Origin: Thermodesulfovibrionales bacterium
GTDB taxonomy: Bacteria > Nitrospirota > Thermodesulfovibrionia > Thermodesulfovibrionales > Dissulfurispiraceae
Reading direction: 5' to 3'
DNA: 64,000 nt
NCBI GenBank assembly: GCA_020062545.1
Contig: JAGUWD010000009.1
Coordinates: forward strand, 124,001-188,000
In this document: positions 1 through 64,000 of the stretch, in pieces
How the letters are laid out: each line of letters starts with the position of its first letter
Numbering within the stretch: position 1 is the first letter of the stretch
The notes under the pieces: model-generated
Told to the model about the DNA's origin: nothing
The model's database searches: none
Seen by the model: the letters and a program-made list of their open reading frames with translations, nothing else
Translations under genes and position numbers: made by a program

Positions 1-1165
<1,165 letters not shown>

Positions 1166-2038
1166 TTATTGTTTTAACGCCTCGACACCGCCGACAATAT
1201 CCATAAGTTCTTTTGTAATGGATGCCTGCCTTGCCTTGTTATATTGCAGTGTCAGGCTTGCTATCATGTCATCGGCAGCCTTTGTAGCATTCTCCATTGC
1301 GGTCATCCTTGCTGCCTCTTCCGATGCCTGCGATTCGAGCAATGCCCTGAAGACCTGTATTTCAAGGTTCTTCGGCAGCAGGTTGTCGAATATGGCCTGC
1401 TGTGAAGGCTCATACAGGAATGCTGCTGTTAGCTCCTGTGACTCAGCTTCCTCGGCCTTTACCGGTGCGAGCGGTAAAAGTCGAACAACAGAAACCCTCT
1501 GGACAAGGGCGGATTTAAACTCATTGTAAATGAGTACTACCTCGTCAAATGTCTCATTGATATAGTTTTCTATAATATTGCCGGTGATTTCTTTTGCATT
1601 CAGGTAAGACACCCTTCCAGAGATGCCAAGCCATGACTGGCGCGGTGTGAATCCTCTCCTCTTTAAAAGATCTGTTCCTTTTTTCCCGATGGCACTGACG
1701 CTCACATCTATGCCTTCTGACTGGATTTCCTTAATAAGTTTGAATGCAGCCTTCATTATGTTGGTGTTGAATGCACCGCAGAGCCCCTTGTCGCCGGTGA
1801 GGGCAATAACCTCGATCTTTTTCCTCGGTCTGATTTCGAGCAATGGATGCCCTATCTCCACCGTCTTTGCAAGGGATGTAAGTACCGAATTCATCTTGTC
1901 GGCATAAGGACGAAGCTCGAGTATCCTCATCTGTGCCTTTCTGAACTTGGCTGCTGCAACCATCTTCATGGCCTTGGTGATCTGTTTTGTGCTCTTGACA
2001 GAGCCTATTCTCTTTCGTATCTCTTTTAAACCAGGCAT
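1166..2038 (-). CDS. atpG: ATP synthase F1 gamma subunit
   Basis: Central rotating stalk of F1, coupling proton flow through F0 to catalysis in the alpha3beta3 head. The 290-residue product matches the family length. It opens MPGLKEIRKRIGSVKSTKQI, the usual N-terminal helix, contains the conserved LTGDKGLCGAFN segment near residue 80, and ends with the helix ASLTLQYNKARQASITKEL that sits in the bearing of the head. A Shine-Dalgarno (AGGAG) precedes the ATG. It lies between atpA (95 bp upstream) and atpD (49 bp downstream) and is presumably cotranscribed. Confidence 0.97.
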   Translation of the reverse strand: MPGLKEIRKRIGSVKSTKQITKAMKMVAAAKFRKAQMRILELRPYADKMNSVLTSLAKTVEIGHPLLEIRPRKKIEVIALTGDKGLCGAFNTNIMKAAFKLIKEIQSEGIDVSVSAIGKKGTDLLKRRGFTPRQSWLGISGRVSYLNAKEITGNIIENYINETFDEVVLIYNEFKSALVQRVSVVRLLPLAPVKAEEAESQELTAAFLYEPSQQAIFDNLLPKNLEIQVFRALLESQASEEAARMTAMENATKAADDMIASLTLQYNKARQASITKELMDIVGGVEALKQ

Positions 2039-2133
2039 TTATTCTCCTCTCACCTATGAGTTAAGAGTATATGGGTTGATAAGTTTATGAGTAATGTTTT
2101 GCCCATTTATTCGTTTACGGATTCACTCATTTA

Positions 2134-3642
2134 CTAAATAATAAAGCCCTTCTTGAATTCGGCAATCGCAGAATTGAGCTTCTCTTTCATGGTATCGTCA
2201 ATTGCCTTCTTCTCTTTCAGTTCGTTCTTTACATCAGCCTTCTTGTCTCTCATAAAAGCGAGGAACTCGGCCTCAAATCTCTTAAGCGCTTCAACAGGTA
2301 TATCATCGAGATGCCCCTGAGAACCAGCAAAGATTAAGGCCACCTGATCCTCTACAGGAAGCGGCACATACTGGTCCTGCTTCAATATCTCGACCATCCT
2401 CTTGCCTCTCTCTATCTGGGCCAATGTCGCCTTGTCGAGGTCGGAGCCGAACTGTGCAAATGCTGCGAGTTCCCTGAACTGTGCGAGATCGAGTCTCAGT
2501 GTTCCTGCAACCTGCTTCATTGCCTTTGTCTGTGCGGCGCCGCCGACACGACTGACCGAGAGACCGACATTAACTGCTGGCCTGACACCTGCATAGAAGA
2601 GGTCAGGCTCGAGATATATCTGTCCGTCCGTGATGGAGATAACGTTTGTTGGAATATATGCTGAAACGTCACCTGCCTGTGTCTCAATTATTGGAAGCGC
2701 TGTCAATGAACCGCCGCCCAGCTCATCGCTTAATTTTGCCGCCCTCTCAAGGAGTCTTGAGTGGAGATAAAAGACATCTCCGGGGAATGCCTCGCGTCCG
2801 GGAGGACGCCTGAGGAGCAAGGAGAGCTGTCTGTATGCTGTAGCCTGTTTGCTCAAGTCATCATATATAATTAATGCATGTTTCCCACTGTCTCTGAAAT
2901 ATTCGCCGATTGCACATCCAGTATAAGGGGCAATATACTGAAGCGGTGCGGGCTCGCTGGCAGTTGCCGAGACAACAATCGTGTGCGCCATTGCACCGTG
3001 CTCCTCGAGGGTCTTGACCACACGGGCAACAGAAGCCCTCTTCTGACCGACTGCAACATATATACAAATAACATCGCCGCCCTTCTGGTTGATGATTGCA
3101 TCTATGGCAATTGCTGTTTTCCCTGTCTGGCGGTCGCCGATTATAAGCTCTCTCTGTCCCCTTCCAACGGGGATCATGGAGTCGATTGCCTTTATTCCTG
3201 TCTGGAGAGGCTCTCTGACAGGCTGCCTGTCAACGATACCTGGTGCAACAACATCGACTATCCTGCTTGACTTCGCATTGATTGGGCCCTTGCCGTCAAT
3301 GGGCTGGCCGATGGCATTGATAACCCTGCCAACCATTTCCTCTCCCGCAGGAACGGACATTATCTTTCCCGTTCTCTTTACCACATCTCCTTCTTTAATG
3401 AGGGTATCCTCACCAAAAAGAACCGCACCGACCACGTCCTCCTCAAGGTTTAGCGCCATTCCGAATACGCCGTTGGGAAATTCGAGGAGTTCTGATGCCA
3501 TGCAGTTGTCAAGGCCATAAATTCTGGCGATACCGTCACCCACACTGGTGACAACGCCGACTTCGCTGACATCAACGCGCTTCTCAAAATCGGTTATTTG
3601 TTTTTTCAGATACTCGCTGATCTCTTCCACTTTGATTTCCAT
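2134..3642 (-). CDS. atpA: ATP synthase F1 alpha subunit
   Basis: Non-catalytic nucleotide-binding subunit of the F1 head. The 502 residues match the family. Visible landmarks: N-terminal beta-barrel domain (residues 25-95), Walker A GDRQTGKT at 169-176, and the alpha/beta signature region [16 protein letters not shown] near 355-370 with the arginine that reaches into the beta active site. The start codon follows atpH by only 4 bp. The gap to atpG (2039-2133) has loose GAGTTA-type repeat character and no clear promoter. Confidence 0.98.
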
Positions 3643-3646
3643 ATTC

Positions 3647-4186
3647 TCACCCCTTTATAAGCTTATCTCTCAAAAGCCCTAACTGGCCTTTTATACTGCT
3701 GTCATACATTGTACTGCCGACCTTTATACGGACACCGCCGAGGAGAGCGGGGTCTATAACAAATTCGATATCGATGTCCCTACCCGTAATCTCCTTGAGG
3801 GAGCTTTTCAATTTATCCTCATAATCCTTAGTTACCTGGACAGGTGATGTTACAACTGCCTTTGCCCTCTTCTTCATATCGAGATATGCCGCTACTATGG
3901 CACTTACTATCTCTGGCATCGCACCGATGGCCTTTGATGTGGAGAGATACCGGATATATTTGACGGTCTTCTCTGACATCTTAAGCTTCTGTCCCATGTA
4001 GTTGATTATCTGCTGGCTCTCTGTTTCGCTGAATATGGGGCTCACCATAAGGTTTTTAAATGTCTTGTCTTTTTCCATCAGGCTGGAGATGGCGCTTAAC
4101 TGCTCGATGGCCTGTGGAACCTCGGCCAAATCTACTGAGCTTAAAAACTGCCTGGCGTATCTCTTTACACCTTTTACCTTTTTCAA
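3647..4186 (-). CDS. atpH: ATP synthase F1 delta subunit
   Basis: Peripheral-stalk subunit that ties the b/b' dimer to the top of F1 (OSCP homologue). At 179 residues it has the usual size. The N-terminal helical domain ([21 protein letters not shown], first 20 of that helix) and the C-terminal motif [20 protein letters not shown] (residues 150-169) are typical. It sits between the stalk genes atpF'/atpF and the head genes atpA/atpG/atpD, the standard order. Confidence 0.95.
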
Positions 4187-4255
4187 TTTCTTCCCTCTTA
4201 TTTAAGTTATTAAGTTAATGAGTTATTCGAGTTCCAATTACTTAATTACTAATTT
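4187..4255. repeat. AAGTTA-type degenerate repeat between atpF and atpH
   Basis: The 69-bp spacer is made largely of AAGTTATTAAGTTAATGAGT and relatives followed by TTACTTAATTACTAA. It resembles the other GAGTTA-type repeat patches in the window. No promoter or terminator is evident in it. Confidence 0.5.
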
Positions 4256-4843
4256 TTAATTCTTTGTGCTTATCAGCTTTAAAGACTCTGCGAGGAGTTT
4301 CTCATGGTCATCTTTTGTCATCCTGGCCTTGATCTTTTCCTCTGCGAGCTGCATAGCTGCATTTACCGCCTCTGCCTTGATTGTCTCTTTTGCCCTCTTG
4401 ACCTCGTATTCGATGTTTGTCTTTGCCTGCTCCAGAATCTTGACCTTTAATTTCTCCCCCTCTTCTATAAGTCTTTCCTTTTCCTTTTCGCCTGAACTCT
4501 TTGCAGAGGATATTATCTCTTCCACCTCTTTATCCTTTACCTTTAGTCTCTCCTCAACCTCTGCAAGTGCCTTCATGGCAAGCTCCTTTGCCTCTCTGGC
4601 CTCTTTGATGCTTTTTTCTATCAGTTCTTTTCTCTGCTGAAGATAGTTCTTAAGAGGTTTGTTAAGGAACTTAACAAGAATAAATACGAGTATTGCAAAA
4701 TTAACTATTCTCCATACCCACTCCATTATCGAACCGCCGTGCTCACCGCCTTCTGCTGCAAAAGCAGTCGCGGAGAATAGTGAAAAGCAAACAGTAAACA
4801 ATAAATTTGAAATTTGAAATTTGAAATTTGAAATTTTTTTCAT
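4256..4843 (-). CDS. atpF: ATP synthase F0 b subunit with signal-like, repeat-derived N-terminus
   Basis: Peripheral-stalk subunit linking the membrane sector to delta. The 195-residue protein has a membrane helix (IMEWVWRIVNFAILVFILVK, about residues 39-58) followed by a long charged coiled coil rich in E, K and A, as in the family. Ahead of the helix is an extra hydrophobic stretch, LLFTVCFSLFSATAFAAEGG, that looks like a cleavable signal peptide, known in some bacterial b subunits. Residues 4-14 (ISNFKFQISNL) are encoded by a 7-bp tandem repeat, so the N-terminus has been remodelled by repeat insertion. The start overlaps the atpF' stop by 4 bp (ATGA). Confidence 0.93.
   Translation of the reverse strand: MKKISNFKFQISNLLFTVCFSLFSATAFAAEGGEHGGSIMEWVWRIVNFAILVFILVKFLNKPLKNYLQQRKELIEKSIKEAREAKELAMKALAEVEERLKVKDKEVEEIISSAKSSGEKEKERLIEEGEKLKVKILEQAKTNIEYEVKRAKETIKAEAVNAAMQLAEEKIKARMTKDDHEKLLAESLKLISTKN
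4799..4836 (-). repeat. Tandem AAATTTC repeat inside the 5' end of atpF
   Basis: On the coding strand, five consecutive copies of the heptamer AAATTTC/ATTTCAA encode ISNFKFQISNL. The same unit recurs between atpG and atpD at 1139-1165. Confidence 0.85.
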
Positions 4844-5259
4844 ACCTTCACCAACTTGCTCACGATTTCTTCCGAGAACTTCTCGATGTCTGCCCTTAAT
4901 GCTGCCCTTGCCTTTTCAGCCTCTGCCTGCAATTCCTTCCGTGCCTTCTCGATCATCTCCACTGCCTCGGCCTCTGCCTTTGAGAGCATCTCTTTCTGCT
5001 TTGTGACTCCCACTTCCCTTAATGAATTAAATGTCTCCTTTGCCTTGTTTTTAGCTGACATAAGCTCGGCATTCATCTTTGCAATGGCGTCTTCTTTTTT
5101 TACAGTCAATGACTTTGCTTCATCAAGGGCACCGGCTGTAGCAGTTTCTCTTTCTTTGAATATCTTTGCAAGGGGTTTAAAGAGTATTGCGTTGAGAACA
5201 AAAAGCAGGACAAGAAAATTCGCGAGGAGAACAAAAAACCACTGATTGAACTCTAACAT
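4840..5259 (-). CDS. atpF': ATP synthase F0 b' subunit
   Basis: Second, divergent b-type stalk subunit. From the ATG at 5259 it is 139 residues: MLEFNQWFFVLLANFLVLLF membrane anchor, LNAILFKPLAKIFKERE, then a charged coiled coil. An ATG nine codons upstream (5286) is in frame, but those codons contain the Shine-Dalgarno GAGGGGTGA that serves the 5259 start, so I reject the longer form. It is the first gene of the operon; the a and c subunit genes are not adjacent, so F0 is split between loci as in several Deltaproteobacteria and Nitrospirota. Confidence 0.93.
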   Translation of the reverse strand: MLEFNQWFFVLLANFLVLLFVLNAILFKPLAKIFKERETATAGALDEAKSLTVKKEDAIAKMNAELMSAKNKAKETFNSLREVGVTKQKEMLSKAEAEAVEMIEKARKELQAEAEKARAALRADIEKFSEEIVSKLVKV

Positions 5260-5331
5260 ATTCACCCCTCTTTTGGCACCTCTCACGGCGCCGTTCTTTT
5301 GTTTTATGGTTTTTTTGAAACGTTGGATTGA

Positions 5332-5360
5332 ACATTAACACACGACTTTTTTTTTGTCAA
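5332..5360 (-). promoter_or_regulatory. Putative sigma-70-type promoter of the atp operon
   Basis: A perfect -35 TTGACA (5355-5360 on the minus strand) is followed after 17 bp by TAATGT (5332-5337), a weak -10. The spacer begins with a run of eight A. It lies about 65 nt upstream of the b' start, in the only real gap ahead of the operon. Confidence 0.45.
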
Positions 5361-5454
5361 GAATTTAGGCGATTATAATTTTTTATAATTACTTAGATTA
5401 AAGTTATAATTACGAGCAGACGGGCAAATGCGCAGATGAGTGTATGAGTTCACC

Positions 5455-6618
5455 TCATTTACTCACTAACCCATTTACAGTCTGAATTATCATTTCTGAA
5501 GCATACTCTATTTCGCCGATGGTATTATCTTTGCCTGTACTCAGTCTTATTGACGAAAGGGCATCTTCATCGGATAATCCCATTGCCTTTAAGACGAACG
5601 AAGGCTTTCTGATGCCTGAATGACATGCAGAGCCTGCAGAAAAAGCAACCTCATCTTTTAATTGTTCTACAACATCCTCGGCGATGATTCCTTTTATAGA
5701 AATATTCAGCGTATTCGGAAGCCTCAGCATCTTATGCCCGTTGAGCTTAACAGCAAGTTTGCTTTCCAATAGAGAAAATAGTGCATCTCTGAGTTTAAAT
5801 GTGCGTTCATATCTGAAAGGCATATCACGCAAAGCAATTTCGCATGCCTTTCCAAGACCGGATATCCCTATGACATTCTCTGTTCCCGGCCTTATTCCCC
5901 TTTCGTGCCCTGCCCCGAACATTATGGGCATGGGCAAAGGGTGGACTTGAGTCCCCCCTTTGAAATCCCCCCCTGAGAATCCCAAGTCTTTGATATACAG
6001 TGCGCCAACGCCCTTGGGTCCGTAAAACTTGTGCGATACAATAGTAAGCATATCGGCCATCAATTCAGAGATCTTCACATCCATTTTCCCGACGCTCTGT
6101 GCAGCATCCGAGTGAAATGTTATGTTGTGCTCACGCGCAATCATACCGATTTCTTGAATAGGCTGAAGCACTCCTGTCTCATTGTTGGAATGCATAATAG
6201 TTATCAGAATAGTATCTTTTCTTATTGCTCTTTTTACATCATCGGGATTGACCCTTCCCTCAGAATCCACCGGAAGATAGGTAGCCGCAAAACCCCTCAT
6301 CTCAAGCCATTTCACAGGATTTAAAACAGCAGGATGCTCGATAACGGATGTTATTATATGTCCCTTTTGATATTTATAAGCAGTGCCGATTATGGCAAGA
6401 TTATTCGATTCCGTACCCCCTGATGTAAAAATTATCTCTGAAGGATCGCATGCAATTAAATCAGCAACCTGCTTTCTCGCACTGTCAACAGCACCCTTTG
6501 CTGCCCTGCCAATGCTGTGGCTGCTTGAAGGGTTGCCGAATAATTGGAAGGCGTCAGCCATTGCCTTCTTTACATCTTCATCAATGGGAGTCGTGGCATT
6601 GTGATCAAGATAAATCAT
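5455..6618 (-). CDS. NifS/IscS-like cysteine desulfurase
   Basis: PLP enzyme that takes sulfur (or selenium) from cysteine onto an active-site Cys. It has the start MIYLDHNATTPIDEDVKKAM, the PLP-lysine region TIVSHKFYGPKGVGALYIK, and the Cys loop FSAGSACHSGIRKPSFVLKA near residue 320. The ATG at 6618 overlaps the rapZ stop by 4 bp and gives 387 residues, the normal length; the in-frame ATG at 6723 would add 35 unrelated residues from inside rapZ. No iscU or nifU neighbour is seen, so the sulfur acceptor is unknown. The CHSG loop differs from the CTS loop of housekeeping IscS, so a more specialised role is possible. Confidence 0.88.
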   Translation of the reverse strand: MIYLDHNATTPIDEDVKKAMADAFQLFGNPSSSHSIGRAAKGAVDSARKQVADLIACDPSEIIFTSGGTESNNLAIIGTAYKYQKGHIITSVIEHPAVLNPVKWLEMRGFAATYLPVDSEGRVNPDDVKRAIRKDTILITIMHSNNETGVLQPIQEIGMIAREHNITFHSDAAQSVGKMDVKISELMADMLTIVSHKFYGPKGVGALYIKDLGFSGGDFKGGTQVHPLPMPIMFGAGHERGIRPGTENVIGISGLGKACEIALRDMPFRYERTFKLRDALFSLLESKLAVKLNGHKMLRLPNTLNISIKGIIAEDVVEQLKDEVAFSAGSACHSGIRKPSFVLKAMGLSDEDALSSIRLSTGKDNTIGEIEYASEMIIQTVNGLVSK

Positions 6619-7472
6619 TCCATATCCCTGTGTATTACATTCGGCTTTATGCCGTGCTTTTCTTTTATATATTTTGAAATATCCTCTACAATTGCAGGAG
6701 ACCTGTGCCTCCCCCCGGTGCATCCTATACCCATGACGAGATATGTCCTTCCCTCCCTGATATAATGCGGCAACAGAAAATCAATGAGACGTGTTATATG
6801 ACCCAGGAATTCCTTTGTCTCATTATTCTTCATGACGAAATCATATACAACGGAGTCGGTGCCTTTTAGGGGCTTGAGTTCAGGGATAAAATACGGATTG
6901 GGCAGGAACCTGACATCGAACAGAAGGTCTACGTTCTGCGGCACACCGAATTTATATCCGAATGATATGAGCGATATATTAATGGCCTGTGTCTCTACCA
7001 TATTTCCATACATTGATGTTATCAGGTATCTCAACTGATGGGGGGTATAGCTTGAAGTGTCTATTATCTTATCGGCAGCGTCCCTTATAACCGAAAGCAG
7101 CATCCTCTCCTCCTCTATAGCTGCTTCTATGCTCATTTCACCGCGTATGGACAGCATTGGGTGAGGACGCCTCGTCTCTTTGTACCTTCTCAACATAACA
7201 TCCTTTTCCGCCTCTAAGAACAGTATCTCGATCCTGTACTGCCCTTCAAGAAAGGACAGGATATTGTAGGCGTCGGATAGAAACTCCTTCTCCCGTATAT
7301 CTACGCCTATGCCTATTTTTTCTATATCCTGTTTGGTTTTGATGGTGGAAAGAAATGGTTCTATGAGAGTAACAGGCAGGTTGTCTATACAAAAATAGCC
7401 AAGGTCTTCAAGGGCCCTCAGGGCAACGGTTTTGCCTGCACCCGAGAGCCCGCTGACTATTACAACTCTCAC
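6615..7472 (-). CDS. rapZ: RapZ/YvcJ family P-loop RNase adapter
   Basis: Nucleotide-binding regulator; in E. coli RapZ guides RNase E to the GlmZ small RNA and thereby tunes amino-sugar synthesis. The 285-residue protein has Walker A GLSGAGKT at residues 8-15 and the C-terminal block GIGCTGGRHRSPAIVEDIS. The start is GTG at 7472, overlapping the hpf stop by one base (TAGTG). Its place after rpoN and hpf is the common Gram-negative arrangement. Whether a GlmZ-like RNA exists here cannot be judged. Confidence 0.93.
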   Translation of the reverse strand: MRVVIVSGLSGAGKTVALRALEDLGYFCIDNLPVTLIEPFLSTIKTKQDIEKIGIGVDIREKEFLSDAYNILSFLEGQYRIEILFLEAEKDVMLRRYKETRRPHPMLSIRGEMSIEAAIEEERMLLSVIRDAADKIIDTSSYTPHQLRYLITSMYGNMVETQAINISLISFGYKFGVPQNVDLLFDVRFLPNPYFIPELKPLKGTDSVVYDFVMKNNETKEFLGHITRLIDFLLPHYIREGRTYLVMGIGCTGGRHRSPAIVEDISKYIKEKHGIKPNVIHRDME

Positions 7473-7990
7473 TATCTTACCGGCTCTATCAGTCCGTAAT
7501 TGCCGTCTCTTCTTCGATAGACGACATTAATAACGCCACTTGCATCATTATTGAAGACAAAGAAGTCCTTATCAAGAAGCTCCATTTGATCAACAGCCTC
7601 TTCCGGGCTCATTGGCTTCATATCAAATCTCTTATTTTTAATTATCCTTCCCCTTTCGGATGTCCCTGCTGCAACTATTGCAGGAGCTTTTTTCTCTCCC
7701 TTTCTGTAGGAGTGTATCTTCTCCTTGTGCTTGAGAACCTGTTTCTCGAGCTTCTCCACAACCTCGTCTATGGAGGAGTAGACCTCGCCTGTCACGCTTT
7801 CTGCCTGGATCATGACTCCATTGACCTTTAGAAGCACCTCTGCCTTATGCCTGTACTTTTCCACACCAAGAGTCACAACAGCTTCGGTAATATTGGAGAT
7901 GTACTTCTCGAACCTCCCGATTTTCTCTTCGGCATAACTCCTTAATGCAGGCGTTATCTCCAGATGACGGCCATTGACAATGATATTCAT
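7472..7990 (-). CDS. hpf: Ribosome hibernation-promoting factor, long form
   Basis: Binds the 30S decoding channel and pairs ribosomes into inactive dimers in stationary phase or stress. At 172 residues it is the long form: N-terminal S30AE domain (residues 1-97, starting MNIIVNGRHLEITPALRSYA) plus a C-terminal dimerisation domain (DMKPMSPEEAVDQMELLDKD through VVYRRRDGNYGLIEP). It lies 11 bp after rpoN and overlaps rapZ by one base. Confidence 0.94.
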   Translation of the reverse strand: MNIIVNGRHLEITPALRSYAEEKIGRFEKYISNITEAVVTLGVEKYRHKAEVLLKVNGVMIQAESVTGEVYSSIDEVVEKLEKQVLKHKEKIHSYRKGEKKAPAIVAAGTSERGRIIKNKRFDMKPMSPEEAVDQMELLDKDFFVFNNDASGVINVVYRRRDGNYGLIEPVR

Positions 7991-8001
7991 ATTTTTTCCT
8001 C

Positions 8002-9432
8002 CTATTCGTATATTTTTCTCTGATTCTGGGGTGGAATCTTTAACTCCTCCCGATATTTTGCAACTGTCCTTCGCGCAATTGTGATATTCTGGTTCTTCAA
8101 CCTGTCGGCTATCATTTGATCACTCAAAGGCCTTTGGGGATCCTCCTCCGAAACAATCTTTTTAATAATGTCCTTGACAGAGGTAGACGAAACCTCGCCT
8201 GTCTCTGACTGGATTGCACTGCTGAAAAAGAATCTGAAACTAAAGACCCCGTGGTTACATGCAAGGAATTTATTAGATGTCACCCTGCTTACCGTGCTTT
8301 CATGCATATTAATATCGGATGCCACATCCCTGAGATTCAAAGGCCTCAGGGATTGAACTCCCATGTCGAAAAATTCCTTTTGAAATTTCAGGATGCTTTC
8401 AGAAACCTTATATATTGTCCTGTTTCTCTGGTCAAGGCTCTTTATCAACTCGGTGGCAAGTCTCAGCTTCTCCTTTAAAAATTCCCTCTCTTCCTTTGTA
8501 AGGGATTCCTTCCTCAGGAGGAGCTTACGGTAGCTGCTGTTCAGCCGCAACCTCGGCAAGCCGTCTTCATTCAGGATTATCTGGTATCCTTCTTCGGTCT
8601 TTGATATAAAAACATCGGGCACTATGTAATTGGTTTCAACGTTCGAAAAACCTGTAGCAGGCCTCGGATCAAGTCCTTCTATTATCTTGACAGCAGCTAT
8701 TATATCGTCCATGGGCGAGTTGTATTGTTTTGCTATGCTGCTGTATTTCTTTTTCTGCAAATCTTCCATATTGTTAATGATTATCTTCTCAACCAGAGTG
8801 CCGCTCAGGTTTAAGACCTTAAGCTGCAATAAGAGGCACTCCTTCAGATCCCTTGCTCCAACGCCGGGAGGGTCAAAGCCCTGGACAAGCGCAATGGCAG
8901 ACCTCACCGTATCGATATCCGCACCGGTAACAGATACCAGTTCCTCATCCGTAGCCCTGAGATAGCCGTCTTCGTCGATATTGCCGATTACTGCCTCTGC
9001 GACCTTTCTTATTCCATCATCTGCAGTGCTCAATCTCAATTGCCAGAGTAAATGGTCGTACAGATTCGGCTTCTTGGAACAAAAGAGCTCATATGACGGT
9101 TGTTCTTCGATGTCAGGCGTAAAATAACCGAGGTCCCTGCCGTCGCTGCTCCTTTCTTCAAAATATTCATCGACGCTGAAGTTCATAAGACCCTCAAGAG
9201 GCATTTCGGCGTCATCGGCAGCAATGGATGGAGTGGTATCCTCAACGGTATGCTCCTCCACTTCCGGCTCTTCAAATTCTTCTTCCAGAAAAGGATTCTC
9301 TATAAGCTCGTTGTTCAATGTCTGGGCGAGTTCGAGCTGGGGCATCTGCAAAAGCTTGATAGCCTGCTGGAGTTGAGGCGTAAGGATAAGCTTTTGAGCG
9401 AGTCTTAAGTCTAATCTGCTTTCCAGTGCCAT
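8002..9432 (-). CDS. rpoN: RNA polymerase sigma-54 factor
   Basis: Alternative sigma factor that reads -24/-12 promoters and needs an NtrC-type ATPase activator. The 476-residue protein has the N-terminal activator-interaction region (LDLRLAQKLILTPQLQQAIK with following Gln-rich helix), an acidic linker, the core-binding domain, the HTH (LRDVASDINMHESTVSRVTS) and the C-terminal RpoN box ARRTVAKYR. Its ATG overlaps the lptB stop by one base. It is directly relevant to the sigma-54 promoter and NtrC-type activator found at 44267-45753. Confidence 0.97.
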   Translation of the reverse strand: MALESRLDLRLAQKLILTPQLQQAIKLLQMPQLELAQTLNNELIENPFLEEEFEEPEVEEHTVEDTTPSIAADDAEMPLEGLMNFSVDEYFEERSSDGRDLGYFTPDIEEQPSYELFCSKKPNLYDHLLWQLRLSTADDGIRKVAEAVIGNIDEDGYLRATDEELVSVTGADIDTVRSAIALVQGFDPPGVGARDLKECLLLQLKVLNLSGTLVEKIIINNMEDLQKKKYSSIAKQYNSPMDDIIAAVKIIEGLDPRPATGFSNVETNYIVPDVFISKTEEGYQIILNEDGLPRLRLNSSYRKLLLRKESLTKEEREFLKEKLRLATELIKSLDQRNRTIYKVSESILKFQKEFFDMGVQSLRPLNLRDVASDINMHESTVSRVTSNKFLACNHGVFSFRFFFSSAIQSETGEVSSTSVKDIIKKIVSEEDPQRPLSDQMIADRLKNQNITIARRTVAKYREELKIPPQNQRKIYE

Positions 9433-10172
9433 TATAACCTGAACTCCTCTCCGAGATAGGCCTCTTTTACAGACGGATTTCTTATCAGGTCATCCGGCGT
9501 CCCCTCGGCTAAAACCTTACCGTTACTAATGATATATGCCCTATCCGTAATTGAGAGGGTCTCCCTTACATTATGATCCGTTATAAGAATGCCGAGTCCC
9601 TTTGATTTCAGATATGTCAGCATCCTTTTCAATTCGATTATCGCAATAGGGTCAATGCCGGCAAAGGGCTCGTCGAACAACATAAACATCGGCTTTAATG
9701 CAATAGCCCTCGCAATCTCGGCACGTCTTCTCTCTCCACCGGAAAGCCGGTATCCATCCCTGTCGGCAAAATTTGTTAAATTGAATTCTTCGAGGAGTCT
9801 GTCGACCTCTCCCTGTATGCCCCCGCTATTGCCGTTTGATCTTCCCATTCCGCTTATCTCGAGAACAGCCTTCAGGTTTTCCCTCACGGTCAATTTTCTG
9901 AATATCGATGGCTCCTGGGGCAGATAGCCAATGCCCTTTCGTGCCCGCTGATACATCGGAAGCCTTCTTATATCCTCCCCATCGAGTGTAATGTCGCCCT
10001 GCTCTGGGCGTATCATGCCCACCACCATGTAGAAGGTCGTGGTCTTCCCTGCGCCGTTTGGGCCGAGGAGTCCCACTATCTCGCCTGTCCTGACAGATAT
10101 GTTTACATCACGCACCACATATCTCTTGCCGTATGCCTTGGACAGACCTTTTATTTCAAGGGTATGATTCAT
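9432..10172 (-). CDS. lptB: LPS export ABC transporter ATPase LptB
   Basis: ATPase of the LptBFGC complex that pulls lipopolysaccharide from the inner membrane. The 246 residues show Walker A GPNGAGKTT at 37-45, the ABC signature LSGGERRRAEIARAI and Walker B MFMLFDEPFAGIDP. It sits between lptA and rpoN, as in many Gram-negative bacteria. LptF and LptG are not in the window. Confidence 0.97.
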   Translation of the reverse strand: MNHTLEIKGLSKAYGKRYVVRDVNISVRTGEIVGLLGPNGAGKTTTFYMVVGMIRPEQGDITLDGEDIRRLPMYQRARKGIGYLPQEPSIFRKLTVRENLKAVLEISGMGRSNGNSGGIQGEVDRLLEEFNLTNFADRDGYRLSGGERRRAEIARAIALKPMFMLFDEPFAGIDPIAIIELKRMLTYLKSKGLGILITDHNVRETLSITDRAYIISNGKVLAEGTPDDLIRNPSVKEAYLGEEFRL

Positions 10173-10213
10173 AATCTGATTAGTTCTGAAGCACGGAAGT
10201 CGGGAAGTTAGAG

Positions 10214-10753
10214 CTAAGGAAGTTTTTCCTTTTGAGCTTTATCGCCTCCACTCTTCCGCTCTATTAACAAGACCTTGCTGTTTTCGACTATGGAACGGTC
10301 ATCCTTCATAAAGTATATCATCTTAGTGCCTGTAACCACATTTTCACCCTCTGTTGCCTTCGGCTCTCCCGTGAATATAATCTTTTCTTCAGGCTCGGCA
10401 AAATAAGTGGCGAATTTGGATGTTACAACGCGTTCCCCCTTTATAAGCTTGACATTCCCCTCGGCATCGATCCGTTTAATATTACTGCTCCCCTTCTCTT
10501 CAGAATAATACACCAGCATCTTATCGGCAAACAGGGTCATCTCTCCCTTTCTTGCCACAACTGATTTCTCAAAGAGGGCGGTCTTGGCCTTATTATCTGC
10601 AGTCAGGATTTCCGAGGTTATGACAGTAGGTTCTTTCGATGCACTCTTTTTTTCCTGAGCAAAGGTTATATGGGCAATAGACAATAGACATAAAAAAATA
10701 AATATTCCTATAACCCATCGCCTATAGCCTATAGCCTGCTTTTTATTTCCCAT
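10214..10753 (-). CDS. lptA: LPS transport periplasmic protein LptA
   Basis: Periplasmic bridge protein of the OstA fold that carries LPS between LptC and LptD. The 179 residues comprise a signal peptide (hydrophobic WVIGIFIFLCLLSIAHITFA, cleavage after Ala near residue 33) and a beta-jellyroll region with the typical LTADNKAKTALFEKSVVARK and RIDAEGNVKLIKGERVVTSK. Residues 7-15 (AIGYRRWVI) come from a GGCTATAGGC-type repeat, so the signal-peptide n-region is repeat-derived. It overlaps the lptC stop by 11 bp. Confidence 0.9.
   Translation of the reverse strand: MGNKKQAIGYRRWVIGIFIFLCLLSIAHITFAQEKKSASKEPTVITSEILTADNKAKTALFEKSVVARKGEMTLFADKMLVYYSEEKGSSNIKRIDAEGNVKLIKGERVVTSKFATYFAEPEEKIIFTGEPKATEGENVVTGTKMIYFMKDDRSIVENSKVLLIERKSGGDKAQKEKLP
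10708..10745 (-). repeat. GGCTATAGGC-type repeat in the lptA signal peptide
   Basis: On the coding strand the sequence is GGCTATAGGCTATAGGCGAT followed by GGGTTATAGG, a degenerate 9-bp tandem repeat translated as AIGYRRWVIG. Related sequence occurs at 11311-11385 and 58681-58732. Confidence 0.8.
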
Positions 10754-11249
10754 AAAAAACCGCCTTTACATTTTTATTCAGTGTCGCCTTGTCGGTCGTT
10801 GCTGTCATAGCATCTCCTTCTGCAAAAAACCTCTTTCCCACAATCTGAACCTTTTTATCGGAAAGTATCTCGTTTTTAGAAGAATCCCAGAATAATGTGC
10901 TCGCCACAATTTCATAATCCCTGGTAAAGGCGTTTATATTTCCATCTATCTTCAGATTCCTGCTTTCAATATCATATATGCCGCCGTTGGATACAAGGGT
11001 AAGCTCTTTTTCAGGAAATATTATCTTCAGGTTATCGAGCTTTATATCATTGTTCGTTAAAAATACGGCTTTTTCAGAATTCAGTATCCACTTGACGAGT
11101 CCCGCCTTCTTCTGCGTAATGCTCACTTCATCCATATACGAATTATCGCCAAGACGCAATTTGATCTTCGCATCCTTTTCCTGGTTTAGATAAACTATCG
11201 ATACTGTCAAAAGCAAGATGGAAGAACAAACAAATAACAATTTCTTCAT
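10743..11249 (-). CDS. lptC: LPS export protein LptC
   Basis: Single-pass inner-membrane protein that takes LPS from LptBFG and hands it to LptA. The 168 residues have an N-terminal membrane anchor (LLFVCSSILLLTVSIVYL, residues 4-21) and a periplasmic OstA-like domain (LKIIFPEKELTLVSNGGIYD, LKIDGNINAFTRDYEIVAST). There is no Shine-Dalgarno; a TTTACA-17-TAAAAT promoter ends 7 nt before the ATG, so the mRNA should be leaderless or nearly so. Confidence 0.88.
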   Translation of the reverse strand: MKKLLFVCSSILLLTVSIVYLNQEKDAKIKLRLGDNSYMDEVSITQKKAGLVKWILNSEKAVFLTNNDIKLDNLKIIFPEKELTLVSNGGIYDIESRNLKIDGNINAFTRDYEIVASTLFWDSSKNEILSDKKVQIVGKRFFAEGDAMTATTDKATLNKNVKAVFYGK

Positions 11250-11256
11250 ATAATGA

Positions 11257-11285
11257 ATTTTACCACAGCATGGCTGTCTTGTAAA
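11257..11285 (-). promoter_or_regulatory. Promoter of the lptC-lptA-lptB-rpoN operon, with inverted repeat in the spacer
   Basis: Minus-strand -35 TTTACA (11280-11285), 17-bp spacer, -10 TAAAAT (11257-11262). The predicted start site falls on or next to the lptC ATG at 11249. The spacer holds the inverted repeat ACAGC-ATG-GCTGT (11265-11277), a possible operator. Confidence 0.55.
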
Positions 11286-11310
11286 GGCAAATTACATGCC
11301 AACTAACGAC

Positions 11311-11385
11311 AGGCAATAGACGATAGGCAACAGGCTATAAATGAAAGAATACCTATCGTCTATTGCCTATTGCCTGTCTCATTAC
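11311..11385. repeat. Inverted pair of AGGCAATAG-type repeats at the aroE 3' end
   Basis: Two arms of 17 bp match perfectly: 11311-11327 (AGGCAATAGACGATAGG) and 11352-11368 as its reverse complement, with a 24-bp loop. The right arm continues as further repeat units to 11385 and encodes the last residues of AroE (RQAIGNRR then stop). It may act as a transcript hairpin between aroE and lptC, but there is no T-run. Confidence 0.8.
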
Positions 11386-12189
11386 TTCCACAGGCGGTAT
11401 TATTCCTGTCCATATTTCAAAGGCAAATACCCCCTGCCACAAGAGCATCCCGAGGCCGTCCATTGTTTTACAGCCTATTTTATTAGCTTCGCGGAGAAGG
11501 GGAGTCTCTTTGTATATGAGGTCGCATACGACATGGCTGCTCTTAATCAAGGTAATATCTACAGGCATCGGGTCATCAGGCTTCAATCCGAGGGGTGTTG
11601 CATTTATAATAATGTCTATTCCAGAAAAAAAATCTTTATCCTTGACTGACCTTGCACCCGCAAGGGAAACATTCCATTTGAGTTTGTTAAGGTGCTCTTT
11701 TAATGAATTTGCCTTTTTATCGTCTACATCAAAAAGATGAACTTCCGATGCCTCTTTACAGAGATAATAGCCTATGGCGCGGGAAGCGCCTCCAGCACCG
11801 ACAATAAGGATTTTTTTACCCCTGATATCTATACCTGTCTCGGATAAAGACTGCATAAAGCCCTTGCCGTCTGTGTTGTAGCCTGTCAGTTTGCCATTAT
11901 CATTTTTTATAGTATTAACAGCGCCGATAAATGACGACTCTTCGCTGATTTCATCCAGAAAAGGTATAACATTTTCTTTATGGGGAACAGTAACATTTAC
12001 ACCGCTTAAACTTAATGCCCTGATGGCCTTCACTGCATCTCCTAATAAATCCGGTCTCACGGAAAAGGTCACATAGCAGTAATCAAGATTCAAATGCTCA
12101 AAGGCAGCATTGTGCATCGCGGGTGAAAGGCTGTGCTCCACGGGATAGCCGAAAAGCCCTGTTACCTTTGTTTTTCCGCTTATGTTCAT
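11353..12189 (-). CDS. aroE: Shikimate dehydrogenase (NADP+)
   Basis: Reduces 3-dehydroshikimate to shikimate in aromatic amino acid synthesis. The 278 residues carry the substrate motif FGYPVEHSLSPAMHNAAFEH, the catalytic lysine in NVTVPHKENV, the dinucleotide-binding GAGGASRAIGYYL and the C-terminal DGLGMLLWQGVFAFEIWTG. The last seven residues (QAIGNRR) are encoded by a repeat patch; the conserved fold ends just before. It lies about 100 bp upstream of lptC and 52 bp after the radical SAM gene. Confidence 0.96.
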   Translation of the reverse strand: MNISGKTKVTGLFGYPVEHSLSPAMHNAAFEHLNLDYCYVTFSVRPDLLGDAVKAIRALSLSGVNVTVPHKENVIPFLDEISEESSFIGAVNTIKNDNGKLTGYNTDGKGFMQSLSETGIDIRGKKILIVGAGGASRAIGYYLCKEASEVHLFDVDDKKANSLKEHLNKLKWNVSLAGARSVKDKDFFSGIDIIINATPLGLKPDDPMPVDITLIKSSHVVCDLIYKETPLLREANKIGCKTMDGLGMLLWQGVFAFEIWTGIIPPVEVMRQAIGNRR

Positions 12190-12232
12190 AAAACCTCCAG
12201 TTTAGATGATAAATGTAAGTGCTAACTTTAAA

Positions 12233-12260
12233 AGCCATGAGCTATGAACTATGAGCCATT
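12233..12260. repeat. CATGAGCTATGAAC-type repeat at the DUF512 gene 3' end
   Basis: GCCATGAGCTATGAACTATG and a following GAGCC form a 9-bp degenerate repeat across the stop codon. The same motif appears as an inverted pair at 31274-31328. Confidence 0.7.
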
Positions 12261-13543
12261 ATAGCGTCAACAAGACCCTTTGGTGTTGACTCGATAACCA
12301 CTGCCTTTACTCCGAGCACATCTTCGATATCCTGCCTCGATACATCGTCAAGAAACACATCATCCCCTTCCCGCATAACAACATCCGGGATAAGCAGAAC
12401 ATCGTCCTTCTTAACAATGCCCGATAAAGATTTAATCACGTCCCTTCCTGTGAGAAGTCCTGTCACCGTTACGCTTTGACCAAAAAATGCATTCTCCACA
12501 GACATTGCCTCTATACCGATTCCTTCCTTAACGAGCTTATCGATAAATCTCGAAAGATACGGATAAAAAGAAATGCCGGTAAAGGTGACAAACATCTTCT
12601 TTTTCGATGCACGCGGCGCCTTTATCCTCTTTGCCTGATGAAGGAAAACCGGCACCATGCCTACCCCGTTTTCTATCTGCGGGAGATCCCCATAATGTTC
12701 CAGCGGCGGGAATTGTATCTCTGCTTTTATATACAACTCGTCCGCTGCATATACAATATTGTCTCCATGTTTTCTCTTAAATCTGGACTGGAGTTTCTGG
12801 ATTGTCCCGATTGCCCTGGCCGCATCCTCCTTCTCCACCGGCCTTAGCACTTTCTTTCTGTGTGCCGTCATCCCAACAGGGACTACAGCTATGGATGCCA
12901 CGTATGGATAATATTTATAGAGGTCGGTTATGGTCTTTTCGAGGTTCTTGCCGTCATTATAACCCGGGCAAAGGACTATCTGGGTATGCATCCTTATTTT
13001 ATGCGAGGCAAGGGACTTTATTTCCCTCAGAATGTCAGAGGCGTTCGGATTACCGATCAGTTTGTTCCTTATCTCGGTATTGGTTGAATGTACAGAGATA
13101 TAAAGGGGGCTGAGCTTCTGCTCCACTATCCTCTTTTTATCCGCATCCGAAAGATTAGTCATGGTAATGTAGTTGCCATAGAGGAAAGACATCCTGTAAT
13201 CTTCATCCTTGATATACAGGGGTCTCCTCAATCCCCGTGGAAGCTGGGCAACAAAACAGAATATGCAGTTGTTTCTGCATGTCTTAATCTTAAATGGCTT
13301 AAGCACGATACCAAATCCGGAGTAACCTGCCTCATCCATTTGCATAGTAACCGTCACCTTTTCTTTGTTTCTCTGTATGAGGAAGCTTGCCACTGGTTCA
13401 TCGCCGTAAAACAGCAGGTCTATTTCGTCCCTGACCTTATGGCCGTTTACAGCAATAAGTCTGTCTCCGGCCCGCAGGCCTGCCTTTTCTGCAATGCTCC
13501 CCTTTTCTATCTCCTCAATTTCTATACCGTAGCTATTTTTCAC
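12242..13543 (-). CDS. PDZ / radical SAM / DUF512 protein
   Basis: Family found widely in anaerobic and photosynthetic bacteria; its reaction is not established as far as I know. Order of domains in 433 residues: PDZ-like N-terminus (residues 5-60, IEKGSIAEKAGLRAGDRLIA), a radical-SAM-type cluster C89-x3-C93-x2-C96 in KTCRNNCIFCFVAQLP, then the DUF512 region (about 230-433). The C-terminal MAHSS is encoded by a GGCTCATAG-type repeat patch (12233-12260), so the extreme end is not conserved sequence. It is 24 bp after pgsA in the same direction. Confidence 0.9.
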   Translation of the reverse strand: MKNSYGIEIEEIEKGSIAEKAGLRAGDRLIAVNGHKVRDEIDLLFYGDEPVASFLIQRNKEKVTVTMQMDEAGYSGFGIVLKPFKIKTCRNNCIFCFVAQLPRGLRRPLYIKDEDYRMSFLYGNYITMTNLSDADKKRIVEQKLSPLYISVHSTNTEIRNKLIGNPNASDILREIKSLASHKIRMHTQIVLCPGYNDGKNLEKTITDLYKYYPYVASIAVVPVGMTAHRKKVLRPVEKEDAARAIGTIQKLQSRFKRKHGDNIVYAADELYIKAEIQFPPLEHYGDLPQIENGVGMVPVFLHQAKRIKAPRASKKKMFVTFTGISFYPYLSRFIDKLVKEGIGIEAMSVENAFFGQSVTVTGLLTGRDVIKSLSGIVKKDDVLLIPDVVMREGDDVFLDDVSRQDIEDVLGVKAVVIESTPKGLVDAIMAHSS

Positions 13544-13567
13544 TTGCCTGTTCTATCACATCCCCTT

Positions 13568-14104
13568 TTACATAGCTGACTGCTTCAACCCTTTATAGAT
13601 ATACTGTATTCCGGAAGCAATCGTTAATACTGCAACCGTCCAGAACATCAAGCCTGCAGGAGGTGGAATATAATTCACATTGATAGACAAAAGCGTATAT
13701 GCAATTAGTATCAACTGCGATGCAATGGCTGCCTTGCCAATTATTGACGGCTCTATCTTTGTTATGTGTGCAGACAGATACAACAAAATCCATCCCAGCA
13801 CCACGATCACATCGCGGCTTATAACGGTTATGGTCAGCCACAACGGTATCCAGTCATAAACAGAAAAGAGTATAAATGATGTCACAAGAAGTAATTTATC
13901 TGCAAGGGGGTCGAGGAATGCCCCAAGTTTTGTCTTCTGTTTTGTCACCCTCGCCATGAGACCGTCAAATGCATCGGAAACAGCGGCAAATATAAATAGA
14001 AACAATGCATAATCGTATCTCTTATAAATCAGCGCAGTTACAAAAACAGGGATTATAACGATCCTGATAAATGTAATGATATTGGGGATATTGACAACAT
14101 TCAT
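13568..14104 (-). CDS. pgsA: CDP-diacylglycerol-glycerol-3-phosphate phosphatidyltransferase
   Basis: Integral membrane enzyme making phosphatidylglycerol phosphate. The 178 residues contain the complete CDP-alcohol phosphotransferase signature: D44-x2-D47-G48-x2-A51-R52-x8-G61-x3-D65-x3-D69 (DAFDGLMAR ... GAFLDPLADK). Several hydrophobic helices surround it. The N-terminal NVVNIPNIITFIRIVIIPVF is characteristic of PgsA rather than of phosphatidylserine synthase. Confidence 0.93.
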   Translation of the reverse strand: MNVVNIPNIITFIRIVIIPVFVTALIYKRYDYALFLFIFAAVSDAFDGLMARVTKQKTKLGAFLDPLADKLLLVTSFILFSVYDWIPLWLTITVISRDVIVVLGWILLYLSAHITKIEPSIIGKAAIASQLILIAYTLLSINVNYIPPPAGLMFWTVAVLTIASGIQYIYKGLKQSAM

Positions 14105-14108
14105 GGCA

Positions 14109-14150
14109 TCAAAATAGTTTTGAGTTAAGAGTTATGAGTTCAGAGTTTAA
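14109..14150. repeat. GAGTTA-type repeat between the TPR gene and pgsA
   Basis: GAGTTAAGAGTTATGAGTTC followed by AGAGTTTAA, in the 58-bp spacer. It is closely similar to the in-frame insert of rsmB (17070-17098) and to 32283-32306. Confidence 0.75.
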
Positions 14151-14162
14151 CATATTAAAATC

Positions 14163-15260
14163 TCATGGCATATTAAATGGAATGCCTGTGAAATCCAGAT
14201 TAATACCAAGTCTTTTATAACATGAAACCCGGCCATTGTCCCCTGACCCTTGACCTTGCATGTGGTTCAAAAGCATTTGAGAATGACACCTCTCGAGCTT
14301 AAAATTATGCCTTTCAGCGTTATGCATGGCAGAGGAGAGCCTCTTTTCTGCAAGACTATTTCTACCCTCCATAAATTCTATCTCTCCGAGAGTCAGATCA
14401 CAATATATTATTCCTCTTGGGTCCTTTGTCTTCTTGAAGTTCTTCAGCGCACCTTTTACATAGAGTCGAGCATTAACAGAGTCCCTTTTCATCTTGTATA
14501 CATTGGCAAGGCTCCAGAGCGTATAGGAATAGCTGACAACATCCCCTATCTCTTCATAAAGTGCTGTTGCCTTTTCAAAATGTCTTAAGGCATCCTTGTA
14601 ATTGCAAAGCATCCTGTAGGCATTGCCGATGCCGCAGTGGGAATAGGCAATACCGAATTTGTCTTTGAGATTCCTGAATGTCTCGTTTGCCTGTTTATAG
14701 TAATTCAATGACTCCTTAAATTTGCCTGCAATCCTGTGTGTGCCACCAAGTCCGCACAATGAATAAGCCACTCCCGATGTATCTTTTGCACTTGAAAATA
14801 TACTCTTTGATTCGTTGAATTTTTTAATAGCCCTTGCAATATCGCCAGCAACCCTTAAGGCTCCTGCCTCTGCCCATAAAGAAAATGCGCCCCCCCTCCT
14901 GTCCTTCTCTTTCTCATAAATCTTTCTTGCGGTAGATATAAACTTTATGGCATCCTTCCACATTCCCATTGCCCGAAAAGACAAACCCATTCCCACCATG
15001 CAGTCAGCAGCAGTCAACTTATTCCCCAATGCCTCTGATACCTCCAGTGCATCCTCGTAATTCTTCGCAGCCATATCAAAGTTTCCTGTCATCCTGTATA
15101 TATCGGCCATGGCAATTGTGGAATCGAGCGCGCCATCGAGGATACCGTGCCTCTTGCTGATCAAAAGCGCCTTTTTAAAAAGCATAAGGGAATCTTTATA
15201 CTCAGCTTTCTCCCTCAATATCTCGGCTTGCCTGATTAATTCATATATCCTGTCTTCCAT
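14163..15260 (-). CDS. Tetratricopeptide repeat protein, cytoplasmic
   Basis: 365 residues made almost entirely of TPR units of 40-residue spacing, of the type seen in Rap/LGN-like proteins (for example GMGLSFRAMGMWKDAIKFIS, GLGGTHRIAGKFKESLNYYK, GIGNAYRMLCNYKDALRHFE). No signal peptide or enzymatic domain is visible, so it should act as a cytoplasmic protein-protein scaffold. It sits 3 bp downstream of rpe. The partner is unknown. Confidence 0.75.
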   Translation of the reverse strand: MEDRIYELIRQAEILREKAEYKDSLMLFKKALLISKRHGILDGALDSTIAMADIYRMTGNFDMAAKNYEDALEVSEALGNKLTAADCMVGMGLSFRAMGMWKDAIKFISTARKIYEKEKDRRGGAFSLWAEAGALRVAGDIARAIKKFNESKSIFSSAKDTSGVAYSLCGLGGTHRIAGKFKESLNYYKQANETFRNLKDKFGIAYSHCGIGNAYRMLCNYKDALRHFEKATALYEEIGDVVSYSYTLWSLANVYKMKRDSVNARLYVKGALKNFKKTKDPRGIIYCDLTLGEIEFMEGRNSLAEKRLSSAMHNAERHNFKLERCHSQMLLNHMQGQGSGDNGRVSCYKRLGINLDFTGIPFNMP

Positions 15261-15263
15261 ATC

Positions 15264-15917
15264 TTATTTCAACATCTCCCTCAGCCGTTTCATTAAGACC
15301 CCATAATCCTCTGAATTGAAAAATGCAGAGCCCATAACAAGGATATCAGCACCAGCAGATGCAATTTCCTTTGCATTGTCGGGTTTTACTCCCCCGTCCA
15401 CTTCTATAGGGATATTTAATCCCCTTTCATTGATCAGGTTTTTTAATGTCTTTATCTTGTCGAGCACGCATGTTATGAATTCCTGCCCGCCAAAACCAGG
15501 ATTGACCGACATCAAGAGCACCATATCAATATCCGTCAGTATATGATCAAGGCTCCATATTGGTGTGGCCGGATTCAAAGACACTCCTGCCTTTACACCG
15601 CTCTCCTTTATCCACTGGATAGTCCTGTGAAGATGAACAGATGTCTCCACATGTACAGTGATATAATCTGCACCTGCCTTAATAAAGTCCCTCAAGAACT
15701 TATCTGGCTCCTCTATCATCAGATGCACATCAAGGGGCAGGGTGGTTGTTCTCCTTATTGCCTCAACAAATGCAGGGCCGATAGTGATATTCGGAACAAA
15801 ATGTCCGTCCATTATATCCAGGTGAAGCATGTCGGCACCGGCAGCCTCAGCAGCCTTTATCTCTTCGCCGAGTCTCATAAAATCAGCCGATAATATTGAC
15901 GGGGCAATCTTTATCAT
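15264..15917 (-). CDS. rpe: Ribulose-phosphate 3-epimerase
   Basis: Interconverts ribulose 5-phosphate and xylulose 5-phosphate in the pentose phosphate pathway. TIM-barrel motifs: IAPSILSADFMRLGEEIKAA, the metal-binding HLDIMDGHFVPNITIGP, DVHLMIEEPD, MSVNPGFGGQEF and VDGGVKPDN. I start at the ATG at 15917, which has AGGAGGAAGG directly upstream, giving 217 residues; the in-frame ATG at 15938 lies before that Shine-Dalgarno. It overlaps the end of the PASTA gene only if the longer start is used. Confidence 0.96.
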   Translation of the reverse strand: MIKIAPSILSADFMRLGEEIKAAEAAGADMLHLDIMDGHFVPNITIGPAFVEAIRRTTTLPLDVHLMIEEPDKFLRDFIKAGADYITVHVETSVHLHRTIQWIKESGVKAGVSLNPATPIWSLDHILTDIDMVLLMSVNPGFGGQEFITCVLDKIKTLKNLINERGLNIPIEVDGGVKPDNAKEIASAGADILVMGSAFFNSEDYGVLMKRLREMLK

Positions 15918-15927
15918 CCTTCCTCCT

Positions 15928-16437
15928 CTATTTTTCAAAGTCCCCTAAACTTACAATCACACTGAAATTATCTCCGCCCTTTTCGTTAGTCTCGGGTCTT
16001 TGTGCAAGTATTATATTTTTTACTACTTTATCCGAATGAATGTACAGTACCTTGCCGATTCTTATGCCTTTTTCTTTTAGTATGGCCTCTGCAGCCTCAA
16101 GGGGCTGTCCCACAACATCAGGGACATACCTGACCTTTGGTCCTTTGCTCAGTACAACCCTTATCTCCCTTCCCTCTTTTACGCTGTTCTTTGGAGGTAT
16201 ATCCTGGCGTATTATATACCCTTGTGGTATATACGAATCATAGTCTTCTCCTTCAAGCCTTATATACAGACCCTTTTTTCTAAGCATATCATTGGCATCA
16301 ACCATACCCTTGCCCCTGAGGTCAGGCACAGTAACAGTTCTGCTGAAGCTCAGCAGTTTAAAGGTAAGATGGCCTGAAAGCATTCCGATGACGAATATGG
16401 CGATTATGTAGAGCGGTATCTTTATTAATTTATTCAT
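15928..16437 (-). CDS. Membrane-anchored protein with two PASTA domains
   Basis: 169 residues: short cytoplasmic tail, one membrane helix (IPLYIIAIFVIGMLSGHLTF, residues 7-26), then two PASTA repeats outside the membrane (TVPDLRGKGMVDANDMLRKK at about 36 and YVPDVVGQPLEAAEAILKEK at about 104). PASTA domains bind peptidoglycan or beta-lactam-like ligands in kinases and PBPs; there is no kinase domain here. The rsmB-PASTA-rpe order is recurrent in Deltaproteobacteria and Nitrospirota from what I know. It overlaps rsmB by 4 bp. Confidence 0.88.
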   Translation of the reverse strand: MNKLIKIPLYIIAIFVIGMLSGHLTFKLLSFSRTVTVPDLRGKGMVDANDMLRKKGLYIRLEGEDYDSYIPQGYIIRQDIPPKNSVKEGREIRVVLSKGPKVRYVPDVVGQPLEAAEAILKEKGIRIGKVLYIHSDKVVKNIILAQRPETNEKGGDNFSVIVSLGDFEK

Positions 16438-17747
16438 CCGATCCTTTTCAGTCTTGCAGCAAAGAAGCCGTCCATATTATGCCTGTGAGGAAATGTCCTG
16501 TAAAATACATGCCCTTCTTGATCCAGAACCTCAAAAGGCTTCAGGAAATCATGGTCTCCCTCTATAATACTAAATTCAGGGTTGTTGTGTAAAAATTCCT
16601 TGATGACCTCCTCCCCCTCTTCCGGCTCTGTGGAGCATACAGAATATACCATAATGCCGCCTGTCTTAAGAAACCGCGATACTGCCCTGAGCATATCAAG
16701 CTGATTTTCCTTATATCCGATAATGTCCTTTTTTGTGTGCCTGTATTTTACATCAGGATTCCTCCTGATTACACCAATAGATGAGCATGGGGCGTCAAGG
16801 AGGATTCTGTCAAATCTTCCAGCATCAAGGGATTTTACATCGCCGTGAATAACTCTGATCGATCTTAAGCCGAGCCTCGAAATATTCTCCTTCAATTGCT
16901 CTATCCTCTTGTATTCTGACTCTACCGCTATTATTTCTCCGCTATCTTCCATCATCTGTGCAATGTGTGTTGTCTTTCCTCCCGGCGCAGCGCAGGCGTC
17001 CAGAACTCTTCCATGAGGCAATGGATTTAAAAGATATGTTACAAGCTGTGCAGCCTCGTCCTGAACAAATAAGTTATGAGTTAAGAGTTCGGAGTTTAAA
17101 GCTGCGGGAAATTCTTTTAGAACAATCCCAACCGGCGAAAATTCTGCAGGATAAGCCTCTATGCCCTTTTCGGCAAATTTCTTTAACATTTCTTCTCTCT
17201 TTTCTGCGCTCTCTGCCCTCAAAACAACAGGCGGCATCCTGTTATTCGCCTCTGCGAGCTTTAATGCCTCATCGAATCCGAACCTCTTAATCCACTGCTT
17301 TACAAGCCATCGGGGATGGGATGTAGTAACGGATATATATTCAACAGGCTTATCTTTAGGAGGGTCTTTTATCTCGTCTTTATGCCTCAGAAAATTTCTT
17401 AACACCGCATTTATCAATGCCCTTTTACCCTGGTTGAACCTTTCGAGATTCACAGCCTCATCCACAACAGCCCATTCAGGCACGCGCATGTATTTAAGCT
17501 GATAAACAGCAGACCTGAGATTATTTAATGTATTCGGAGAAAGACCCGAAGGCTTTTTCAAAAAATCCTTGAGCATATAGTCGAGATAATCCCTGTATCT
17601 CAAAACGCCATAAACAATCTCCATCAGGAATGCCCTGTCTCTTTTATCCAGATCACCGGACAATTCATCAAGAGCTTCTTTGGGTTTTATCCCTTTATTG
17701 AAGATTTTATTAAGTGCTGTTACTGCTATCTGGCGGGTAGAGGGCAT
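16434..17747 (-). CDS. rsmB: 16S rRNA m5C967 methyltransferase, with repeat insert
   Basis: Methylates C967 of 16S rRNA using SAM. The 437 residues have an N-terminal NusB-like RNA-binding domain (1-140), SAM motif VLDACAAPGGKTTHIAQMM, and the two catalytic cysteines in DAPCSSIGVIRRNPD and YSVCSTEPEEGE. Between the domains, where relatives have a short loop before the VQDEAAQ motif, this protein has LNSELLTHNL encoded by a GAGTTA-type repeat (17070-17098). The frame stays open, so the enzyme is likely functional. Confidence 0.94.
   Translation of the reverse strand: MPSTRQIAVTALNKIFNKGIKPKEALDELSGDLDKRDRAFLMEIVYGVLRYRDYLDYMLKDFLKKPSGLSPNTLNNLRSAVYQLKYMRVPEWAVVDEAVNLERFNQGKRALINAVLRNFLRHKDEIKDPPKDKPVEYISVTTSHPRWLVKQWIKRFGFDEALKLAEANNRMPPVVLRAESAEKREEMLKKFAEKGIEAYPAEFSPVGIVLKEFPAALNSELLTHNLFVQDEAAQLVTYLLNPLPHGRVLDACAAPGGKTTHIAQMMEDSGEIIAVESEYKRIEQLKENISRLGLRSIRVIHGDVKSLDAGRFDRILLDAPCSSIGVIRRNPDVKYRHTKKDIIGYKENQLDMLRAVSRFLKTGGIMVYSVCSTEPEEGEEVIKEFLHNNPEFSIIEGDHDFLKPFEVLDQEGHVFYRTFPHRHNMDGFFAARLKRIG
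17070..17098 (-). repeat. In-frame GAGTTA-type repeat inside rsmB
   Basis: The plus-strand sequence AAGTTATGAGTTAAGAGTTC and GGAGTTT reads on the minus strand as LNSELLTHNL in RsmB. It is nearly identical to intergenic patches at 14109-14150 and 32283-32306. Confidence 0.85.
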
Positions 17748-17775
17748 AGGGTTTTAATAAATGTGCCTGTCGGAT

Positions 17776-17874
17776 TTATTCGCCATGCCGCTGTTCATTC
17801 AAAAAATCTTTAATAAAATTGCGCTTGCTGTGCATCAAAAGAAGGATTTCTGCGGGCTTTGACCACTTTACCAC
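17776..17874 (-). pseudogene. Remnant of a ParE/RelE-type toxin gene
   Basis: A GTG overlaps the stop of the small antitoxin-like gene (GTGGTAA) and opens a 32-codon frame, VVKWSKPAEILLLMHSKRNF and 12 more residues. The start resembles the KWTKPA beginning of ParE/RelE toxins, which are about 90-100 residues, but the similarity fades after six residues and the frame stops. I read this as a truncated or frameshifted toxin. It could instead be a short chance frame. Confidence 0.35.
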
Positions 17875-18047
17875 AACTGCATTTCTCTTTTTAAATCTTC
17901 GATTGAATACGATTCGCCGCGCTCTACGGCCTCTCTGCCTTTCTTGACCTTATCAACAACATAAAGCCCATACATTATGTCGTCAAGCTTAGAGGTTTCC
18001 GGCAATCTCGAAATCGCCTTGATTGCTTCTTGTTTTAAGGTTTCCAT
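17868..18047 (-). CDS. Small antitoxin-like protein
   Basis: 59 residues: METLKQEAIKAISRLPETSK ... YSIEDLKREMQLW. The start follows a strong AGGAGG. Length, the helical N-terminus (LPETSKLDDIMYGLYVVDKV) and the terminal SIEDLKREMQ(x)W match antitoxins that pair with ParE/RelE toxins. The expected toxin gene overlaps its stop but is decayed (17776-17874), so this would be an orphan antitoxin. The assignment rests on pattern and position only. Confidence 0.6.
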   Translation of the reverse strand: METLKQEAIKAISRLPETSKLDDIMYGLYVVDKVKKGREAVERGESYSIEDLKREMQLW

Positions 18048-18215
18048 ATCAGCACCTCCTCCTGCTCTGCCTTATCTCTATTTTATCATTTTTACAATTT
18101 TCCGGCTTCCCATTCTGCTTAGGCAACTCAATTAAACTCAGCAGCGCGCGGGAGGCATGGGGCAATCGGGGTATTCTCTAACGGGATGAAAAATGTGCAT
18201 GGCGGATTTATTTCA

Positions 18216-19007
18216 TCATACCTTTTTATTTTTCATCCGTTTAACCATTTTTTCAGGGTGCTCCCATTCTGTTTCACCTGACTTTTTCTCGAAGTAATCC
18301 CTGAAAGCATCTAAATCTTGGGCGAGTTTCTGCTCACCAAATGACAAAGCAACATGCCTTACAGATAATAATCCATGATAGAAATAGTTCCATAAATTTT
18401 CTGTAAATGTAGCAATTTGAGGAGTGTCTCGCATCCCTGCAAGATAATATTGGGGAGGATTCCCATCATACATATCCATTATGTGAACAGATGCTCCATG
18501 CACGTACCCGGAATATGCTTTACTTAGGGTTCTGTATAGTTCTTGTGCATCACTTGGATTTAGTTCATTTTCTGAAATTTTAGCAATTGCAGCCTGTATC
18601 TTTTTTCTGGGTATAGTGGGACGATTCTGTTCTGATAGAAACGGATTATCAGGCACATCAAATTCTTCCTGATAAAAGTATTCCAAGTATTCTTGATGCA
18701 ATTCAGTCAATTCACCCGTTTGGATAGCTTGACAAAGAAAAAGAATATCTTCTTGGAACTCGTCCAAAGTCCTAAAAATAACACCTAATTCCTGTACAAA
18801 GCCTTCTTGAAGAAGCAGCAAAGAAGCATGTAATCCACTTATCAACCTCGCCAGCTTTTGAATAACAGCAGCATGAATAGTTTGATTCTCATAACGAAAA
18901 ACATGATAAGAACCACGCTTTACAAAAGCAGGCTTTTCAATCTTGCTTTCAAGACGATGAAATGCTCGTTGAAGGACAGGCAATGTTTCAAGGTAAAGGT
19001 CTATCAT
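18216..19007 (-). CDS. Unknown 263-residue helical protein
   Basis: I do not recognise a characterised family. The protein is mostly alpha-helical, with no signal peptide or membrane segment, and has a conserved-looking block LYRTLSKAYSGYVHGASVHI (about residues 159-178) and FYQEEFDVPDNPF upstream of it. The S-x3-Y-x2-HG pattern recalls HEPN/DUF5677-like proteins seen in defence or toxin contexts, but I cannot confirm that. It lies in the accessory block between rsmB and DUF116-fmt-def, flanked by toxin-antitoxin genes. Confidence 0.55.
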   Translation of the reverse strand: MIDLYLETLPVLQRAFHRLESKIEKPAFVKRGSYHVFRYENQTIHAAVIQKLARLISGLHASLLLLQEGFVQELGVIFRTLDEFQEDILFLCQAIQTGELTELHQEYLEYFYQEEFDVPDNPFLSEQNRPTIPRKKIQAAIAKISENELNPSDAQELYRTLSKAYSGYVHGASVHIMDMYDGNPPQYYLAGMRDTPQIATFTENLWNYFYHGLLSVRHVALSFGEQKLAQDLDAFRDYFEKKSGETEWEHPEKMVKRMKNKKV

Positions 19008-19038
19008 AATATTTTATGAATAAATGGACAGTTTAGGA

Positions 19039-20352
19039 TTACCACTGCTCGCCTATTTCAATCAACACATTTTGAGCACCCTTAATCCCCAATCGTGCTG
19101 CTATTCTTAAATCAGCAATAGCCTGCTGATACGCTCCAACATGCCCATAAGCAACCCCACGTTCATAATAAGCCACTGCAAGATCAGGCTTTAGCTCTAT
19201 AGCCTTGTTAAAGTCCTTAATAGCTTGCTGATAATTACCAAGGTCGTTATAAACAGACCCACGCCCAACATAAGCCGCTGCAAGATCAGGCTTTAGCTCT
19301 ATAGCCTTGTTAAAGTCCTTAATAGCTTGCTGATAGTTACCAAGCACGTTATTAGCACCTCCACGCACTACATAAGCCTCTGTAAGATCAGGCATTAGTT
19401 CTATGGCTTTGCCAAAGTCCTCAATAGCTTGCTGATAGTGCAAGTACGTGCCAAGCCCCATATATGCACGCCCGCGTCCATCATAAGCCAATGCAATATT
19501 AGGTTTTAGTTCTATAGCCTTACTGAAGTCTTTAATAGCTTGCTTATAGTTGACAAGGTCGTTATAAACATACCCACGCAATACATAAGCCTCTGCATAA
19601 TCAGGTTTTAGTTCTATAGCCTTACTGAAGTCCTTAATAGCTTGCTGATAATTGCCAAGTAGGTTATAAGCATACCCATGCACTATATAAGCCGATGCAA
19701 GATCGGGTTGAATTTCGAGTGCCTTATTCATTGCATTTATTGCCTCATTATATCTTCCAACAAGAATGGCACTGTTCCCTTTGTTAAACCACTCAATAGC
19801 ATTCAGCCACCTAATTGTCTTTTCATAGTCCTTTACCTTTTTTGCCTGTGCCTTTGTATCACGCTTTTTGGATTTTGCTATTGCCTTAATCTCTTTCCTC
19901 AGTCTCTCATTTTCCTTTATCAGTTCCTCCGCCTTCTTGCGGGAATCCTCAAGCTGCTTTGCCTGAAATCTGTCGTCAATAATTTTCTTCAATGACTTTG
20001 ATACTTCCTTTGGGTCTGCCGAGACTTTTGCCTTGAGCCAATAGGTCTTTCCATCCCATTTCTCATCTATAACCTCGGCTGAGACTATACCTGCCGAATA
20101 TGTCGTTACCTGATCTTTTGTCAACTGCATGTTTTTTACCTCTGTCTCGCTTATCAAATATGTGCCGAGTTCTTCAAGGAGCAGTCTCTTTACCATCTCA
20201 AGCGAAATTGTCCTGCATGACGCCTTGCTGTCAAGCTCGCTTGCCTGATATGTATATTCTTTTACAAAGGTAACTTTTTCAGCGCGGGATAATCCAGCAA
20301 ACAGGAATATATTAAGGATGGTAAAAATAAAAACCTTCACAAAATATCGCAT
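19039..20352 (-). CDS. Exported TPR-repeat protein
   Basis: 437 residues: signal peptide (VKVFIFTILNIFLFAGLSRA, cleavage after about residue 24), an N-terminal domain (YQASELDSKASCRTISLEMV ... WDGKTYWLKAKVSADPKEV) that I know from other exported TPR proteins of Nitrospirota and Deltaproteobacteria, a Lys-rich coiled coil (about 130-180), and seven TPR units from about 190 to the end, each near GNYQQAIKDFNKAIELKPDL. The TPR-coding DNA is a nearly exact 102-bp tandem repeat, so the number of units may vary between strains. Likely a periplasmic or envelope scaffold. Confidence 0.75.
   Translation of the reverse strand: MRYFVKVFIFTILNIFLFAGLSRAEKVTFVKEYTYQASELDSKASCRTISLEMVKRLLLEELGTYLISETEVKNMQLTKDQVTTYSAGIVSAEVIDEKWDGKTYWLKAKVSADPKEVSKSLKKIIDDRFQAKQLEDSRKKAEELIKENERLRKEIKAIAKSKKRDTKAQAKKVKDYEKTIRWLNAIEWFNKGNSAILVGRYNEAINAMNKALEIQPDLASAYIVHGYAYNLLGNYQQAIKDFSKAIELKPDYAEAYVLRGYVYNDLVNYKQAIKDFSKAIELKPNIALAYDGRGRAYMGLGTYLHYQQAIEDFGKAIELMPDLTEAYVVRGGANNVLGNYQQAIKDFNKAIELKPDLAAAYVGRGSVYNDLGNYQQAIKDFNKAIELKPDLAVAYYERGVAYGHVGAYQQAIADLRIAARLGIKGAQNVLIEIGEQW
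19130..19745 (-). repeat. 102-bp coding tandem repeats (TPR units)
   Basis: About six units of 102 bp (one lengthened by a YLHY insert) encode the TPR motifs of the exported protein. Units share long identical runs such as CTTTAGCTCTATAGCCTTG on the plus strand. The low divergence points to recent duplication or gene conversion between units. Confidence 0.8.
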
Positions 20353-20368
20353 CTTATCCCCCCTACTC

Positions 20369-20716
20369 TCAAAGCGGTAAAAATTCTACTCTGTCAGCTA
20401 AATCCTCTATATCCCCTGCCCTGCAAATAATTTCCAGATCATGAACACAGCGGCCGATAGAAATTTTCCATGGATGGGCATAGATTACTCCTGAAAAGTG
20501 CGTTCCTGCTGCCTGTCTCTTTTTGGCCTCTGCAAGCAAATCATCGTCAAAAGTAAACAGGCAACGCTTCAAAGCGGTGGCGCGATCCAACAGTAAAGCG
20601 TCCGAGAGATCGGCAGAGTTATCTTCCTGCGCAGTCAGAACATCTACTTCTTTAATGCGAAGACCGAGGGTAATTGCTCTTGGAATATGGACATCCATGT
20701 AAAGGCCGACAGCCAT
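20369..20716 (-). CDS. DUF5615 PIN-like toxin
   Basis: 115 residues with the Mut7-C/DUF5615 pattern: an early aspartate in YMDVHIPRAI, then SDALLLDRATALKRCLFTFD, where acidic residues and TFDDDLL would form a PIN-like RNase site, and HFSGVIYAHPWKISIGRCVHD. It starts directly after the stop of the DUF433 gene (20717). DUF433-DUF5615 pairs are a known class of putative type II toxin-antitoxin systems. Confidence 0.8.
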   Translation of the reverse strand: MAVGLYMDVHIPRAITLGLRIKEVDVLTAQEDNSADLSDALLLDRATALKRCLFTFDDDLLAEAKKRQAAGTHFSGVIYAHPWKISIGRCVHDLEIICRAGDIEDLADRVEFLPL

Positions 20717-21031
20717 TTACAGCAGCCCTTTTGATTTCAGCCGTGCTGCAAGGGGTGAAGCTTCGGATGAATATTTTGCGGCTTCGACGGATTTCAACCT
20801 TCTTTCAATATCGGCGTCAAGTTCTTCTGCGTGGTCGCTGTAATATGCAAGCGCGGAATAAATCTGTCCCAATGTAAGATACGGGTGCTGGAAATGAATC
20901 TCTTCAGGACTCCAGCCGTATGCCATCTTTTCGACAATAAGCTCGACAACCTTCATTGTAGTGCCTGATATGAACGGCACTCCATGCTCGTCTATACTTA
21001 CATGCTCGTATTGAGTGTCAACCGACGCCAT
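20717..21031 (-). CDS. DUF433 antitoxin-like protein
   Basis: 104 residues with the DUF433 core: VSIDEHGVPFISGTTMKVVE, YGWSPEEIHFQHPYLTLGQI, YSALAYYSDH. DUF433 proteins have a winged-helix-like fold and usually precede a DUF5615 PIN-like gene, as here. A GGGAGGTGG Shine-Dalgarno precedes the ATG. Probably DNA-binding and autoregulating, by analogy with other antitoxins. Confidence 0.82.
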   Translation of the reverse strand: MASVDTQYEHVSIDEHGVPFISGTTMKVVELIVEKMAYGWSPEEIHFQHPYLTLGQIYSALAYYSDHAEELDADIERRLKSVEAAKYSSEASPLAARLKSKGLL

Positions 21032-21064
21032 TTATATCCACCTCCCATAGTCAGTCATATTGCA

Positions 21065-21073
21065 ATTATATCA
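21065..21073 (-). promoter_or_regulatory. Extended -10 promoter of the DUF433-DUF5615 pair
   Basis: Minus-strand TGATATAAT, an extended -10 (TGn-TATAAT), 34 nt upstream of the ATG at 21031. No good -35 is seen, which is usual for extended -10 promoters. Confidence 0.5.
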
Positions 21074-21112
21074 TTTCGCAAAAGAAAATGGATGTGAAAA
21101 TTACCCAAGTCA

Positions 21113-21520
21113 TTAATGTATTTTCAGCAACTTCAATTTGGAATGTTTTGCTATATAAGAAAAGTCTTTGTCATTCGTAAACAGATAACATTCATTTGAT
21201 ATTGCAGCAGCAGCAATAAGCGCATCTACAGTGCTGACTTGAATTCCGTTTTTGCTAAGATGATTCCTCAACTCCGCAGCCTTCACATAAATCTCTCTTG
21301 TAATTTCAAGCATTGGAAACGCGTCAAAATGTTCTTTTATACTCTTAAAGACAGCCTGCTCTTTTACTCCTTGCAGTATTTCCTGAAGGATTATTCCAAG
21401 CAAAAAAATGTTTTCACCCTGTTCAATGATTCTTCTAAGAGCCTCGGTTTCAGGATTTATGGAAGGAGTATGTCTTCTGAGCGCCAGAGACCAGATTGAA
21501 GTATCTACTATGACCTTCAT
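21113..21520 (-). CDS. vapC: VapC-type PIN domain toxin
   Basis: Putative site-specific RNase toxin. The 135 residues carry the PIN acidic residues in the expected places: D in MKVIVDTSIWSLALRR, E near IILQEILQG, D in VSTVDALIAAAAISN and D in LFTNDKDFSYI. The start overlaps the antitoxin stop by 4 bp, indicating coupled translation. Confidence 0.9.
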   Translation of the reverse strand: MKVIVDTSIWSLALRRHTPSINPETEALRRIIEQGENIFLLGIILQEILQGVKEQAVFKSIKEHFDAFPMLEITREIYVKAAELRNHLSKNGIQVSTVDALIAAAAISNECYLFTNDKDFSYIAKHSKLKLLKIH

Positions 21521-21717
21521 CTTCTTAATCTTTCGCGCTTGTAGTCATAAGATTTGTCCATCTCTATCTTTCCAAAAAGAGAAATAATATCTTTCTGCTT
21601 TCTCCTCTGGATAAACTCCCTCAGCGCTTCGTTTACTGTATCCTTCTTTGTCTTTAATCCGCTCATCTTCAAGGCTTCATTTAAAAGTTTTTCATCTATT
21701 GCAAGATTTGTAGGCAT
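21517..21717 (-). CDS. vapB: VapB-type antitoxin
   Basis: 66 residues with a ribbon-helix-helix-like N-terminus (MPTNLAIDEKLLNEALKMSG, then TKKDTVNEALREFIQRRKQK) and a C-terminal tail that would bind the toxin. It precedes vapC with a 4-bp overlap and has a clear AGGAGG upstream. Its promoter contains an inverted repeat between the -35 and -10 boxes. Confidence 0.88.
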   Translation of the reverse strand: MPTNLAIDEKLLNEALKMSGLKTKKDTVNEALREFIQRRKQKDIISLFGKIEMDKSYDYKRERLRR

Positions 21718-21747
21718 AATATCCTCCTTTCACACATACTTTTACAC

Positions 21748-21777
21748 AATATACTACACATTGCTAATGCAATACAA
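21748..21777 (-). promoter_or_regulatory. vapBC promoter with internal operator
   Basis: Minus-strand -35 TTGTAT (21772-21777), 18-bp spacer, -10 TATATT (21748-21753). The spacer carries the inverted repeat ATTGC-TAAT-GCAAT (21760-21773), ideally placed for repression by the VapBC complex. Confidence 0.55.
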
Positions 21778-21797
21778 TATAAAATTGAGGGCAAACC

Positions 21798-22316
21798 TTA
21801 TTTCCCGAAGAATTCTATTGCCTCTTTGACCTTTGTAAGATCAACGCGGGTGTTAAAGCACGGGCCAAACGGCCTTTCGTTTGGAATGCCCAGAACAGGG
21901 AGGGGATAGGCATCTGCTATGCCGCTGCTTAAGTCTCTCTCGCAGGCAACTGCAACTACTGCCTCTGGCCTTACATCGCTTACAATGCGCCTGGCAAGAT
22001 TCCCTCCGGTAGCGACAAATAGTTTTAAGTTATTTTCGTCTGCAACACTTATCAGATCTTTTATATTGCACCTGCCGCAACGCTTGCAGTTATAAATGTC
22101 ATTCGTAATCCTCACATCGCAATCGTTTATCTGAAGGCAGTGCGGCAGAAGCAGCAGTATCCTCTTTGTCTTAAAGCCCTGAACCCTTACAAGCCTGTTA
22201 TTGAGGTCAATAATGAATAGTTGCAGTTTTTCCTTTTTATCCTTAAAAAATGCACCCACAAGCATAAGCATGGGATAAAGCACCTTTAAGACCAATGCCC
22301 TAAGCAAACCTGTCAT
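21798..22316 (-). CDS. DUF116 membrane protein
   Basis: 172 residues: one or two N-terminal hydrophobic segments (VLKVLYPMLMLVGAFF), then a domain with the DUF116 pattern: LLLLPHCLQINDCDVRITND, the cysteine set C133 region in YNCKRCGRCNIKDLISVADE, and VAVACERDLSSGI. The clustered cysteines suggest metal or Fe-S binding. The biochemical role is unknown. It overlaps fmt by 17 bp; fmt-DUF116-rsmB is a recurrent order in related phyla, but here rsmB is 4 kb away. Confidence 0.85.
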   Translation of the reverse strand: MTGLLRALVLKVLYPMLMLVGAFFKDKKEKLQLFIIDLNNRLVRVQGFKTKRILLLLPHCLQINDCDVRITNDIYNCKRCGRCNIKDLISVADENNLKLFVATGGNLARRIVSDVRPEAVVAVACERDLSSGIADAYPLPVLGIPNERPFGPCFNTRVDLTKVKEAIEFFGK

Positions 22317-23235
22317 AACCTTCCTGTAACTTTCTGCCTGCCAGAAATGCCTTTGCAGACATAACTTTTTTTCCTTCGGGTTGAAGCTCTTCTATCGATA
22401 AGAAACCTTTTCCTGTTTCAACAATCAACTCCCCATCGGATGCCTTTACAATCCTCCCGGGAACCGCCTTTTTCTGGCTTGCAAATTCTGATTTATGACT
22501 TCTGACAATCTTTATCCTTTCATCATTGAAATAACAAAAAGCCGATGGCCATGGATACATACCGCGCACAAAATTAAATAACTCATCTGCGGTCCTGTTC
22601 CAGTCTATTTTCCCGTCTTCTTTTTTAAGCGGCGGTGCGTAACTTGCTTTTCCTGTTTGTGGAACAGGCTTTATCTTTCCTTCCCTCATCCCCCTTATGG
22701 TGTCAATCAATGTCTTAGCACCGAGTTCGGATAATTTTTTAAAAAGCGTTTCTGAATTGTCATCAGCCTTGATTTCAAGTTCCGACCTCAAGAGTATATC
22801 TCCTGTGTCAAGGCCTTTATCCATAAGTATTGTCGTAACGCCTGTAACCTTTTCGCCATTTATCAAAGCCCACTGAATTGGTGCTGCTCCTCTGTACTTT
22901 GGCAAAAGGGATGCATGTACATTTATACATCCGAATTCTGGCATATTAAGTATCTCCTCCGGGAGTATCTTTCCATAAGCGACCACGATAATAAATTCCG
23001 GAGCTATTGACCTTAATTCATTATAAAAATCTTCATTCCTGATTTTATCTGGCTGTAAAACCTTTAACCCATAGGACAGTGCCAGCTCTTTTACAGGTGG
23101 AGGTGAGACTCTGTGTCCTCTTCCTTTCACCCTATCGGGCTGAGTAACAACAAGTGCAATATCTTCTTTTTCATCGATGAGCGCCTTTAATGAAGGGACA
23201 GCAAACTGGGGTGTGCCGAAAAAGATTAATGCCAT
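22300..23235 (-). CDS. fmt: Methionyl-tRNA formyltransferase
   Basis: Formylates initiator Met-tRNA. The 311 residues show the formyl-THF site ASLLPKYRGAAPIQWALING, the N-terminal FFGTPQFAVPSLKALI, the loop VVTQPDRVKGRGHR and the C-terminal RNA-binding domain. It is downstream of def, the usual pairing. Its Shine-Dalgarno AGGAG at about 23241-23245 lies inside a GACTCCTGACT-type repeat patch that also forms the end of def. Confidence 0.97.
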   Translation of the reverse strand: MALIFFGTPQFAVPSLKALIDEKEDIALVVTQPDRVKGRGHRVSPPPVKELALSYGLKVLQPDKIRNEDFYNELRSIAPEFIIVVAYGKILPEEILNMPEFGCINVHASLLPKYRGAAPIQWALINGEKVTGVTTILMDKGLDTGDILLRSELEIKADDNSETLFKKLSELGAKTLIDTIRGMREGKIKPVPQTGKASYAPPLKKEDGKIDWNRTADELFNFVRGMYPWPSAFCYFNDERIKIVRSHKSEFASQKKAVPGRIVKASDGELIVETGKGFLSIEELQPEGKKVMSAKAFLAGRKLQEGYDRFA

Positions 23236-23239
23236 GTTA

Positions 23240-23287
23240 TCTCCTGACTACTGGCTCCTGACTGCTGACTGTTGGCTGCTAACTGAT
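23240..23287. repeat. CTCCTGACT-type repeat across the def end and fmt leader
   Basis: CTCCTGACTACTGGCTCCTG followed by ACTGCTGACTGTTGGCTGC, a 7-9-bp degenerate repeat. It encodes the last residues of Def (SSQQSAVRSQ) and supplies the ribosome-binding site of fmt. Confidence 0.85.
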
Positions 23288-23781
23288 GTCTTTTTAAGGT
23301 ATCTCTTTTTAAAGAACTCCCGCTTTATCGAACTCATCCTGTCAACAAACAAAACACCATCGAGATGGTCTATCTCATGCTGAAGCGCCCTTGCAAAAAG
23401 ACCTGTGCCTTCAATCTGAACAGGCTTGCCGTTCCTGTCAAGCCCTTTCACAACAACCCTTCCTGCCCTTTTTATGGTTGAAGTATAGCCGGGTACGCTC
23501 AGGCATCCTTCTTCGGAATCAATAAAGCCATCCGCCTCTATTATTTCGGGATTGATCAAAACAATGAGGGGATGTTTTTCCTCTTTTGTGCTCACATCAA
23601 TGACTATGAGCCTTTTTGAGACACCGACCTGAGGTGCAGCAAGTCCTATCCCCGGAGCAGCATACATGGTCTCTATCATGTTGTCGATAAGGCGCTGCAA
23701 ATCCTTATCGATATTGTCAACAGGCAGGGCTTTCTTCTTCAGAACTTCATCCGGATACTTTCTAATCTCCAAAACAGCCAT
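23248..23781 (-). CDS. def: Peptide deformylase with repeat-derived tail
   Basis: Removes the N-formyl group from new proteins. The three metal and catalytic motifs are present: GIGLAAPQVG, EEGCLSVPGY (metal Cys) and QHEIDHLDGVLFVDR (metal His and catalytic Glu). The 177 residues end with SVSSQQSAVRSQ, which is encoded by a repeat patch and is absent from the normal fold; the enzyme core is complete before it. It lies 12 bp before fmt and 14 bp after the SAM synthetase. Confidence 0.96.
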   Translation of the reverse strand: MAVLEIRKYPDEVLKKKALPVDNIDKDLQRLIDNMIETMYAAPGIGLAAPQVGVSKRLIVIDVSTKEEKHPLIVLINPEIIEADGFIDSEEGCLSVPGYTSTIKRAGRVVVKGLDRNGKPVQIEGTGLFARALQHEIDHLDGVLFVDRMSSIKREFFKKRYLKKTSVSSQQSAVRSQ

Positions 23782-23795
23782 AGGAAATTATAACA

Positions 23796-24998
23796 CTAAC
23801 AAATAGGATATTTCCCTCTGCTCAATTCCATGCAGAACTTGTTTATCTTTGAAAACTCCTGCTCGAATATCCCCTCTGCCCTTTTTGCTATCTCGTTTAT
23901 TCTTCTGCCCCTTTCAAGCAAAACCTGTGCAGTCGCCATCTGCGGCCGGTCAATGGGTGTACCAATCCTGCTTAAAAGCAGGACATATACCTCTTTTATA
24001 CCTTCTATCTTTTCGTAGATCTCCTTTGCTATCTTGTGTGCAAAGACATTGTATATCTTTCCCACATGGCTCACAGGATTCTTTCCTGCTGCCGCTTCTG
24101 TTCCCAGCGGCCTGTTCATGGATATAAGTCCGTTAACTCTATTGCCACGACCAACCTGGCCTGAGTCGGCATCCTCTGCCGATGTGCCAAGAAGACTCAG
24201 ATAAATCCCGCCAAGCCCCCTTCCTTCCTCATCGAGGGTGTTAAAATGAACTTCTATACCTTTAAATCCTTTGAATCCATCAACAAACATCATCATGTCT
24301 TTCTGCACCACCGATTTTGTTTCAAAATAATTTTTTTCTGATTCTATGTAATTGGCAAGGAAAGGCATGGCAACTGTCAAATCCAGAATATTCCCTCTCC
24401 TCAATCCCATAACCTTTATGTCTTCGCCTGTCTCTGGATATTTATCTTTAAACTTTTTTGAGTTCAGATATCTCTCCAGTTCGAGGACAATCTTCTCCGC
24501 AGGACTCAAAGGATAATATCCCACAGCAGCAGAAGTGTCATTGGCAGGCCTCACTTTGCCGGGCCTCAAAAAAATATCGGTCAACTCTTCTGATCCCGGA
24601 GCAAGGACGACACGATACTTTAAATGTTTTTCAGGGTCAACAAACCTGAGATTTTCCTTAATCCATTTTTTTGAAGCATCTATAGCGATCTCGGCAACCG
24701 GTATCTTTTTCCCTGCGGCCATGAATGTTGCCCTGTCCCCTATGATAAGTTCCATTGGTTTTAGAACCCTGCCCCCGCCGAATCTCCTTTCAACTTTTCC
24801 TGCTGCAAGAAGACCCTTGTCTATGTTGTGGTGAAGGACAGTGCCAAATTCCTTGATGTACTCTTTTGACAATGCCACTGAAATGGCATCCATCATTGAA
24901 TCGCACATATAATCCGGATGCCCCGTGCCTTTACGCTCCACAATCTCAATACGATGCTCTGTAATGGACTTCCCTTTAAATGTTTCTATGACTATCAT
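23796..24998 (-). CDS. Archaeal-type S-adenosylmethionine synthetase
   Basis: Makes SAM from methionine and ATP. The 400-residue protein belongs to the archaeal AdoMet synthetase family, not to bacterial MetK: it has VERKGTGHPDYMCDSMMDAI, GGRVLKPMELIIGDRAT, AVGYYPLSPAEKIVLELER, the glycine-rich GQVGRGNRVNGLISMNRPLG and GKNPVSHVGKIYNVFAHKIA. The bacterial MetK hexapeptides (GAGDQG, GGGAFSGKD) are not seen. It is placed between cytochrome c and def with 2 bp and 14 bp gaps, so it is fully built into the operon. Confidence 0.92.
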   Translation of the reverse strand: MIVIETFKGKSITEHRIEIVERKGTGHPDYMCDSMMDAISVALSKEYIKEFGTVLHHNIDKGLLAAGKVERRFGGGRVLKPMELIIGDRATFMAAGKKIPVAEIAIDASKKWIKENLRFVDPEKHLKYRVVLAPGSEELTDIFLRPGKVRPANDTSAAVGYYPLSPAEKIVLELERYLNSKKFKDKYPETGEDIKVMGLRRGNILDLTVAMPFLANYIESEKNYFETKSVVQKDMMMFVDGFKGFKGIEVHFNTLDEEGRGLGGIYLSLLGTSAEDADSGQVGRGNRVNGLISMNRPLGTEAAAGKNPVSHVGKIYNVFAHKIAKEIYEKIEGIKEVYVLLLSRIGTPIDRPQMATAQVLLERGRRINEIAKRAEGIFEQEFSKINKFCMELSRGKYPIC

Positions 24999-25000
24999 GA

Positions 25001-25366
25001 TTAAAGTTTATCACTTTTTTCTTTCTTCAACTGATATTTATATGGAGACTGATGTGGGTCGTGGCAACTGGTGCAATTGCCCCTGATCTGCTTATGGGCA
25101 TCCTTTGTTAAATCCATCCTGTCAGGATGGCATTTATAGCAGAGCTTTTCATCACCTTTTATTGGTGCAAATTTATGCTGTCCTGTTTTAGAGTGGCACA
25201 TCATGCAGTCACCAACTGCCACAGGGCCATGCACATACTTTTCCCTGCCCATATTGCTGTGGCATTTTTCGGTAATACAGGATTCCTTTGCATCGGCAGC
25301 ACTCAAAGGAAATATTCCTCCGGCAAAAAAGGCTGATAAAATCGCCATTACAAGCGCACTCTTCAT
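25001..25366 (-). CDS. Small periplasmic multihaem cytochrome c
   Basis: 121 residues: signal peptide (ALVMAILSAFFAGGIFPLSA, cleavage near residue 26) and four haem-binding motifs, C30-x4-CH, C54-x2-CH, C76-x2-CH and C98-x2-CH. The first has a CX4CH spacing and may hold haem less usually. The doubled-CXXCH spacing (HSKTGQHKFAP ... CYKCHPD) is like small NapB/DmsE-related or doubled-CXXCH cytochromes. It follows mlaD by 14 bp and precedes SAM synthetase by 2 bp. Its electron partners are unknown. Confidence 0.88.
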   Translation of the reverse strand: MKSALVMAILSAFFAGGIFPLSAADAKESCITEKCHSNMGREKYVHGPVAVGDCMMCHSKTGQHKFAPIKGDEKLCYKCHPDRMDLTKDAHKQIRGNCTSCHDPHQSPYKYQLKKEKSDKL

Positions 25367-25380
25367 TTTGTTATCCTCCC

Positions 25381-26367
25381 TTAGAAAATACTGAACTTAA
25401 AATACCTCTTTGGATTTGCCTTAATATCTTTTGCCAGCTCGCTTAAATCCCTGGTCAATGCTTTAAGCTCTGATACACTCTCTTTGAATTCGCTCTGCAG
25501 CTTCTTATCCTTGACCAGGCTTCCCGCCATACCTTCTCCTGCCTCAATTTTATCCAGAACAGCAGCAAGCTGTTTCGATGCCTTATTGAGGTTTTCGTAT
25601 AATGCAGGGTCTTCTGCGAGTTTCTTCAATGAGCCCTCACCCTCTGTCACCTTTTTGCCGAATTCTTCCACAGAGGATGAAGCCGAGAGCATTTTATTGT
25701 AGAGGGAAGGGTCATCTATGAGTTTCTTAACCGTCCCTTCCGACTCTTTAAAATCCTTCAGAACTCCTGACAAAGACTTTGAGGCATCCTGAAGATTATT
25801 ATAGAGTTGAGGGTCTGTGAGGAACTTTGAATTGGCAATTCCTGTGGCGCTTTTCTCTATCTTTTTAAGAAAGCCTTCGAGTTCTCCTATGAATTCCGTA
25901 ATCTTCACAAGGGTGGTGGAGCCTGCTTTGATAATATCCTTAATCTCTATCTGCTCAACCCCTTTTATGGTATCTCCATGGGATATAGGTGCTGCATCAG
26001 GAGACCCCGGGCCGATTTCGATGTATTTGTCTCCAAGAAGCCCGATGGTCTGGACAGTAACAGTGGAGTCTTTTCGTATATACTTTGCGGATTTTTTAGC
26101 TATAGACATGGTAACCAGGGTGCCGTATTCTGCATGGAGGTCTATACTCTTAACAGAGCCTATCTCTATGCCAGATATCCACACAGGCGATCCCTTTCTC
26201 AATCCCCTCACATCCTTAATCTGAGCCTTAATATCAATCTTTGGTGAAAGCAGGGTCTCTATACCCCCTGCAAAAAAGACCGTAAATATCAGGAGAACAA
26301 AGGCAATGGTTACCACAACGCCTACCTTGAGCTTCGACCACATAAGCTGTCTCTTCATATCAAACAT
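25381..26367 (-). CDS. mlaD: MlaD/MCE family lipid-transport substrate-binding protein
   Basis: Periplasm-facing part of an MCE lipid transporter. The 328 residues have an N-terminal membrane helix (LKVGVVVTIAFVLLIFTVFF), the MCE domain (DVRGLRKGSPVWISGIEIGS, SAKYIRKDSTVTVQTIGLLG, DKYIEIGPGS) and a long helical C-terminal region with repeated DPSLYNKM / DPALYENL / DPQLYNNL motifs. It overlaps mlaF by 8 bp. No mlaC or mlaB is adjacent. Confidence 0.92.
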   Translation of the reverse strand: MFDMKRQLMWSKLKVGVVVTIAFVLLIFTVFFAGGIETLLSPKIDIKAQIKDVRGLRKGSPVWISGIEIGSVKSIDLHAEYGTLVTMSIAKKSAKYIRKDSTVTVQTIGLLGDKYIEIGPGSPDAAPISHGDTIKGVEQIEIKDIIKAGSTTLVKITEFIGELEGFLKKIEKSATGIANSKFLTDPQLYNNLQDASKSLSGVLKDFKESEGTVKKLIDDPSLYNKMLSASSSVEEFGKKVTEGEGSLKKLAEDPALYENLNKASKQLAAVLDKIEAGEGMAGSLVKDKKLQSEFKESVSELKALTRDLSELAKDIKANPKRYFKFSIF

Positions 26368-27106
26368 TTTTTACTCCCGCATAATTTAATTCGCTGATAA
26401 ATACCTGAATATCAGGAATATCTGAATGTAATAGTTTTTCACTGTCTCCGTCAAATACCAGTTCTCCGTCCTTTAAAAATATAAACCTGCTTGCAACCCT
26501 TAATGCATCCACAACCTTATGAGTAACGATGATAAAACCTTTTCCGTCTTTCGAGAGCTCCAGAATCAGCTTGCAGATATTGTCTGCATTCACAGGATCA
26601 AGGCCTGATGTAGGCTCATCATACAAAAACATCATGGGCTCACATGCAGCCAGCGACCTTGCTATGGAAACCCTCCTGTGCATTCCTCCGCTCAGTTCTT
26701 CGGGCATAAACTCCATTGCATGCTCCACTCCCACAGTCCTTAGCAATTCCCTGACCTTCCTGTCTATCTCATCTTCTGTCATCTTAGTGTATTCCCTGAG
26801 ACAGAATGCCACATTTTCCTTTACATTTAAAGAATCAAAAAGCGCCCCTTCCTGAAATACAAGGCTGAACTTCATCCTCACTTCTCTGAGTTCATCTTCT
26901 GTCTTCCCTGTTATATCCTCGCCATCAATAATTATCTTCCCTGAATCAGGTTTTATGAGGCCCATTATCAGCTTGAGGATCGTGGTCTTGCCTTCCCCGC
27001 TTCCTCCGAGGATCGCAACCCTTTCGTCAGAGTTTATGGAAAAACTCAGGTCTTTAATAATCTGCCTTACGCCGTATGAAAAACATACCTTATCGAACAC
27101 AATCAT
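26360..27106 (-). CDS. mlaF: MlaF-type ABC ATPase
   Basis: ATPase of the MCE lipid transporter. Starting at the ATG at 27106, which overlaps the mlaE stop as ATGA, it is 248 residues: MIVFDKVCFSYGVRQIIKDL, Walker A GGSGEGKTT at 34-42, signature LSGGMHRRVSIARSL, Walker B MMFLYDEPTSGLDPV. A frame open to 27253 adds 49 residues read out of phase through mlaE and is not real. The order mlaE-mlaF-mlaD is standard. Confidence 0.95.
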   Translation of the reverse strand: MIVFDKVCFSYGVRQIIKDLSFSINSDERVAILGGSGEGKTTILKLIMGLIKPDSGKIIIDGEDITGKTEDELREVRMKFSLVFQEGALFDSLNVKENVAFCLREYTKMTEDEIDRKVRELLRTVGVEHAMEFMPEELSGGMHRRVSIARSLAACEPMMFLYDEPTSGLDPVNADNICKLILELSKDGKGFIIVTHKVVDALRVASRFIFLKDGELVFDGDSEKLLHSDIPDIQVFISELNYAGVKNV

Positions 27107-27894
27107 ACTGAAAACCCCAGCACATAAAGCAATATCCTTGTGAGTACAAAATCGGAAACTATAATCATTATGATTGACATCACAACAGCCTTTGTGGTGG
27201 ACTGCCTGAGACCGGTTGCTCCACCTTTTGTGGAAAGCCCTGTGTAGCAGCATATGCAGGCTATGAGATAGCCAAAGACAAAGGGCTTAATAGCGCCGGA
27301 GAATACATTCTCGAAGATCAGTTCCTCGCGTATCGAACTCCAGTATAATGCACCGCTCTGATTGCTTACAAACACCGCTATATAATATCCGCCGAAAAGG
27401 GAGACGGCGTCTCCTATGATTGTCAGGGCAGGGAGCATTATTATGGAACTCACTATCCTCGGTGTAACAAGCTTTTTTACCGGATCGACACCGAACACCC
27501 TGAGTGTGTCCACCTGATGTCCCAACACCATCAATCCCAATTCGGAAGCCATTCCTGCGCCAACCCTACCGGTAAAAACAAGGGCAGCCACCACAGGCCC
27601 CAATTCCCTTATCACTGATATGCCGACAACCTTTCCTGTATATACCTTCATGCCGAGCCTTGAGAGTTCTGCAGATAACTGGAGGGATAAAGCCATGCCA
27701 ACAAACAGGGAGACTATGAAGATAATGAAAAACGAGCCTGCCCCTGCATAATCCATCTGCTCTATTGTATCTTTCAGATAAAACGGTCTTTTGAAGATAT
27801 TCAAAACTCCCCGAAAAGAAAGCAGGTAGAAATCCTGAAGGTCGCTTATCAATTCTTTCAGCCTAATCATTACTGCAGCACTCCATTGCCCCAT
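27103..27894 (-). CDS. mlaE: MlaE-type permease
   Basis: Membrane permease of the MCE transporter. The 263 residues have five or six hydrophobic helices and the family motifs VGMALSLQLSAELSRLGMKV, VIRELGPVVAALVFTGRVGA, GMASELGLMVLGHQVDTLRV and GVDPVKKLVTPR. The first ATG (27894) has GAGGA upstream; the ATG at 27870 (MIRLKELISDL) is an alternative. It lies 4 bp after the acyltransferase gene, a pairing that suggests joint outer-membrane lipid handling. Confidence 0.94.
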   Translation of the reverse strand: MGQWSAAVMIRLKELISDLQDFYLLSFRGVLNIFKRPFYLKDTIEQMDYAGAGSFFIIFIVSLFVGMALSLQLSAELSRLGMKVYTGKVVGISVIRELGPVVAALVFTGRVGAGMASELGLMVLGHQVDTLRVFGVDPVKKLVTPRIVSSIIMLPALTIIGDAVSLFGGYYIAVFVSNQSGALYWSSIREELIFENVFSGAIKPFVFGYLIACICCYTGLSTKGGATGLRQSTTKAVVMSIIMIIVSDFVLTRILLYVLGFSV

Positions 27895-27898
27895 TTCT

Positions 27899-28810
27899 TC
27901 ATGTCCTCTTCCACCTTTTATGTATCCACAGCCACTCTGCCGGATGTTCTTTTATGTAATCTTCGATAAAGCCGGAAAATCTCTTTGTATCTTCAATTAA
28001 CTGTTGTTCTACTGCTCTACTGCTCTGCGATTCTGCTTTTGATAGAGCAACCTCTGGATAAATATTTATGACGTGTTTATCCCTTTCTCTATTAATAAAT
28101 ATGGGAACCACTGCTGCACCTGTCTTTCTCGCCATTAAAGCAGGCATCTTTGTTGTCCATGCAGGCCTGCCTAAGAAATCTATTTTATACCCTTCATCCT
28201 TTAAAACAGCCTGATCCATTAATATCCCGATACCCCTGTTTTTCTTTAATTCGGAAAGCATTCCTTTCAATGCACCCTTTTTATAGATCACATTGTTTCC
28301 ATACTTAGCCCTTATATTCTCAATAAGTTTATTGAGATATGGATTATTCTGCGTACGTGCCACAACAGAGACATTGTCCACCTTGATGCCAAATGCCAAT
28401 GCCATTAATTCCCAGTTGCCGCAGTGGCCTGTTATGAATATCACACCTTTATCTTTTGATTTCGCTTTCAGGTAGTTTTCAATGCCTCTCACCTCAACAT
28501 TATCGATAATGCTTTTACCCAATCCGTAATAAATCTTGATAATCTCCGCAAAAGACCTGCCGAGATTCTTGAATGTCTCACGTGCAATACTAACTGCCAA
28601 TGGCTGATTGCTGATGGCTAAAGGCTGAAGGCTATTGCCCATTGCCTTTTCTATGTTCTCGACTGCAATCCTCCTCCTGCTCCCCCATATATAAAAAACC
28701 AAAAGGCCGAGGAACTCCCCGACCTTTAATGCGATATTATGCGGAAGCACAGCGACAGGAAAAGAGAACATGATAATGAGAGCAGTCTCAAGCAGCCATC
28801 TGATCTTCAT
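27899..28810 (-). CDS. LpxL/HtrB-family lipid A acyltransferase with repeat insert
   Basis: Adds a secondary acyl chain to lipid A. The 303 residues have an N-terminal membrane anchor, the H-x4-E active site in ITGHCGNWELMALAFG, and conserved blocks VVARTQNNPYLNKLI, GIGILMDQAV and HPAEWLWIHKRWK at the C-terminus. Residues 58-72 (LQPLAISNQPLAVSI) are encoded by a GGCTGAAGGC-type repeat (28595-28640). It overlaps the protease gene by 4 bp. Confidence 0.92.
   Translation of the reverse strand: MKIRWLLETALIIMFSFPVAVLPHNIALKVGEFLGLLVFYIWGSRRRIAVENIEKAMGNSLQPLAISNQPLAVSIARETFKNLGRSFAEIIKIYYGLGKSIIDNVEVRGIENYLKAKSKDKGVIFITGHCGNWELMALAFGIKVDNVSVVARTQNNPYLNKLIENIRAKYGNNVIYKKGALKGMLSELKKNRGIGILMDQAVLKDEGYKIDFLGRPAWTTKMPALMARKTGAAVVPIFINRERDKHVINIYPEVALSKAESQSSRAVEQQLIEDTKRFSGFIEDYIKEHPAEWLWIHKRWKRT
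28595..28640 (-). repeat. In-frame repeat inside the acyltransferase gene
   Basis: Plus-strand ATGGCTGATTGCTGATGGCT, AAAGGCTGAAGGCT. Read on the minus strand it gives LQPLAISNQPLAVS. The same unit is inside xerD at 31825-31858. Confidence 0.85.
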
Positions 28811-31248
28811 TTATTATTTGAGTTATTCTCCCTCTCCTTTTTCTTCTCTTCCTTTTCTTCTTCCTTCTCCTTCTTCTTTTCCAGCGCCTCCGATATCTCT
28901 TCAAATCTCTTCATCACAAGATAATTCACTGTGCCCTCCGGATATGTACCGTCTTCCAATAGTTCTCCAGATGGCATGCCCGTGAGTATCTCAAGCCCCT
29001 CCTCCATCTTCTCGATAGGATATATGGAAAACTTGCCTTCCTTTACAGCATCCACAACCTCCTGCCTCAGCATGAGATGTTTTACATTCCTCTTCGGGAT
29101 TATCACTCCGTGTCCGTCAAGCCCTCTAAGCCTGCACAGATCGAAAAATCCCTCTATCTTCTCATTCACGCCACCTATGGGCTGGACATCCCCGTTCTGA
29201 TCCATAGAGCCTGTGACAGCAATATCCTGCCTCAAAGGCACTCCGGAAATGCTGCTCAGCAGTGAATAGAGTTCAGCGCAGGTAGCACTGTCGCCTTCCA
29301 CCATATCGTAAAGCTGTTCGAAGGTTATGGATGCAGAAAGGCTTATGGGCTTCTTTGTTGCGTATTTGCTGCCGAGATAGCTGGATATGATCATAATCGC
29401 TTTTTCGTGGATCTTGCCGCTCATCTTTGTCTCACGCTCTATGTTTACGACTCCTGCCTTTCCAGTATATGTCCTTGCGGTTATCCTCGAAGGCTTTCCA
29501 AAGCTGTAATCTCCAAGATCGAGCACGGCAAGACCATTGACCTGACCGACCTTTTTACCGGCTGTCTCTACTATAAGCGTATCTTCCAGTATCATTTCCC
29601 TGATGCGTTCTTCGATCCTGTTTACCCTGAAAATCTTTTCGTCAATGGCCTTTGACACATGCTCTGCCTTTACAAGATCGCTTCCTTCCTTTTTTGCCCA
29701 GTAGTGGGCCTCCCTGATGAGGTCTGCTATATAGCTGAATTTTGTAGAGAGCTTATCCTGATGCTCTGCAAGTCTTGATCCATACTCTACGATCTTTGCA
29801 ACGCCGCCCCTGTCAAAGGGGAGAAGGTTTTCTTCCTTCTGGCAGCTCGCAACAAAGAATGCGTATTTTTCTATATTCTCGGATGTCCTTGACATTCTGC
29901 TGTCAAAATCGGCCTTGACCTTGAACAACTCTTTATATTCTTCATCGAGATTATAGAGGAGATAATATATATACGGATTGCCGACAAGAATGACCTTTAC
30001 ATCAAGGGGTATGGGCTGCGGCTTCAGTGCAGTAGTGCTCAAAAGCCTGTACTGCTCCCATACATCCTCTATTTTTATCTCCTTATTCTTTATCGATCTC
30101 TTTAATGCATCGTAAGAAAATATATTTCTTAAAAGATCTAATGCATTTATCACAATATAGCCGCCGTTTGCCCTGTGGAGGGAGCCTGCCTTTATCATGG
30201 AAAAATCTGTCAATGCCATTCCGTACTGAACTTTGTACTCTATCCTTCCAAAGAGATTCAGATAAGTAGGATTGCTCTCAAATACAACAGGTGCACCCTT
30301 GCACTCTGCATTATTGACAATAACATTTACGGTATATCTTACAAATGATGTCTCGGGCTTGGGCATTCTCATAAAAGGCAGTGGCGGAGCCTGCTCTTCA
30401 ACGGTCTTAAAATCTTCTAAATGAGAAAGAATGTCTTCCTTTGCCGCCTCGAGATATGCGACTACTTTTTCGTATTCTTTATATTTCTCCTTCAATTCCT
30501 CTATGGAGTGGCCAACAGCAGCAAGGGCGATCTCCCTTTCAAGCCGTGCAAGCATCTCTTTTACGAGTTTCTCCGCTTCCCGTACTGCCCTCACTACATC
30601 ATCCAGTTTTTCCTGAAGCATCTTGCCCATATCCTCGACCTTTCTCCTTGTCTTTTCATCGAGGGCAGCAAATTCTTCTTCTGTGAGTGGCTCTCCACTC
30701 TTCTTTATAGGAACGATGAGAAGCCCTGTTACAGCCTTTCTTATGGCAAAGCCTTTAGCCATGGCTTCTTCCTCGAGGCTGGTAAAAAGGGTCTTCTGCT
30801 TTTGCTGGAACTCATCGACTATCTTGCTTCTCTGTTTTTCGTACTCCTTTGATTCGAATGCCTTTGGGATCTCAACCCTCAATGCCTTGATAAGGGCATC
30901 CATGTCCTTCTGGAAAACAACCCCCTTGCCAGGTTCAAGAGATACGGCCATCGGATTATCCGGGTCTTTAAAGTTGTAAATGTAGCACCAGTCATCGGGA
31001 ATCTTTTCCTTAGACGCCCTTTCATTTAATAATGTCCTGATTGTCCTCATCTTGCCTGTGCCGCTTTCTCCAAGCACATATATGTTAAACCCCTTGCTTA
31101 TAAGGCCAAGGCCGAAATCCAGTGACCTCAATGCCCTTTCCTGTCCTATGGTCCCTTCGAATTTACCCATGTCGTCTGTTGTATTAAACCGAAAAGCATC
31201 CAAATCACAGCACTTATAAAGATCTTCGGGTTTTAGTTTCACTGCCAT
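28807..31248 (-). CDS. LonB-like ATP-dependent protease (AAA/Lon, YcbZ type)
   Basis: 813-residue putative cytosolic protease of the AAA_32-Lon_C type. N-terminal AAA part with Walker A GESGTGKMRT (residues 60-69), a long inserted coiled-coil region (about 170-270), a second nucleotide-binding segment (NGGYIVINALDLLRNIFSYD), and the Lon catalytic domain with the Ser in EGDSATCAELYSLLSSISGV and the Lys in IGGVNEKIEGFFDLCRLRG. The C-terminal tail (about 790-813) is a K/E-rich run. AGGAGGTAAGAC precedes the ATG. Confidence 0.92.
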   Translation of the reverse strand: MAVKLKPEDLYKCCDLDAFRFNTTDDMGKFEGTIGQERALRSLDFGLGLISKGFNIYVLGESGTGKMRTIRTLLNERASKEKIPDDWCYIYNFKDPDNPMAVSLEPGKGVVFQKDMDALIKALRVEIPKAFESKEYEKQRSKIVDEFQQKQKTLFTSLEEEAMAKGFAIRKAVTGLLIVPIKKSGEPLTEEEFAALDEKTRRKVEDMGKMLQEKLDDVVRAVREAEKLVKEMLARLEREIALAAVGHSIEELKEKYKEYEKVVAYLEAAKEDILSHLEDFKTVEEQAPPLPFMRMPKPETSFVRYTVNVIVNNAECKGAPVVFESNPTYLNLFGRIEYKVQYGMALTDFSMIKAGSLHRANGGYIVINALDLLRNIFSYDALKRSIKNKEIKIEDVWEQYRLLSTTALKPQPIPLDVKVILVGNPYIYYLLYNLDEEYKELFKVKADFDSRMSRTSENIEKYAFFVASCQKEENLLPFDRGGVAKIVEYGSRLAEHQDKLSTKFSYIADLIREAHYWAKKEGSDLVKAEHVSKAIDEKIFRVNRIEERIREMILEDTLIVETAGKKVGQVNGLAVLDLGDYSFGKPSRITARTYTGKAGVVNIERETKMSGKIHEKAIMIISSYLGSKYATKKPISLSASITFEQLYDMVEGDSATCAELYSLLSSISGVPLRQDIAVTGSMDQNGDVQPIGGVNEKIEGFFDLCRLRGLDGHGVIIPKRNVKHLMLRQEVVDAVKEGKFSIYPIEKMEEGLEILTGMPSGELLEDGTYPEGTVNYLVMKRFEEISEALEKKKEKEEEKEEKKKERENNSNNK

Positions 31249-31273
31249 GTCTTACCTCCTTTTAATTAGTTCA

Positions 31274-31328
31274 TAGCTGATGGCTCATGGTTCATAGTTT
31301 TTTACTATGAGCTATCAGCCACCAGCTA
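31274..31328. repeat. Inverted pair of GGCTCATGG-type repeats between xerD and the protease gene
   Basis: Left arm AGCTGATGGCTCATGGTTCA then TAGT, and right arm ACTATGAGCTATCAGCCACC then AGCT are imperfect reverse complements separated by a T-rich loop (TTTTTT). It may form a hairpin in the transcript. It is related to the repeat at 12233-12260. Confidence 0.75.
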
Positions 31329-32288
31329 TTTAGCCCTCGGATGGTGTTCGAGATAAACCTTCCTTATCCTGTCCACTGTCACCTTTGTATAAATCTGCGT
31401 GGTCGATATGTCAGCATGCCCCAGCATCTTCTGTACAGACCTCAGATCAGCTCCTCCCTCCAGAAGATGGGTTGCAAATGAATGCCTTATGACATGCGGT
31501 GTAAGCTCAAGGCCAACCATATCGCCGAATTTCTTCAGCGCCTGCCAGAACCTTTGCCTTGTCATGGGCATTCCCCTGTTTGTTAAAAAAAGATAAGGTG
31601 ACTGCCTGTTCTTAAGCAAATCCGGTCTTAATTCCTGCGTATATTTCTTTATTTTTTCCATGGCTCGGTGATTCATTGGAACAACCCTTTCCTTTGATCC
31701 CTTGCCTGTAACCCTCAGAAATCCTCCCTCAAAATTCAAATCATTAACCTTGATCGATATTATTTCGCTTACCCTCAACCCGGATGAATACATCAACTCA
31801 AGCATTGCAGAGTCTCTGACAAATAAAGGCTGGAGGCTGAAGGCTGAAGGCTCATGGTCTAAATTCAGTAATTTTTTAATGTCATCCATACCGAGGGCCT
31901 TTGGCAGTCTTTCCCATTGCATGGGCAATCTAAGGGTTTCTGTCGGGTCTTCCGAGATAATCTTTTCTGTTACCAGAAACTTAGAGAAACTCTTTATCGA
32001 AGAGACAAACCTGCATACACTTGAAGTGGAGTGCCCGTCATCCTTAAGCTTGCCCATATAGTTTACGATATCCTCTCTCGTAAATGCAGAAGTTGAAACG
32101 TTAAGGGGTTGAGAGGTTGCAAGATAATTAAAAAATCCCTTTAAATCCATATAATAGGACTCCACTGTGTTCTTAGACAACCCTCTTTCAACAGTAATGT
32201 ATGAGAGGAATCTGTTCAGTAACGAAATAATCTCTGCATTCAAGGGTTGTATATCAGGGTCTCCTTTTTTATTCTTTGCATGCCTCAT
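31326..32288 (-). CDS. xerD: XerC/XerD-type tyrosine recombinase with repeat insert
   Basis: Likely chromosome-dimer resolution recombinase. The 320 residues have the N-terminal SAM-like core-binding domain (FLSYITVERGLSKNTVESYY) and the full catalytic set: R in SSGLRVSEI, K in VTGKGSKERVVP, H-x2-R in HVIRHSFATHLLEGG, H in LGHADISTTQIYTKV and its Tyr. Between the two domains, residues 144-152 (PSAFSLQPL) derive from a GGCTGAAGGC-type repeat. It overlaps the upstream nuclease gene by 20 bp. XerC versus XerD cannot be settled here. Confidence 0.92.
   Translation of the reverse strand: MRHAKNKKGDPDIQPLNAEIISLLNRFLSYITVERGLSKNTVESYYMDLKGFFNYLATSQPLNVSTSAFTREDIVNYMGKLKDDGHSTSSVCRFVSSIKSFSKFLVTEKIISEDPTETLRLPMQWERLPKALGMDDIKKLLNLDHEPSAFSLQPLFVRDSAMLELMYSSGLRVSEIISIKVNDLNFEGGFLRVTGKGSKERVVPMNHRAMEKIKKYTQELRPDLLKNRQSPYLFLTNRGMPMTRQRFWQALKKFGDMVGLELTPHVIRHSFATHLLEGGADLRSVQKMLGHADISTTQIYTKVTVDRIRKVYLEHHPRAK
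31825..31858 (-). repeat. In-frame repeat inside xerD
   Basis: Plus-strand AAAGGCTGGAGGCTGAAGGC, TGAAGGCTCATGG. On the minus strand it reads HEPSAFSLQPLF, just before the RDSAMLELMYSSGLR block. Confidence 0.85.
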
Positions 32289-33084
32289 AACTCTTAACTC
32301 TTACCCCATTACCATTTGTTATATACTCCTCAATCCCTGTAGATATCTTCAATTTCTGATACAGGATGTCAGCAAGCTCCAATAAATTCATAGTATCTTC
32401 CCTGTTGTACATCAACAGCAATTCCCTTGCCTCTGAACTACCCCTCTTTGCCTGCTCCCATAGCTTTACAGCAGCATAGCCATCCATTCCCTTAACAGAA
32501 TCGTCCCTTTCTATACCGAAGATCGTTTCCAGTTTCTTCAAACCGCCATTAATCTCAAGCCTTCTGGCTGCAAAACAGAGGTCAAAGTGCGGGATATCGA
32601 ATCTGGCACCGGGGAAAGACCTCAAAAGAAATGGTACGTCAAACACCGCACCGTAGAATGTTATAAGGCATTTATATCCTGACAGTGCCCGGTTGAGGTT
32701 CTCTGTTGTGAGATTCTCTCCCCTCACAAGGCATCTCCAGTCATGGCCGTCATAAAGGCCTACAACCGTAACATATCCTCCCTGACCGGGCTGAAAGCCG
32801 TTGGTTTCGATATCGAGGCAGACAGCGCCGTCCTTAAACACATCAAACAGCCTCCAGTGCTCCCTCCTCTTCATTATCCTTGCAAAGTACTCTGCATTGC
32901 CAATTCCAAGCTCCATGGAAGACTGCATCAACTGGTTATCATAAATACTCTTCCTCTCAGGGCTTATCCCGTCTATTTCCCTGCAATTGCAGAAATCATC
33001 CCATGTAATGATTCCCTTTCTCCAGATGTGGCGCTCGAGTTTTTCGCCTATGCCGTTAAGCAATGAAAATGTATGCCGTATCAC
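32269..33084 (-). CDS. YprB-like ribonuclease H-fold protein
   Basis: Putative DEDD-type 3'-5' exonuclease of the YprB/RNase_H_2 group. Acidic motifs: CLDIETNGF (D, E), FYGAVFDVPFL (D), HFDLCFAARRLEINGG (D) and YNREDTMNLLEL (D). I take the GTG at 33084 as start: it has GGAGAGGAG 6 nt upstream, giving 271 residues (VIRHTFSLLNGIGEKL...). The in-frame ATG at 33135 precedes that Shine-Dalgarno. The C-terminus (GVRVKSYEA) runs through a GAGTTA-type repeat patch at 32283-32306. Confidence 0.85.
   Translation of the reverse strand: MIRHTFSLLNGIGEKLERHIWRKGIITWDDFCNCREIDGISPERKSIYDNQLMQSSMELGIGNAEYFARIMKRREHWRLFDVFKDGAVCLDIETNGFQPGQGGYVTVVGLYDGHDWRCLVRGENLTTENLNRALSGYKCLITFYGAVFDVPFLLRSFPGARFDIPHFDLCFAARRLEINGGLKKLETIFGIERDDSVKGMDGYAAVKLWEQAKRGSSEARELLLMYNREDTMNLLELADILYQKLKISTGIEEYITNGNGVRVKSYEACKE
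32283..32306. repeat. GAGTTA-type repeat at the end of the YprB-like gene
   Basis: Plus-strand CCTCATAACTCTTAACTCTT. Same unit as 14109-14150 and the rsmB insert. Confidence 0.7.
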
Positions 33085-33203
33085 AAAATCTCCTCTCCAA
33101 GTACTTTTATTTTGTTTTATTATAACCTTTATCAATAATCACTACAACATACAATGGCGTGCCGGAAATAGTCATTAGGAAATAACAATGGAAGTCTGTA
33201 TCG

Positions 33204-33245
33204 AAACAAAATAAGGGCATGCAATTGCATGCCCTTATTTTGTTT
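33204..33245. terminator. Perfect 42-bp palindrome, bidirectional intrinsic terminator
   Basis: The sequence is a perfect palindrome centred between 33224 and 33225: arms of 21 bp, with AAGGGCATGC in the stem and AATT at the centre, flanked by A-run and T-run (AAACAAAAT ... ATTTTGTTT). It follows the stop of the secreted protein gene at 33259 and would also stop transcription from the other side. Confidence 0.85.
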
Positions 33246-33258
33246 GAAGGTATATATG

Positions 33259-33906
33259 CTACTCTATAGACACATTCACACCAGGCAAACCAGGTGTTAT
33301 ATATTCTGCTGGCGGTCCTGCTTCATACTTCAATACACCGTCAACATCAAAAGACACACTCATTGTTTTTGGAACGCTGCCTGGTCCAACTACAAACGAT
33401 ATATTCCCTGTCAGTACAAGTTCGGCACCGCCTGCCGCGTAACATATTGGTGTAGCCGGGCAAGCAGGATATCCAACAGTCGAAAAGTTTATAACAGTAG
33501 TAACAGTTGAAGCAGCAGCATAACTCCCTGCGTTGGCAGTTGCCAGAGTATGCCCACCAAGCGACTGCGTGTTGTCTGTACAGTTTGTCCCGCCATTATC
33601 ACACGCCTTGATTCCGAACTGATTACTTACTGTTATTCTTCCCTGAGTATATGTCCCATCAGGCAAGACCACATTTGACACCATATTCCCTATAGCAGTA
33701 TTAGCAGAAGTAGCAGAGGCTATGTTAAATGTTGTTGGAGTATTTGTCACTGTTATCCACTGTCCTGTAGTACTATTATATACTTCAACTTCTTCTACTG
33801 TAACATTATAGACCATATTAGCATTATAGTTAATTCCAACTTCTGCTGCGATAGATATGTTTGCGAACAAAAATATCGATATTATTAATAGAGCAAATTT
33901 TCTCAT
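33259..33906 (-). CDS. Unknown secreted protein, partner of the adjacent beta-barrel
   Basis: 215 residues: signal peptide (FALLIISIFLFANISIAAEV, cleavage near residue 21) and a Thr/Asn/Val-rich, probably beta-sandwich body, with two cysteine pairs (CDNGGTNC and CPATPIC). I do not recognise the family. It starts 1 bp after the stop of the inverse-autotransporter barrel gene and ends at a strong terminator, so the two form a two-gene operon. It might be an adhesin displayed or exported with the barrel. Confidence 0.6.
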   Translation of the reverse strand: MRKFALLIISIFLFANISIAAEVGINYNANMVYNVTVEEVEVYNSTTGQWITVTNTPTTFNIASATSANTAIGNMVSNVVLPDGTYTQGRITVSNQFGIKACDNGGTNCTDNTQSLGGHTLATANAGSYAAASTVTTVINFSTVGYPACPATPICYAAGGAELVLTGNISFVVGPGSVPKTMSVSFDVDGVLKYEAGPPAEYITPGLPGVNVSIE

Positions 33907-33907
33907 A

Positions 33908-34831
33908 CTAATTCCCCCTCTTTATCTTTACTGTAAATCCGCCTGCTGCCTTAGCGTATTGTTCAACTACTATATCCTTTACCCTTTCAACAGGCTGCAA
34001 GAGTTTCTTTTTTAAGTCTATATCCTTGCCGTCCTTTGTCCTCTTAACCCTTTGCGGGACATCGAGTCCGACTGTAAGCTGTGCATAATATCTTTCTGCC
34101 TTATTCTCATCCTTCATTGCCTTCAATTCTATTCCTGTGTATTGAGTTATGGGATATGTAACCCTTACTTGATAGGTCTTTAAATCATCTGTGTATTTTG
34201 CATCAAAATTCTGATAGCCCAAAAATATCTTTAAGTCCTCAAGCGACTTCACAGGGATAACAGAGCCGCCCACTTCAAAATCATATCCGTTCATTACCCT
34301 CTGGAAAATTCCTGTTGCTACCTGTTTTTCATGAGAGTCTCCGAAATATGTATTAACCCTTGCTTCATATCTCTTGCCCAGTGCCTCGAACCCAAAACCA
34401 TACCTTCTGTGGTCGTAGTATGTTGTGTAGTCATAAAATGCATTAGCACCGAGCATAAGCCAATCAACCACTATGTTTCTATAACCTATTCCAAGATTAT
34501 ATGTCTGTTTTCCACTCCTCGTCCTTGCATTAAGTTGTGTAAAAATTGCGTCTTTTTCTGTCATATACAGCGGCTGGACTGTTTCTAATTCATATGTTGG
34601 TTTGTAGTCATCTTGAATCTCGAATTTAAGGTTAATCCTTTTCAGCCAATCAGGTGCGTCATCCGGTTTTTTAAGGCTATTAATAATTGCATTCACTCCT
34701 TTTGCAACACTGCCTGAAGGCTTGTTTTCTGTGCCGCTGCCCGAATCCTTTGCAGTTACATCACCTGCAACCAGACTGCACGGCATTATTAACAACAATG
34801 CACATAAAACGAATCCAACAAGCTTTTTCAT
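33908..34831 (-). CDS. Inverse autotransporter beta-domain protein without passenger
   Basis: 307 residues: signal peptide (MKKLVGFVLCALLLIMPCSL, through VAG) followed by the intimin/invasin-type beta-barrel domain: TQLNARTRSGKQTYNLGIGY, LMLGANAFYDYTTYYDHRRY, GFGFEALGKRYEARVNTYFG, VGGSVIPVKSLEDLKIFLGY. In intimin and invasin this barrel is followed by Ig-like passenger domains; here only about 35 Lys-rich residues follow. The next gene encodes a small secreted protein. A Shine-Dalgarno AAAGGAGGGGG precedes the ATG. Confidence 0.82.
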   Translation of the reverse strand: MKKLVGFVLCALLLIMPCSLVAGDVTAKDSGSGTENKPSGSVAKGVNAIINSLKKPDDAPDWLKRINLKFEIQDDYKPTYELETVQPLYMTEKDAIFTQLNARTRSGKQTYNLGIGYRNIVVDWLMLGANAFYDYTTYYDHRRYGFGFEALGKRYEARVNTYFGDSHEKQVATGIFQRVMNGYDFEVGGSVIPVKSLEDLKIFLGYQNFDAKYTDDLKTYQVRVTYPITQYTGIELKAMKDENKAERYYAQLTVGLDVPQRVKRTKDGKDIDLKKKLLQPVERVKDIVVEQYAKAAGGFTVKIKRGN

Positions 34832-34864
34832 AATCTTCCCCCTCCTTTGATAAGTTTTTTAAAA

Positions 34865-34893
34865 AGTTTATACAGAAAATACCATCCAGTCAA
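34865..34893 (-). promoter_or_regulatory. Sigma-70-type promoter of the beta-barrel operon
   Basis: Minus-strand -35 TTGACT (34888-34893), 17-bp spacer, -10 TAAACT (34865-34870), about 27 nt of leader before the ATG at 34831. Confidence 0.6.
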
Positions 34894-34934
34894 GTTTTTT
34901 TATCTTCAAATGTCCTTATGTTAAACTATTTTTC

Positions 34935-35702
34935 ATGAGAAACATAAAACTGACGATTCAGTACGACGGCACAAATTACAATGGCTGGCAGATACAGCCC
35001 AATGGTATCACCATACAGGAAATACTGCAGAAAAACATTAAAAAGATAACTGGTGAAGACGCAAAACTCATTGGTGCAGGAAGAACAGATGCAGGAGTGC
35101 ATGCCATAGGGCAGGTGGCATCGTTTAAAACATCGTCAGGGCTTTCGTCGGATGTTATCAAAAGGGCATTGAACGCCAATCTACCCGATGACATAAGGAT
35201 ATTGAATGCGTGCGATGCGGAACTCGATTTTCATCCCAGATACGATGCAAAAAGCAAGATCTATGTTTATGTTATTTCCAATTTCACTGTCATCTCTCCA
35301 TTTTTATACAGATACGCATGGAAAGTTCCGCACAAATTGCATTTTGAAGATATGTGTAATGCCATAGAGTTTATAAGGGGCAGGCATGATTTCTCTGCAT
35401 TCAGGGCAAGCGGCTGCAGCGCAAAAAATCCTGTGAGGACTGTCTTCAATATCTCGATAGAGAAATCAGACACCATCCACTTTATGGACATACCTTTTGC
35501 AGGCAACTTTTTAAAGGTAAGATTGGAAGCCGATGCCTTTTTAAGGCACATGGTGAGGAATATTGTTGGAACCATCGTCGAGATCGGAAAGGGAAAGACA
35601 AAATCCGAAGAGATAAGAGAGATTATTAATTCTAAAGACAGAAGGCTTGCCGGGCCGACAGCTCCAGCAAGGGGATTATTCCTCGAAGAGATAAACTATT
35701 AG
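34935..35702 (+). CDS. truA: tRNA pseudouridine(38-40) synthase
   Basis: Isomerises uridines 38-40 in the tRNA anticodon arm. The 255 residues show IQYDGTNYNGWQIQPNGITI, the catalytic Asp at 52 in GAGRTDAGVHAIGQVASF, RHDFSAFRASGC and FLRHMVRNIVG. No Shine-Dalgarno precedes the ATG; a -10-like TAAACT ends 7 nt upstream, so the message may be leaderless. It is convergent with the dksA-like gene, 3 bp apart. Confidence 0.97.
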   Translation: MRNIKLTIQYDGTNYNGWQIQPNGITIQEILQKNIKKITGEDAKLIGAGRTDAGVHAIGQVASFKTSSGLSSDVIKRALNANLPDDIRILNACDAELDFHPRYDAKSKIYVYVISNFTVISPFLYRYAWKVPHKLHFEDMCNAIEFIRGRHDFSAFRASGCSAKNPVRTVFNISIEKSDTIHFMDIPFAGNFLKVRLEADAFLRHMVRNIVGTIVEIGKGKTKSEEIREIINSKDRRLAGPTAPARGLFLEEINY

Positions 35703-35705
35703 TCT

Positions 35706-36275
35706 TTATACTTCTTCTCTTTCTATCTTCTCCATCAATTCTTTTTTTTCCTGACAGTCCCTGCAGTAGATGGCAAAAGGCATAATCTTCAAACGTTCCT
35801 CGCTTATCTCATCACCGCATTCCTCACATATTCCGTATGTATTGTCTGCAAGTTTTCTCAGGGCAGTGTCTATCTTAATGAGCGTTTCCCTGTGTGTACT
35901 CAACTGCTTGAGGCTTATGTCTTCAGAAAGATCGACAACAGAGAGGTCTCCGTCATCCATGACAGTCTCAACAAGTTGTTTCTTTTCGCCCGACTTGAAT
36001 TTCTGGATCTCAGACTTGGCTTCTCTAACAATATCCTCTCTTTTCTGTATAAGTAGTTTCCTGAGCCTTTCTTTTCTTGCCTTTTCATCTTCAACAACAG
36101 GTATCTCCTTTAGTTTAGCCCCTGTTTCCGGCTTTGGCTGTATTTTCTTCTGTTTTGGCTGTTTGGGCATTCCTTTCTTCTCCGTCTTTGCTTTTAATTT
36201 CGGCTTCGCTTTCGGCTGCATCTTTACCTTTGTCTTTGCCTTCGATTCTTCTTTCTTCGACACTTTCTTTGGCAT
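35706..36275 (-). CDS. DksA/TraR zinc-finger protein with Lys-rich N-terminus
   Basis: Binds the RNA polymerase secondary channel and works with ppGpp in the family. Of 189 residues, the first 65 are a low-complexity K/P/A tail (KTKVMQPKAKPKLKAKTEKK-like); the rest is the DksA coiled coil (LLIQKREDIVREAKSEIQKF) with the zinc finger CEEC-x17-CRDC (GDEISEERLKIMPFAIY). The coiled-coil tip DxxDxA is not obvious. The ATG overlaps the stop of the 44-residue gene by one base (TAATG), and its ribosome site GAGGAGGAA is inside that gene. Confidence 0.85.
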   Translation of the reverse strand: MPKKVSKKEESKAKTKVKMQPKAKPKLKAKTEKKGMPKQPKQKKIQPKPETGAKLKEIPVVEDEKARKERLRKLLIQKREDIVREAKSEIQKFKSGEKKQLVETVMDDGDLSVVDLSEDISLKQLSTHRETLIKIDTALRKLADNTYGICEECGDEISEERLKIMPFAIYCRDCQEKKELMEKIEREEV

Positions 36276-36409
36276 TATTCCTCCTCTACTGCTTCCTTAA
36301 AGACCTCAATAATGCTTCTGACCTTAATGCCTGCCTGCTCGAGTGCCTTCTGAATATCCATAAGTTTCGCATCGGTTACTTTCACGATATAATTGCTGTT
36401 TGTAGCCAT
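36275..36409 (-). CDS. Small 44-residue protein upstream of the dksA-like gene
   Basis: MATNSNYIVKVTDAKLMDIQ and 24 more residues ending in EVFKEAVEEE. GGAGGTG is 8 nt upstream of the ATG, and the stop overlaps the next start (TAATG), so translation should be coupled. It fits exactly between frr and the dksA-like gene. No known family recognised; the alternating beta-alpha pattern (YIVKVTD, LMDIQKALEQAGI, VRSIIEVF) suggests a small folded domain. Confidence 0.65.
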   Translation of the reverse strand: MATNSNYIVKVTDAKLMDIQKALEQAGIKVRSIIEVFKEAVEEE

Positions 36410-36413
36410 ATGT

Positions 36414-36968
36414 TTACACCTCCATTATCTCTTTTTCCTTGTGCTGAAGGACTTCTTCGACCTTTGCTATATACGAGTCGGTAATCTTCTGGATTTCATC
36501 CTGAAGCCTTTTAACATCGTCCTCGCTAAGATGCTGCTCCTTTTCTGATTTTTTAATCTCGTCATTTATGTCCCTTCTTATATTCCTGACGGCAACCCGT
36601 GCTTCCTCTGCCCTCTTTTTTGCAACCTTTACCAGTTCCTTCCTCCTTTCCTCTGTAAGGGGAGGTATATTAAGCCTTATGACCTTTCCATCATTGGTAG
36701 GAGTCAGCCCAAGGCCGGATTTAAGAATGGCCTTTTCTATCTCCGGAATGAGTTTTTGCTCCCAGGGCTGGATAGTTATCTGCCTGGGATCAGGCACGCC
36801 GAGTGTTGCGACCTGATTAAGGGGTGTGGATGTCCCGTAATAATCCACTGCTATTCCATCCAGTAGCGAAAGGGATGCCCTTCCTGTCCTTATGGCGGCA
36901 AAGTCCTTTTTCAATGCATCTACGGCTCCGTTCATCCTGTCTGTAGCCTTTTTCTTGAACTCTTGCAT
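36414..36968 (-). CDS. frr: Ribosome recycling factor
   Basis: Splits post-termination ribosomes with EF-G. The 184 residues match the family: [80 protein letters not shown]. It is the fourth gene of the rpsB-tsf-pyrH-frr cluster, the classical order. Confidence 0.98.
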
Positions 36969-37025
36969 TTTCTCACCCCGCCAGAGATAAATTTAAAAAG
37001 CAAAATTATGGAATTCCTTAAATTT

Positions 37026-38426
<1,401 letters not shown>

Positions 38427-38430
<4 letters not shown>

Positions 38431-39185
38431 TCTGCCATCTCCTCCTGCATGATTTTTTCTTCTATCGCTCCCTTTTCGGTTTCCTCTTCTGCGGTTTTGG
38501 CGAGCACTCCCTTGCCTTCAAGGACTGCATCGGCTATCTTGGATGCAAGAAGCTTAATAGCCCTTATTGCATCATCATTGCCCGGGATAACATAGTCTGC
38601 ATCGTCCGGGTCGCAATTGGTATCCACAACAGCCACCACAGGTATGGAAAGCCTTTTGGCCTCTGCAACGGCAATCTTTTCTTTCTTGGGGTCTATGATA
38701 AAAATTGCCCCGGGCAGATTTGTCATATCCTTTATTCCTGCCAGATTCTTCTCCAGTTTAATCCTTTCCTTCTCAAGTTGTGCCACTTCCTTTTTTGTAA
38801 GGACATTGTATGTACCGTCTTCCTTCATTGCTTCGATCTTTTTGAGCCTCTCTATGCTCCGCCTTACTGTTGAGAAGTTTGTGAGCATACCGCCGAGCCA
38901 CCTGTTATTCACATAAAATGCACCTGCCCTCTGGGCCTCCTCTGCTACGGAGTCCTGTGCCTGCTTCTTTGTACCGACGAAGAGTACGGGTGCGCCTGTG
39001 GACGCCATGTTCCTGACAAAGTTGTACGCTTCCTCCACTCCTTTTAATGTCTTTTGGAGATCGACAATGTGAATGCCGTTCCTCTCTCCGAAGATGAACT
39101 TTTTCATCTTCGGGTTCCATCTCTTTACCTGATGCCCGAAATGGACACCAGACTCCAGCAACTCCTTCATAGTTACAACAGCCAT
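38427..39185 (-). CDS. rpsB: 30S ribosomal protein S2
   Basis: 252 residues, with [60 protein letters not shown] and [20 protein letters not shown]. First gene of rpsB-tsf-pyrH-frr. A leader of about 110 nt separates its promoter from the ATG; rpsB leaders are often autoregulated by S2, and this one contains CCGCAGCATTGCTG, which could fold, but no known S2-leader structure was verified. Confidence 0.98.
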
Positions 39186-39299
39186 ACTTCCTCCTCATGG
39201 TTTTTTCCTCCGCCCGGTTCTTTTAAACCCATAACAACAGCAATGCTGCGGTTATAGGACCATTAGAGAACCTTTTCAGGCGTGTGTTTTTAGCTGATA

Positions 39300-39329
39300 A
39301 AGATAGCACAAATGCCCTTTATTTTTCAA
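39300..39329 (-). promoter_or_regulatory. rpsB operon promoter
   Basis: Minus-strand -35 TTGAAA (39324-39329), 18-bp spacer, -10 TATCTT (39300-39305). It starts 2 bp past the cysK stop. Confidence 0.55.
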
Positions 39330-39330
39330 G

Positions 39331-40260
39331 CTAAAGCCCCTCTGGCAAAAACAAGCCTGTGCTCAAATACCTGTCTCCCCTGTCCGGGAATATAACAACC
39401 AGCTTCTTGTTTTTCCCCAGCCTCTCTGCTACCTTCATGGCAGCCCACATTGCAGCGCCGGATGATATGCCTGCGAGTATTCCTTCCTTTAAAGCCAGTT
39501 GTTTTGTCGTATTTGCGGCATCCTCGTCCGTTACGGGTATCACTTCGCTGTATATCTTTGTATTTAAAACTCCCGGATAAAAGCCGGCGCCTATGCCTGC
39601 AATCTTGTGTTTCCCAGGATTTCCGCCAGACAGGACAGAAGAGTATGCAGGCTCCACTGCAGCTATCCATATATCAGGGTTCTTTTCCTTTAATGCCTCG
39701 CCCGTACCGGTTATAGTCCCCCCTGTTCCAACTCCGGCCACAAAGGCATCGGGCACACAGCCGAGGTCATTGATTATCTCGATGGCAGTTGTCCGTTTGT
39801 GCATTTCAGGGTTCGCCTTGTTCTCAAACTGTTGGGGCATGAAAAAATCAGGATTGTCTCTGAATATCTCCTCTGCCCTTTCCACTGCCCCCATCATGCC
39901 TTTATCACCGGGTGTCAATATAAGCTCCGCGCCGAATGCCTGTAGCAACTGCCTCCTCTCCATGGACATGGTCTCTGGCATTGTGAGAATGAGCCTGTAT
40001 CCCTTGACAGCAGCCACCATTGCAAGACCAATGCCAGTATTTCCACTTGTGGGTTCAACAATAGTGCCGCCTTTGTGCAGCTTGCCTTCCCTTTCTGCTG
40101 CCTCTATCATTGAAAGGGCTATCCTGTCCTTGACAGAGCCTCCGGGGTTAAAACCCTCAAGCTTTGCCCATATCTCCGCACTATTTGCCGAAATCATCCG
40201 GTTGATTCTGACCATCGGTGTATTGCCGATAAGACTTAAGATATTTTCATGAAGCTTCAT
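39331..40260 (-). CDS. cysK: Cysteine synthase A (O-acetylserine sulfhydrylase)
   Basis: PLP enzyme joining sulfide and O-acetylserine. The 309 residues show MKLHENILSLIGNTPMVRIN, the PLP lysine in NPGGSVKDRIALSMIEAAER, the substrate loop EPTSGNTGIGLA, the phosphate-binding GVGTGGTITGTGE and SGGNPGKHKIAGIGAGF. It is upstream of the rpsB operon but separated from it by that operon's own promoter, and divergent from mqnD. Confidence 0.97.
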   Translation of the reverse strand: MKLHENILSLIGNTPMVRINRMISANSAEIWAKLEGFNPGGSVKDRIALSMIEAAEREGKLHKGGTIVEPTSGNTGIGLAMVAAVKGYRLILTMPETMSMERRQLLQAFGAELILTPGDKGMMGAVERAEEIFRDNPDFFMPQQFENKANPEMHKRTTAIEIINDLGCVPDAFVAGVGTGGTITGTGEALKEKNPDIWIAAVEPAYSSVLSGGNPGKHKIAGIGAGFYPGVLNTKIYSEVIPVTDEDAANTTKQLALKEGILAGISSGAAMWAAMKVAERLGKNKKLVVIFPDRGDRYLSTGLFLPEGL

Positions 40261-40375
40261 AAAACCTCCCCAGTTTTTCGTCGCGCGCTATGCAATCCAC
40301 GCTCAAATGCCTGTAGGGCATCTTTACGATTAAGGTCTGGTAAATGATAAATATTTAATGCTAAAATTGCAAATT

Positions 40376-41203
40376 ATGATAAGCTTGGGTTTTTCGCCCT
40401 GTCCCAATGACACCTTTATCTTTTATGCCCTTGCCAATAAACGGATAGGTACAAAAGGACTTGACTTCAATCCCCTCATCGAAGACGTGGAGACACTGAA
40501 CCAACTCGCAATAAAAAGGGCTGTTGATGTCACAAAGATATCTTGCCATGCCTTTTATTATTTGCAGGAAGATTACCACTTCCTGAGATCAGGAGGGGCA
40601 TTCGGACGGGGATGCGGGCCGCTCTTAGTTCAGGAGTCAGAAGACAGGAGTCAGAAGTCAGAAATAAAGAAAATAGCGATTCCCGGCGAACTTACAACTG
40701 CATTTCTTTTGCTAAAACTCTACCTTGCATCAACCCCATCCTCCATCCCCCATCATCCATCACTGTCTTTTGTTGTCATGCCTTTCTATGAAATCATAGA
40801 GGCAGTAAGAGATGGTAAGGTTGATGCTGGCTTGATTATTCATGAAAGCCGCTTTACATATCAGGATTACGGCCTTACACAAATCATAGACCTTGGAGAC
40901 TGGTGGGAAAAGGAGACAGGACTGCCCATACCGCTCGGAGGCATAATTGCAAAGAAATCCCTCGGCCTCCATACCATTAAAACAATTGAATCCCTCATAA
41001 GGGCGAGTGTAGAATATTCTATGCTGCATAAAGTGGAAACCGTGCCTTTTATCAAGAAGTATTCACAGGAATTATCAGATGATGTAATATTTAAGCACAT
41101 ATCCCTTTATGTAAATAATTACACTATCGATATTGGCAGCGAAGGGGAAGCAGCACTCGATGAATTGATGAAAAGGGCAAAAATCGTTCATAGTGCTACC
41201 TAA
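40376..41203 (+). CDS. mqnD: 1,4-dihydroxy-6-naphthoate synthase with two repeat inserts
   Basis: Last dedicated step of the futalosine menaquinone pathway before prenylation: converts cyclic dehypoxanthine futalosine to dihydroxynaphthoate. Motifs: ISLGFSPCPNDTFIFYALAN, KISCHAFYYLQEDYHFLRSG, IAIPGELTTAFLLLKLYL, LIIHESRFTYQDYGL, LGDWWEKETGLPIPLGGI. Two loops are lengthened by repeat-coded residues: SEDRSQKSEI (40630-40664) and STPSSIPHHPSL (40730-40765). I prefer the ATG at 40376; another in frame lies at 40358. A TAAAAT ends 8 nt before 40376 and no Shine-Dalgarno is present. Confidence 0.92.
   Translation: MISLGFSPCPNDTFIFYALANKRIGTKGLDFNPLIEDVETLNQLAIKRAVDVTKISCHAFYYLQEDYHFLRSGGAFGRGCGPLLVQESEDRSQKSEIKKIAIPGELTTAFLLLKLYLASTPSSIPHHPSLSFVVMPFYEIIEAVRDGKVDAGLIIHESRFTYQDYGLTQIIDLGDWWEKETGLPIPLGGIIAKKSLGLHTIKTIESLIRASVEYSMLHKVETVPFIKKYSQELSDDVIFKHISLYVNNYTIDIGSEGEAALDELMKRAKIVHSAT
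40630..40664 (+). repeat. First in-frame repeat inside mqnD
   Basis: CAGGAGTCAGAAGACAGGAG, TCAGAAGTCAGAA: a 7-9-bp degenerate repeat read as QESEDRSQKSE. Confidence 0.85.
40730..40765 (+). repeat. Second in-frame repeat inside mqnD
   Basis: CCCCATCCTCCATCCCCCAT, CATCCATCAC: CCATC-type repeat read as STPSSIPHHPSL. Confidence 0.85.
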
Positions 41204-41215
41204 GTTGAGCGATTT

Positions 41216-41267
41216 TATATGTCAGGCACGGCTCAAAGACTCCTCTTTTCGCCGCACTTGACATATA
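41216..41267. promoter_or_regulatory. Inverted repeat TATATGTCA / TGACATATA upstream of glgP
   Basis: Two 9-bp arms (41216-41224 and 41259-41267) match perfectly, 34 bp apart, in the mqnD-glgP gap. The right arm contains TTGACA (41258-41263), a perfect -35, but no good -10 lies at 16-18 bp. It could be an operator or part of the glgP promoter. Confidence 0.35.
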
Positions 41268-41318
41268 TTTCTAAATCAGGATCTTTAATTTAAGTATCGC
41301 AAACAAGGGAGAATGACA

Positions 41319-43022
41319 ATGACAGTATCCATAAGCGAATTCATCAAAGAGCCGAAGATAGCGTATTTTTCCATGGAAATAGGTGTCAGGAGCGATATGC
41401 CCACATACAGCGGAGGTCTCGGCATACTCGCAGGAGATACAATAAAATCAGCAGCAGACCTGAACCTTCCGGTTGTTGCGGTGACCATCCTCACCAAAAA
41501 AGGATATTTCAAGCAGGAACTCGATATTTACGGCAGGCAGACAGAGCTTCCGGATGAATGGGACCCGAACAATTTCATGACCCCGCTTAAAGAAAGAGTG
41601 AGCGTTTTTATAGAAGGGAGGGAAGTTTACATAGGCGCATGGCTCTATGTCGTTGAGAGCATGAGGGGGCCGAGAATTCCAATTTTATTCCTCGATACGG
41701 ACCTGCCTGAGAATGCACCGGAGGACAGGGGAATCACGCATCACCTCTATGGAGGAGATCAGGTATACAGACTCAAACAGGAAATAGTCCTGGGCATAGG
41801 TGGTACAAGAATACTCGATGAACTTGGATTTGAAATAAAGAAATATCATATGAACGAGGGGCATTCAGCTCTTTTAACACTTGAGTTACTAAAGAGATAC
41901 AAAAAAGACATAGAAGAGGTGTGGGATGAGAGGCTTGTATGGGATGTGGAAAAGATAAGAAGCCTCTGCGTATTCACAACACATACTCCGGTTGCAGCAG
42001 GGCATGATAAATTTCCGTATGACCTCGTGCAAAAGACAATGTGCGAGATAATCCCTATCGACGTAGTAAAAGACCTGGCAGGCCGTGAACATCTCAACAT
42101 GACACTATTAGCACTTAATCTCAGCAACTATATAAATGGAGTGGCCAAAAAACATGGCGAGGTATCCAAGGGAATGTTCCCGGGCTACGAGATACATGCC
42201 ATAACAAATGGAGTACATTCTTTCACATGGACATGCGACAGCATGAAAAGGCTCTATGACAAATACCTTCCAGGCTGGGCAAATGAGCCAGAAATATTCG
42301 TAAGAGTAGGCCGCATACCCGATGATGAATTATGGGAAGCACACATGGAGGCGAAGAGGCATCTCATAGATCATGTTAATCGAGAAACACAGACAGGCAT
42401 GAATTACGATACGCTTACCATTGGTTTTGCACGTCGTGCAACTGCGTACAAAAGGGCTGACCTGCTTTTTACAGATATTGAAAGACTATCGTATATTGGC
42501 GAAGGCAGGCTGCAGATAATATATGCAGGAAAGGCACATCCGAGAGATGAATCGGGAAAGCAGCTTATCCAGCATATATTCGAAATTAAAGAAAAACTGA
42601 AAGACAAGATAAAAATCGCATTCCTTAAAAATTACAATATGGAACTGGCATTGAAGCTCGTGTCAGGCGTTGATGTGTGGCTCAACACACCGTTGAGGCC
42701 GCTTGAGGCATCGGGCACGAGCGGCATGAAGGCAACACATAACGGTGTTCCAAATTTTAGTGTCCTTGACGGCTGGTGGATAGAGGGATGGATAGAAGGA
42801 TTCACAGGATGGGCAATCGGACCTTCACCTGATGTACCTGCGGATCCTGCAAGGGATGCAGATGATCTTTATTACAAACTGGAGACCGCCATCATCCCCA
42901 CATTTTACAATGACAAACACACGTGGCTCAGGATAATGCAGAATGCAATAGGAAAAAACGCATACTACTTTAACTCGCACAGGATGATGAGGAGATATGT
43001 AACAGAGGCTTATATAAGATAG
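41319..43022 (+). CDS. glgP: Alpha-glucan (glycogen) phosphorylase, short form
   Basis: Releases glucose 1-phosphate from glycogen or maltodextrin. The 567-residue protein is of the short bacterial/archaeal type, lacking the large N-terminal part of animal enzymes. It has IAYFSMEIGVRSDMPTYSGG, YHMNEGHSALLTLELLKRYK, FTTHTPVAAGHDKFP and the PLP-lysine block EASGTSGMKATHNGVPNFSV. Two ATGs are close (41313, 41319); the second has GGGAG at the better distance. Confidence 0.94.
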   Translation: MTVSISEFIKEPKIAYFSMEIGVRSDMPTYSGGLGILAGDTIKSAADLNLPVVAVTILTKKGYFKQELDIYGRQTELPDEWDPNNFMTPLKERVSVFIEGREVYIGAWLYVVESMRGPRIPILFLDTDLPENAPEDRGITHHLYGGDQVYRLKQEIVLGIGGTRILDELGFEIKKYHMNEGHSALLTLELLKRYKKDIEEVWDERLVWDVEKIRSLCVFTTHTPVAAGHDKFPYDLVQKTMCEIIPIDVVKDLAGREHLNMTLLALNLSNYINGVAKKHGEVSKGMFPGYEIHAITNGVHSFTWTCDSMKRLYDKYLPGWANEPEIFVRVGRIPDDELWEAHMEAKRHLIDHVNRETQTGMNYDTLTIGFARRATAYKRADLLFTDIERLSYIGEGRLQIIYAGKAHPRDESGKQLIQHIFEIKEKLKDKIKIAFLKNYNMELALKLVSGVDVWLNTPLRPLEASGTSGMKATHNGVPNFSVLDGWWIEGWIEGFTGWAIGPSPDVPADPARDADDLYYKLETAIIPTFYNDKHTWLRIMQNAIGKNAYYFNSHRMMRRYVTEAYIR

Positions 43023-43092
43023 CCTACCCGCTATCCTTTCGGTGACGCAAAATTTAAACGAAGCACACTATGTTGAAATATAAAAAACAACC

Positions 43093-44280
43093 ATGTTAAA
43101 ACGGGTATTACAGTTTGTAAGTTATCTTATCATTTCGCTGAGCTTTGGACTGCTGGTTATCATTATATCAGGCAACATAGGAATCATATTACAGGAAAAA
43201 AAAGTAAGACAGGCCACAAAGCTGGAAATTAAAAATGCCATCTCGGCTTTTAAAGATTCCGCTCCAGATGCAACGCCGGATCAGACAATAAACTTCTTAA
43301 GAAAGTTTACGGCCTCTGTTATGAAAGAAAAGGTAATAGCCCTTGATCCTGCCCAGGGTAAAAAACCAGATAGGGATGAATTTAAACATTTATTTACATT
43401 CTCGGAAGGAGGGAAAAACATAGATCTATATATAAAAAACGAATATGTGCGGGATGAAATTTTTGACCTTGACTCTACCGAACTTATTGAAGGTGTTTTC
43501 TCAACCATTATAGTGTTCACTGCCATTATCATATATACCGAAAAAAGACGACGGGCTTTAATAATGCAACAGCAATTTGAAACCAAACATGAGGCGTTAA
43601 AAAAAGCGCTGGAAGAGAATGAAGCCCTGGCACTGCTTGGACGCATGACAGCAACACTTGCACACGAGCTTAAAACGCCAATCGCCACCATATCTAACCT
43701 TGTTCATGTATTGCCTTCCCGCATTTCCGACGAACATTTTACAAAGCGCTTTGATACCTTGTTAAAAGAAGAATTAAATCGTATCCAGCAGCTTATCGAT
43801 AACCTCCTGATTTACGGGAAAGAGATAGCTATTAAAGATGTCCGGTGGATAAGGCTGAAGCCATTTATTAAAGAGTTATCAGATGCAATCGGCATAGAAA
43901 TATCTTCCTGTCCGGATGTGGACATATATGCGGACAGATTTTATATGAGGCTATTTTTTGAGAATCTCATAAGAAACAGTCTGCAGGCCGGCGCAGACAG
44001 GGCTTCCATAAAAATAAGCATACCGCCGTCAAAAGAAGATCGGATTACAGAGATTCTTTATGAAGATAACGGCATTGGATTTCCGGAAGGGTGCAACCTT
44101 GATGAGCTCATAACTCCATTTGTAACTCATCGTTCAAGAGGGGCAGGCCTCGGGTTGTTCCTTGCGCAGAAAATTGCCTTGGCACATGGCGGCACAATAT
44201 CATTATACCGCCTGACAAAAGGAGCCGGGATCAGGATATCAATGCCTCAAGAGAGCGTGCATTTAAATGAGCAACCATAA
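43093..44280 (+). CDS. Membrane sensor histidine kinase
   Basis: 395 residues: membrane helix 1 (FVSYLIISLSFGLLVIIISG, residues 8-27), an extracytoplasmic sensor of about 105 residues with no recognised fold, membrane helix 2 (VFSTIIVFTAIIIYT, 135-149), a short coiled coil, then HisKA with phospho-His H191 in TLAHELKTPIATIS and an HATPase domain (N-box FFENLIRNSLQAGA, G1 DNGIGFPEG, G2 GAGLGLFLAQK). It overlaps the response regulator gene by 14 bp. The pair probably controls the sigma-54 promoter at 45738; the signal is unknown. Confidence 0.93.
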   Translation: MLKRVLQFVSYLIISLSFGLLVIIISGNIGIILQEKKVRQATKLEIKNAISAFKDSAPDATPDQTINFLRKFTASVMKEKVIALDPAQGKKPDRDEFKHLFTFSEGGKNIDLYIKNEYVRDEIFDLDSTELIEGVFSTIIVFTAIIIYTEKRRRALIMQQQFETKHEALKKALEENEALALLGRMTATLAHELKTPIATISNLVHVLPSRISDEHFTKRFDTLLKEELNRIQQLIDNLLIYGKEIAIKDVRWIRLKPFIKELSDAIGIEISSCPDVDIYADRFYMRLFFENLIRNSLQAGADRASIKISIPPSKEDRITEILYEDNGIGFPEGCNLDELITPFVTHRSRGAGLGLFLAQKIALAHGGTISLYRLTKGAGIRISMPQESVHLNEQP

Positions 44281-45625
44281 CTATAAACCATATCTGATAA
44301 TTGTAGATGACGAGCCCCATTTCAGTGAGTCGCTCCAGATGGCCATTGAAGACACGTTCAAAGTTTCAACGGCACCTTCACTTGGCAGTGCCAGAGAACT
44401 GCTTAAAGAAAAAATACCCGATGCAGTATTGCTTGATATGAAACTGCCGGATGGCAATGGAATCGATTTCCTTCGTGAATTAAAGGTAATAAATCCAATG
44501 CCTGTAGTGATCATTATGACTGCCTATGCTGCCATAGACAATGCTGTTACAGCACTAAAAGAGGGTGCTGTCGATTATTTTACAAAGCCATTGGATATAG
44601 AAAAGCTCAAAAGAGAACTCAATGTGTATCTTGAGAATAAATTCCTCCAAAAAAGGGTAATCATATTAGACAGAGAGATAAAGAAGATTATTCCGCCTTT
44701 TGTAACATCAGGGGCTGGAAAAATGAAAGAGATAGTCGACAAGGTTCCATTGATAGCATCCCTCAATATTCCGGTATTGATAAAAGGAGAAACCGGCACT
44801 GGAAAAGAAAAACTTGCAGAATGGATACATGCCATATCCGGAACAACAAGAGAGATGGTTGCCATCAACTGCTCTGCATTACCAAGAGACATCTTCGAAA
44901 GTGAATTCTTCGGCCATATGAAAGGCGCGTTTTCAGGGGCGGTTGCTTACAAAGAAGGTTTGATAGAGCGGGCTGAAGACAGTACCCTTTTCCTCGATGA
45001 AATCGGAGAGATCCCGGAAGCTGTCCAGGCAAAATTTTTAAGGGTGCTTGAAGACGGTGTCTATTACAAAGTTGGAGATTCAAAGGAACGTAAAATCAGG
45101 TTCAGGCTTATCTCTGCAACAAACAAAGACCTCGCAGATCCTGCGAATAACTTTCGACCCGACCTTTTTTACAGGATCAACGGAATCACCTTTGAACTTC
45201 CCCCGCTGCGAGAGCGCAGAGAGGACATTCCACTGCTTATAACAACATTTATTAAAGAGGCTAATAATACCTACAACAAGAATGTAGAAGGAGTTTCAAC
45301 AAAAGTTAAGGAATATCTTATGAATTATACATGGCCGGGCAATATAAGAGAGCTTAAATGGCTCATTCACAGGGCAGTTGCGATTACTTCAAAAAACCTG
45401 ATCAACATAGACGACCTGTCGATCAGTTCCGAGGTTTTCAAAGACATCCCGGCAGTCACAGACATCGATTATTCAATCCCTTTTCAAGAGGCACAGGAGA
45501 GGCTCGAAAAAAAATATATCAAGAATGCACTCTCAACTGCTAATAATAATAAAACCGAGGCAGCCAGAATCCTTGGCATATCGGTCAGGGTTTTGCATTA
45601 TAAGATAAAAAAATATCGCTTGTAA
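44267..45625 (+). CDS. NtrC-family sigma-54 response regulator
   Basis: 452 residues: receiver domain with phospho-acceptor D57 (VLLDMKLPDGNG) and K107 in YFTKPLD; AAA+ activator domain with Walker A GETGTGKE at 174-181, the sigma-54 contact loop GAFSGA at 220-225 (usual form GAFTGA), Walker B in STLFLDEIGEI; and a Fis-type HTH at the C-terminus (NNKTEAARILGISVRVLHYK). It should activate RpoN-dependent transcription when phosphorylated by the kinase encoded just upstream. The nearest sigma-54 promoter is 113 bp downstream of its stop. Confidence 0.96.
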   Translation: MSNHNYKPYLIIVDDEPHFSESLQMAIEDTFKVSTAPSLGSARELLKEKIPDAVLLDMKLPDGNGIDFLRELKVINPMPVVIIMTAYAAIDNAVTALKEGAVDYFTKPLDIEKLKRELNVYLENKFLQKRVIILDREIKKIIPPFVTSGAGKMKEIVDKVPLIASLNIPVLIKGETGTGKEKLAEWIHAISGTTREMVAINCSALPRDIFESEFFGHMKGAFSGAVAYKEGLIERAEDSTLFLDEIGEIPEAVQAKFLRVLEDGVYYKVGDSKERKIRFRLISATNKDLADPANNFRPDLFYRINGITFELPPLRERREDIPLLITTFIKEANNTYNKNVEGVSTKVKEYLMNYTWPGNIRELKWLIHRAVAITSKNLINIDDLSISSEVFKDIPAVTDIDYSIPFQEAQERLEKKYIKNALSTANNNKTEAARILGISVRVLHYKIKKYRL

Positions 45626-45666
45626 ACAAAATATCGGATTCGCATCAAATGCACCCTATCACCAAT

Positions 45667-45678
45667 AATGTATACATT
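45667..45678. promoter_or_regulatory. Palindrome AATGTATACATT, candidate enhancer site
   Basis: A perfect 12-bp palindrome 60 bp upstream of the -24 element of the sigma-54 promoter. NtrC-type activators bind palindromes roughly 60-150 bp upstream, so it is a candidate site for the adjacent regulator. Confidence 0.45.
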
Positions 45679-45737
45679 TTTTTCACACACCATTAGGCCC
45701 TGCATTATAACCATTTGAAATATATACACTTTGCAGT

Positions 45738-45753
45738 TGGCATAAAACTTGTT
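45738..45753 (+). promoter_or_regulatory. Sigma-54 (-24/-12) promoter of the tatA operon
   Basis: TGGCATAAAACTTGTT matches TGGCACG-N4-TTGCW with the exact spacing: the invariant GG at 45739-45740 and the TTG at 45749-45751. Expected start site near 45764, where an inverted repeat TAGAAC-TTTAT-GTTCTA (45764-45780) begins. Confidence 0.78.
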
Positions 45754-45806
45754 TTTCTAATATAGAACTTTATGTTCTAAAAATGCACTTAAAGGGGGAT
45801 AGAGCT

Positions 45807-46028
45807 ATGTTTGAAGGTTTATTGCAGCCCATGCATCTGCTTGTGATATTGATTATTGTGTTAATAATCTTCGGCCCGGGAAAACTTCCACAGATTGGCG
45901 CAGGTCTCGGCAAAAGCATAAGGGAATTTAAAAAGGCAATGTCGGAAATAGACAAGCCTCAGATAGAAATTGAAGCAAAAGAGAACAAAAAACCAGAACC
46001 TGTACAAGAAGAGAAAAAACCTGTATGA
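45807..46028 (+). CDS. tatA: TatA-family twin-arginine translocase protein
   Basis: 73 residues: a single membrane helix ([20 protein letters not shown], from residue 9), the hinge [20 protein letters not shown] and an amphipathic helix with a charged tail. The ATG at 45807 follows AGGGGGAT; an upstream in-frame ATG at 45783 precedes that site. It is the first gene after the sigma-54 promoter, without tatC nearby. A Tat-signal protein (DUF362, 55472) is encoded 9 kb downstream in the same region. Confidence 0.92.
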
Positions 46029-46765
46029 AGGAGGTAAAAGGCAGCATAACTATGAACCCAAATCCCTTTATTACAATAGACTTTGACGGCACGGTAACGG
46101 ATTTGGATATCACCGATGCCATTATAAAGGAGTTTGCAAAACCAGGATGGGAAGAAGCAGAAAGGCTTTGGGAAGAAGGGGGCATCGGGTCAAGAGAATG
46201 CCTCGCCATGCAGATGTCCCTCATCGATGCGCCGATTGAAAGGCTTTTAGAGTATATACGCGATTTTGCCATAGATGAAAGCTTTATCGGATTTATTGGT
46301 TTTCTAAAAGAATTTCATATCCCCTTCGGCATAATAAGCGATGGATTTCAGGTCGTTATAGAAAGCATCCTCGCAGATGCTGGTCTATATGATATACCTG
46401 TATATGCAAATCGATTAGTTGCAGGCGATGGGGGATTAAAAACTCTTTTCCCTTATGCAAATAAAAGTTGTTCATCCGGAATGTGCAAATGCAAAACCGC
46501 CGGGGGTTTAAGCAATGGACTCCCTATCATACATATCGGCGATGGACGAAGCGATTTCTGCCTTGCTGAAAAAGCAGCGTACGTCTTCTCAAAAAGAAGA
46601 CTCACCGATTACTGCAGAACAAAAGGCATATCGCATTCTGCATTCAATAACTTCAAGGTTATAGAAAGAAGTATGAAAATGCTTCTAAAGCATACGCTTA
46701 TACCCGAAAGGTCACATATATACCAAATCGAGAAGGAACCGAGAATATGGAATCTCGTAAGTTAA
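46025..46765 (+). CDS. HAD-IB phosphatase, MtnX-like
   Basis: 246 residues of the phosphoserine-phosphatase-like HAD group. Motif [11 protein letters not shown] (nucleophile and acid Asp), motif II in GIISDGF, motif III/IV with [10 protein letters not shown]. The cysteine run [12 protein letters not shown] recalls MtnX (methionine salvage phosphatase), but no other salvage genes are here, so the substrate is probably different. The ATG overlaps the tatA stop (ATGA); an internal ATG at 46052 is also possible. Confidence 0.78.
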
Positions 46766-48129
46766 AAGAAAAGGAACTTTTAGAGCTGGAATCAAAATAT
46801 TGCTCGTACGGCGATACCGTTCATTATCTTGAAAACCCTATAATCTTTGAGAGGTGTGAGGGGTCATGGATCTTCGATATGCAAGGAAGGCCGTATCTGG
46901 ACATGCAGATGTGGTACTCTGCAGTTAACTTCGGATACAGGAATAAAGAGATAGAGGATGCCCATCATCGCCAGATGGCCACACTACCACAGGTTGCATC
47001 CCAATACCTTCATAAAGAAAAGATACTCCTCGCCTCTGCCATTGCAAAGGAAACGGAAAAGAGATTTGGCACAAAGGGGAGAGTCCATTTCAATGTAGGC
47101 GGATCGCAGGCTATCGAGGACAGCCTGAAATTGGTACGCAACTACAAAAAAGGCAGGTCACTGACGTTCGCCTTTATGGGGGGATATCACGGAAGGACCC
47201 TGGCAGCCACGGAGATCACAAGCAGCTTCAGGTACAGAAAGAGATACGGACATTTCGGCAGCAGGGCAACATTTATCCCCTATCCTTACTGCTTCAGATG
47301 CTTTTACGGTAAGAACCTTAAAGACTGCGGGTATGAGTGCATAAAACATTTTGAGAAGCTCTTTGAGACAGAATACTATGGGGTGATAGACAAGAAGGAT
47401 AATGAGGTGGAATACGCTGCCTTTTATATAGAGCCTCTCCAGGCAACAGGAGGCTATATTGTTCCTCCGCCTGAATACTTTAAGAAGCTTTCTGCGGTAC
47501 TTCAGAAATACGGCATTTTGCTTGTGGATGACGAAATACAGATGGGATTTTACAGGACAGGCAAACTCTGGGCAACGGAGCATTTTGGTATTAAGCCAGA
47601 CATTGTTGCATTTGCCAAATCCCTCACCAATGGCCTGAATCCCTTATCCGGCATATGGGCAAAGGAAGATCTCATCAACCCCTTGATATTCCCTCCCGGT
47701 TCCACTCATTCAACATTTTCGAGCAATCCACTGGGGACAGCAGCAGGCCTTGCCACTATGGAATATATCAAGAAAAATAATTTCGAAGAGATTGTGCCGG
47801 GAAAAGGGGAATATATTCTTTCACGGCTGAAGGATTTGCAAAAAAAGCACAAAGTGATAGGGGATGTAGATGGGCTGGGGCTTGCAGTCAGAGTGGAAAT
47901 GACAAAGCCAGACGGTTTTACACCCGACAGGGAACTTACCGACAGGATATTTCAGGAAGGGATGAAGGGCGATATAAAGATTAACAGGAAGAAATTCGGT
48001 CTGGTGCTTGATGTAGGAGGATATTATAAGAATGTCTTCACACTGGCACCAGCATTAACCATCGCATATGCCGAGATAGATCTGTTCATTGAACTTTTTG
48101 AATCACTGCTGAAAAGATGCGGAGTGTAA
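46747..48129 (+). CDS. Class III PLP-dependent aminotransferase
   Basis: 460 residues, similar to 4-aminobutyrate/ornithine/diamine aminotransferases: GGSQAIEDSLKLVRNYKKGR, GGYHGRTLAATEITSSFRYR, the Cys-rich loop YPYCFRCFYGKNLKDCGYEC, the cofactor Asp in LLVDDEIQMGFYRTGK (D262) and the PLP lysine K291 in FAKSLTNGLN. It overlaps the phosphatase gene by 19 bp. The natural amine donor is unknown; diamine- or amino-acid-type substrates are typical of the family. Confidence 0.88.
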   Translation: MESRKLKEKELLELESKYCSYGDTVHYLENPIIFERCEGSWIFDMQGRPYLDMQMWYSAVNFGYRNKEIEDAHHRQMATLPQVASQYLHKEKILLASAIAKETEKRFGTKGRVHFNVGGSQAIEDSLKLVRNYKKGRSLTFAFMGGYHGRTLAATEITSSFRYRKRYGHFGSRATFIPYPYCFRCFYGKNLKDCGYECIKHFEKLFETEYYGVIDKKDNEVEYAAFYIEPLQATGGYIVPPPEYFKKLSAVLQKYGILLVDDEIQMGFYRTGKLWATEHFGIKPDIVAFAKSLTNGLNPLSGIWAKEDLINPLIFPPGSTHSTFSSNPLGTAAGLATMEYIKKNNFEEIVPGKGEYILSRLKDLQKKHKVIGDVDGLGLAVRVEMTKPDGFTPDRELTDRIFQEGMKGDIKINRKKFGLVLDVGGYYKNVFTLAPALTIAYAEIDLFIELFESLLKRCGV

Positions 48130-48150
48130 TTGCGATACATGGAGTAAAAC

Positions 48151-48510
48151 ATGCCGCTTATTAAATGGTTTCCCCTGTTTATAGCAGGAGCAATAATGGA
48201 AAGCACGACACAGCTATGCCTGAAAAAAGGAGCAACAGTCCACAAAGAGATTAGTGGATTTGCATATTATCTCAAACTCATAAAGAATAAATGGGTCATC
48301 GCAGGGATATTGTTCTATTTGATAGAAATGGTCATATGGATAGTGCTGCTTTCATATATTCCACTGTCGATTGCCTTCCCGCTAACCGGGCTTCAGAAAA
48401 TAATCATTGTATTCTTTTCTGTCCTTGTACTGAAGGAAAAAGTCAGCAGATTGGAATGGCTCGGAGTTGGGATCACTGCAATTGGCATAGTAATAATAGG
48501 ACAGACATAG
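48151..48510 (+). CDS. Small four-helix transporter, SMR/EamA type
   Basis: 119 residues with four membrane helices: WFPLFIAGAIMESTTQLCLK carries the conserved Glu-like position in the first helix, then KNKWVIAGILFYLIEMVIWI, VLLSYIPLSIAFPLTGLQKI, and WLGVGITAIGIVIIGQT. SMR proteins work as dimers or as pairs of unlike halves (for example MdtI/MdtJ for spermidine, ArnE/ArnF for aminoarabinose-lipid). A second such gene lies at 53693. Confidence 0.82.
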   Translation: MPLIKWFPLFIAGAIMESTTQLCLKKGATVHKEISGFAYYLKLIKNKWVIAGILFYLIEMVIWIVLLSYIPLSIAFPLTGLQKIIIVFFSVLVLKEKVSRLEWLGVGITAIGIVIIGQT

Positions 48511-48528
48511 GGAAAGGAGGTAGCATCT

Positions 48529-49323
48529 TTGGCAGGCAAAAATGAAATATATTTAGAAGGCGGACAGAATGCCGTGCTTCTAATTCATGGTTTGACCGGG
48601 AGTCCCTTTGAGATGAATTATCTGGCAAAGAGGCTTAATAAGGCAGGTTTTACGGTAAAAGCACCCTGTCTTGCCGGTCATGGCACAACAATAGATGACC
48701 TCAAAAAAACCAGGTGGCAAGACTGGTACAGGACAGTGTCAGAAACCTTTGAAGAATTAAAAAAGAATCATTCGTCTGTTGCTGTCTCCGGATTATGTAT
48801 GGGCGCTGTACTGGCTCTCTATCTTGCCTATAAAGCAGAAGATGATGTATCTGGAATATCTCTTTTTTCTACAACTCTCTTTTATGACGGCTGGAGTTTG
48901 CCGTGGTATAAATTTCTCCTTCCGATAGTCTATTACACACCCCTCCGCTCAATTGCCTCTTACAGAGAGAGGGAGCCTTACGGGATTAAAAACGAAAGGC
49001 TGAGAAGGCAGATTGTAAAAGGCATGAAGGACAGCGCAATTGCCTATTCCAGATTCCCCTGCACCGGTATGTATGAATTATTAAAACTTGTAAGGAATGT
49101 TAAGAAGGTTATTCCCAGAATAACCACGCCTACACTTATACTCCACTCGATAGAAGACGATGTGGCAAGCGTTAAGAATGCGCATTATATTGAAATGCAT
49201 ATAGGCTCTGAAAACGTGCGCAAGGTTTTACTCCACGACTCCTATCACATGATCCCTATAGACAATCAGAGGGAATTGGCAACAGAGGAGACTATCAGGT
49301 TCTTCAAGGAAAATGTTAAATAA
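48529..49323 (+). CDS. Alpha/beta hydrolase with Cys nucleophile
   Basis: 264 residues resembling Est30-type carboxylesterases: oxyanion loop VLLIHGLTGSPFEMNYLAK, LAGHGTTIDDLKKTRWQDWY, nucleophile elbow GLCMG (C90 where esterases have Ser), acid D210 or D211 in HSIEDDVAS and H240 in HDSYHMIPID. A Cys nucleophile is known in dienelactone hydrolases and PHA synthases. The start is TTG at 48529 with AGGAGG 8 nt upstream. It overlaps the next gene by 11 bp. Confidence 0.85.
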   Translation: MAGKNEIYLEGGQNAVLLIHGLTGSPFEMNYLAKRLNKAGFTVKAPCLAGHGTTIDDLKKTRWQDWYRTVSETFEELKKNHSSVAVSGLCMGAVLALYLAYKAEDDVSGISLFSTTLFYDGWSLPWYKFLLPIVYYTPLRSIASYREREPYGIKNERLRRQIVKGMKDSAIAYSRFPCTGMYELLKLVRNVKKVIPRITTPTLILHSIEDDVASVKNAHYIEMHIGSENVRKVLLHDSYHMIPIDNQRELATEETIRFFKENVK

Positions 49324-50254
49324 CCTGGTCTGCTTTTCTCTTATGCTCTTGCTTGTCTTCGTTCCGTACACATTGGTTCATGCGGATGAATTTGTATTCA
49401 AAGCCGGTGCAGGAATACAGGCGATCAATAAAGCCGACAGCCTCTGGGCATATGGAAAAAAGAACATCGAAGGCATTTACAAAAAGCCGCAATCAAAGAC
49501 AATGCTTTTTCCTTTCCCGCTCTTTGATGCCAGATATATCAATAAAAGATTAAACACTGAATACTACATCAGCACTTTGACTGAAGAACCTGGGTCTCTG
49601 TCATTGGGAATCGAAAAGGATTTTGATGACATAAGTTCCATTGACATTTATGGCTTTTATTCCCTCATGTCAAAGGAATGGAAAAACCCTTATTTATTGC
49701 AGAGGGAATCTACAAATGCAAATGAGTATGGCGCAAAAATCACCTATGAAAACATCCTCAGAACACCAATTATCCTTTCATACAGGGTTGCCTTCACAGA
49801 CATATCAAAAGATGAGATAGGCGACATCTATTCAGACCTCAAGAGAAACGGAAGCTCTCACACAGTGAGCCTGGGCTATCAGCAGATGTTTTCCAAAGAA
49901 TTCGGCATTACTCCAGGACTCTCTTATGAGAAGGGCTTATTTAAAGGGAAAAGCAACGGCTATGACAGCTATGAATTATTCCTTGGGTGTAATTACAAAG
50001 ATGAAGTCCTCGACCTGAACGCGAGGCTATCGGCAAAAACCGAACAATTCGACAAAGTCCATCCAATTTTTCAAAAGACAAGGAATGAGAAGACCTATGA
50101 GTTTTCGACCACGGCTACCATATCCTTAAAACCAATCGGGTTTAAAAATTATTCCATCACTGCCGGAGTAGCAGCAAACAGAACCACCGCAAATATCATA
50201 TTTTTTGATAAATACAGTATCGGTGGTTATCTGGGTGCAATGTATCAATTTTAG
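49313..50254 (+). CDS. Outer-membrane beta-barrel-like protein
   Basis: 313 residues: signal peptide (VCFSLMLLLVFVPYTLVHAD, cleavage near 25) and alternating beta-strand pattern to a terminal phenylalanine (GGYLGAMYQF), the usual end of an outer-membrane barrel. Repeated segments with aromatic girdle residues (SLSLGIEKDFDDISSIDIYG, TVSLGYQQMFSKEFG, YELFLGCNYKDE). It recalls DUF2860-like proteins, but this is not certain. It may be the export porin or anchor for the product of the cluster. Confidence 0.7.
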   Translation: MLNNLVCFSLMLLLVFVPYTLVHADEFVFKAGAGIQAINKADSLWAYGKKNIEGIYKKPQSKTMLFPFPLFDARYINKRLNTEYYISTLTEEPGSLSLGIEKDFDDISSIDIYGFYSLMSKEWKNPYLLQRESTNANEYGAKITYENILRTPIILSYRVAFTDISKDEIGDIYSDLKRNGSSHTVSLGYQQMFSKEFGITPGLSYEKGLFKGKSNGYDSYELFLGCNYKDEVLDLNARLSAKTEQFDKVHPIFQKTRNEKTYEFSTTATISLKPIGFKNYSITAGVAANRTTANIIFFDKYSIGGYLGAMYQF

Positions 50255-50275
50255 TTATGCATTCTTTTTTCAATT

Positions 50276-51496
50276 ATGAGCATGTTTAGAGAAATTCCGC
50301 CTACTGCCGGTTTCCCTCTTCATGGGAAGGACTTCCTTCCTATTTTCAGGATAAGGAACCATGGCAAATGTATGGAGGATGATTTTAAAGAATACCTTAA
50401 TGTCTCTTATGCACGGGTGGCCTATTCAGGGACCGCTGCCTTTTACCTGATACTTGAGAGTTTAAAGAAAATATCGTCCAAGCACACGGTTGTTATCCCA
50501 TCTTATATCTGCCCTCTAATCCCTCTGGCAATAAAAAGGGCAGGCCTCGGGATTGAGGTGTGCGATATCAAAAAGGATGACTTTAATTTCAACCTGCAGA
50601 GTCTCGAGGATATATGCAGTAAGAACAGTGATATCCTTGCTGTCGTAGCAGTGCATCTGACAGGCATTCCTGTAGACTTCGATGCCTTAGAAAACATTGC
50701 GAAAAAACATGGCATATTCACCATCGAGGATTGTGCCCAGTCATTAGGTGCAATGTATAAAGGCAAACTGGTTGGGACACTGGGAGACTTTTCCTTCTTC
50801 AGCCTCTGTCGTGGGAAGGGCATAACTACTTATGAAGGGGGTATAATAGTTGCCGGCAGGCAAGAATATGCCGCCGTCATAGACAGCACTATAGAGCAGA
50901 TCGTAAAAAATGATTTCCTATCCGAAGGTATACTGACACTGCTGCTTTTCGGATACTGGATTTTTTACCGGCCACTTTTATTCTGGTTCGTTTTCAGGCT
51001 TCCACAGATCTTCTGGAATTGGAGAGGCGATAAGATAAAAGCAGCCATGGAAGATTTTGATATCGATTTCCCTACGCACAGAATGTCTGCAATAAGACAG
51101 TTGATAGGACATGGACAGTTTCATCGTCTGGAAAAAGAAATAGACAAACAAAGACAAAAAGCAGCCTTTTACATGTCGCGGCTGAAAAAAATTAAAGGCA
51201 TCAAGATAATTAAAGAACATCTGGACAGCAGGGCAACTTATCCTTTTGTGACCCTGATTTTTGACAATCCCGACAAAAGAGAAAGGGCTTTGAAAATCTT
51301 AGGCAATACCGGCTTTGGCGCATCCATTGTGTATGCGATGGCTATTGCCGATTACGGTTATTTAAAACATATAGTTCCGGACAGGAATTGCTCCAATGCC
51401 CGTTATATAACAGATCGGGCATTAACCCTATCAACAAGCACTTTTCTAAAAGATAGGGATCTGAATTCGATTGTGAATATAATAGAAAATTTATAA
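50276..51496 (+). CDS. DegT/DnrJ/EryC1-type aminotransferase with hydrophobic segment
   Basis: 406 residues of the sugar-aminotransferase family. PLP lysine K181 in FSFFSLCRGKGITTYEGG, the phosphate-binding VAYSGTAAFYLILESL, and EDCAQSLGAMYKGKLVGTLG. An unusual hydrophobic stretch at about 219-247 (ILTLLLFGYWIFYRPLLFWF and beyond) sits after the PLP site and may attach the enzyme to the membrane. Such enzymes aminate nucleotide-linked ketosugars; the sugar is unknown. Confidence 0.85.
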   Translation: MSMFREIPPTAGFPLHGKDFLPIFRIRNHGKCMEDDFKEYLNVSYARVAYSGTAAFYLILESLKKISSKHTVVIPSYICPLIPLAIKRAGLGIEVCDIKKDDFNFNLQSLEDICSKNSDILAVVAVHLTGIPVDFDALENIAKKHGIFTIEDCAQSLGAMYKGKLVGTLGDFSFFSLCRGKGITTYEGGIIVAGRQEYAAVIDSTIEQIVKNDFLSEGILTLLLFGYWIFYRPLLFWFVFRLPQIFWNWRGDKIKAAMEDFDIDFPTHRMSAIRQLIGHGQFHRLEKEIDKQRQKAAFYMSRLKKIKGIKIIKEHLDSRATYPFVTLIFDNPDKRERALKILGNTGFGASIVYAMAIADYGYLKHIVPDRNCSNARYITDRALTLSTSTFLKDRDLNSIVNIIENL

Positions 51497-51500
51497 TACA

Positions 51501-52598
51501 ATGCACCCTGAATCTATAGATAAAGACCTGTTGAATCTCCTTGAACCTGAAGGCCTTGTGCATGTATTCATGACCGAGCCTCCTGAAGGCTTTGAACCGG
51601 TATCGCTTGAAGTAAACGGCAAACATGTTCATGGATTTCTGGCAGAGCTTGACCTTTTCACAACTGTCGATGGAAAAGTGAAGGGATTTTATGAAAGGCA
51701 TAAAGGCTTATTGCCAGCCTTCATTAGAAGGCTTTTGAAACCGAGGGTCATTTTCATCGGCACCACTGTTTCAGAATACGCCCTGTTTCCCTATGGTATT
51801 GAGCCAATGACCCTGAAAGACTCTGTGGTTTCAAAACTGAATGAGTCAGGCCTTCGGTTCCTTATTATAAAAGATATACCTTTAGAGTCCTATCTTCTTT
51901 CGGAGGAGGAGAATGAATTTTCGAGACAACTGATTTCCCATCTCAAAAACAACGGCTTCTTCATTTTATACGGCCAGGCGTTGGCATATGTGCCTGTTAA
52001 TTTCAACTCCACCGAAGAATATTTACAGAGGCTTTCACGCTCAAGGAGAAAAGACATAAAGAGGAAACTGCGCTCCTTCTCCGAGATATCCATAGAGCAG
52101 ATTAAAACAGGCACTGATTTTTTCACCGATTCTACCATAGACCTTCTCTATGGGCTGTACCTCAATGTATACAAAAAGAGCGGGATACATTTTGACAAAC
52201 TCGCCCTTTCCTTTTTCAAAAAGGTATTCAGAGACAAAAACAATGGAGGCATTGTCTTCTTATACCGTCATCGAGACAGGATAATCGGATTCAACCTCTG
52301 CTTCATTGTTAGGGATTATTTAGTCGATAAATATGTCGGCTTTCTATATCCAGACTCCCACCGGTTTAACCTGTATTTTACAAGCTGGTTTTACAATCTG
52401 GATTTTTGCATCCGGAATAACCTTAATGCCTTTATTGCAGGCTGGACAGACCCTGAAATAAAATCTTATCTTGGTGCTGAATTCACATACACCTATCATG
52501 CGGTATATATAAAGAATCCCCTTCTGAGGTTTATCCTGAACAGGTTCAAATCTGTTTTTGAATCAGATAAGCATGTTCTTGAAAAATCAAAGAGGTGA
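51501..52598 (+). CDS. FemAB/GNAT-type acyl or aminoacyl transferase
   Basis: 365 residues of the FemAB-like/BioF2-like group, the 'peptidogalycan' type: GFEPVSLEVNGKHVHGFLAE, FNSTEEYLQRLSRSRRKDIK (a charged helix typical of the group), GIVFLYRHRDRIIGFNLCFI, IAGWTDPEIKSYLGAEF. FemAB relatives move amino acids or acyl groups to cell-wall or surface amines. It follows the aminotransferase by 4 bp and converges on the arginase-family gene with a 3-bp gap and no terminator. Confidence 0.8.
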   Translation: MHPESIDKDLLNLLEPEGLVHVFMTEPPEGFEPVSLEVNGKHVHGFLAELDLFTTVDGKVKGFYERHKGLLPAFIRRLLKPRVIFIGTTVSEYALFPYGIEPMTLKDSVVSKLNESGLRFLIIKDIPLESYLLSEEENEFSRQLISHLKNNGFFILYGQALAYVPVNFNSTEEYLQRLSRSRRKDIKRKLRSFSEISIEQIKTGTDFFTDSTIDLLYGLYLNVYKKSGIHFDKLALSFFKKVFRDKNNGGIVFLYRHRDRIIGFNLCFIVRDYLVDKYVGFLYPDSHRFNLYFTSWFYNLDFCIRNNLNAFIAGWTDPEIKSYLGAEFTYTYHAVYIKNPLLRFILNRFKSVFESDKHVLEKSKR

Positions 52599-52601
52599 CC
52601 C

Positions 52602-53462
52602 TCAGGCGCTTATTCCTTTCAGCAAAGACAATATCTTCATATTAAGTTCCCTGTGCTTAAACTGTTCTTTTTCAATATTGGTAGGCATTTGTTCATATCT
52701 ATCAATCAGCCGCATAATTTTTTTCAGGCGACTTTTATAATTATACGAAGATATGTCTCCAACAATATCTGCGGCAATAACAGAGGGAGCTATTTCCTCG
52801 ATACATCTGAGCAGTTCGTTTTCCTGCATTCGCCCCTGATCCCAGCCTGTTCTCAAAGTCTCGCCAGAAAGCACGTCTTTATCTATGGAGAGATAAACAG
52901 GCCCTCTTTTTTTTTGCGCTTCCTCTTTTAAGATTTCAGCAACGCTTTTTTGAGAAGCCCTGATGTCATCTATTCCATTTTCACTCAACAGCCCCATAAG
53001 TTTAGATACAGGAGCCAAACAATAGTATTTCACTTTTCCTGATCTAATAACAGAAAACCTGTTTTGAATTATATTCAATCCTCTTATATCTTTAGAGGCA
53101 ATGCCAAACACAGAGATATTTGTGACATTGGGCAGCTTGCTCGCATGATAGACCCATGAGCCGCAGTGTATACCGGCGGGGAAGAACATATTATCAGGGT
53201 GGTTATCGAACAACACCACATGGAGGCCATCATACGGCATATGCTTTATAAGCAGATAGCTTATATGATGAAAATCGCCGTTTCCAAGGAAAAAGACCCG
53301 ATGCCTTTCAACCGCTTTTTTAATAATACCTTCGAGACCCGTCATATCGCCAAAGCTTGAATAATAGCGCACCCTCTCCTCACAGCCTCTCATATCAAGC
53401 CTCGGTATTTCCTTTGGCAAAGAGACAGAACCGTCAAAGTCGAGTATCAAGGCGTCTTGCAT
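52602..53462 (-). CDS. Arginase/agmatinase-family metallohydrolase
   Basis: 286 residues with ureohydrolase metal motifs in divergent form: GNGDFHHI at 60-67 (usual GGDHS), FDNHPD with D86 and D90 (usual DAHxD), LSIDKDVL with D194 and D196. The usual second acidic residue of SxDxDxxD is replaced by S199. Family members hydrolyse guanidino or formimino compounds. The substrate is unclear. It is the only minus-strand gene inside the 43-56 kb block. Confidence 0.8.
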   Translation of the reverse strand: MQDALILDFDGSVSLPKEIPRLDMRGCEERVRYYSSFGDMTGLEGIIKKAVERHRVFFLGNGDFHHISYLLIKHMPYDGLHVVLFDNHPDNMFFPAGIHCGSWVYHASKLPNVTNISVFGIASKDIRGLNIIQNRFSVIRSGKVKYYCLAPVSKLMGLLSENGIDDIRASQKSVAEILKEEAQKKRGPVYLSIDKDVLSGETLRTGWDQGRMQENELLRCIEEIAPSVIAADIVGDISSYNYKSRLKKIMRLIDRYEQMPTNIEKEQFKHRELNMKILSLLKGISA

Positions 53463-53692
53463 AATTATTACCTAAATTTAGCAATTCTTACACTTAAAAT
53501 GCTTGTCAGGTGAGGTAAAAAGACTTTAAACCCTGCACTTGTATCAACATTTATCTTGTATCCGTCATCTACTACATTGGATACTTATTGAGTGATGCAC
53601 CTATAATCCTATATAATACACTTGAAATAGCACTTTTAAAAGTCTTCGAGCCGTGCCTGACATGCATAAAATCGCTCATATTAGGTAATAAT

Positions 53693-54061
53693 ATGCCTGA
53701 ATATAAAAGATTAAAAGCAATTTTCTTCTGGCTTCTCCTGGTTGCGTCTGATACGGCTGCACAACTCCTGGTGAAAAAGGGCGCTGTCAGGATATCTTCA
53801 TCAGGCTGGATCAATTACCTTATTCCGCTCGGCTACAGTTTTTATATAATCTCCTTCATTGCATGGATGCAGATTTTAAAGAATACACGATTGTCCATAG
53901 CCCTTTCAGCAGCATCGGTGCTCTATATAACGGTTGCAATCGGTTCACATATCTTCCTTGGAGAGGCGATAACAATCCAGATTACCATTGGCACCATCCT
54001 TATCTCCGCAGGCGTTTTTATACTGGCCTGGAGTGAAAGCAAAAGGGCAAAACACCTCTAA
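53693..54061 (+). CDS. Second small SMR/EamA-type transporter
   Basis: 122 residues from the ATG at 53693 (MPEYKRLKAIFFWLLL), four membrane helices: AIFFWLLLVASDTAAQLLVK, NYLIPLGYSFYIISFIAWMQ, SIALSAASVLYITVAIGSHI and ITIGTILISAGVFILAW. The frame is open back to 53588, but those 35 residues lack membrane or family features. It is a paralogue in type to 48151-48510; together they could form a heterodimeric exporter. Confidence 0.78.
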   Translation: MPEYKRLKAIFFWLLLVASDTAAQLLVKKGAVRISSSGWINYLIPLGYSFYIISFIAWMQILKNTRLSIALSAASVLYITVAIGSHIFLGEAITIQITIGTILISAGVFILAWSESKRAKHL

Positions 54062-54101
54062 TATTATCCCTGCATGAGAAGCTGATAGGTGAGCGTTCGG
54101 T

Positions 54102-54130
54102 TTGACTGAAAGCAGTGCTATTGATATAGT
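54102..54130 (+). promoter_or_regulatory. Sigma-70-type promoter of the archaemetzincin operon
   Basis: -35 TTGACT (54102-54107), 17-bp spacer, -10 TATAGT (54125-54130). The predicted start site is at or within one base of the ATG at 54138, so the mRNA should be leaderless. Confidence 0.65.
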
Positions 54131-54137
54131 TTATTAT

Positions 54138-54674
54138 ATGAGGCTTCTCATAATCCCCATAGGAGCTATCGATTCAGATGTTCTGAAAGACATCTCGGAT
54201 GCCCTTGAAAAGACATTTCATTGCAAGGTCGAATTTGGCAAAGAAATATCTTTACCGCATGATTTGTATAACAACAAGAGAGGGCAATACCACTCCACGC
54301 GAATTCTCAGGAGGCTGCATCCCTTTAAGACAAAAGACTTTCACAGGGTGCTCGGTGTAATGGATGCAGACCTCTATGTCCCTGAACTCAATTTTGTCTT
54401 CGGGGAGGCGGATATATTAGCTGGAGTAACGGTTATAGCCCTCGCAAGGCTGCGTCAGGAATTCTACGGACTAAATCCCGACAAAGACCTCTTTCACCTG
54501 AGGGCTGTCAAAGAGGCCATACATGAAATCGGCCATACATACGGCCTCGGCCACTGTCCTGACCCTAAATGCATAATGTATTTTTCCAACAGCCTGAAGG
54601 ATACCGACAAGAAAGGCCCTGGATTCTGTGACATCTGCAAGCATGAACTCAATATATTAGTGTCAGAGGACTGA
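54138..54674 (+). CDS. amzA: Archaemetzincin-family zinc metalloprotease
   Basis: 178 residues starting MRLLIIPIGAIDSDVLKDIS, as archaemetzincins do. The zinc site HEIGHTYGLGHC is at 129-140, with C140, C145 and the pair C164-x2-C167 (GFCDICK) forming the second, cysteine-based zinc site of the family. Peptidase family M54; the natural substrate is unknown. I start at 54138; the frame is open to a TTG at 54102, but that TTG is the promoter's -35 box. Confidence 0.92.
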   Translation: MRLLIIPIGAIDSDVLKDISDALEKTFHCKVEFGKEISLPHDLYNNKRGQYHSTRILRRLHPFKTKDFHRVLGVMDADLYVPELNFVFGEADILAGVTVIALARLRQEFYGLNPDKDLFHLRAVKEAIHEIGHTYGLGHCPDPKCIMYFSNSLKDTDKKGPGFCDICKHELNILVSED

Positions 54675-54675
54675 T

Positions 54676-55422
54676 ATGTTCGATCCGGTCATGCTTGCGG
54701 AACTGACTAAAAAAGATGTCTGCAAAGATGATTCGAGAAAATACTATCGTTTCAGGCCATCGAGATTTTACGGAGGGATATCCACTGCAGACTGCGTTGG
54801 ATGCTGCCTGAGATGCATATTTTGCTGGGCATGGGACATTGTCTCAAAACCTGCCGGGCATGGTAAATTTTATTCTCCGGAAGATGTTGCGCGGAGATTG
54901 ACAAGGATCGCAGAAAAGAAGCACCTTCATCAGATGCGTATCAGCGGCAATGAGCCAACCATCTGCCATGAACACCTTATAAGGGTTCTTGAGTTGATAG
55001 ATGGAAAATACCTATTCATACTCGAAACAAACGGCATACTTATAGGCAAAAACGAAGGGTATGCAAAGGATTTATCGAGATTCAAAAATCTACATGTGAG
55101 GGTAAGCCTGAAAGGCACGTGCAATGAGGAATTCTCAAGACTCACAGGTACTGTTCCAGAGAGGTTTGATTTACAGCTAAAAGCCCTGGAAAATCTTGTG
55201 CATCATGGAGTAAAAGTCCATCCCGCCTGCATGATAAGCTTCAGCACGCAAGAAAACATAAAGGCATTGAGGAAAAGGCTGAAGGCAATACATCCGGCAT
55301 TTGAAGAATTTGAAGCAGAGGAACTCATCCTCTATCCCCATGTGGAAGAACGGCTCAAAAGATTGAACATCACATACTATACTTCCTATAGACCTGATAA
55401 CATCCCGCCTGAACAGGTATAA
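54676..55422 (+). CDS. Radical SAM protein of unknown role
   Basis: 248 residues. The iron-sulfur cluster motif is C43-x3-C47-x2-C50 within DCVGCCLRCIFCW, with two extra cysteines (C40, C44) that could bind another metal. Other landmarks: MRISGNEPTICHEHLIRVLE, FILETNGILIG, HVRVSLKGTCNEEF. It follows archaemetzincin by one base, so the two are almost certainly cotranslated; no accessory SPASM domain is seen. The reaction is unknown. Confidence 0.85.
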   Translation: MFDPVMLAELTKKDVCKDDSRKYYRFRPSRFYGGISTADCVGCCLRCIFCWAWDIVSKPAGHGKFYSPEDVARRLTRIAEKKHLHQMRISGNEPTICHEHLIRVLELIDGKYLFILETNGILIGKNEGYAKDLSRFKNLHVRVSLKGTCNEEFSRLTGTVPERFDLQLKALENLVHHGVKVHPACMISFSTQENIKALRKRLKAIHPAFEEFEAEELILYPHVEERLKRLNITYYTSYRPDNIPPEQV

Positions 55423-55471
55423 CGCTTCATTGATGACGCAATTCATATAAAGTGCTATAGTTTAATTAAAC

Positions 55472-56461
55472 ATGAACAGGCGGGAATTTATAGCAGCAAT
55501 GGCAGGAGGTGTAATACTGACAATGGCAGGTGGAAGACCCGTTTTAGCAACGCAATTAAAATCCCCAATGGATAAAAAAACAAAGGTATCCCTCATTAAA
55601 ACCCCTGACAGGGCTTCAGGAATAAAAAGGGCTATAGAGATTCTAAATATAAATCCTGTAAAAGGAAAGGATGTACTCCTCAAGCCGAACTTCAACACTG
55701 CAGACCCCTTCCCCGGCTCAACGCATAACGATACACTCATCCATCTGATATTGCACATGAAGGAGATGGGCGCCAAGAGTATCACCATAGGAGAGAGAAG
55801 CGGCCCGCCTGACACATCAGATGTTCTGAGGGGAAAAGGCATATACGAACTCTGTAAAAAACTCGATGTGGGACTCATAAACTTTGAAGAACTCCCTCCG
55901 GATGGATGGGTAAGGATAAGGCCTGAAAACAACCATTGGAGAGATGGCTTTGATGTGGCAAGGCCTGTGTTTGATTCAAAGTGTATTGTATCAACATGCT
56001 GCCTCAAGACCCACGGTTACGGCGGCGTATTCACCATGTCGTTAAAACTGTCTGTAGGAGTCACTCACAAGAGGAATATGTCAGAACTCCACACATCTCT
56101 CCGGAGCATGAGGAAGATGATTGCAGAGATAAATCAGGTATACAACCCTTCATTGATACTGCTGGATGCTATAGAGGCATTTGTGGATGGAGGTCCTGCA
56201 AAGGGAACTAAAAAGAGGGCTGATATGATAATTGCCGGCACTGACAGAATCGCCATAGACGCGGTTGGTCTGGCAGTATTGAAAGAACTTGGCAGCAACA
56301 AGGCAATAATGGAAAAGAAGATTTTTGAACAGGAACAGATAGCAAGGGCTGTTGAGCTTGGACTCGGAGTAAAACTGCCGGAGGATATAGAGATATTAAC
56401 CGATGACAGGCATGGCAAAATGTATGCTGAACGGTTGATGGAGATACTCTTGAGAGGCTGA
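55472..56461 (+). CDS. DUF362 protein with Tat signal peptide
   Basis: 329 residues. The N-terminus MNRREFIAAMAGGVILTMAG has a twin-arginine signal (RREF followed by a hydrophobic core and an Ala-type cleavage site). The body is DUF362: KVSLIKTPDRASGIKRAIEI, VLLKPNFNTADPFPGSTHND, CLKTHGYGGVFTMSLKLSVG, GTDRIAIDAVGLAVLKELG. No ferredoxin domain is attached. Export in a folded state suggests a bound cofactor. TatA is encoded upstream at 45807. Confidence 0.88.
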   Translation: MNRREFIAAMAGGVILTMAGGRPVLATQLKSPMDKKTKVSLIKTPDRASGIKRAIEILNINPVKGKDVLLKPNFNTADPFPGSTHNDTLIHLILHMKEMGAKSITIGERSGPPDTSDVLRGKGIYELCKKLDVGLINFEELPPDGWVRIRPENNHWRDGFDVARPVFDSKCIVSTCCLKTHGYGGVFTMSLKLSVGVTHKRNMSELHTSLRSMRKMIAEINQVYNPSLILLDAIEAFVDGGPAKGTKKRADMIIAGTDRIAIDAVGLAVLKELGSNKAIMEKKIFEQEQIARAVELGLGVKLPEDIEILTDDRHGKMYAERLMEILLRG

Positions 56462-56511
56462 CAGTCCGGAGGCTTTTAAAAGAAATGTTGGAAAGCTTTG
56501 GCAAATAAAAA

Positions 56512-56656
56512 GGTGGTGCTTGTATTCCCCTTCACCCGGTGAATCTTTGTGACTTTACGTCCTTGAGACTTACATCCTAAGACCTGCATCTTACGACTTT
56601 ACATCCTGAGACTTTACATCTTGAGATTCCGGGTAAAGAGGAGCAAGACCACCACC
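56512..56656. repeat. Structured 145-bp element: inverted arms around a 15-bp tandem repeat
   Basis: Left arm 56512-56545 (GGTGGTGCTTG ... CCCGGTGAATC) pairs with right arm 56625-56656 (GATTCCGGGTAAAG ... GACCACCACC) over most of 32 bp. The loop (56550-56623) is five degenerate 15-bp units of the type GACTTTACATCCTGA. No coding frame explains it. It could be a structured RNA or an immobile repeat element. Confidence 0.7.
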
Positions 56657-56712
56657 TCTTGAAACTCACTCTTTGATTAAACCATATACCTTTTTAAGGC
56701 GTTTGTCAAGAA

Positions 56713-56804
56713 CTTCCTTAAATCTCATTTGACTGGTAAATATGTCCATACCAAGTGCCTTCCTTAAATCTCATTTGACTGGTAAATATGTCCATACCAA
56801 GTGC
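56713..56804. repeat. Exact 46-bp tandem duplication
   Basis: Two head-to-tail copies, 56713-56758 and 56759-56804, are identical over 46 bp (CTTCCTTAAATCTCATTTGA ... CATACCAAGTGC). Only two copies, no spacer, so not a CRISPR array. The rest of 56462-56862 has no gene I can support. Confidence 0.9.
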
Positions 56805-56862
56805 CAATAATCGAAGCACCATTTTAGAAGAAGTGGAAAGTTTTGTCTCTAAAGTCAACTAC

Positions 56863-57162
56863 TTACAAATCACAAATATCTCCCACACAGATGTGAACTT
56901 TTATCACTTTCTTGCCACTGCTGTTTATTAAATTTATTAAATTGTCAAATACATCTTTAAGAATGTCATGCATAGAGTGATCTTCAAGAACATGTTTTTT
57001 AATCTTATTTTTTATTTCTGCCGCACTGATTAAAGTTATTTGTGCTCCTGATGTTGTGCGAGCCTCAAGCCTCATAAGCGCATCATCTTCTATAGCCTTA
57101 ATATTTATTGTTTCTACATGCTCAAGGTTGATCAACTCTCCCCTCGTTGTTTCGATCCACAT
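56863..57162 (-). CDS. Unknown 99-residue protein
   Basis: Start at the ATG at 57162, with AGGAGGAGG just upstream; an earlier in-frame ATG (57207) would put the ribosome site inside the gene. The protein (MWIETTRGELINLEHVETIN ... KVHICVGDICDL) reads as an N-terminal beta region with a PH-like or Hfq-like alternation, a helix, and a C-terminus with two cysteines (CVGDIC). I recognise no family. An inverted repeat CATAGTT-AAA-AACTATG (57205-57221) lies 43 bp upstream and may be an operator. Confidence 0.6.
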   Translation of the reverse strand: MWIETTRGELINLEHVETINIKAIEDDALMRLEARTTSGAQITLISAAEIKNKIKKHVLEDHSMHDILKDVFDNLINLINSSGKKVIKVHICVGDICDL

Positions 57163-57494
57163 GCTTCCTCCTCCTCGACAAGAGTCTATATTTAACCTTC
57201 CATACATAGTTAAAAACTATGAGTAATAAAAATCGTTGTGCTGCAACAGTCTAATAAGAATGCAAAAAAATCTTTTTTAGAGAAGCCTTATATTTTCACA
57301 AAACAGCTTGATTTTGCGTGATTTTCACCCTGCACAAAAAATAAGCTGAAGCAGAGGGAAACAAAGGCTATCAAGCCGTCACTGAAAATGCAGGATGCTT
57401 TTTATAACAGGTTATTAACATTTGTTGACAACTGAACTTATAGTTTGAGGCCCGCTCATACTTCTCATTAACACAATTATCTTCATAAAGTTGT
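57163..57494. other. Intergenic region with one small inverted repeat
   Basis: 332 bp with no gene I can support on either strand. It contains CATAGTT-AAA-AACTATG (57205-57221, perfect 7-bp arms). No tRNA, terminator or promoter is convincing. Confidence 0.6.
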
Positions 57495-57848
57495 CTAAGA
57501 CTTATTCTCTGCCCGCGGCTTTATAATCTGCGGGGTGCAGCCCTTCGGATCCCTGGAAGAGATAACAACCACCATGCCGTCCGAAAGCATTATTAGCATA
57601 GCCTCTTTTTCTTTATTATTGATAATCCTGGTTATGCCTATAGGCTTGCTCCCATGAGGATCGTACAGAGGCTTCATATGCAGTATATCTCCTTCAAGCC
57701 ACGCCATCATGAGGGAGCTTTTCTGCTTAACAAGGTCGCTTACTGTAAAAACAGCTGTGTCGGCAATAAAATACATCTGTGAATTGATAGTAAGCTTCTC
57801 ATTATCAGTCTTGTATTTCACCCTCAACATCAATTTTTTCTGATCCAT
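57495..57848 (-). CDS. Unknown 117-residue protein
   Basis: MDQKKLMLRVKYKTDNEKLT ... PQIIKPRAENKS, with GGGAGAAAAAAT ahead of the ATG. Predominantly beta-strand pattern (MLRVKYKTDN, AVFTVSDLV, MVVVISSRDP), no signal peptide. No family recognised. It is the last of three small minus-strand genes (58294 to 57495). Confidence 0.55.
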   Translation of the reverse strand: MDQKKLMLRVKYKTDNEKLTINSQMYFIADTAVFTVSDLVKQKSSLMMAWLEGDILHMKPLYDPHGSKPIGITRIINNKEKEAMLIMLSDGMVVVISSRDPKGCTPQIIKPRAENKS

Positions 57849-57887
57849 TATTTTTTCTCCCTTTAACCTGTAAGTATCTGATATGCC

Positions 57888-58094
57888 CTACCATACCAAT
57901 GAAAGGAGGGCCTCAATATCTAACTGTATGCTGTTGAACTTGCACTGTACAACCATACATTGCCTTGAACGGTAGCAATATCCGTCTTTTATCACCACAT
58001 GGACATTGATGCCCGTTTTTTCCCTGTAAGGACAGTAAATATGGAGTTTCCCGGTGCTCTCGGAAAAACGCTTCTCGTCAAAGAAGAACTTCAT
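57888..58094 (-). CDS. Unknown 68-residue Cys-containing protein
   Basis: MKFFFDEKRFSESTGKLHIY followed by CPYREKTGINVHVVIKDGYC, YRSRQCMVVQCKF. Four cysteines suggest a small metal-binding or disulfide fold, like PilZ-neighbour or zinc-ribbon mini-proteins, but no family was recognised. The ATG overlaps the stop of the upstream small gene (ATGA), indicating an operon. Confidence 0.5.
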   Translation of the reverse strand: MKFFFDEKRFSESTGKLHIYCPYREKTGINVHVVIKDGYCYRSRQCMVVQCKFNSIQLDIEALLSLVW

Positions 58095-58294
58095 GCCAAT
58101 AAGATATCCTGCTCATCGGATTCCCTGTCATCAAAGAGCGGAACCCATTCACCCTTATGCGTCAGCACAAAGGGCATCTCCTTCTGGCATTTCTTGCATT
58201 TTCTGATCTCGGCTGCCTTGATGCCAAGGTCCATCAACTCGGATGAAATTCCGTGATGGGAAATTGTTTCGTATTTATGGACATGTTTCACCAC
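58091..58294 (-). CDS. Unknown 67-residue zinc-ribbon-like protein
   Basis: Start GTG at 58294 (or 58291) with AGGAGG upstream: VVKHVHKYETISHHGISSEL ... ESDEQDILLA. The CKKC pair at about residue 30 (AAEIRKCKKCQKEMPFV) and nearby histidines could bind zinc. Translation is probably coupled to the next gene by ATGA. A frame open to 58333 lacks a ribosome site. Confidence 0.5.
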   Translation of the reverse strand: MVKHVHKYETISHHGISSELMDLGIKAAEIRKCKKCQKEMPFVLTHKGEWVPLFDDRESDEQDILLA

Positions 58295-58353
58295 ATTGGC
58301 CTCCTTTCTCTTAGGATATCCTAACCAAAACAATAAGTCGAGTCAAACATGTT

Positions 58354-58821
58354 TTAACGCCCTTCATGCCTCAACAACCATTCTTTAATTTCAATTCCAC
58401 ACGAAAAACCGCCGATAGATCCATCAGAGGCAATGACCCTGTGGCAGGGCAGAATAATCGGCATCGGGTTCTTCTTCAATGCCTGCCCAACTGCCCTCGT
58501 TGCCTTCGGACTGCCGACCTTTTCAGCAATCCATTTATAAGAACGAGTTTCTCCATATGGAATTTCTTTCAAGGCAAGCCAGACCTTATGCTCAAAATCA
58601 GTTCCACTGATAAATTTTATCTTTTGATTAAATTCTTTCAAGTGACCGTTAAAATAAGCATCAAGTTCAGAAAACAGGTGATGGGCTACAGGCGATAGGC
58701 TATGGGATTTTTTAGATTGCCTATTGCCTGCTTTTATTGATATTTCTATCAATTCAGCACCTCCAAACGAACAATAAATATCGCCGATCGGGCTTTTGTA
58801 TACAAAAATCCTGTGCTCCAT
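58354..58821 (-). CDS. ogt: Methylated-DNA-protein-cysteine methyltransferase with repeat insert
   Basis: Repairs O6-methylguanine by suicide transfer to a Cys. The active site PCHRVIASDGSIGGFSCG and the preceding PYGETRSYKWIAEKVGSPKA are intact in the 155 residues. In the variable N-terminal domain, NRQSKKSHSLSPVAHHLF is encoded largely by a GGCTATAGGC-type repeat (58681-58732). There is no Shine-Dalgarno; TAAAAT ends 6 nt before the ATG at 58821, predicting a leaderless message. Confidence 0.92.
   Translation of the reverse strand: MEHRIFVYKSPIGDIYCSFGGAELIEISIKAGNRQSKKSHSLSPVAHHLFSELDAYFNGHLKEFNQKIKFISGTDFEHKVWLALKEIPYGETRSYKWIAEKVGSPKATRAVGQALKKNPMPIILPCHRVIASDGSIGGFSCGIEIKEWLLRHEGR
58681..58732 (-). 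repeat. In-frame inverted repeat patch inside ogt
   Basis: Plus-strand ACAGGCGATAGGCTATGGGA and AGATTGCCTATTGCCTGCTT: CAGGCGATAGGC and GCCTATTGCCTG are near-perfect inverted arms around an AT-rich loop. Related to 11311-11385. Confidence 0.8.
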
Positions 58822-58857
58822 TTGTAAATTTTATCACGTCATGTTTATAATTTAAAA
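58822..58857. promoter_or_regulatory. Divergent leaderless promoters of ogt and mrcA
   Basis: The 36-bp gap holds, on the plus strand, TTGTAA (58822-58827), 18 bp, TATAAT (58846-58851), 6 nt, then the mrcA ATG; on the minus strand, TTTAAA (58851-58856), 17 bp, TAAAAT (58828-58833), 6 nt, then the ogt ATG. The two -35/-10 sets interlock. Confidence 0.55.
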
Positions 58858-61182
58858 ATGCGTTTTAAATTAATCCTCACTGTTATAGTTCTTATCTTTG
58901 GCTTTATAGCAGGCGGGTATCTTGCCGTTGCAAAGGGAGTGCCTTCCATCGCAGAACTGAAGAAATACAGGGCTACAAACGGAACAAAGGTTTATGCAGA
59001 CGATGATACTCTCATAGGCGAGTTCAAGGTGGAAAAAGGCATCTTCGTTCCTTTAAACAAAATTCCAGTACATCTTAAAAATGCTGTAATCGCAGTAGAA
59101 GACTCACGATTCTGGCAACATAAGGGCATAGATTATATCGGCATAGGAAGGGCACTTATTAAAGACATTCTGCACGCAAGCCTTAAGGAGGGTGGAAGCA
59201 CCATCACCCAGCAGCTTGCAAAGATAATGTTCCTGACCCCTGAAAAGACCATTCAGAGAAAGCTCAGGGAGGCACAACTCGCCATAAGGCTCGAAAAGGA
59301 AATGACAAAAAACGAAATACTGGAGCTTTATCTCAACAGGGTCTATTTCGGGCACGGCGCATACGGTGTCGAAATGGCATCGAGGTTATATTTCGGCAAA
59401 TCTGTAAGCGATATAACCTTGCCAGAGGCAGCACTTTTAGCAGGGCTGGTAAAGGCTCCAAACACTTATTCTCCCTATAACAACCTCGTGAGATCAAAGG
59501 AAAGGCAGGAGGTTGTACTTGCGAGGATGGAGGAAGAAGGATACATTAAGCCTTCTGAAAGGGCATCCGCAAAAAACCATATCATCCATCTTTCATCCCT
59601 GAGGGCAAACACTGATTCATATAACTATTTCCTCGAATACATCAGGCAACAGTTGGAACAGAAATATGGTGCAGAAACAGTATATAAAGGCGGACTGAGG
59701 GTCTATACAACCCTCGATAAAAATGCACAGGCATATGCACAGAAGGCGCTTCAGGAAGGGCTCCGTGAGGTCGATAAAAGAAGGGGATGGAGAGGTCCGA
59801 TAGGACACAAGGACATTGAAGAATCCTCGGGGGGTCTTAAGTCCTTCCTGGGCATCAACGACAAAGATGAGCCAAAGGTATCTTTTTCTGCATCTGCAGG
59901 AGATATATCCACAGGTGTTGTTGTGTCCGTAAGTCCGAAAGAGGCTGTAATTAAAGCACGTGGGATTTCGGGCAGGCTTATGCTTGCTGACGCACAATGG
60001 GCAAGCACAGTAATTGACAGGGCATCGGGAAGAATAAGGACAATCAAGAATTTCAAGCTCACCGACATACTGAAGAAAGGCGATATTATATGGGTGAAGA
60101 TCAAGAACATATCGGGGAAAAATGTAATGTTCAGTCTTGAACAGGAGCCCGAAGTGGAAGGTGCGGTAGTAGCAATCGAACCAGAGACAGGATTCATAAG
60201 AGCAATCATAGGAGGTTTTAACTTCACGAAGAGCGAGTATAACAGGGCGGTTTATGCAAAGAGGCAGCCGGGCTCTGCAATAAAACCGATAATATATGCT
60301 GCAGCCATCGAGTACGGATATACCCCGGCGAGCATCATAAATGACGAGCCGGTCTCCTATCCCGGAGGCCCCGGAGGCGCATGGAAGCCTGAAAACTATG
60401 ATCACAAGCATTATGGCCCTACCACATTAAGGGAGGCACTCGCATACTCCAGAAATGTGGTGACAGTGAAACTTGTAGATGCCGTGGGTATTGACAGAGT
60501 AATATCCTTTGCTCGGGATATAGGCATAGAGGCAAATATGCCGAGGGAATTGACCATAGCCCTCGGCTCCATAAGCGTAACGCCCCTTGAGATGGCAACA
60601 GTTTATTCAACATTTGCAAACGGTGGCGTCAAGATCACTCCCATAGCAATCAAATATGTCACGGACACAAAGGGTACGGTACTGGAGAGCAACGAGCCTG
60701 AAGGGCTGGAATCAATAACTCCGCAGACATCCTTTTTAATAACATCCATGATGAAGGATGTCATTAACTACGGTACAGGCATGAGGGCAAATATAGGCAG
60801 GCCTGCTGCTGGCAAGACAGGGACAAGCAATGATTATAAGGATGCATGGTTTGTGGGTTATACGCCACAGCTTGTGGGATGCGTATGGGTTGGTTTTGAC
60901 GATATGAGGAGATCCCTCGGTCCAGGAGAGGTGGGTGGAAGGGCAGCAGCACCAATATGGGCAAACTTCATGAGGAATATGCTCGCCAATGAATCTTCTG
61001 CAGATTTTTCTGTGCCGGAAGGAATAATAAAACTCTCCATAGACCCACGCACAGGACTTTTATCTTCTGATGAATCATCCGGTGTTTTTGAATACTTCAG
61101 GGAAGGCACACAGCCAAGGGATTACAGCAGCGCTCCTTCAAAGATCGAGAGGGCTGTGCCATCGTCAGCCGACTACGATTAA
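58858..61182 (+). CDS. mrcA: Class A penicillin-binding protein (PBP1a type)
   Basis: Bifunctional peptidoglycan glycosyltransferase and transpeptidase at the inner membrane. The 774 residues have an N-terminal anchor (LILTVIVLIFGFIAGGYLAV, residues 5-24), the GT51 domain with E81 in EDSRFWQHKGIDYIGIGRAL and GGSTITQQLAKIMFLTPEKT, an OB-like insert (about 320-440), and the transpeptidase with Ser in RQPGSAIKPIIYAAAIEYG, the SRN motif in YSRNVVTVKLVD and KTGTSNDYKDAWFVGYTP. It starts without a Shine-Dalgarno, 6 nt after a TATAAT. Confidence 0.96.
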   Translation: MRFKLILTVIVLIFGFIAGGYLAVAKGVPSIAELKKYRATNGTKVYADDDTLIGEFKVEKGIFVPLNKIPVHLKNAVIAVEDSRFWQHKGIDYIGIGRALIKDILHASLKEGGSTITQQLAKIMFLTPEKTIQRKLREAQLAIRLEKEMTKNEILELYLNRVYFGHGAYGVEMASRLYFGKSVSDITLPEAALLAGLVKAPNTYSPYNNLVRSKERQEVVLARMEEEGYIKPSERASAKNHIIHLSSLRANTDSYNYFLEYIRQQLEQKYGAETVYKGGLRVYTTLDKNAQAYAQKALQEGLREVDKRRGWRGPIGHKDIEESSGGLKSFLGINDKDEPKVSFSASAGDISTGVVVSVSPKEAVIKARGISGRLMLADAQWASTVIDRASGRIRTIKNFKLTDILKKGDIIWVKIKNISGKNVMFSLEQEPEVEGAVVAIEPETGFIRAIIGGFNFTKSEYNRAVYAKRQPGSAIKPIIYAAAIEYGYTPASIINDEPVSYPGGPGGAWKPENYDHKHYGPTTLREALAYSRNVVTVKLVDAVGIDRVISFARDIGIEANMPRELTIALGSISVTPLEMATVYSTFANGGVKITPIAIKYVTDTKGTVLESNEPEGLESITPQTSFLITSMMKDVINYGTGMRANIGRPAAGKTGTSNDYKDAWFVGYTPQLVGCVWVGFDDMRRSLGPGEVGGRAAAPIWANFMRNMLANESSADFSVPEGIIKLSIDPRTGLLSSDESSGVFEYFREGTQPRDYSSAPSKIERAVPSSADYD

Positions 61183-61188
61183 AGTCTA

Positions 61189-61617
61189 TTAATTCTTCTT
61201 CATCTTATTAGCTATATAAACGATACAATCTTCGCAGAGCTTACCATTCTCTCGATTGCATATTGACCTGTTAAGCTCCCAGCAGGGTTTTGTCTTGTCG
61301 ATATATGCGGTGCATTTGTTCCTTCTATCTTCAGAGCAATCAGTAATCTCCCAGCAAGGTGCATACTCGAGGAGCTTCTTTATTCCCTCTATGCTTATCT
61401 TTTTTATATGTATGAGGTCACGTATGCATGTTAGCCACTTTATGTCATTCTCTGAATAGTATCTGTTCTTATTGCGTCTTGCAGGCTTTATAAGCCCATG
61501 CTTTTCGTAAAGCCTCAATGTCTGGTCGGTAATGCCTATCAACTCGGCCACGATACCTATCGGGTAAAGGGGCAGTTCCTTTTTGTCCTTATTGTCGAGA
61601 CTCATGCTCTTTTTCAT
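61189..61617 (-). CDS. MerR-family regulator with Cys-rich CW domain
   Basis: 142 residues. The winged-helix MerR DNA-binding part (LYPIGIVAELIGITDQTLRL, YEKHGLIKPARRNKNRYYSE) occupies residues 17-85. The rest has cysteines in a two-CW pattern: C88-W89, C94, C102, C112-W113, C120, C128, C131, which may bind a metal or cluster. This fits a metal- or redox-responsive regulator. It converges with mrcA at a 6-bp gap. Confidence 0.82.
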   Translation of the reverse strand: MKKSMSLDNKDKKELPLYPIGIVAELIGITDQTLRLYEKHGLIKPARRNKNRYYSENDIKWLTCIRDLIHIKKISIEGIKKLLEYAPCWEITDCSEDRRNKCTAYIDKTKPCWELNRSICNRENGKLCEDCIVYIANKMKKN

Positions 61618-61728
61618 TTATCCCCCAAAAGCACTTGATAATTGTAACTAATAAAACATGTTTAAACTCAAAAAAGCAAGTGTTTTATGTCAAATTTTTC
61701 TGTAAATTTTTGTCAACATCCGTAATTA

Positions 61729-64000
61729 CTACTGCCTCAAAAGCCTCCTGACAAACTCTATTTCTTCCTCCTTTGTATGCAGCCTTTTCATCAATTTCTC
61801 ATTAAGTATCTTCCGCAGTATGTCTGAATATTCAGGCCCCGGGGGGATGCCGAGGTTCTTCAAATCATTGCCCGTAAGGGCAGGTTTTACATTCCTCAAT
61901 TCCAGAAGAAAGTGGGATATGGCCTTTTTCTTTTCACTATCCCGTGTCAATGCCATGCTGAAGAGAACAGATTCTATATCACGACTCATTAGCAGATGAT
62001 ATATTTCCACAGGATTGCCTGGCTTAAGCCGCCTCAATATCTCTTGTGCAGCATGCACTCCCTTCAATATCTTATCCTTTAATCTCGATGTAACAGAAAG
62101 CCTGTCTAATGCTAACTCCCTTTCATCCTTGTTTAGCTTATACAAGAGGGCCATGATATAAAGCATGCCCCTGTCATATTTTTCCTTCAGGAAAAGCAGC
62201 TCAAACCATGTGATGGTGTCGTGAACCGACTGAAGAAGTGATTCGATCTCAGGGGAAAAAGAGATCTTCGGATGTATTACCTTCAGCAGTTCATAATCTC
62301 CAAGCCTCTTTAATGCCTTTATGGGATTGGTTTCGTTGAAAGTGAGCATCAGCTCATCATAGAGCCGCGTGCCTGAGAGTTTCTCGAATATGTTCATCCT
62401 GATAGCAGACTTTATAAGGTTCTCTGTATGCTTCGTTAATTTAAAGCCAAACCTCTCCGAGAATCTTATAGCCCTGAATGCCCTTGTAGGATCCTCAATG
62501 AAACTCAGATTATGAAGCACCCTTATGACCCTGTCCTTTAAATCCCTCTGTCCTCCAAAGAAATCTATCAACTGGCCAAAATCCCTTTTGTTCAATTTCA
62601 CTGCAATAGTATTTATGGTGAAGTCTCGTCTGTAAAGGTCCTTTTTTATGGATGATGTCTCCACCTTTGGCAATGCAGCAGGGAATTCGTAATACTCTGT
62701 CCTTGCTGTTGCAACATCGAGCTTGAAGTCTCCCTTTATTACCCGGGCTGTGCCGAATCTTTCATGGGTCGTCACCTTTGCACCTATCTTTTCTCCAAGT
62801 TTCTTTGCGAAGGCAATACCGTCCCCCTCAACCACAATATCGATATCAAGGTTCTCCTCACCCCTCAGCATATCCCTCACACAGCCTCCCACAAGATATG
62901 CACCGAATTTCAGATCATCAGCAACTTCTCCGGCCATCTTAAGAAAATCGTATAAATGGGAAGGCAATTTCTCTTTCAATATTCCCGATATATTCCTTCC
63001 CAGACCGAGTACAGACTCTCCCACAAGCTCCTTTGCAGAGACCCTGCTCTTTCTCAAAAAATCCTCATAAAGCGACCTCAAGATGTCCGTCCTTGTTATT
63101 GCGCCGATTATCCTGTCTCCGTCAAGCACAGGGACAAACCTCTGGTTCTGCTCTATCATAGATGCCTCGACTTCGGATATGGGCACATGAGAAGAGACAG
63201 TAATGGCATCGGTAGTTGCAAAATCAAGACATTTGCTTTTTCCAAAGCCATGGAAAAGGGCCTTCTCCACAACCTCTCTTGTCAAAATGCCCATATATCT
63301 GTCCTTCTTAACAACAGGAAGGACATTTACTCCGTATCTCGTCATCATATCCTCTGCATCTATTATCATACTGTTGTGTTGAATAACGATAACAGGGGTT
63401 GTCATTACATCCCGTGCACATTTTAAAGGCCGTACATTCTTCTTTAGAGATTCTATTAGCCTTTCTTCAATTATCTCGAGAGGGGTATCCTTTATTGTTG
63501 CAGAGGCAGCAGTTGGATGGCCTCCGCCTCCGAAATCAGACAAGACCTGCGACACATCCAGCTCAGCCACCTTGCTCCTTGCAACCATCAGAACTTTATC
63601 GGCCATTGAAATCAAAAGCACAATAGCATCCGTATCCTCCATATCCATAATCTTATGGGCAAGATGTGCTACGTCTCCAAACCCCTCTATCGCACCCTTT
63701 CCTATCTTTATTCTCACGCCATGAATGACAACCTCCCTCAGAGACTGCACAAGTTCATTGAGCAGGGTAAACTCTTCCCTGCTCAACTCTATCTTCAAGA
63801 AATCCGAGACTATATTAAGATTGGCGCCTCTCTTCAGCAGATATGAAACTGCCACTAAATCCCTGGGTGTTGTTGATGAATAGGTCAGAGAACCTGTCTC
63901 TTCATATATTCCGAGGCACAGTATTGTAGCCTCCATTGGAGTAATAGGTATCTTCTTTTTCTGGATTATCTCTGTAAATATGGTGGATACAGCACCCACA
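61729..64000 (-). CDS. DHH-CBS-tRNA nucleotidyltransferase fusion (5' end cut off)
   Basis: Continues beyond the right edge; at least 756 residues are visible. In order: DHHA1 domain end (DFGGGGHPTAASATI near 155), two CBS repeats (DVMTTPVIVIQHNSMIIDAE and CLDFATTDAITVSSHVPISE, about 195-310), and a class II tRNA nucleotidyltransferase/polyA polymerase (YLVGGCVRDMLRGEENLDID, IDIVVEGDG, then RRDFTINTIAVKL and the RNA-binding domain). In Aquifex and some other lineages such fusions add A or CC to tRNA 3' ends in a divided CCA-adding system; which activity applies here is not evident. Confidence 0.9.
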   Translation of the reverse strand, partial: VGAVSTIFTEIIQKKKIPITPMEATILCLGIYEETGSLTYSSTTPRDLVAVSYLLKRGANLNIVSDFLKIELSREEFTLLNELVQSLREVVIHGVRIKIGKGAIEGFGDVAHLAHKIMDMEDTDAIVLLISMADKVLMVARSKVAELDVSQVLSDFGGGGHPTAASATIKDTPLEIIEERLIESLKKNVRPLKCARDVMTTPVIVIQHNSMIIDAEDMMTRYGVNVLPVVKKDRYMGILTREVVEKALFHGFGKSKCLDFATTDAITVSSHVPISEVEASMIEQNQRFVPVLDGDRIIGAITRTDILRSLYEDFLRKSRVSAKELVGESVLGLGRNISGILKEKLPSHLYDFLKMAGEVADDLKFGAYLVGGCVRDMLRGEENLDIDIVVEGDGIAFAKKLGEKIGAKVTTHERFGTARVIKGDFKLDVATARTEYYEFPAALPKVETSSIKKDLYRRDFTINTIAVKLNKRDFGQLIDFFGGQRDLKDRVIRVLHNLSFIEDPTRAFRAIRFSERFGFKLTKHTENLIKSAIRMNIFEKLSGTRLYDELMLTFNETNPIKALKRLGDYELLKVIHPKISFSPEIESLLQSVHDTITWFELLFLKEKYDRGMLYIMALLYKLNKDERELALDRLSVTSRLKDKILKGVHAAQEILRRLKPGNPVEIYHLLMSRDIESVLFSMALTRDSEKKKAISHFLLELRNVKPALTGNDLKNLGIPPGPEYSDILRKILNEKLMKRLHTKEEEIEFVRRLLRQ

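What the first reader, a model, noticed from the sequence alone, without database searches (positions are those of the whole stretch)
43093..45806. Two-component, sigma-54 control of the tatA-led operon
A histidine kinase and NtrC-type activator sit directly before TGGCATA-N4-TTGTT with exact -24/-12 spacing, and a perfect 12-bp palindrome lies 60 bp further upstream. rpoN itself is in the window. This makes a coherent regulatory hypothesis for the genes from 45807.
Basis: partly seen in the sequence, partly recalled or inferred. Interest (0 to 1): 0.65.

Follow-up and report, generated by a model that had tools for sequence, protein, structure and literature searches.

The report
Dedicated sigma-54 switch for envelope operon
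A sensor kinase and its DNA-binding partner appear to switch on the neighbouring eight-gene, tatA-led operon through a sigma-54 promoter, and the same operator and promoter, 66-68 bases apart, recur in relatives that carry this kinase/regulator pair and were found in none that lack it.

Summary
The histidine kinase (HK, 43093-44280), the NtrC-type activator (RR, 44267-45625), the -24/-12 site (45738-45753), the 12-bp palindrome (45667-45678), tatA (45807) and rpoN are all present. The palindrome alone is not significant. Comparative evidence decides the case. Orthologues of the pair were found in 13 genomes. In 12 of them a longer operator, GTATAC[AG]NTTTTTGCGC, lies upstream of a sigma-54 site. 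Spacing is 66-68 nt in 11 and 134 nt in one; the thirteenth contig is truncated. Seven of the 12 cassettes precede the same HAD/aminotransferase operon. It is absent from 13 homologous operons in genomes without the pair, and from 167 pair-less genomes of the order. Elsewhere the cassette sits upstream of efflux, porin or glycosyltransferase genes near the kinase. The true operator is therefore an asymmetric dyad of which the palindrome is only the core. Most likely this is a local two-component/sigma-54 regulator of envelope genes. Unexpectedly, alphaproteobacterial versions of the operon also have sigma-54 sites, with a different operator and a different NtrC-type regulator. This is a new regulon of a known kind. 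The signal and the operon's product remain unknown.

The parts
43093..44280 (+). Sensor histidine kinase, 395 aa: TM, about 100-aa extracytoplasmic sensor, TM, HisKA (H-box LAHELKTP), HATPase_c
   Evidence: Pfam; orthologues at 44-63% identity in 12 other genomes; sensor modelled as a small alpha/beta domain with no confident PDB match
44267..45625 (+). NtrC-family response regulator, 452 aa: receiver, sigma-54 AAA+ (GAFSGA in place of GAFTGA), Fis-type HTH ending ILGISVRVLHYKIKKYRL; overlaps the kinase gene by 14 nt
   Evidence: Pfam; orthologue alignment; recognition helix unlike those of the other enhancer-binding proteins of this genome that were read
45660..45686 (+). Proposed operator of the RR: imperfect dyad TRC-N7-GTATAC-[AG]NTTTTT-GCGC; window copy CACCAATAATGTATACATTTTTTTCAC
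   Evidence: 12-genome alignment, position -10 to +16 around GTATAC; operator found only in pair-bearing genomes among all held loci
45667..45678 (.).
45715..45724 (+). TTGAAATATA, a conserved A-rich block about 22 nt before the -24 element; role unknown
   Evidence: seen by eye in most of the aligned sites
45738..45753 (+). sigma-54 -24/-12 promoter TGGCATAAAACTTGTT; predicted +1 near 45764
   Evidence: 11 of 12 orthologous sites have a strong -24/-12 match exactly 66-68 nt after GTATAC; 0 of 1000 shuffles per site reach that
45807..46028 (+). tatA-like gene (TatA_B_E, 73 aa) with Shine-Dalgarno AAAGGGGG at 45791-45798; first gene of the target operon
   Evidence: Pfam and NCBIfam TIGR01411; 4 TatA/B/E genes in the genome
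46025..46765 (+). MtnX-like HAD-IB phosphatase, second gene
   Evidence: TIGR01489 above cut-off
46747..48129 (+). class III aminotransferase (AT3), the most conserved gene of the operon
   Evidence: PF00202; 487 relatives in genome contigs
48151..48510 (+). small EamA/ArnE-like membrane protein
48529..49323 (+). alpha/beta hydrolase (Hydrolase_4)
49313..50254 (+). DUF2860 protein; G006 has a ketosynthase between EamA and the hydrolase and no detected DUF2860 homologue
50276..51496 (+). DegT/DnrJ aminotransferase
51501..52598 (+). FemAB/GNAT-like acyltransferase, last gene of the co-directional run (gaps -19 to +21 nt)
8002..9432 (-). rpoN (sigma-54)
   Evidence: PF00309, PF04963, PF04552

Best explanation
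HK 43093 and RR 44267 form a dedicated two-component system. An envelope signal sensed by the kinase's extracytoplasmic domain leads to phosphorylation of the RR (inferred). RR binds the dyad centred at 45672/45673, about -91 from the predicted start (inferred from footprinting). It then activates sigma-54 RNA polymerase at 45738-45753 to transcribe tatA-HAD-AT3-EamA-hydrolase-DUF2860-DegT-FemAB (inferred). Shown here by comparison: the operator, the sigma-54 site and their fixed 66-68 nt spacing are conserved, travel with the kinase/regulator pair, and follow the target operon even when the pair is encoded elsewhere. In relatives whose cassette is not at this operon it sits upstream of RND efflux, porin or glycosyltransferase/YdjC genes, so the family as a whole looks like an envelope-response regulator whose target varies by lineage.
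For: (1) G006 has the same gene order and keeps TGTATACATTTTTT and TTGGCA[CT]AAAA in otherwise diverged intergenic DNA. (2) Seven genomes (window, L075, L077, L079, L084, L090, L091) have GTATAC 66-68 nt before a -24/-12 site upstream of the tatA/HAD-AT3 operon; these are exactly the AT3 genomes with an HK orthologue at 50% identity or more. 13 AT3 loci without the pair have none (Fisher 7e-5). (3) In four of these genomes the pair is not next to the promoter: G014 and G023 on another contig, L084 and L091 downstream of the cluster. Conservation is therefore not a by-product of adjacency. (4) In pair-bearing genomes where the cassette is not at AT3, it is in front of YdjC/GT2/GT87/OEP/HlyD (G092), HlyD-RND (G064), HlyD-RND-OEP (G215), porin-HK-RR (G011) and, at 134 nt, OEP-HlyD (G152). 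(5) In the order the refined cassette occurs in 6 of 8 pair-bearing and 0 of 167 other genomes (p 8e-10). Among all held loci the operator occurs only in pair-bearing genomes. (6) RRs with the site share the ISVR[VT]LHYK helix, except G011 (ISSRALHYK) and one I/L change in G116.
Against: No binding or expression data. The window's own copy is among the weaker ones: -12 is GT rather than GC, and the operator arm is TTCAC rather than TGCGC. Some sites (G092, G064) were found with a pattern that required both elements; the others were not. Genomes are related, so the p-values overstate independence. In L092/G152 the pair is present, but the AT3 operon has no site and the only cassette has 134-nt spacing. 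Other enhancer-binding proteins of these genomes were not tested for the same co-occurrence. The RR has GAFSGA (GAFTSA in G109), a variant described as functional in PMC4641369 and PMC6615313 but not tested here.
Confidence: 0.86

Rival explanations
1. The operon is transcribed from a sigma-70 promoter: TTGGCA (45737) as -35 and TATAGA as -10. The -24/-12 resemblance and the palindrome are incidental.
For: TTGGCA matches TTGACA at 5 of 6, and G006 and L091 have TATAGT 15-16 nt on.
Against: No -10 hexamer is shared: the best match is 3-5 of 6 at spacings from 15 to 19, while the TTG[CT] -12 element and GG-N10-G spacing are kept in the 11 sites with standard spacing, bar GG for GC in G011. Presence of the site tracks an enhancer-binding protein. 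The consensus scan did not list this site.
Confidence: 0.05
2. The sigma-54 promoter and operator are real, but the operator is bound by a different enhancer-binding protein of the genome, or by another factor; the adjacent pair is a neighbour only.
For: The assembly holds 27 sigma-54 activator-domain matches. The GTATAC core with a one-sided arm is unusual for a Fis-type HTH, and only G011 and G092 show a near-complete dyad.
Against: The operator occurs in genomes with this pair and not in relatives without it, across several target genes. It lies next to the pair in the window, G006, G092, G064, G215, L090 and G011.
Confidence: 0.08
3. The palindrome and -24/-12 match are chance features of AT-rich intergenic DNA.
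For: Neither motif alone exceeds chance in the window.
Against: Both are conserved at fixed spacing in 11 further genomes apart from one spacing exception; 0 of 1000 shuffles per site.
Confidence: 0.01

Closest known systems
NtrC-family two-component systems (NtrBC, ZraSR, AtoSC, XrtA/PEP-CTERM PrsK/PrsR)
   Same: HisKA kinase plus receiver-AAA+-Fis HTH regulator, adjacent genes, sigma-54 promoter with an upstream activator site
   Different: Scores far below every equivalog cut-off tried: AtoC 343 of 714, PrsR 319 of 503, NtrC 317 of 559, ZraR 296 of 760. Operator GTATAC-[AG]NTTTTTGCGC was not found in the held literature. One dyad at a nearly fixed -91.
Aquifex aeolicus NtrC1/NtrC4-type structures (1ny5, 4l4u)
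   Same: Best solved relatives over the receiver, AAA+ and HTH domains
   Different: Sequence relatives only; function and operator not shared as far as tested
sigma-54 regulons of Desulfovibrio vulgaris (PMC4641369)
   Same: Many local sigma-54 two-component regulons, including lipid A and envelope-stress operons; GAFSGA regulators occur there too
   Different: Neither GTATAC nor TTGCGC appears in that paper's text
sigma-54 as controller of the bacterial exterior (PMC3162934)
   Same: Target genes here (efflux, porin, glycosyltransferase, lipid-like biosynthesis) fit that theme
   Different: That survey does not describe this system in the passages read

Membership tests
NtrC-type (group I) bacterial enhancer-binding protein | Receiver + sigma-54 AAA+ + Fis-type HTH | tested here: met
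   PF00072, PF00158, PF02954
NtrC-type (group I) bacterial enhancer-binding protein | GAFTGA loop and Walker A/B motifs | tested here: met
   GAFSGA in the window and all read orthologues except G109 (GAFTSA); GETGTGKE and TLFLDEIGE present; variant reported as permissive
NtrC-type (group I) bacterial enhancer-binding protein | Activates sigma-54 RNA polymerase in an ATP-dependent way | not testable with these tools
   needs in vitro transcription
sigma-54-dependent promoter | GG-N10-GC at -24/-12 | tested here: met
   GG-N10-GT in the window; GC or GT in 11 of the 12 sites, and GG in G011
sigma-54-dependent promoter | Transcription lost in an rpoN mutant, start 11-12 nt after the -12 G | not testable with these tools
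   no expression data
ZraSR, AtoSC, NtrBC or PrsKR (named equivalogs) | NCBIfam equivalog score above cut-off | tested here: not met
   all below cut-off
Two-component pair | Adjacent HK/RR genes with phospho-acceptor His and Asp | tested here: met
   H-box LAHELKTP; D in VLLDMKLPDG; genes overlap by 14 nt

The most novel reading that the evidence does not exclude
The HAD-AT3 envelope-type biosynthetic cluster has been placed under sigma-54 control at least twice independently. In the window's family it uses this kinase/regulator and GTATAC-TTTTTTGCGC. In alphaproteobacteria it uses a different NtrC-type regulator (35-38% identical) and a GCTACAAAATTTGTAGC-like operator. In the first case operator and promoter behave as a near-rigid 66-68-nt cassette that moves between efflux, porin and lipid operons.
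Probability: 0.55. Interest if true: 0.55.

Novelty: new member of a known kind. Interest (0 to 1): 0.48.

Why it matters
It gives an uncultured Nitrospirae-type lineage a testable regulon with a defined operator, promoter and regulator, found from sequence alone. It points to an uncharacterised, widespread HAD/class III aminotransferase cluster as something cells switch on in response to an envelope signal, alongside efflux pumps and porins. The recurrence of sigma-54 control over that cluster with unrelated operators suggests the pathway's product must be tightly off until needed.

Tried and rejected
Palindrome alone as evidence: rejected, not above chance. -24/-12 match alone: rejected, not above chance in the window. 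A loose composite pattern over the order also hit about 21 pair-less genomes; inspection showed none has the TTTTTTGC arm. A 2-mismatch operator search gives background hits in nearly all genomes, but 0-1-mismatch hits are confined to pair-bearing genomes except one in G004. A second degenerate copy of the palindrome near -37 in the window (ATATACAC) is not conserved and was dropped. Sensor-domain fold search gave nothing. Literature search for the operator or the gene cluster found no description. My first regular expression for the operator was wrong and returned nothing; corrected.

Full report
Observation. The kinase (43093-44280) carries HisKA and HATPase_c. The regulator (44267-45625) carries receiver, sigma-54 AAA+ and Fis-type HTH domains. 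The -24/-12 site is TGGCATAAAACTTGTT at 45738-45753, and the palindrome AATGTATACATT is at 45667-45678. tatA starts at 45807 with a Shine-Dalgarno sequence at 45791-45798; the upstream ATG at 45783 has none. rpoN is at 8002-9432 on the minus strand. Neither short motif is significant by itself.

Operon. tatA, HAD phosphatase, class III aminotransferase (AT3), EamA/ArnE-like, alpha/beta hydrolase, DUF2860, DegT and FemAB-like genes run in one direction with gaps of -19 to +21 nt to 52598. AT3 and HAD are a widespread pair. What the pathway makes is not known. The presence of ketosynthase (in relatives), ArnE-like, FemAB and DegT genes suggests an envelope lipid or glycan modification, which is inference.

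Comparative test. I found orthologues of the kinase, at 44-63% identity against about 30% for other kinases, in 12 other genomes. G109 and G240 are the same record, as are G117 and G152. One orthologue, G224, lies at a contig end and could not be examined. G006 has the same gene order as the window and keeps the two elements in otherwise diverged DNA. In six AT3 loci fetched independently (L075, which is G006, L077, L079, L084, L090, L091), GTATAC followed by a T-rich arm, usually ending in GCG, lies 66-68 nt before a good -24/-12 site. These are exactly the genomes with a kinase orthologue at 50% identity or more. L092 has a weaker orthologue (47%) and no site at AT3. The 13 other loci with AT3 at 70% identity or more have no kinase orthologue and no site.

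The cassette follows the target, not the pair. In G014 and G023 the kinase and regulator sit beside a potassium transporter on another contig, yet the cassette is at the AT3 operon. In L084 and L091 the pair lies downstream of the cluster while the cassette is upstream of it.

Other targets. Where the cassette is not at AT3 it stands in front of other envelope genes. In G092 these are YdjC, GT2, GT87, OEP and HlyD. In G064 they are HlyD and RND. In G215 they are HlyD, RND and OEP. In G011 they are a porin followed by the pair itself. In G152 they are OEP and HlyD. Eleven of 12 sites have spacing 66-68 nt; G152 has 134 nt. In shuffles, 0 of 1000 per site placed a match of score 11 or more at 66-68.

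Operator. The 12 sites define TRC-N7-GTATAC-[AG]-N-T-N-[TA]-TT-G-C-[GA]-C. GTATAC and the C of GCG are invariant; the left arm is weak except in G011 and G092, where the dyad is nearly complete. The regulators share the recognition helix ISVR[VT]LHYK (LSVRVLHYK in G116, MSVRVLHYK in G064 and G152), with G011 (ISSRALHYK) the clearest departure. No other enhancer-binding protein of the window's genome that I read has it.

Background. A loose composite pattern finds scattered hits in pair-less genomes of the order, but none with the arm: refined cassette in 6 of 8 pair-bearing and 0 of 167 pair-less genomes. The p-value of 8e-10 ignores relatedness. Among all loci held at the end, the operator alone occurs only in the 12 pair-bearing genomes.

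Sigma-70 rival. TTGGCA could be a -35 box, but no -10 box is shared across the sites, whereas the -12 TTG[CT] is.

Unexpected extension. HAD-AT3 operons of alphaproteobacteria (Telmatospirillum, Alsobacter, Rhodospirillales, Hyphomicrobiales) also carry strong -24/-12 sites about 50-120 nt upstream of HAD. Across all 76 loci examined, 17 sense-strand sites score 12 or more, against 1 on the antisense strand. Nearby is another NtrC-type regulator family (61-86% identical to each other in the seven loci compared, 35-38% to the window's). A GCTACAAAATTTGTAGC-like dyad lies 60-63 or 82-91 nt upstream. Presence of an NtrC-type regulator in the locus goes with a sigma-54 site (12 of 16 against 5 of 60). 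This was followed only in part.

Verdict. The regulatory hypothesis is well supported by phylogenetic footprinting, with the operator redefined. Shown: conservation, spacing, co-occurrence. Inferred: binding by this regulator, activation of transcription, envelope signal. The system works like and belongs to the NtrC-type two-component/sigma-54 kind. It does not belong to any named equivalog tested.

Noticed in passing
L095, L098, L101, L105, L110, L114, L119, L141, L148, L152 upstream of HAD: sigma-54 promoters and a GCTACAAAATTTGTAGC-like dyad upstream of the same HAD-AT3 operon in alphaproteobacteria and others, with a second NtrC-type regulator family nearby in seven of these loci.
   Followed up: partly
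window 45715-45724 and equivalents in relatives: Conserved TTGAAAWATAA block about 22 nt before the -24 element in most cassettes; no known role (perhaps a bending or upstream-contact site).
   Followed up: no
L178 12975-13109: Single spacing exception, 134 nt, about twice the usual 67 nt, in G152.
   Followed up: no
window 54102-54674: Archaemetzincin-like metalloprotease (Peptidase_M54) next to a radical SAM protein and a DUF362 protein.
   Followed up: no
window 52602-53462: Weak arginase-family match on the opposite strand directly after the operon; homologues lie inside the AT3 cluster on the same strand in other genomes.
   Followed up: no
L063 and L064: In G014 and G023 the kinase/regulator pair sits between a Kup-like potassium transporter and what look like cobalamin-biosynthesis genes, apparently with a cobalamin riboswitch between, and without the operator.
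   Followed up: no
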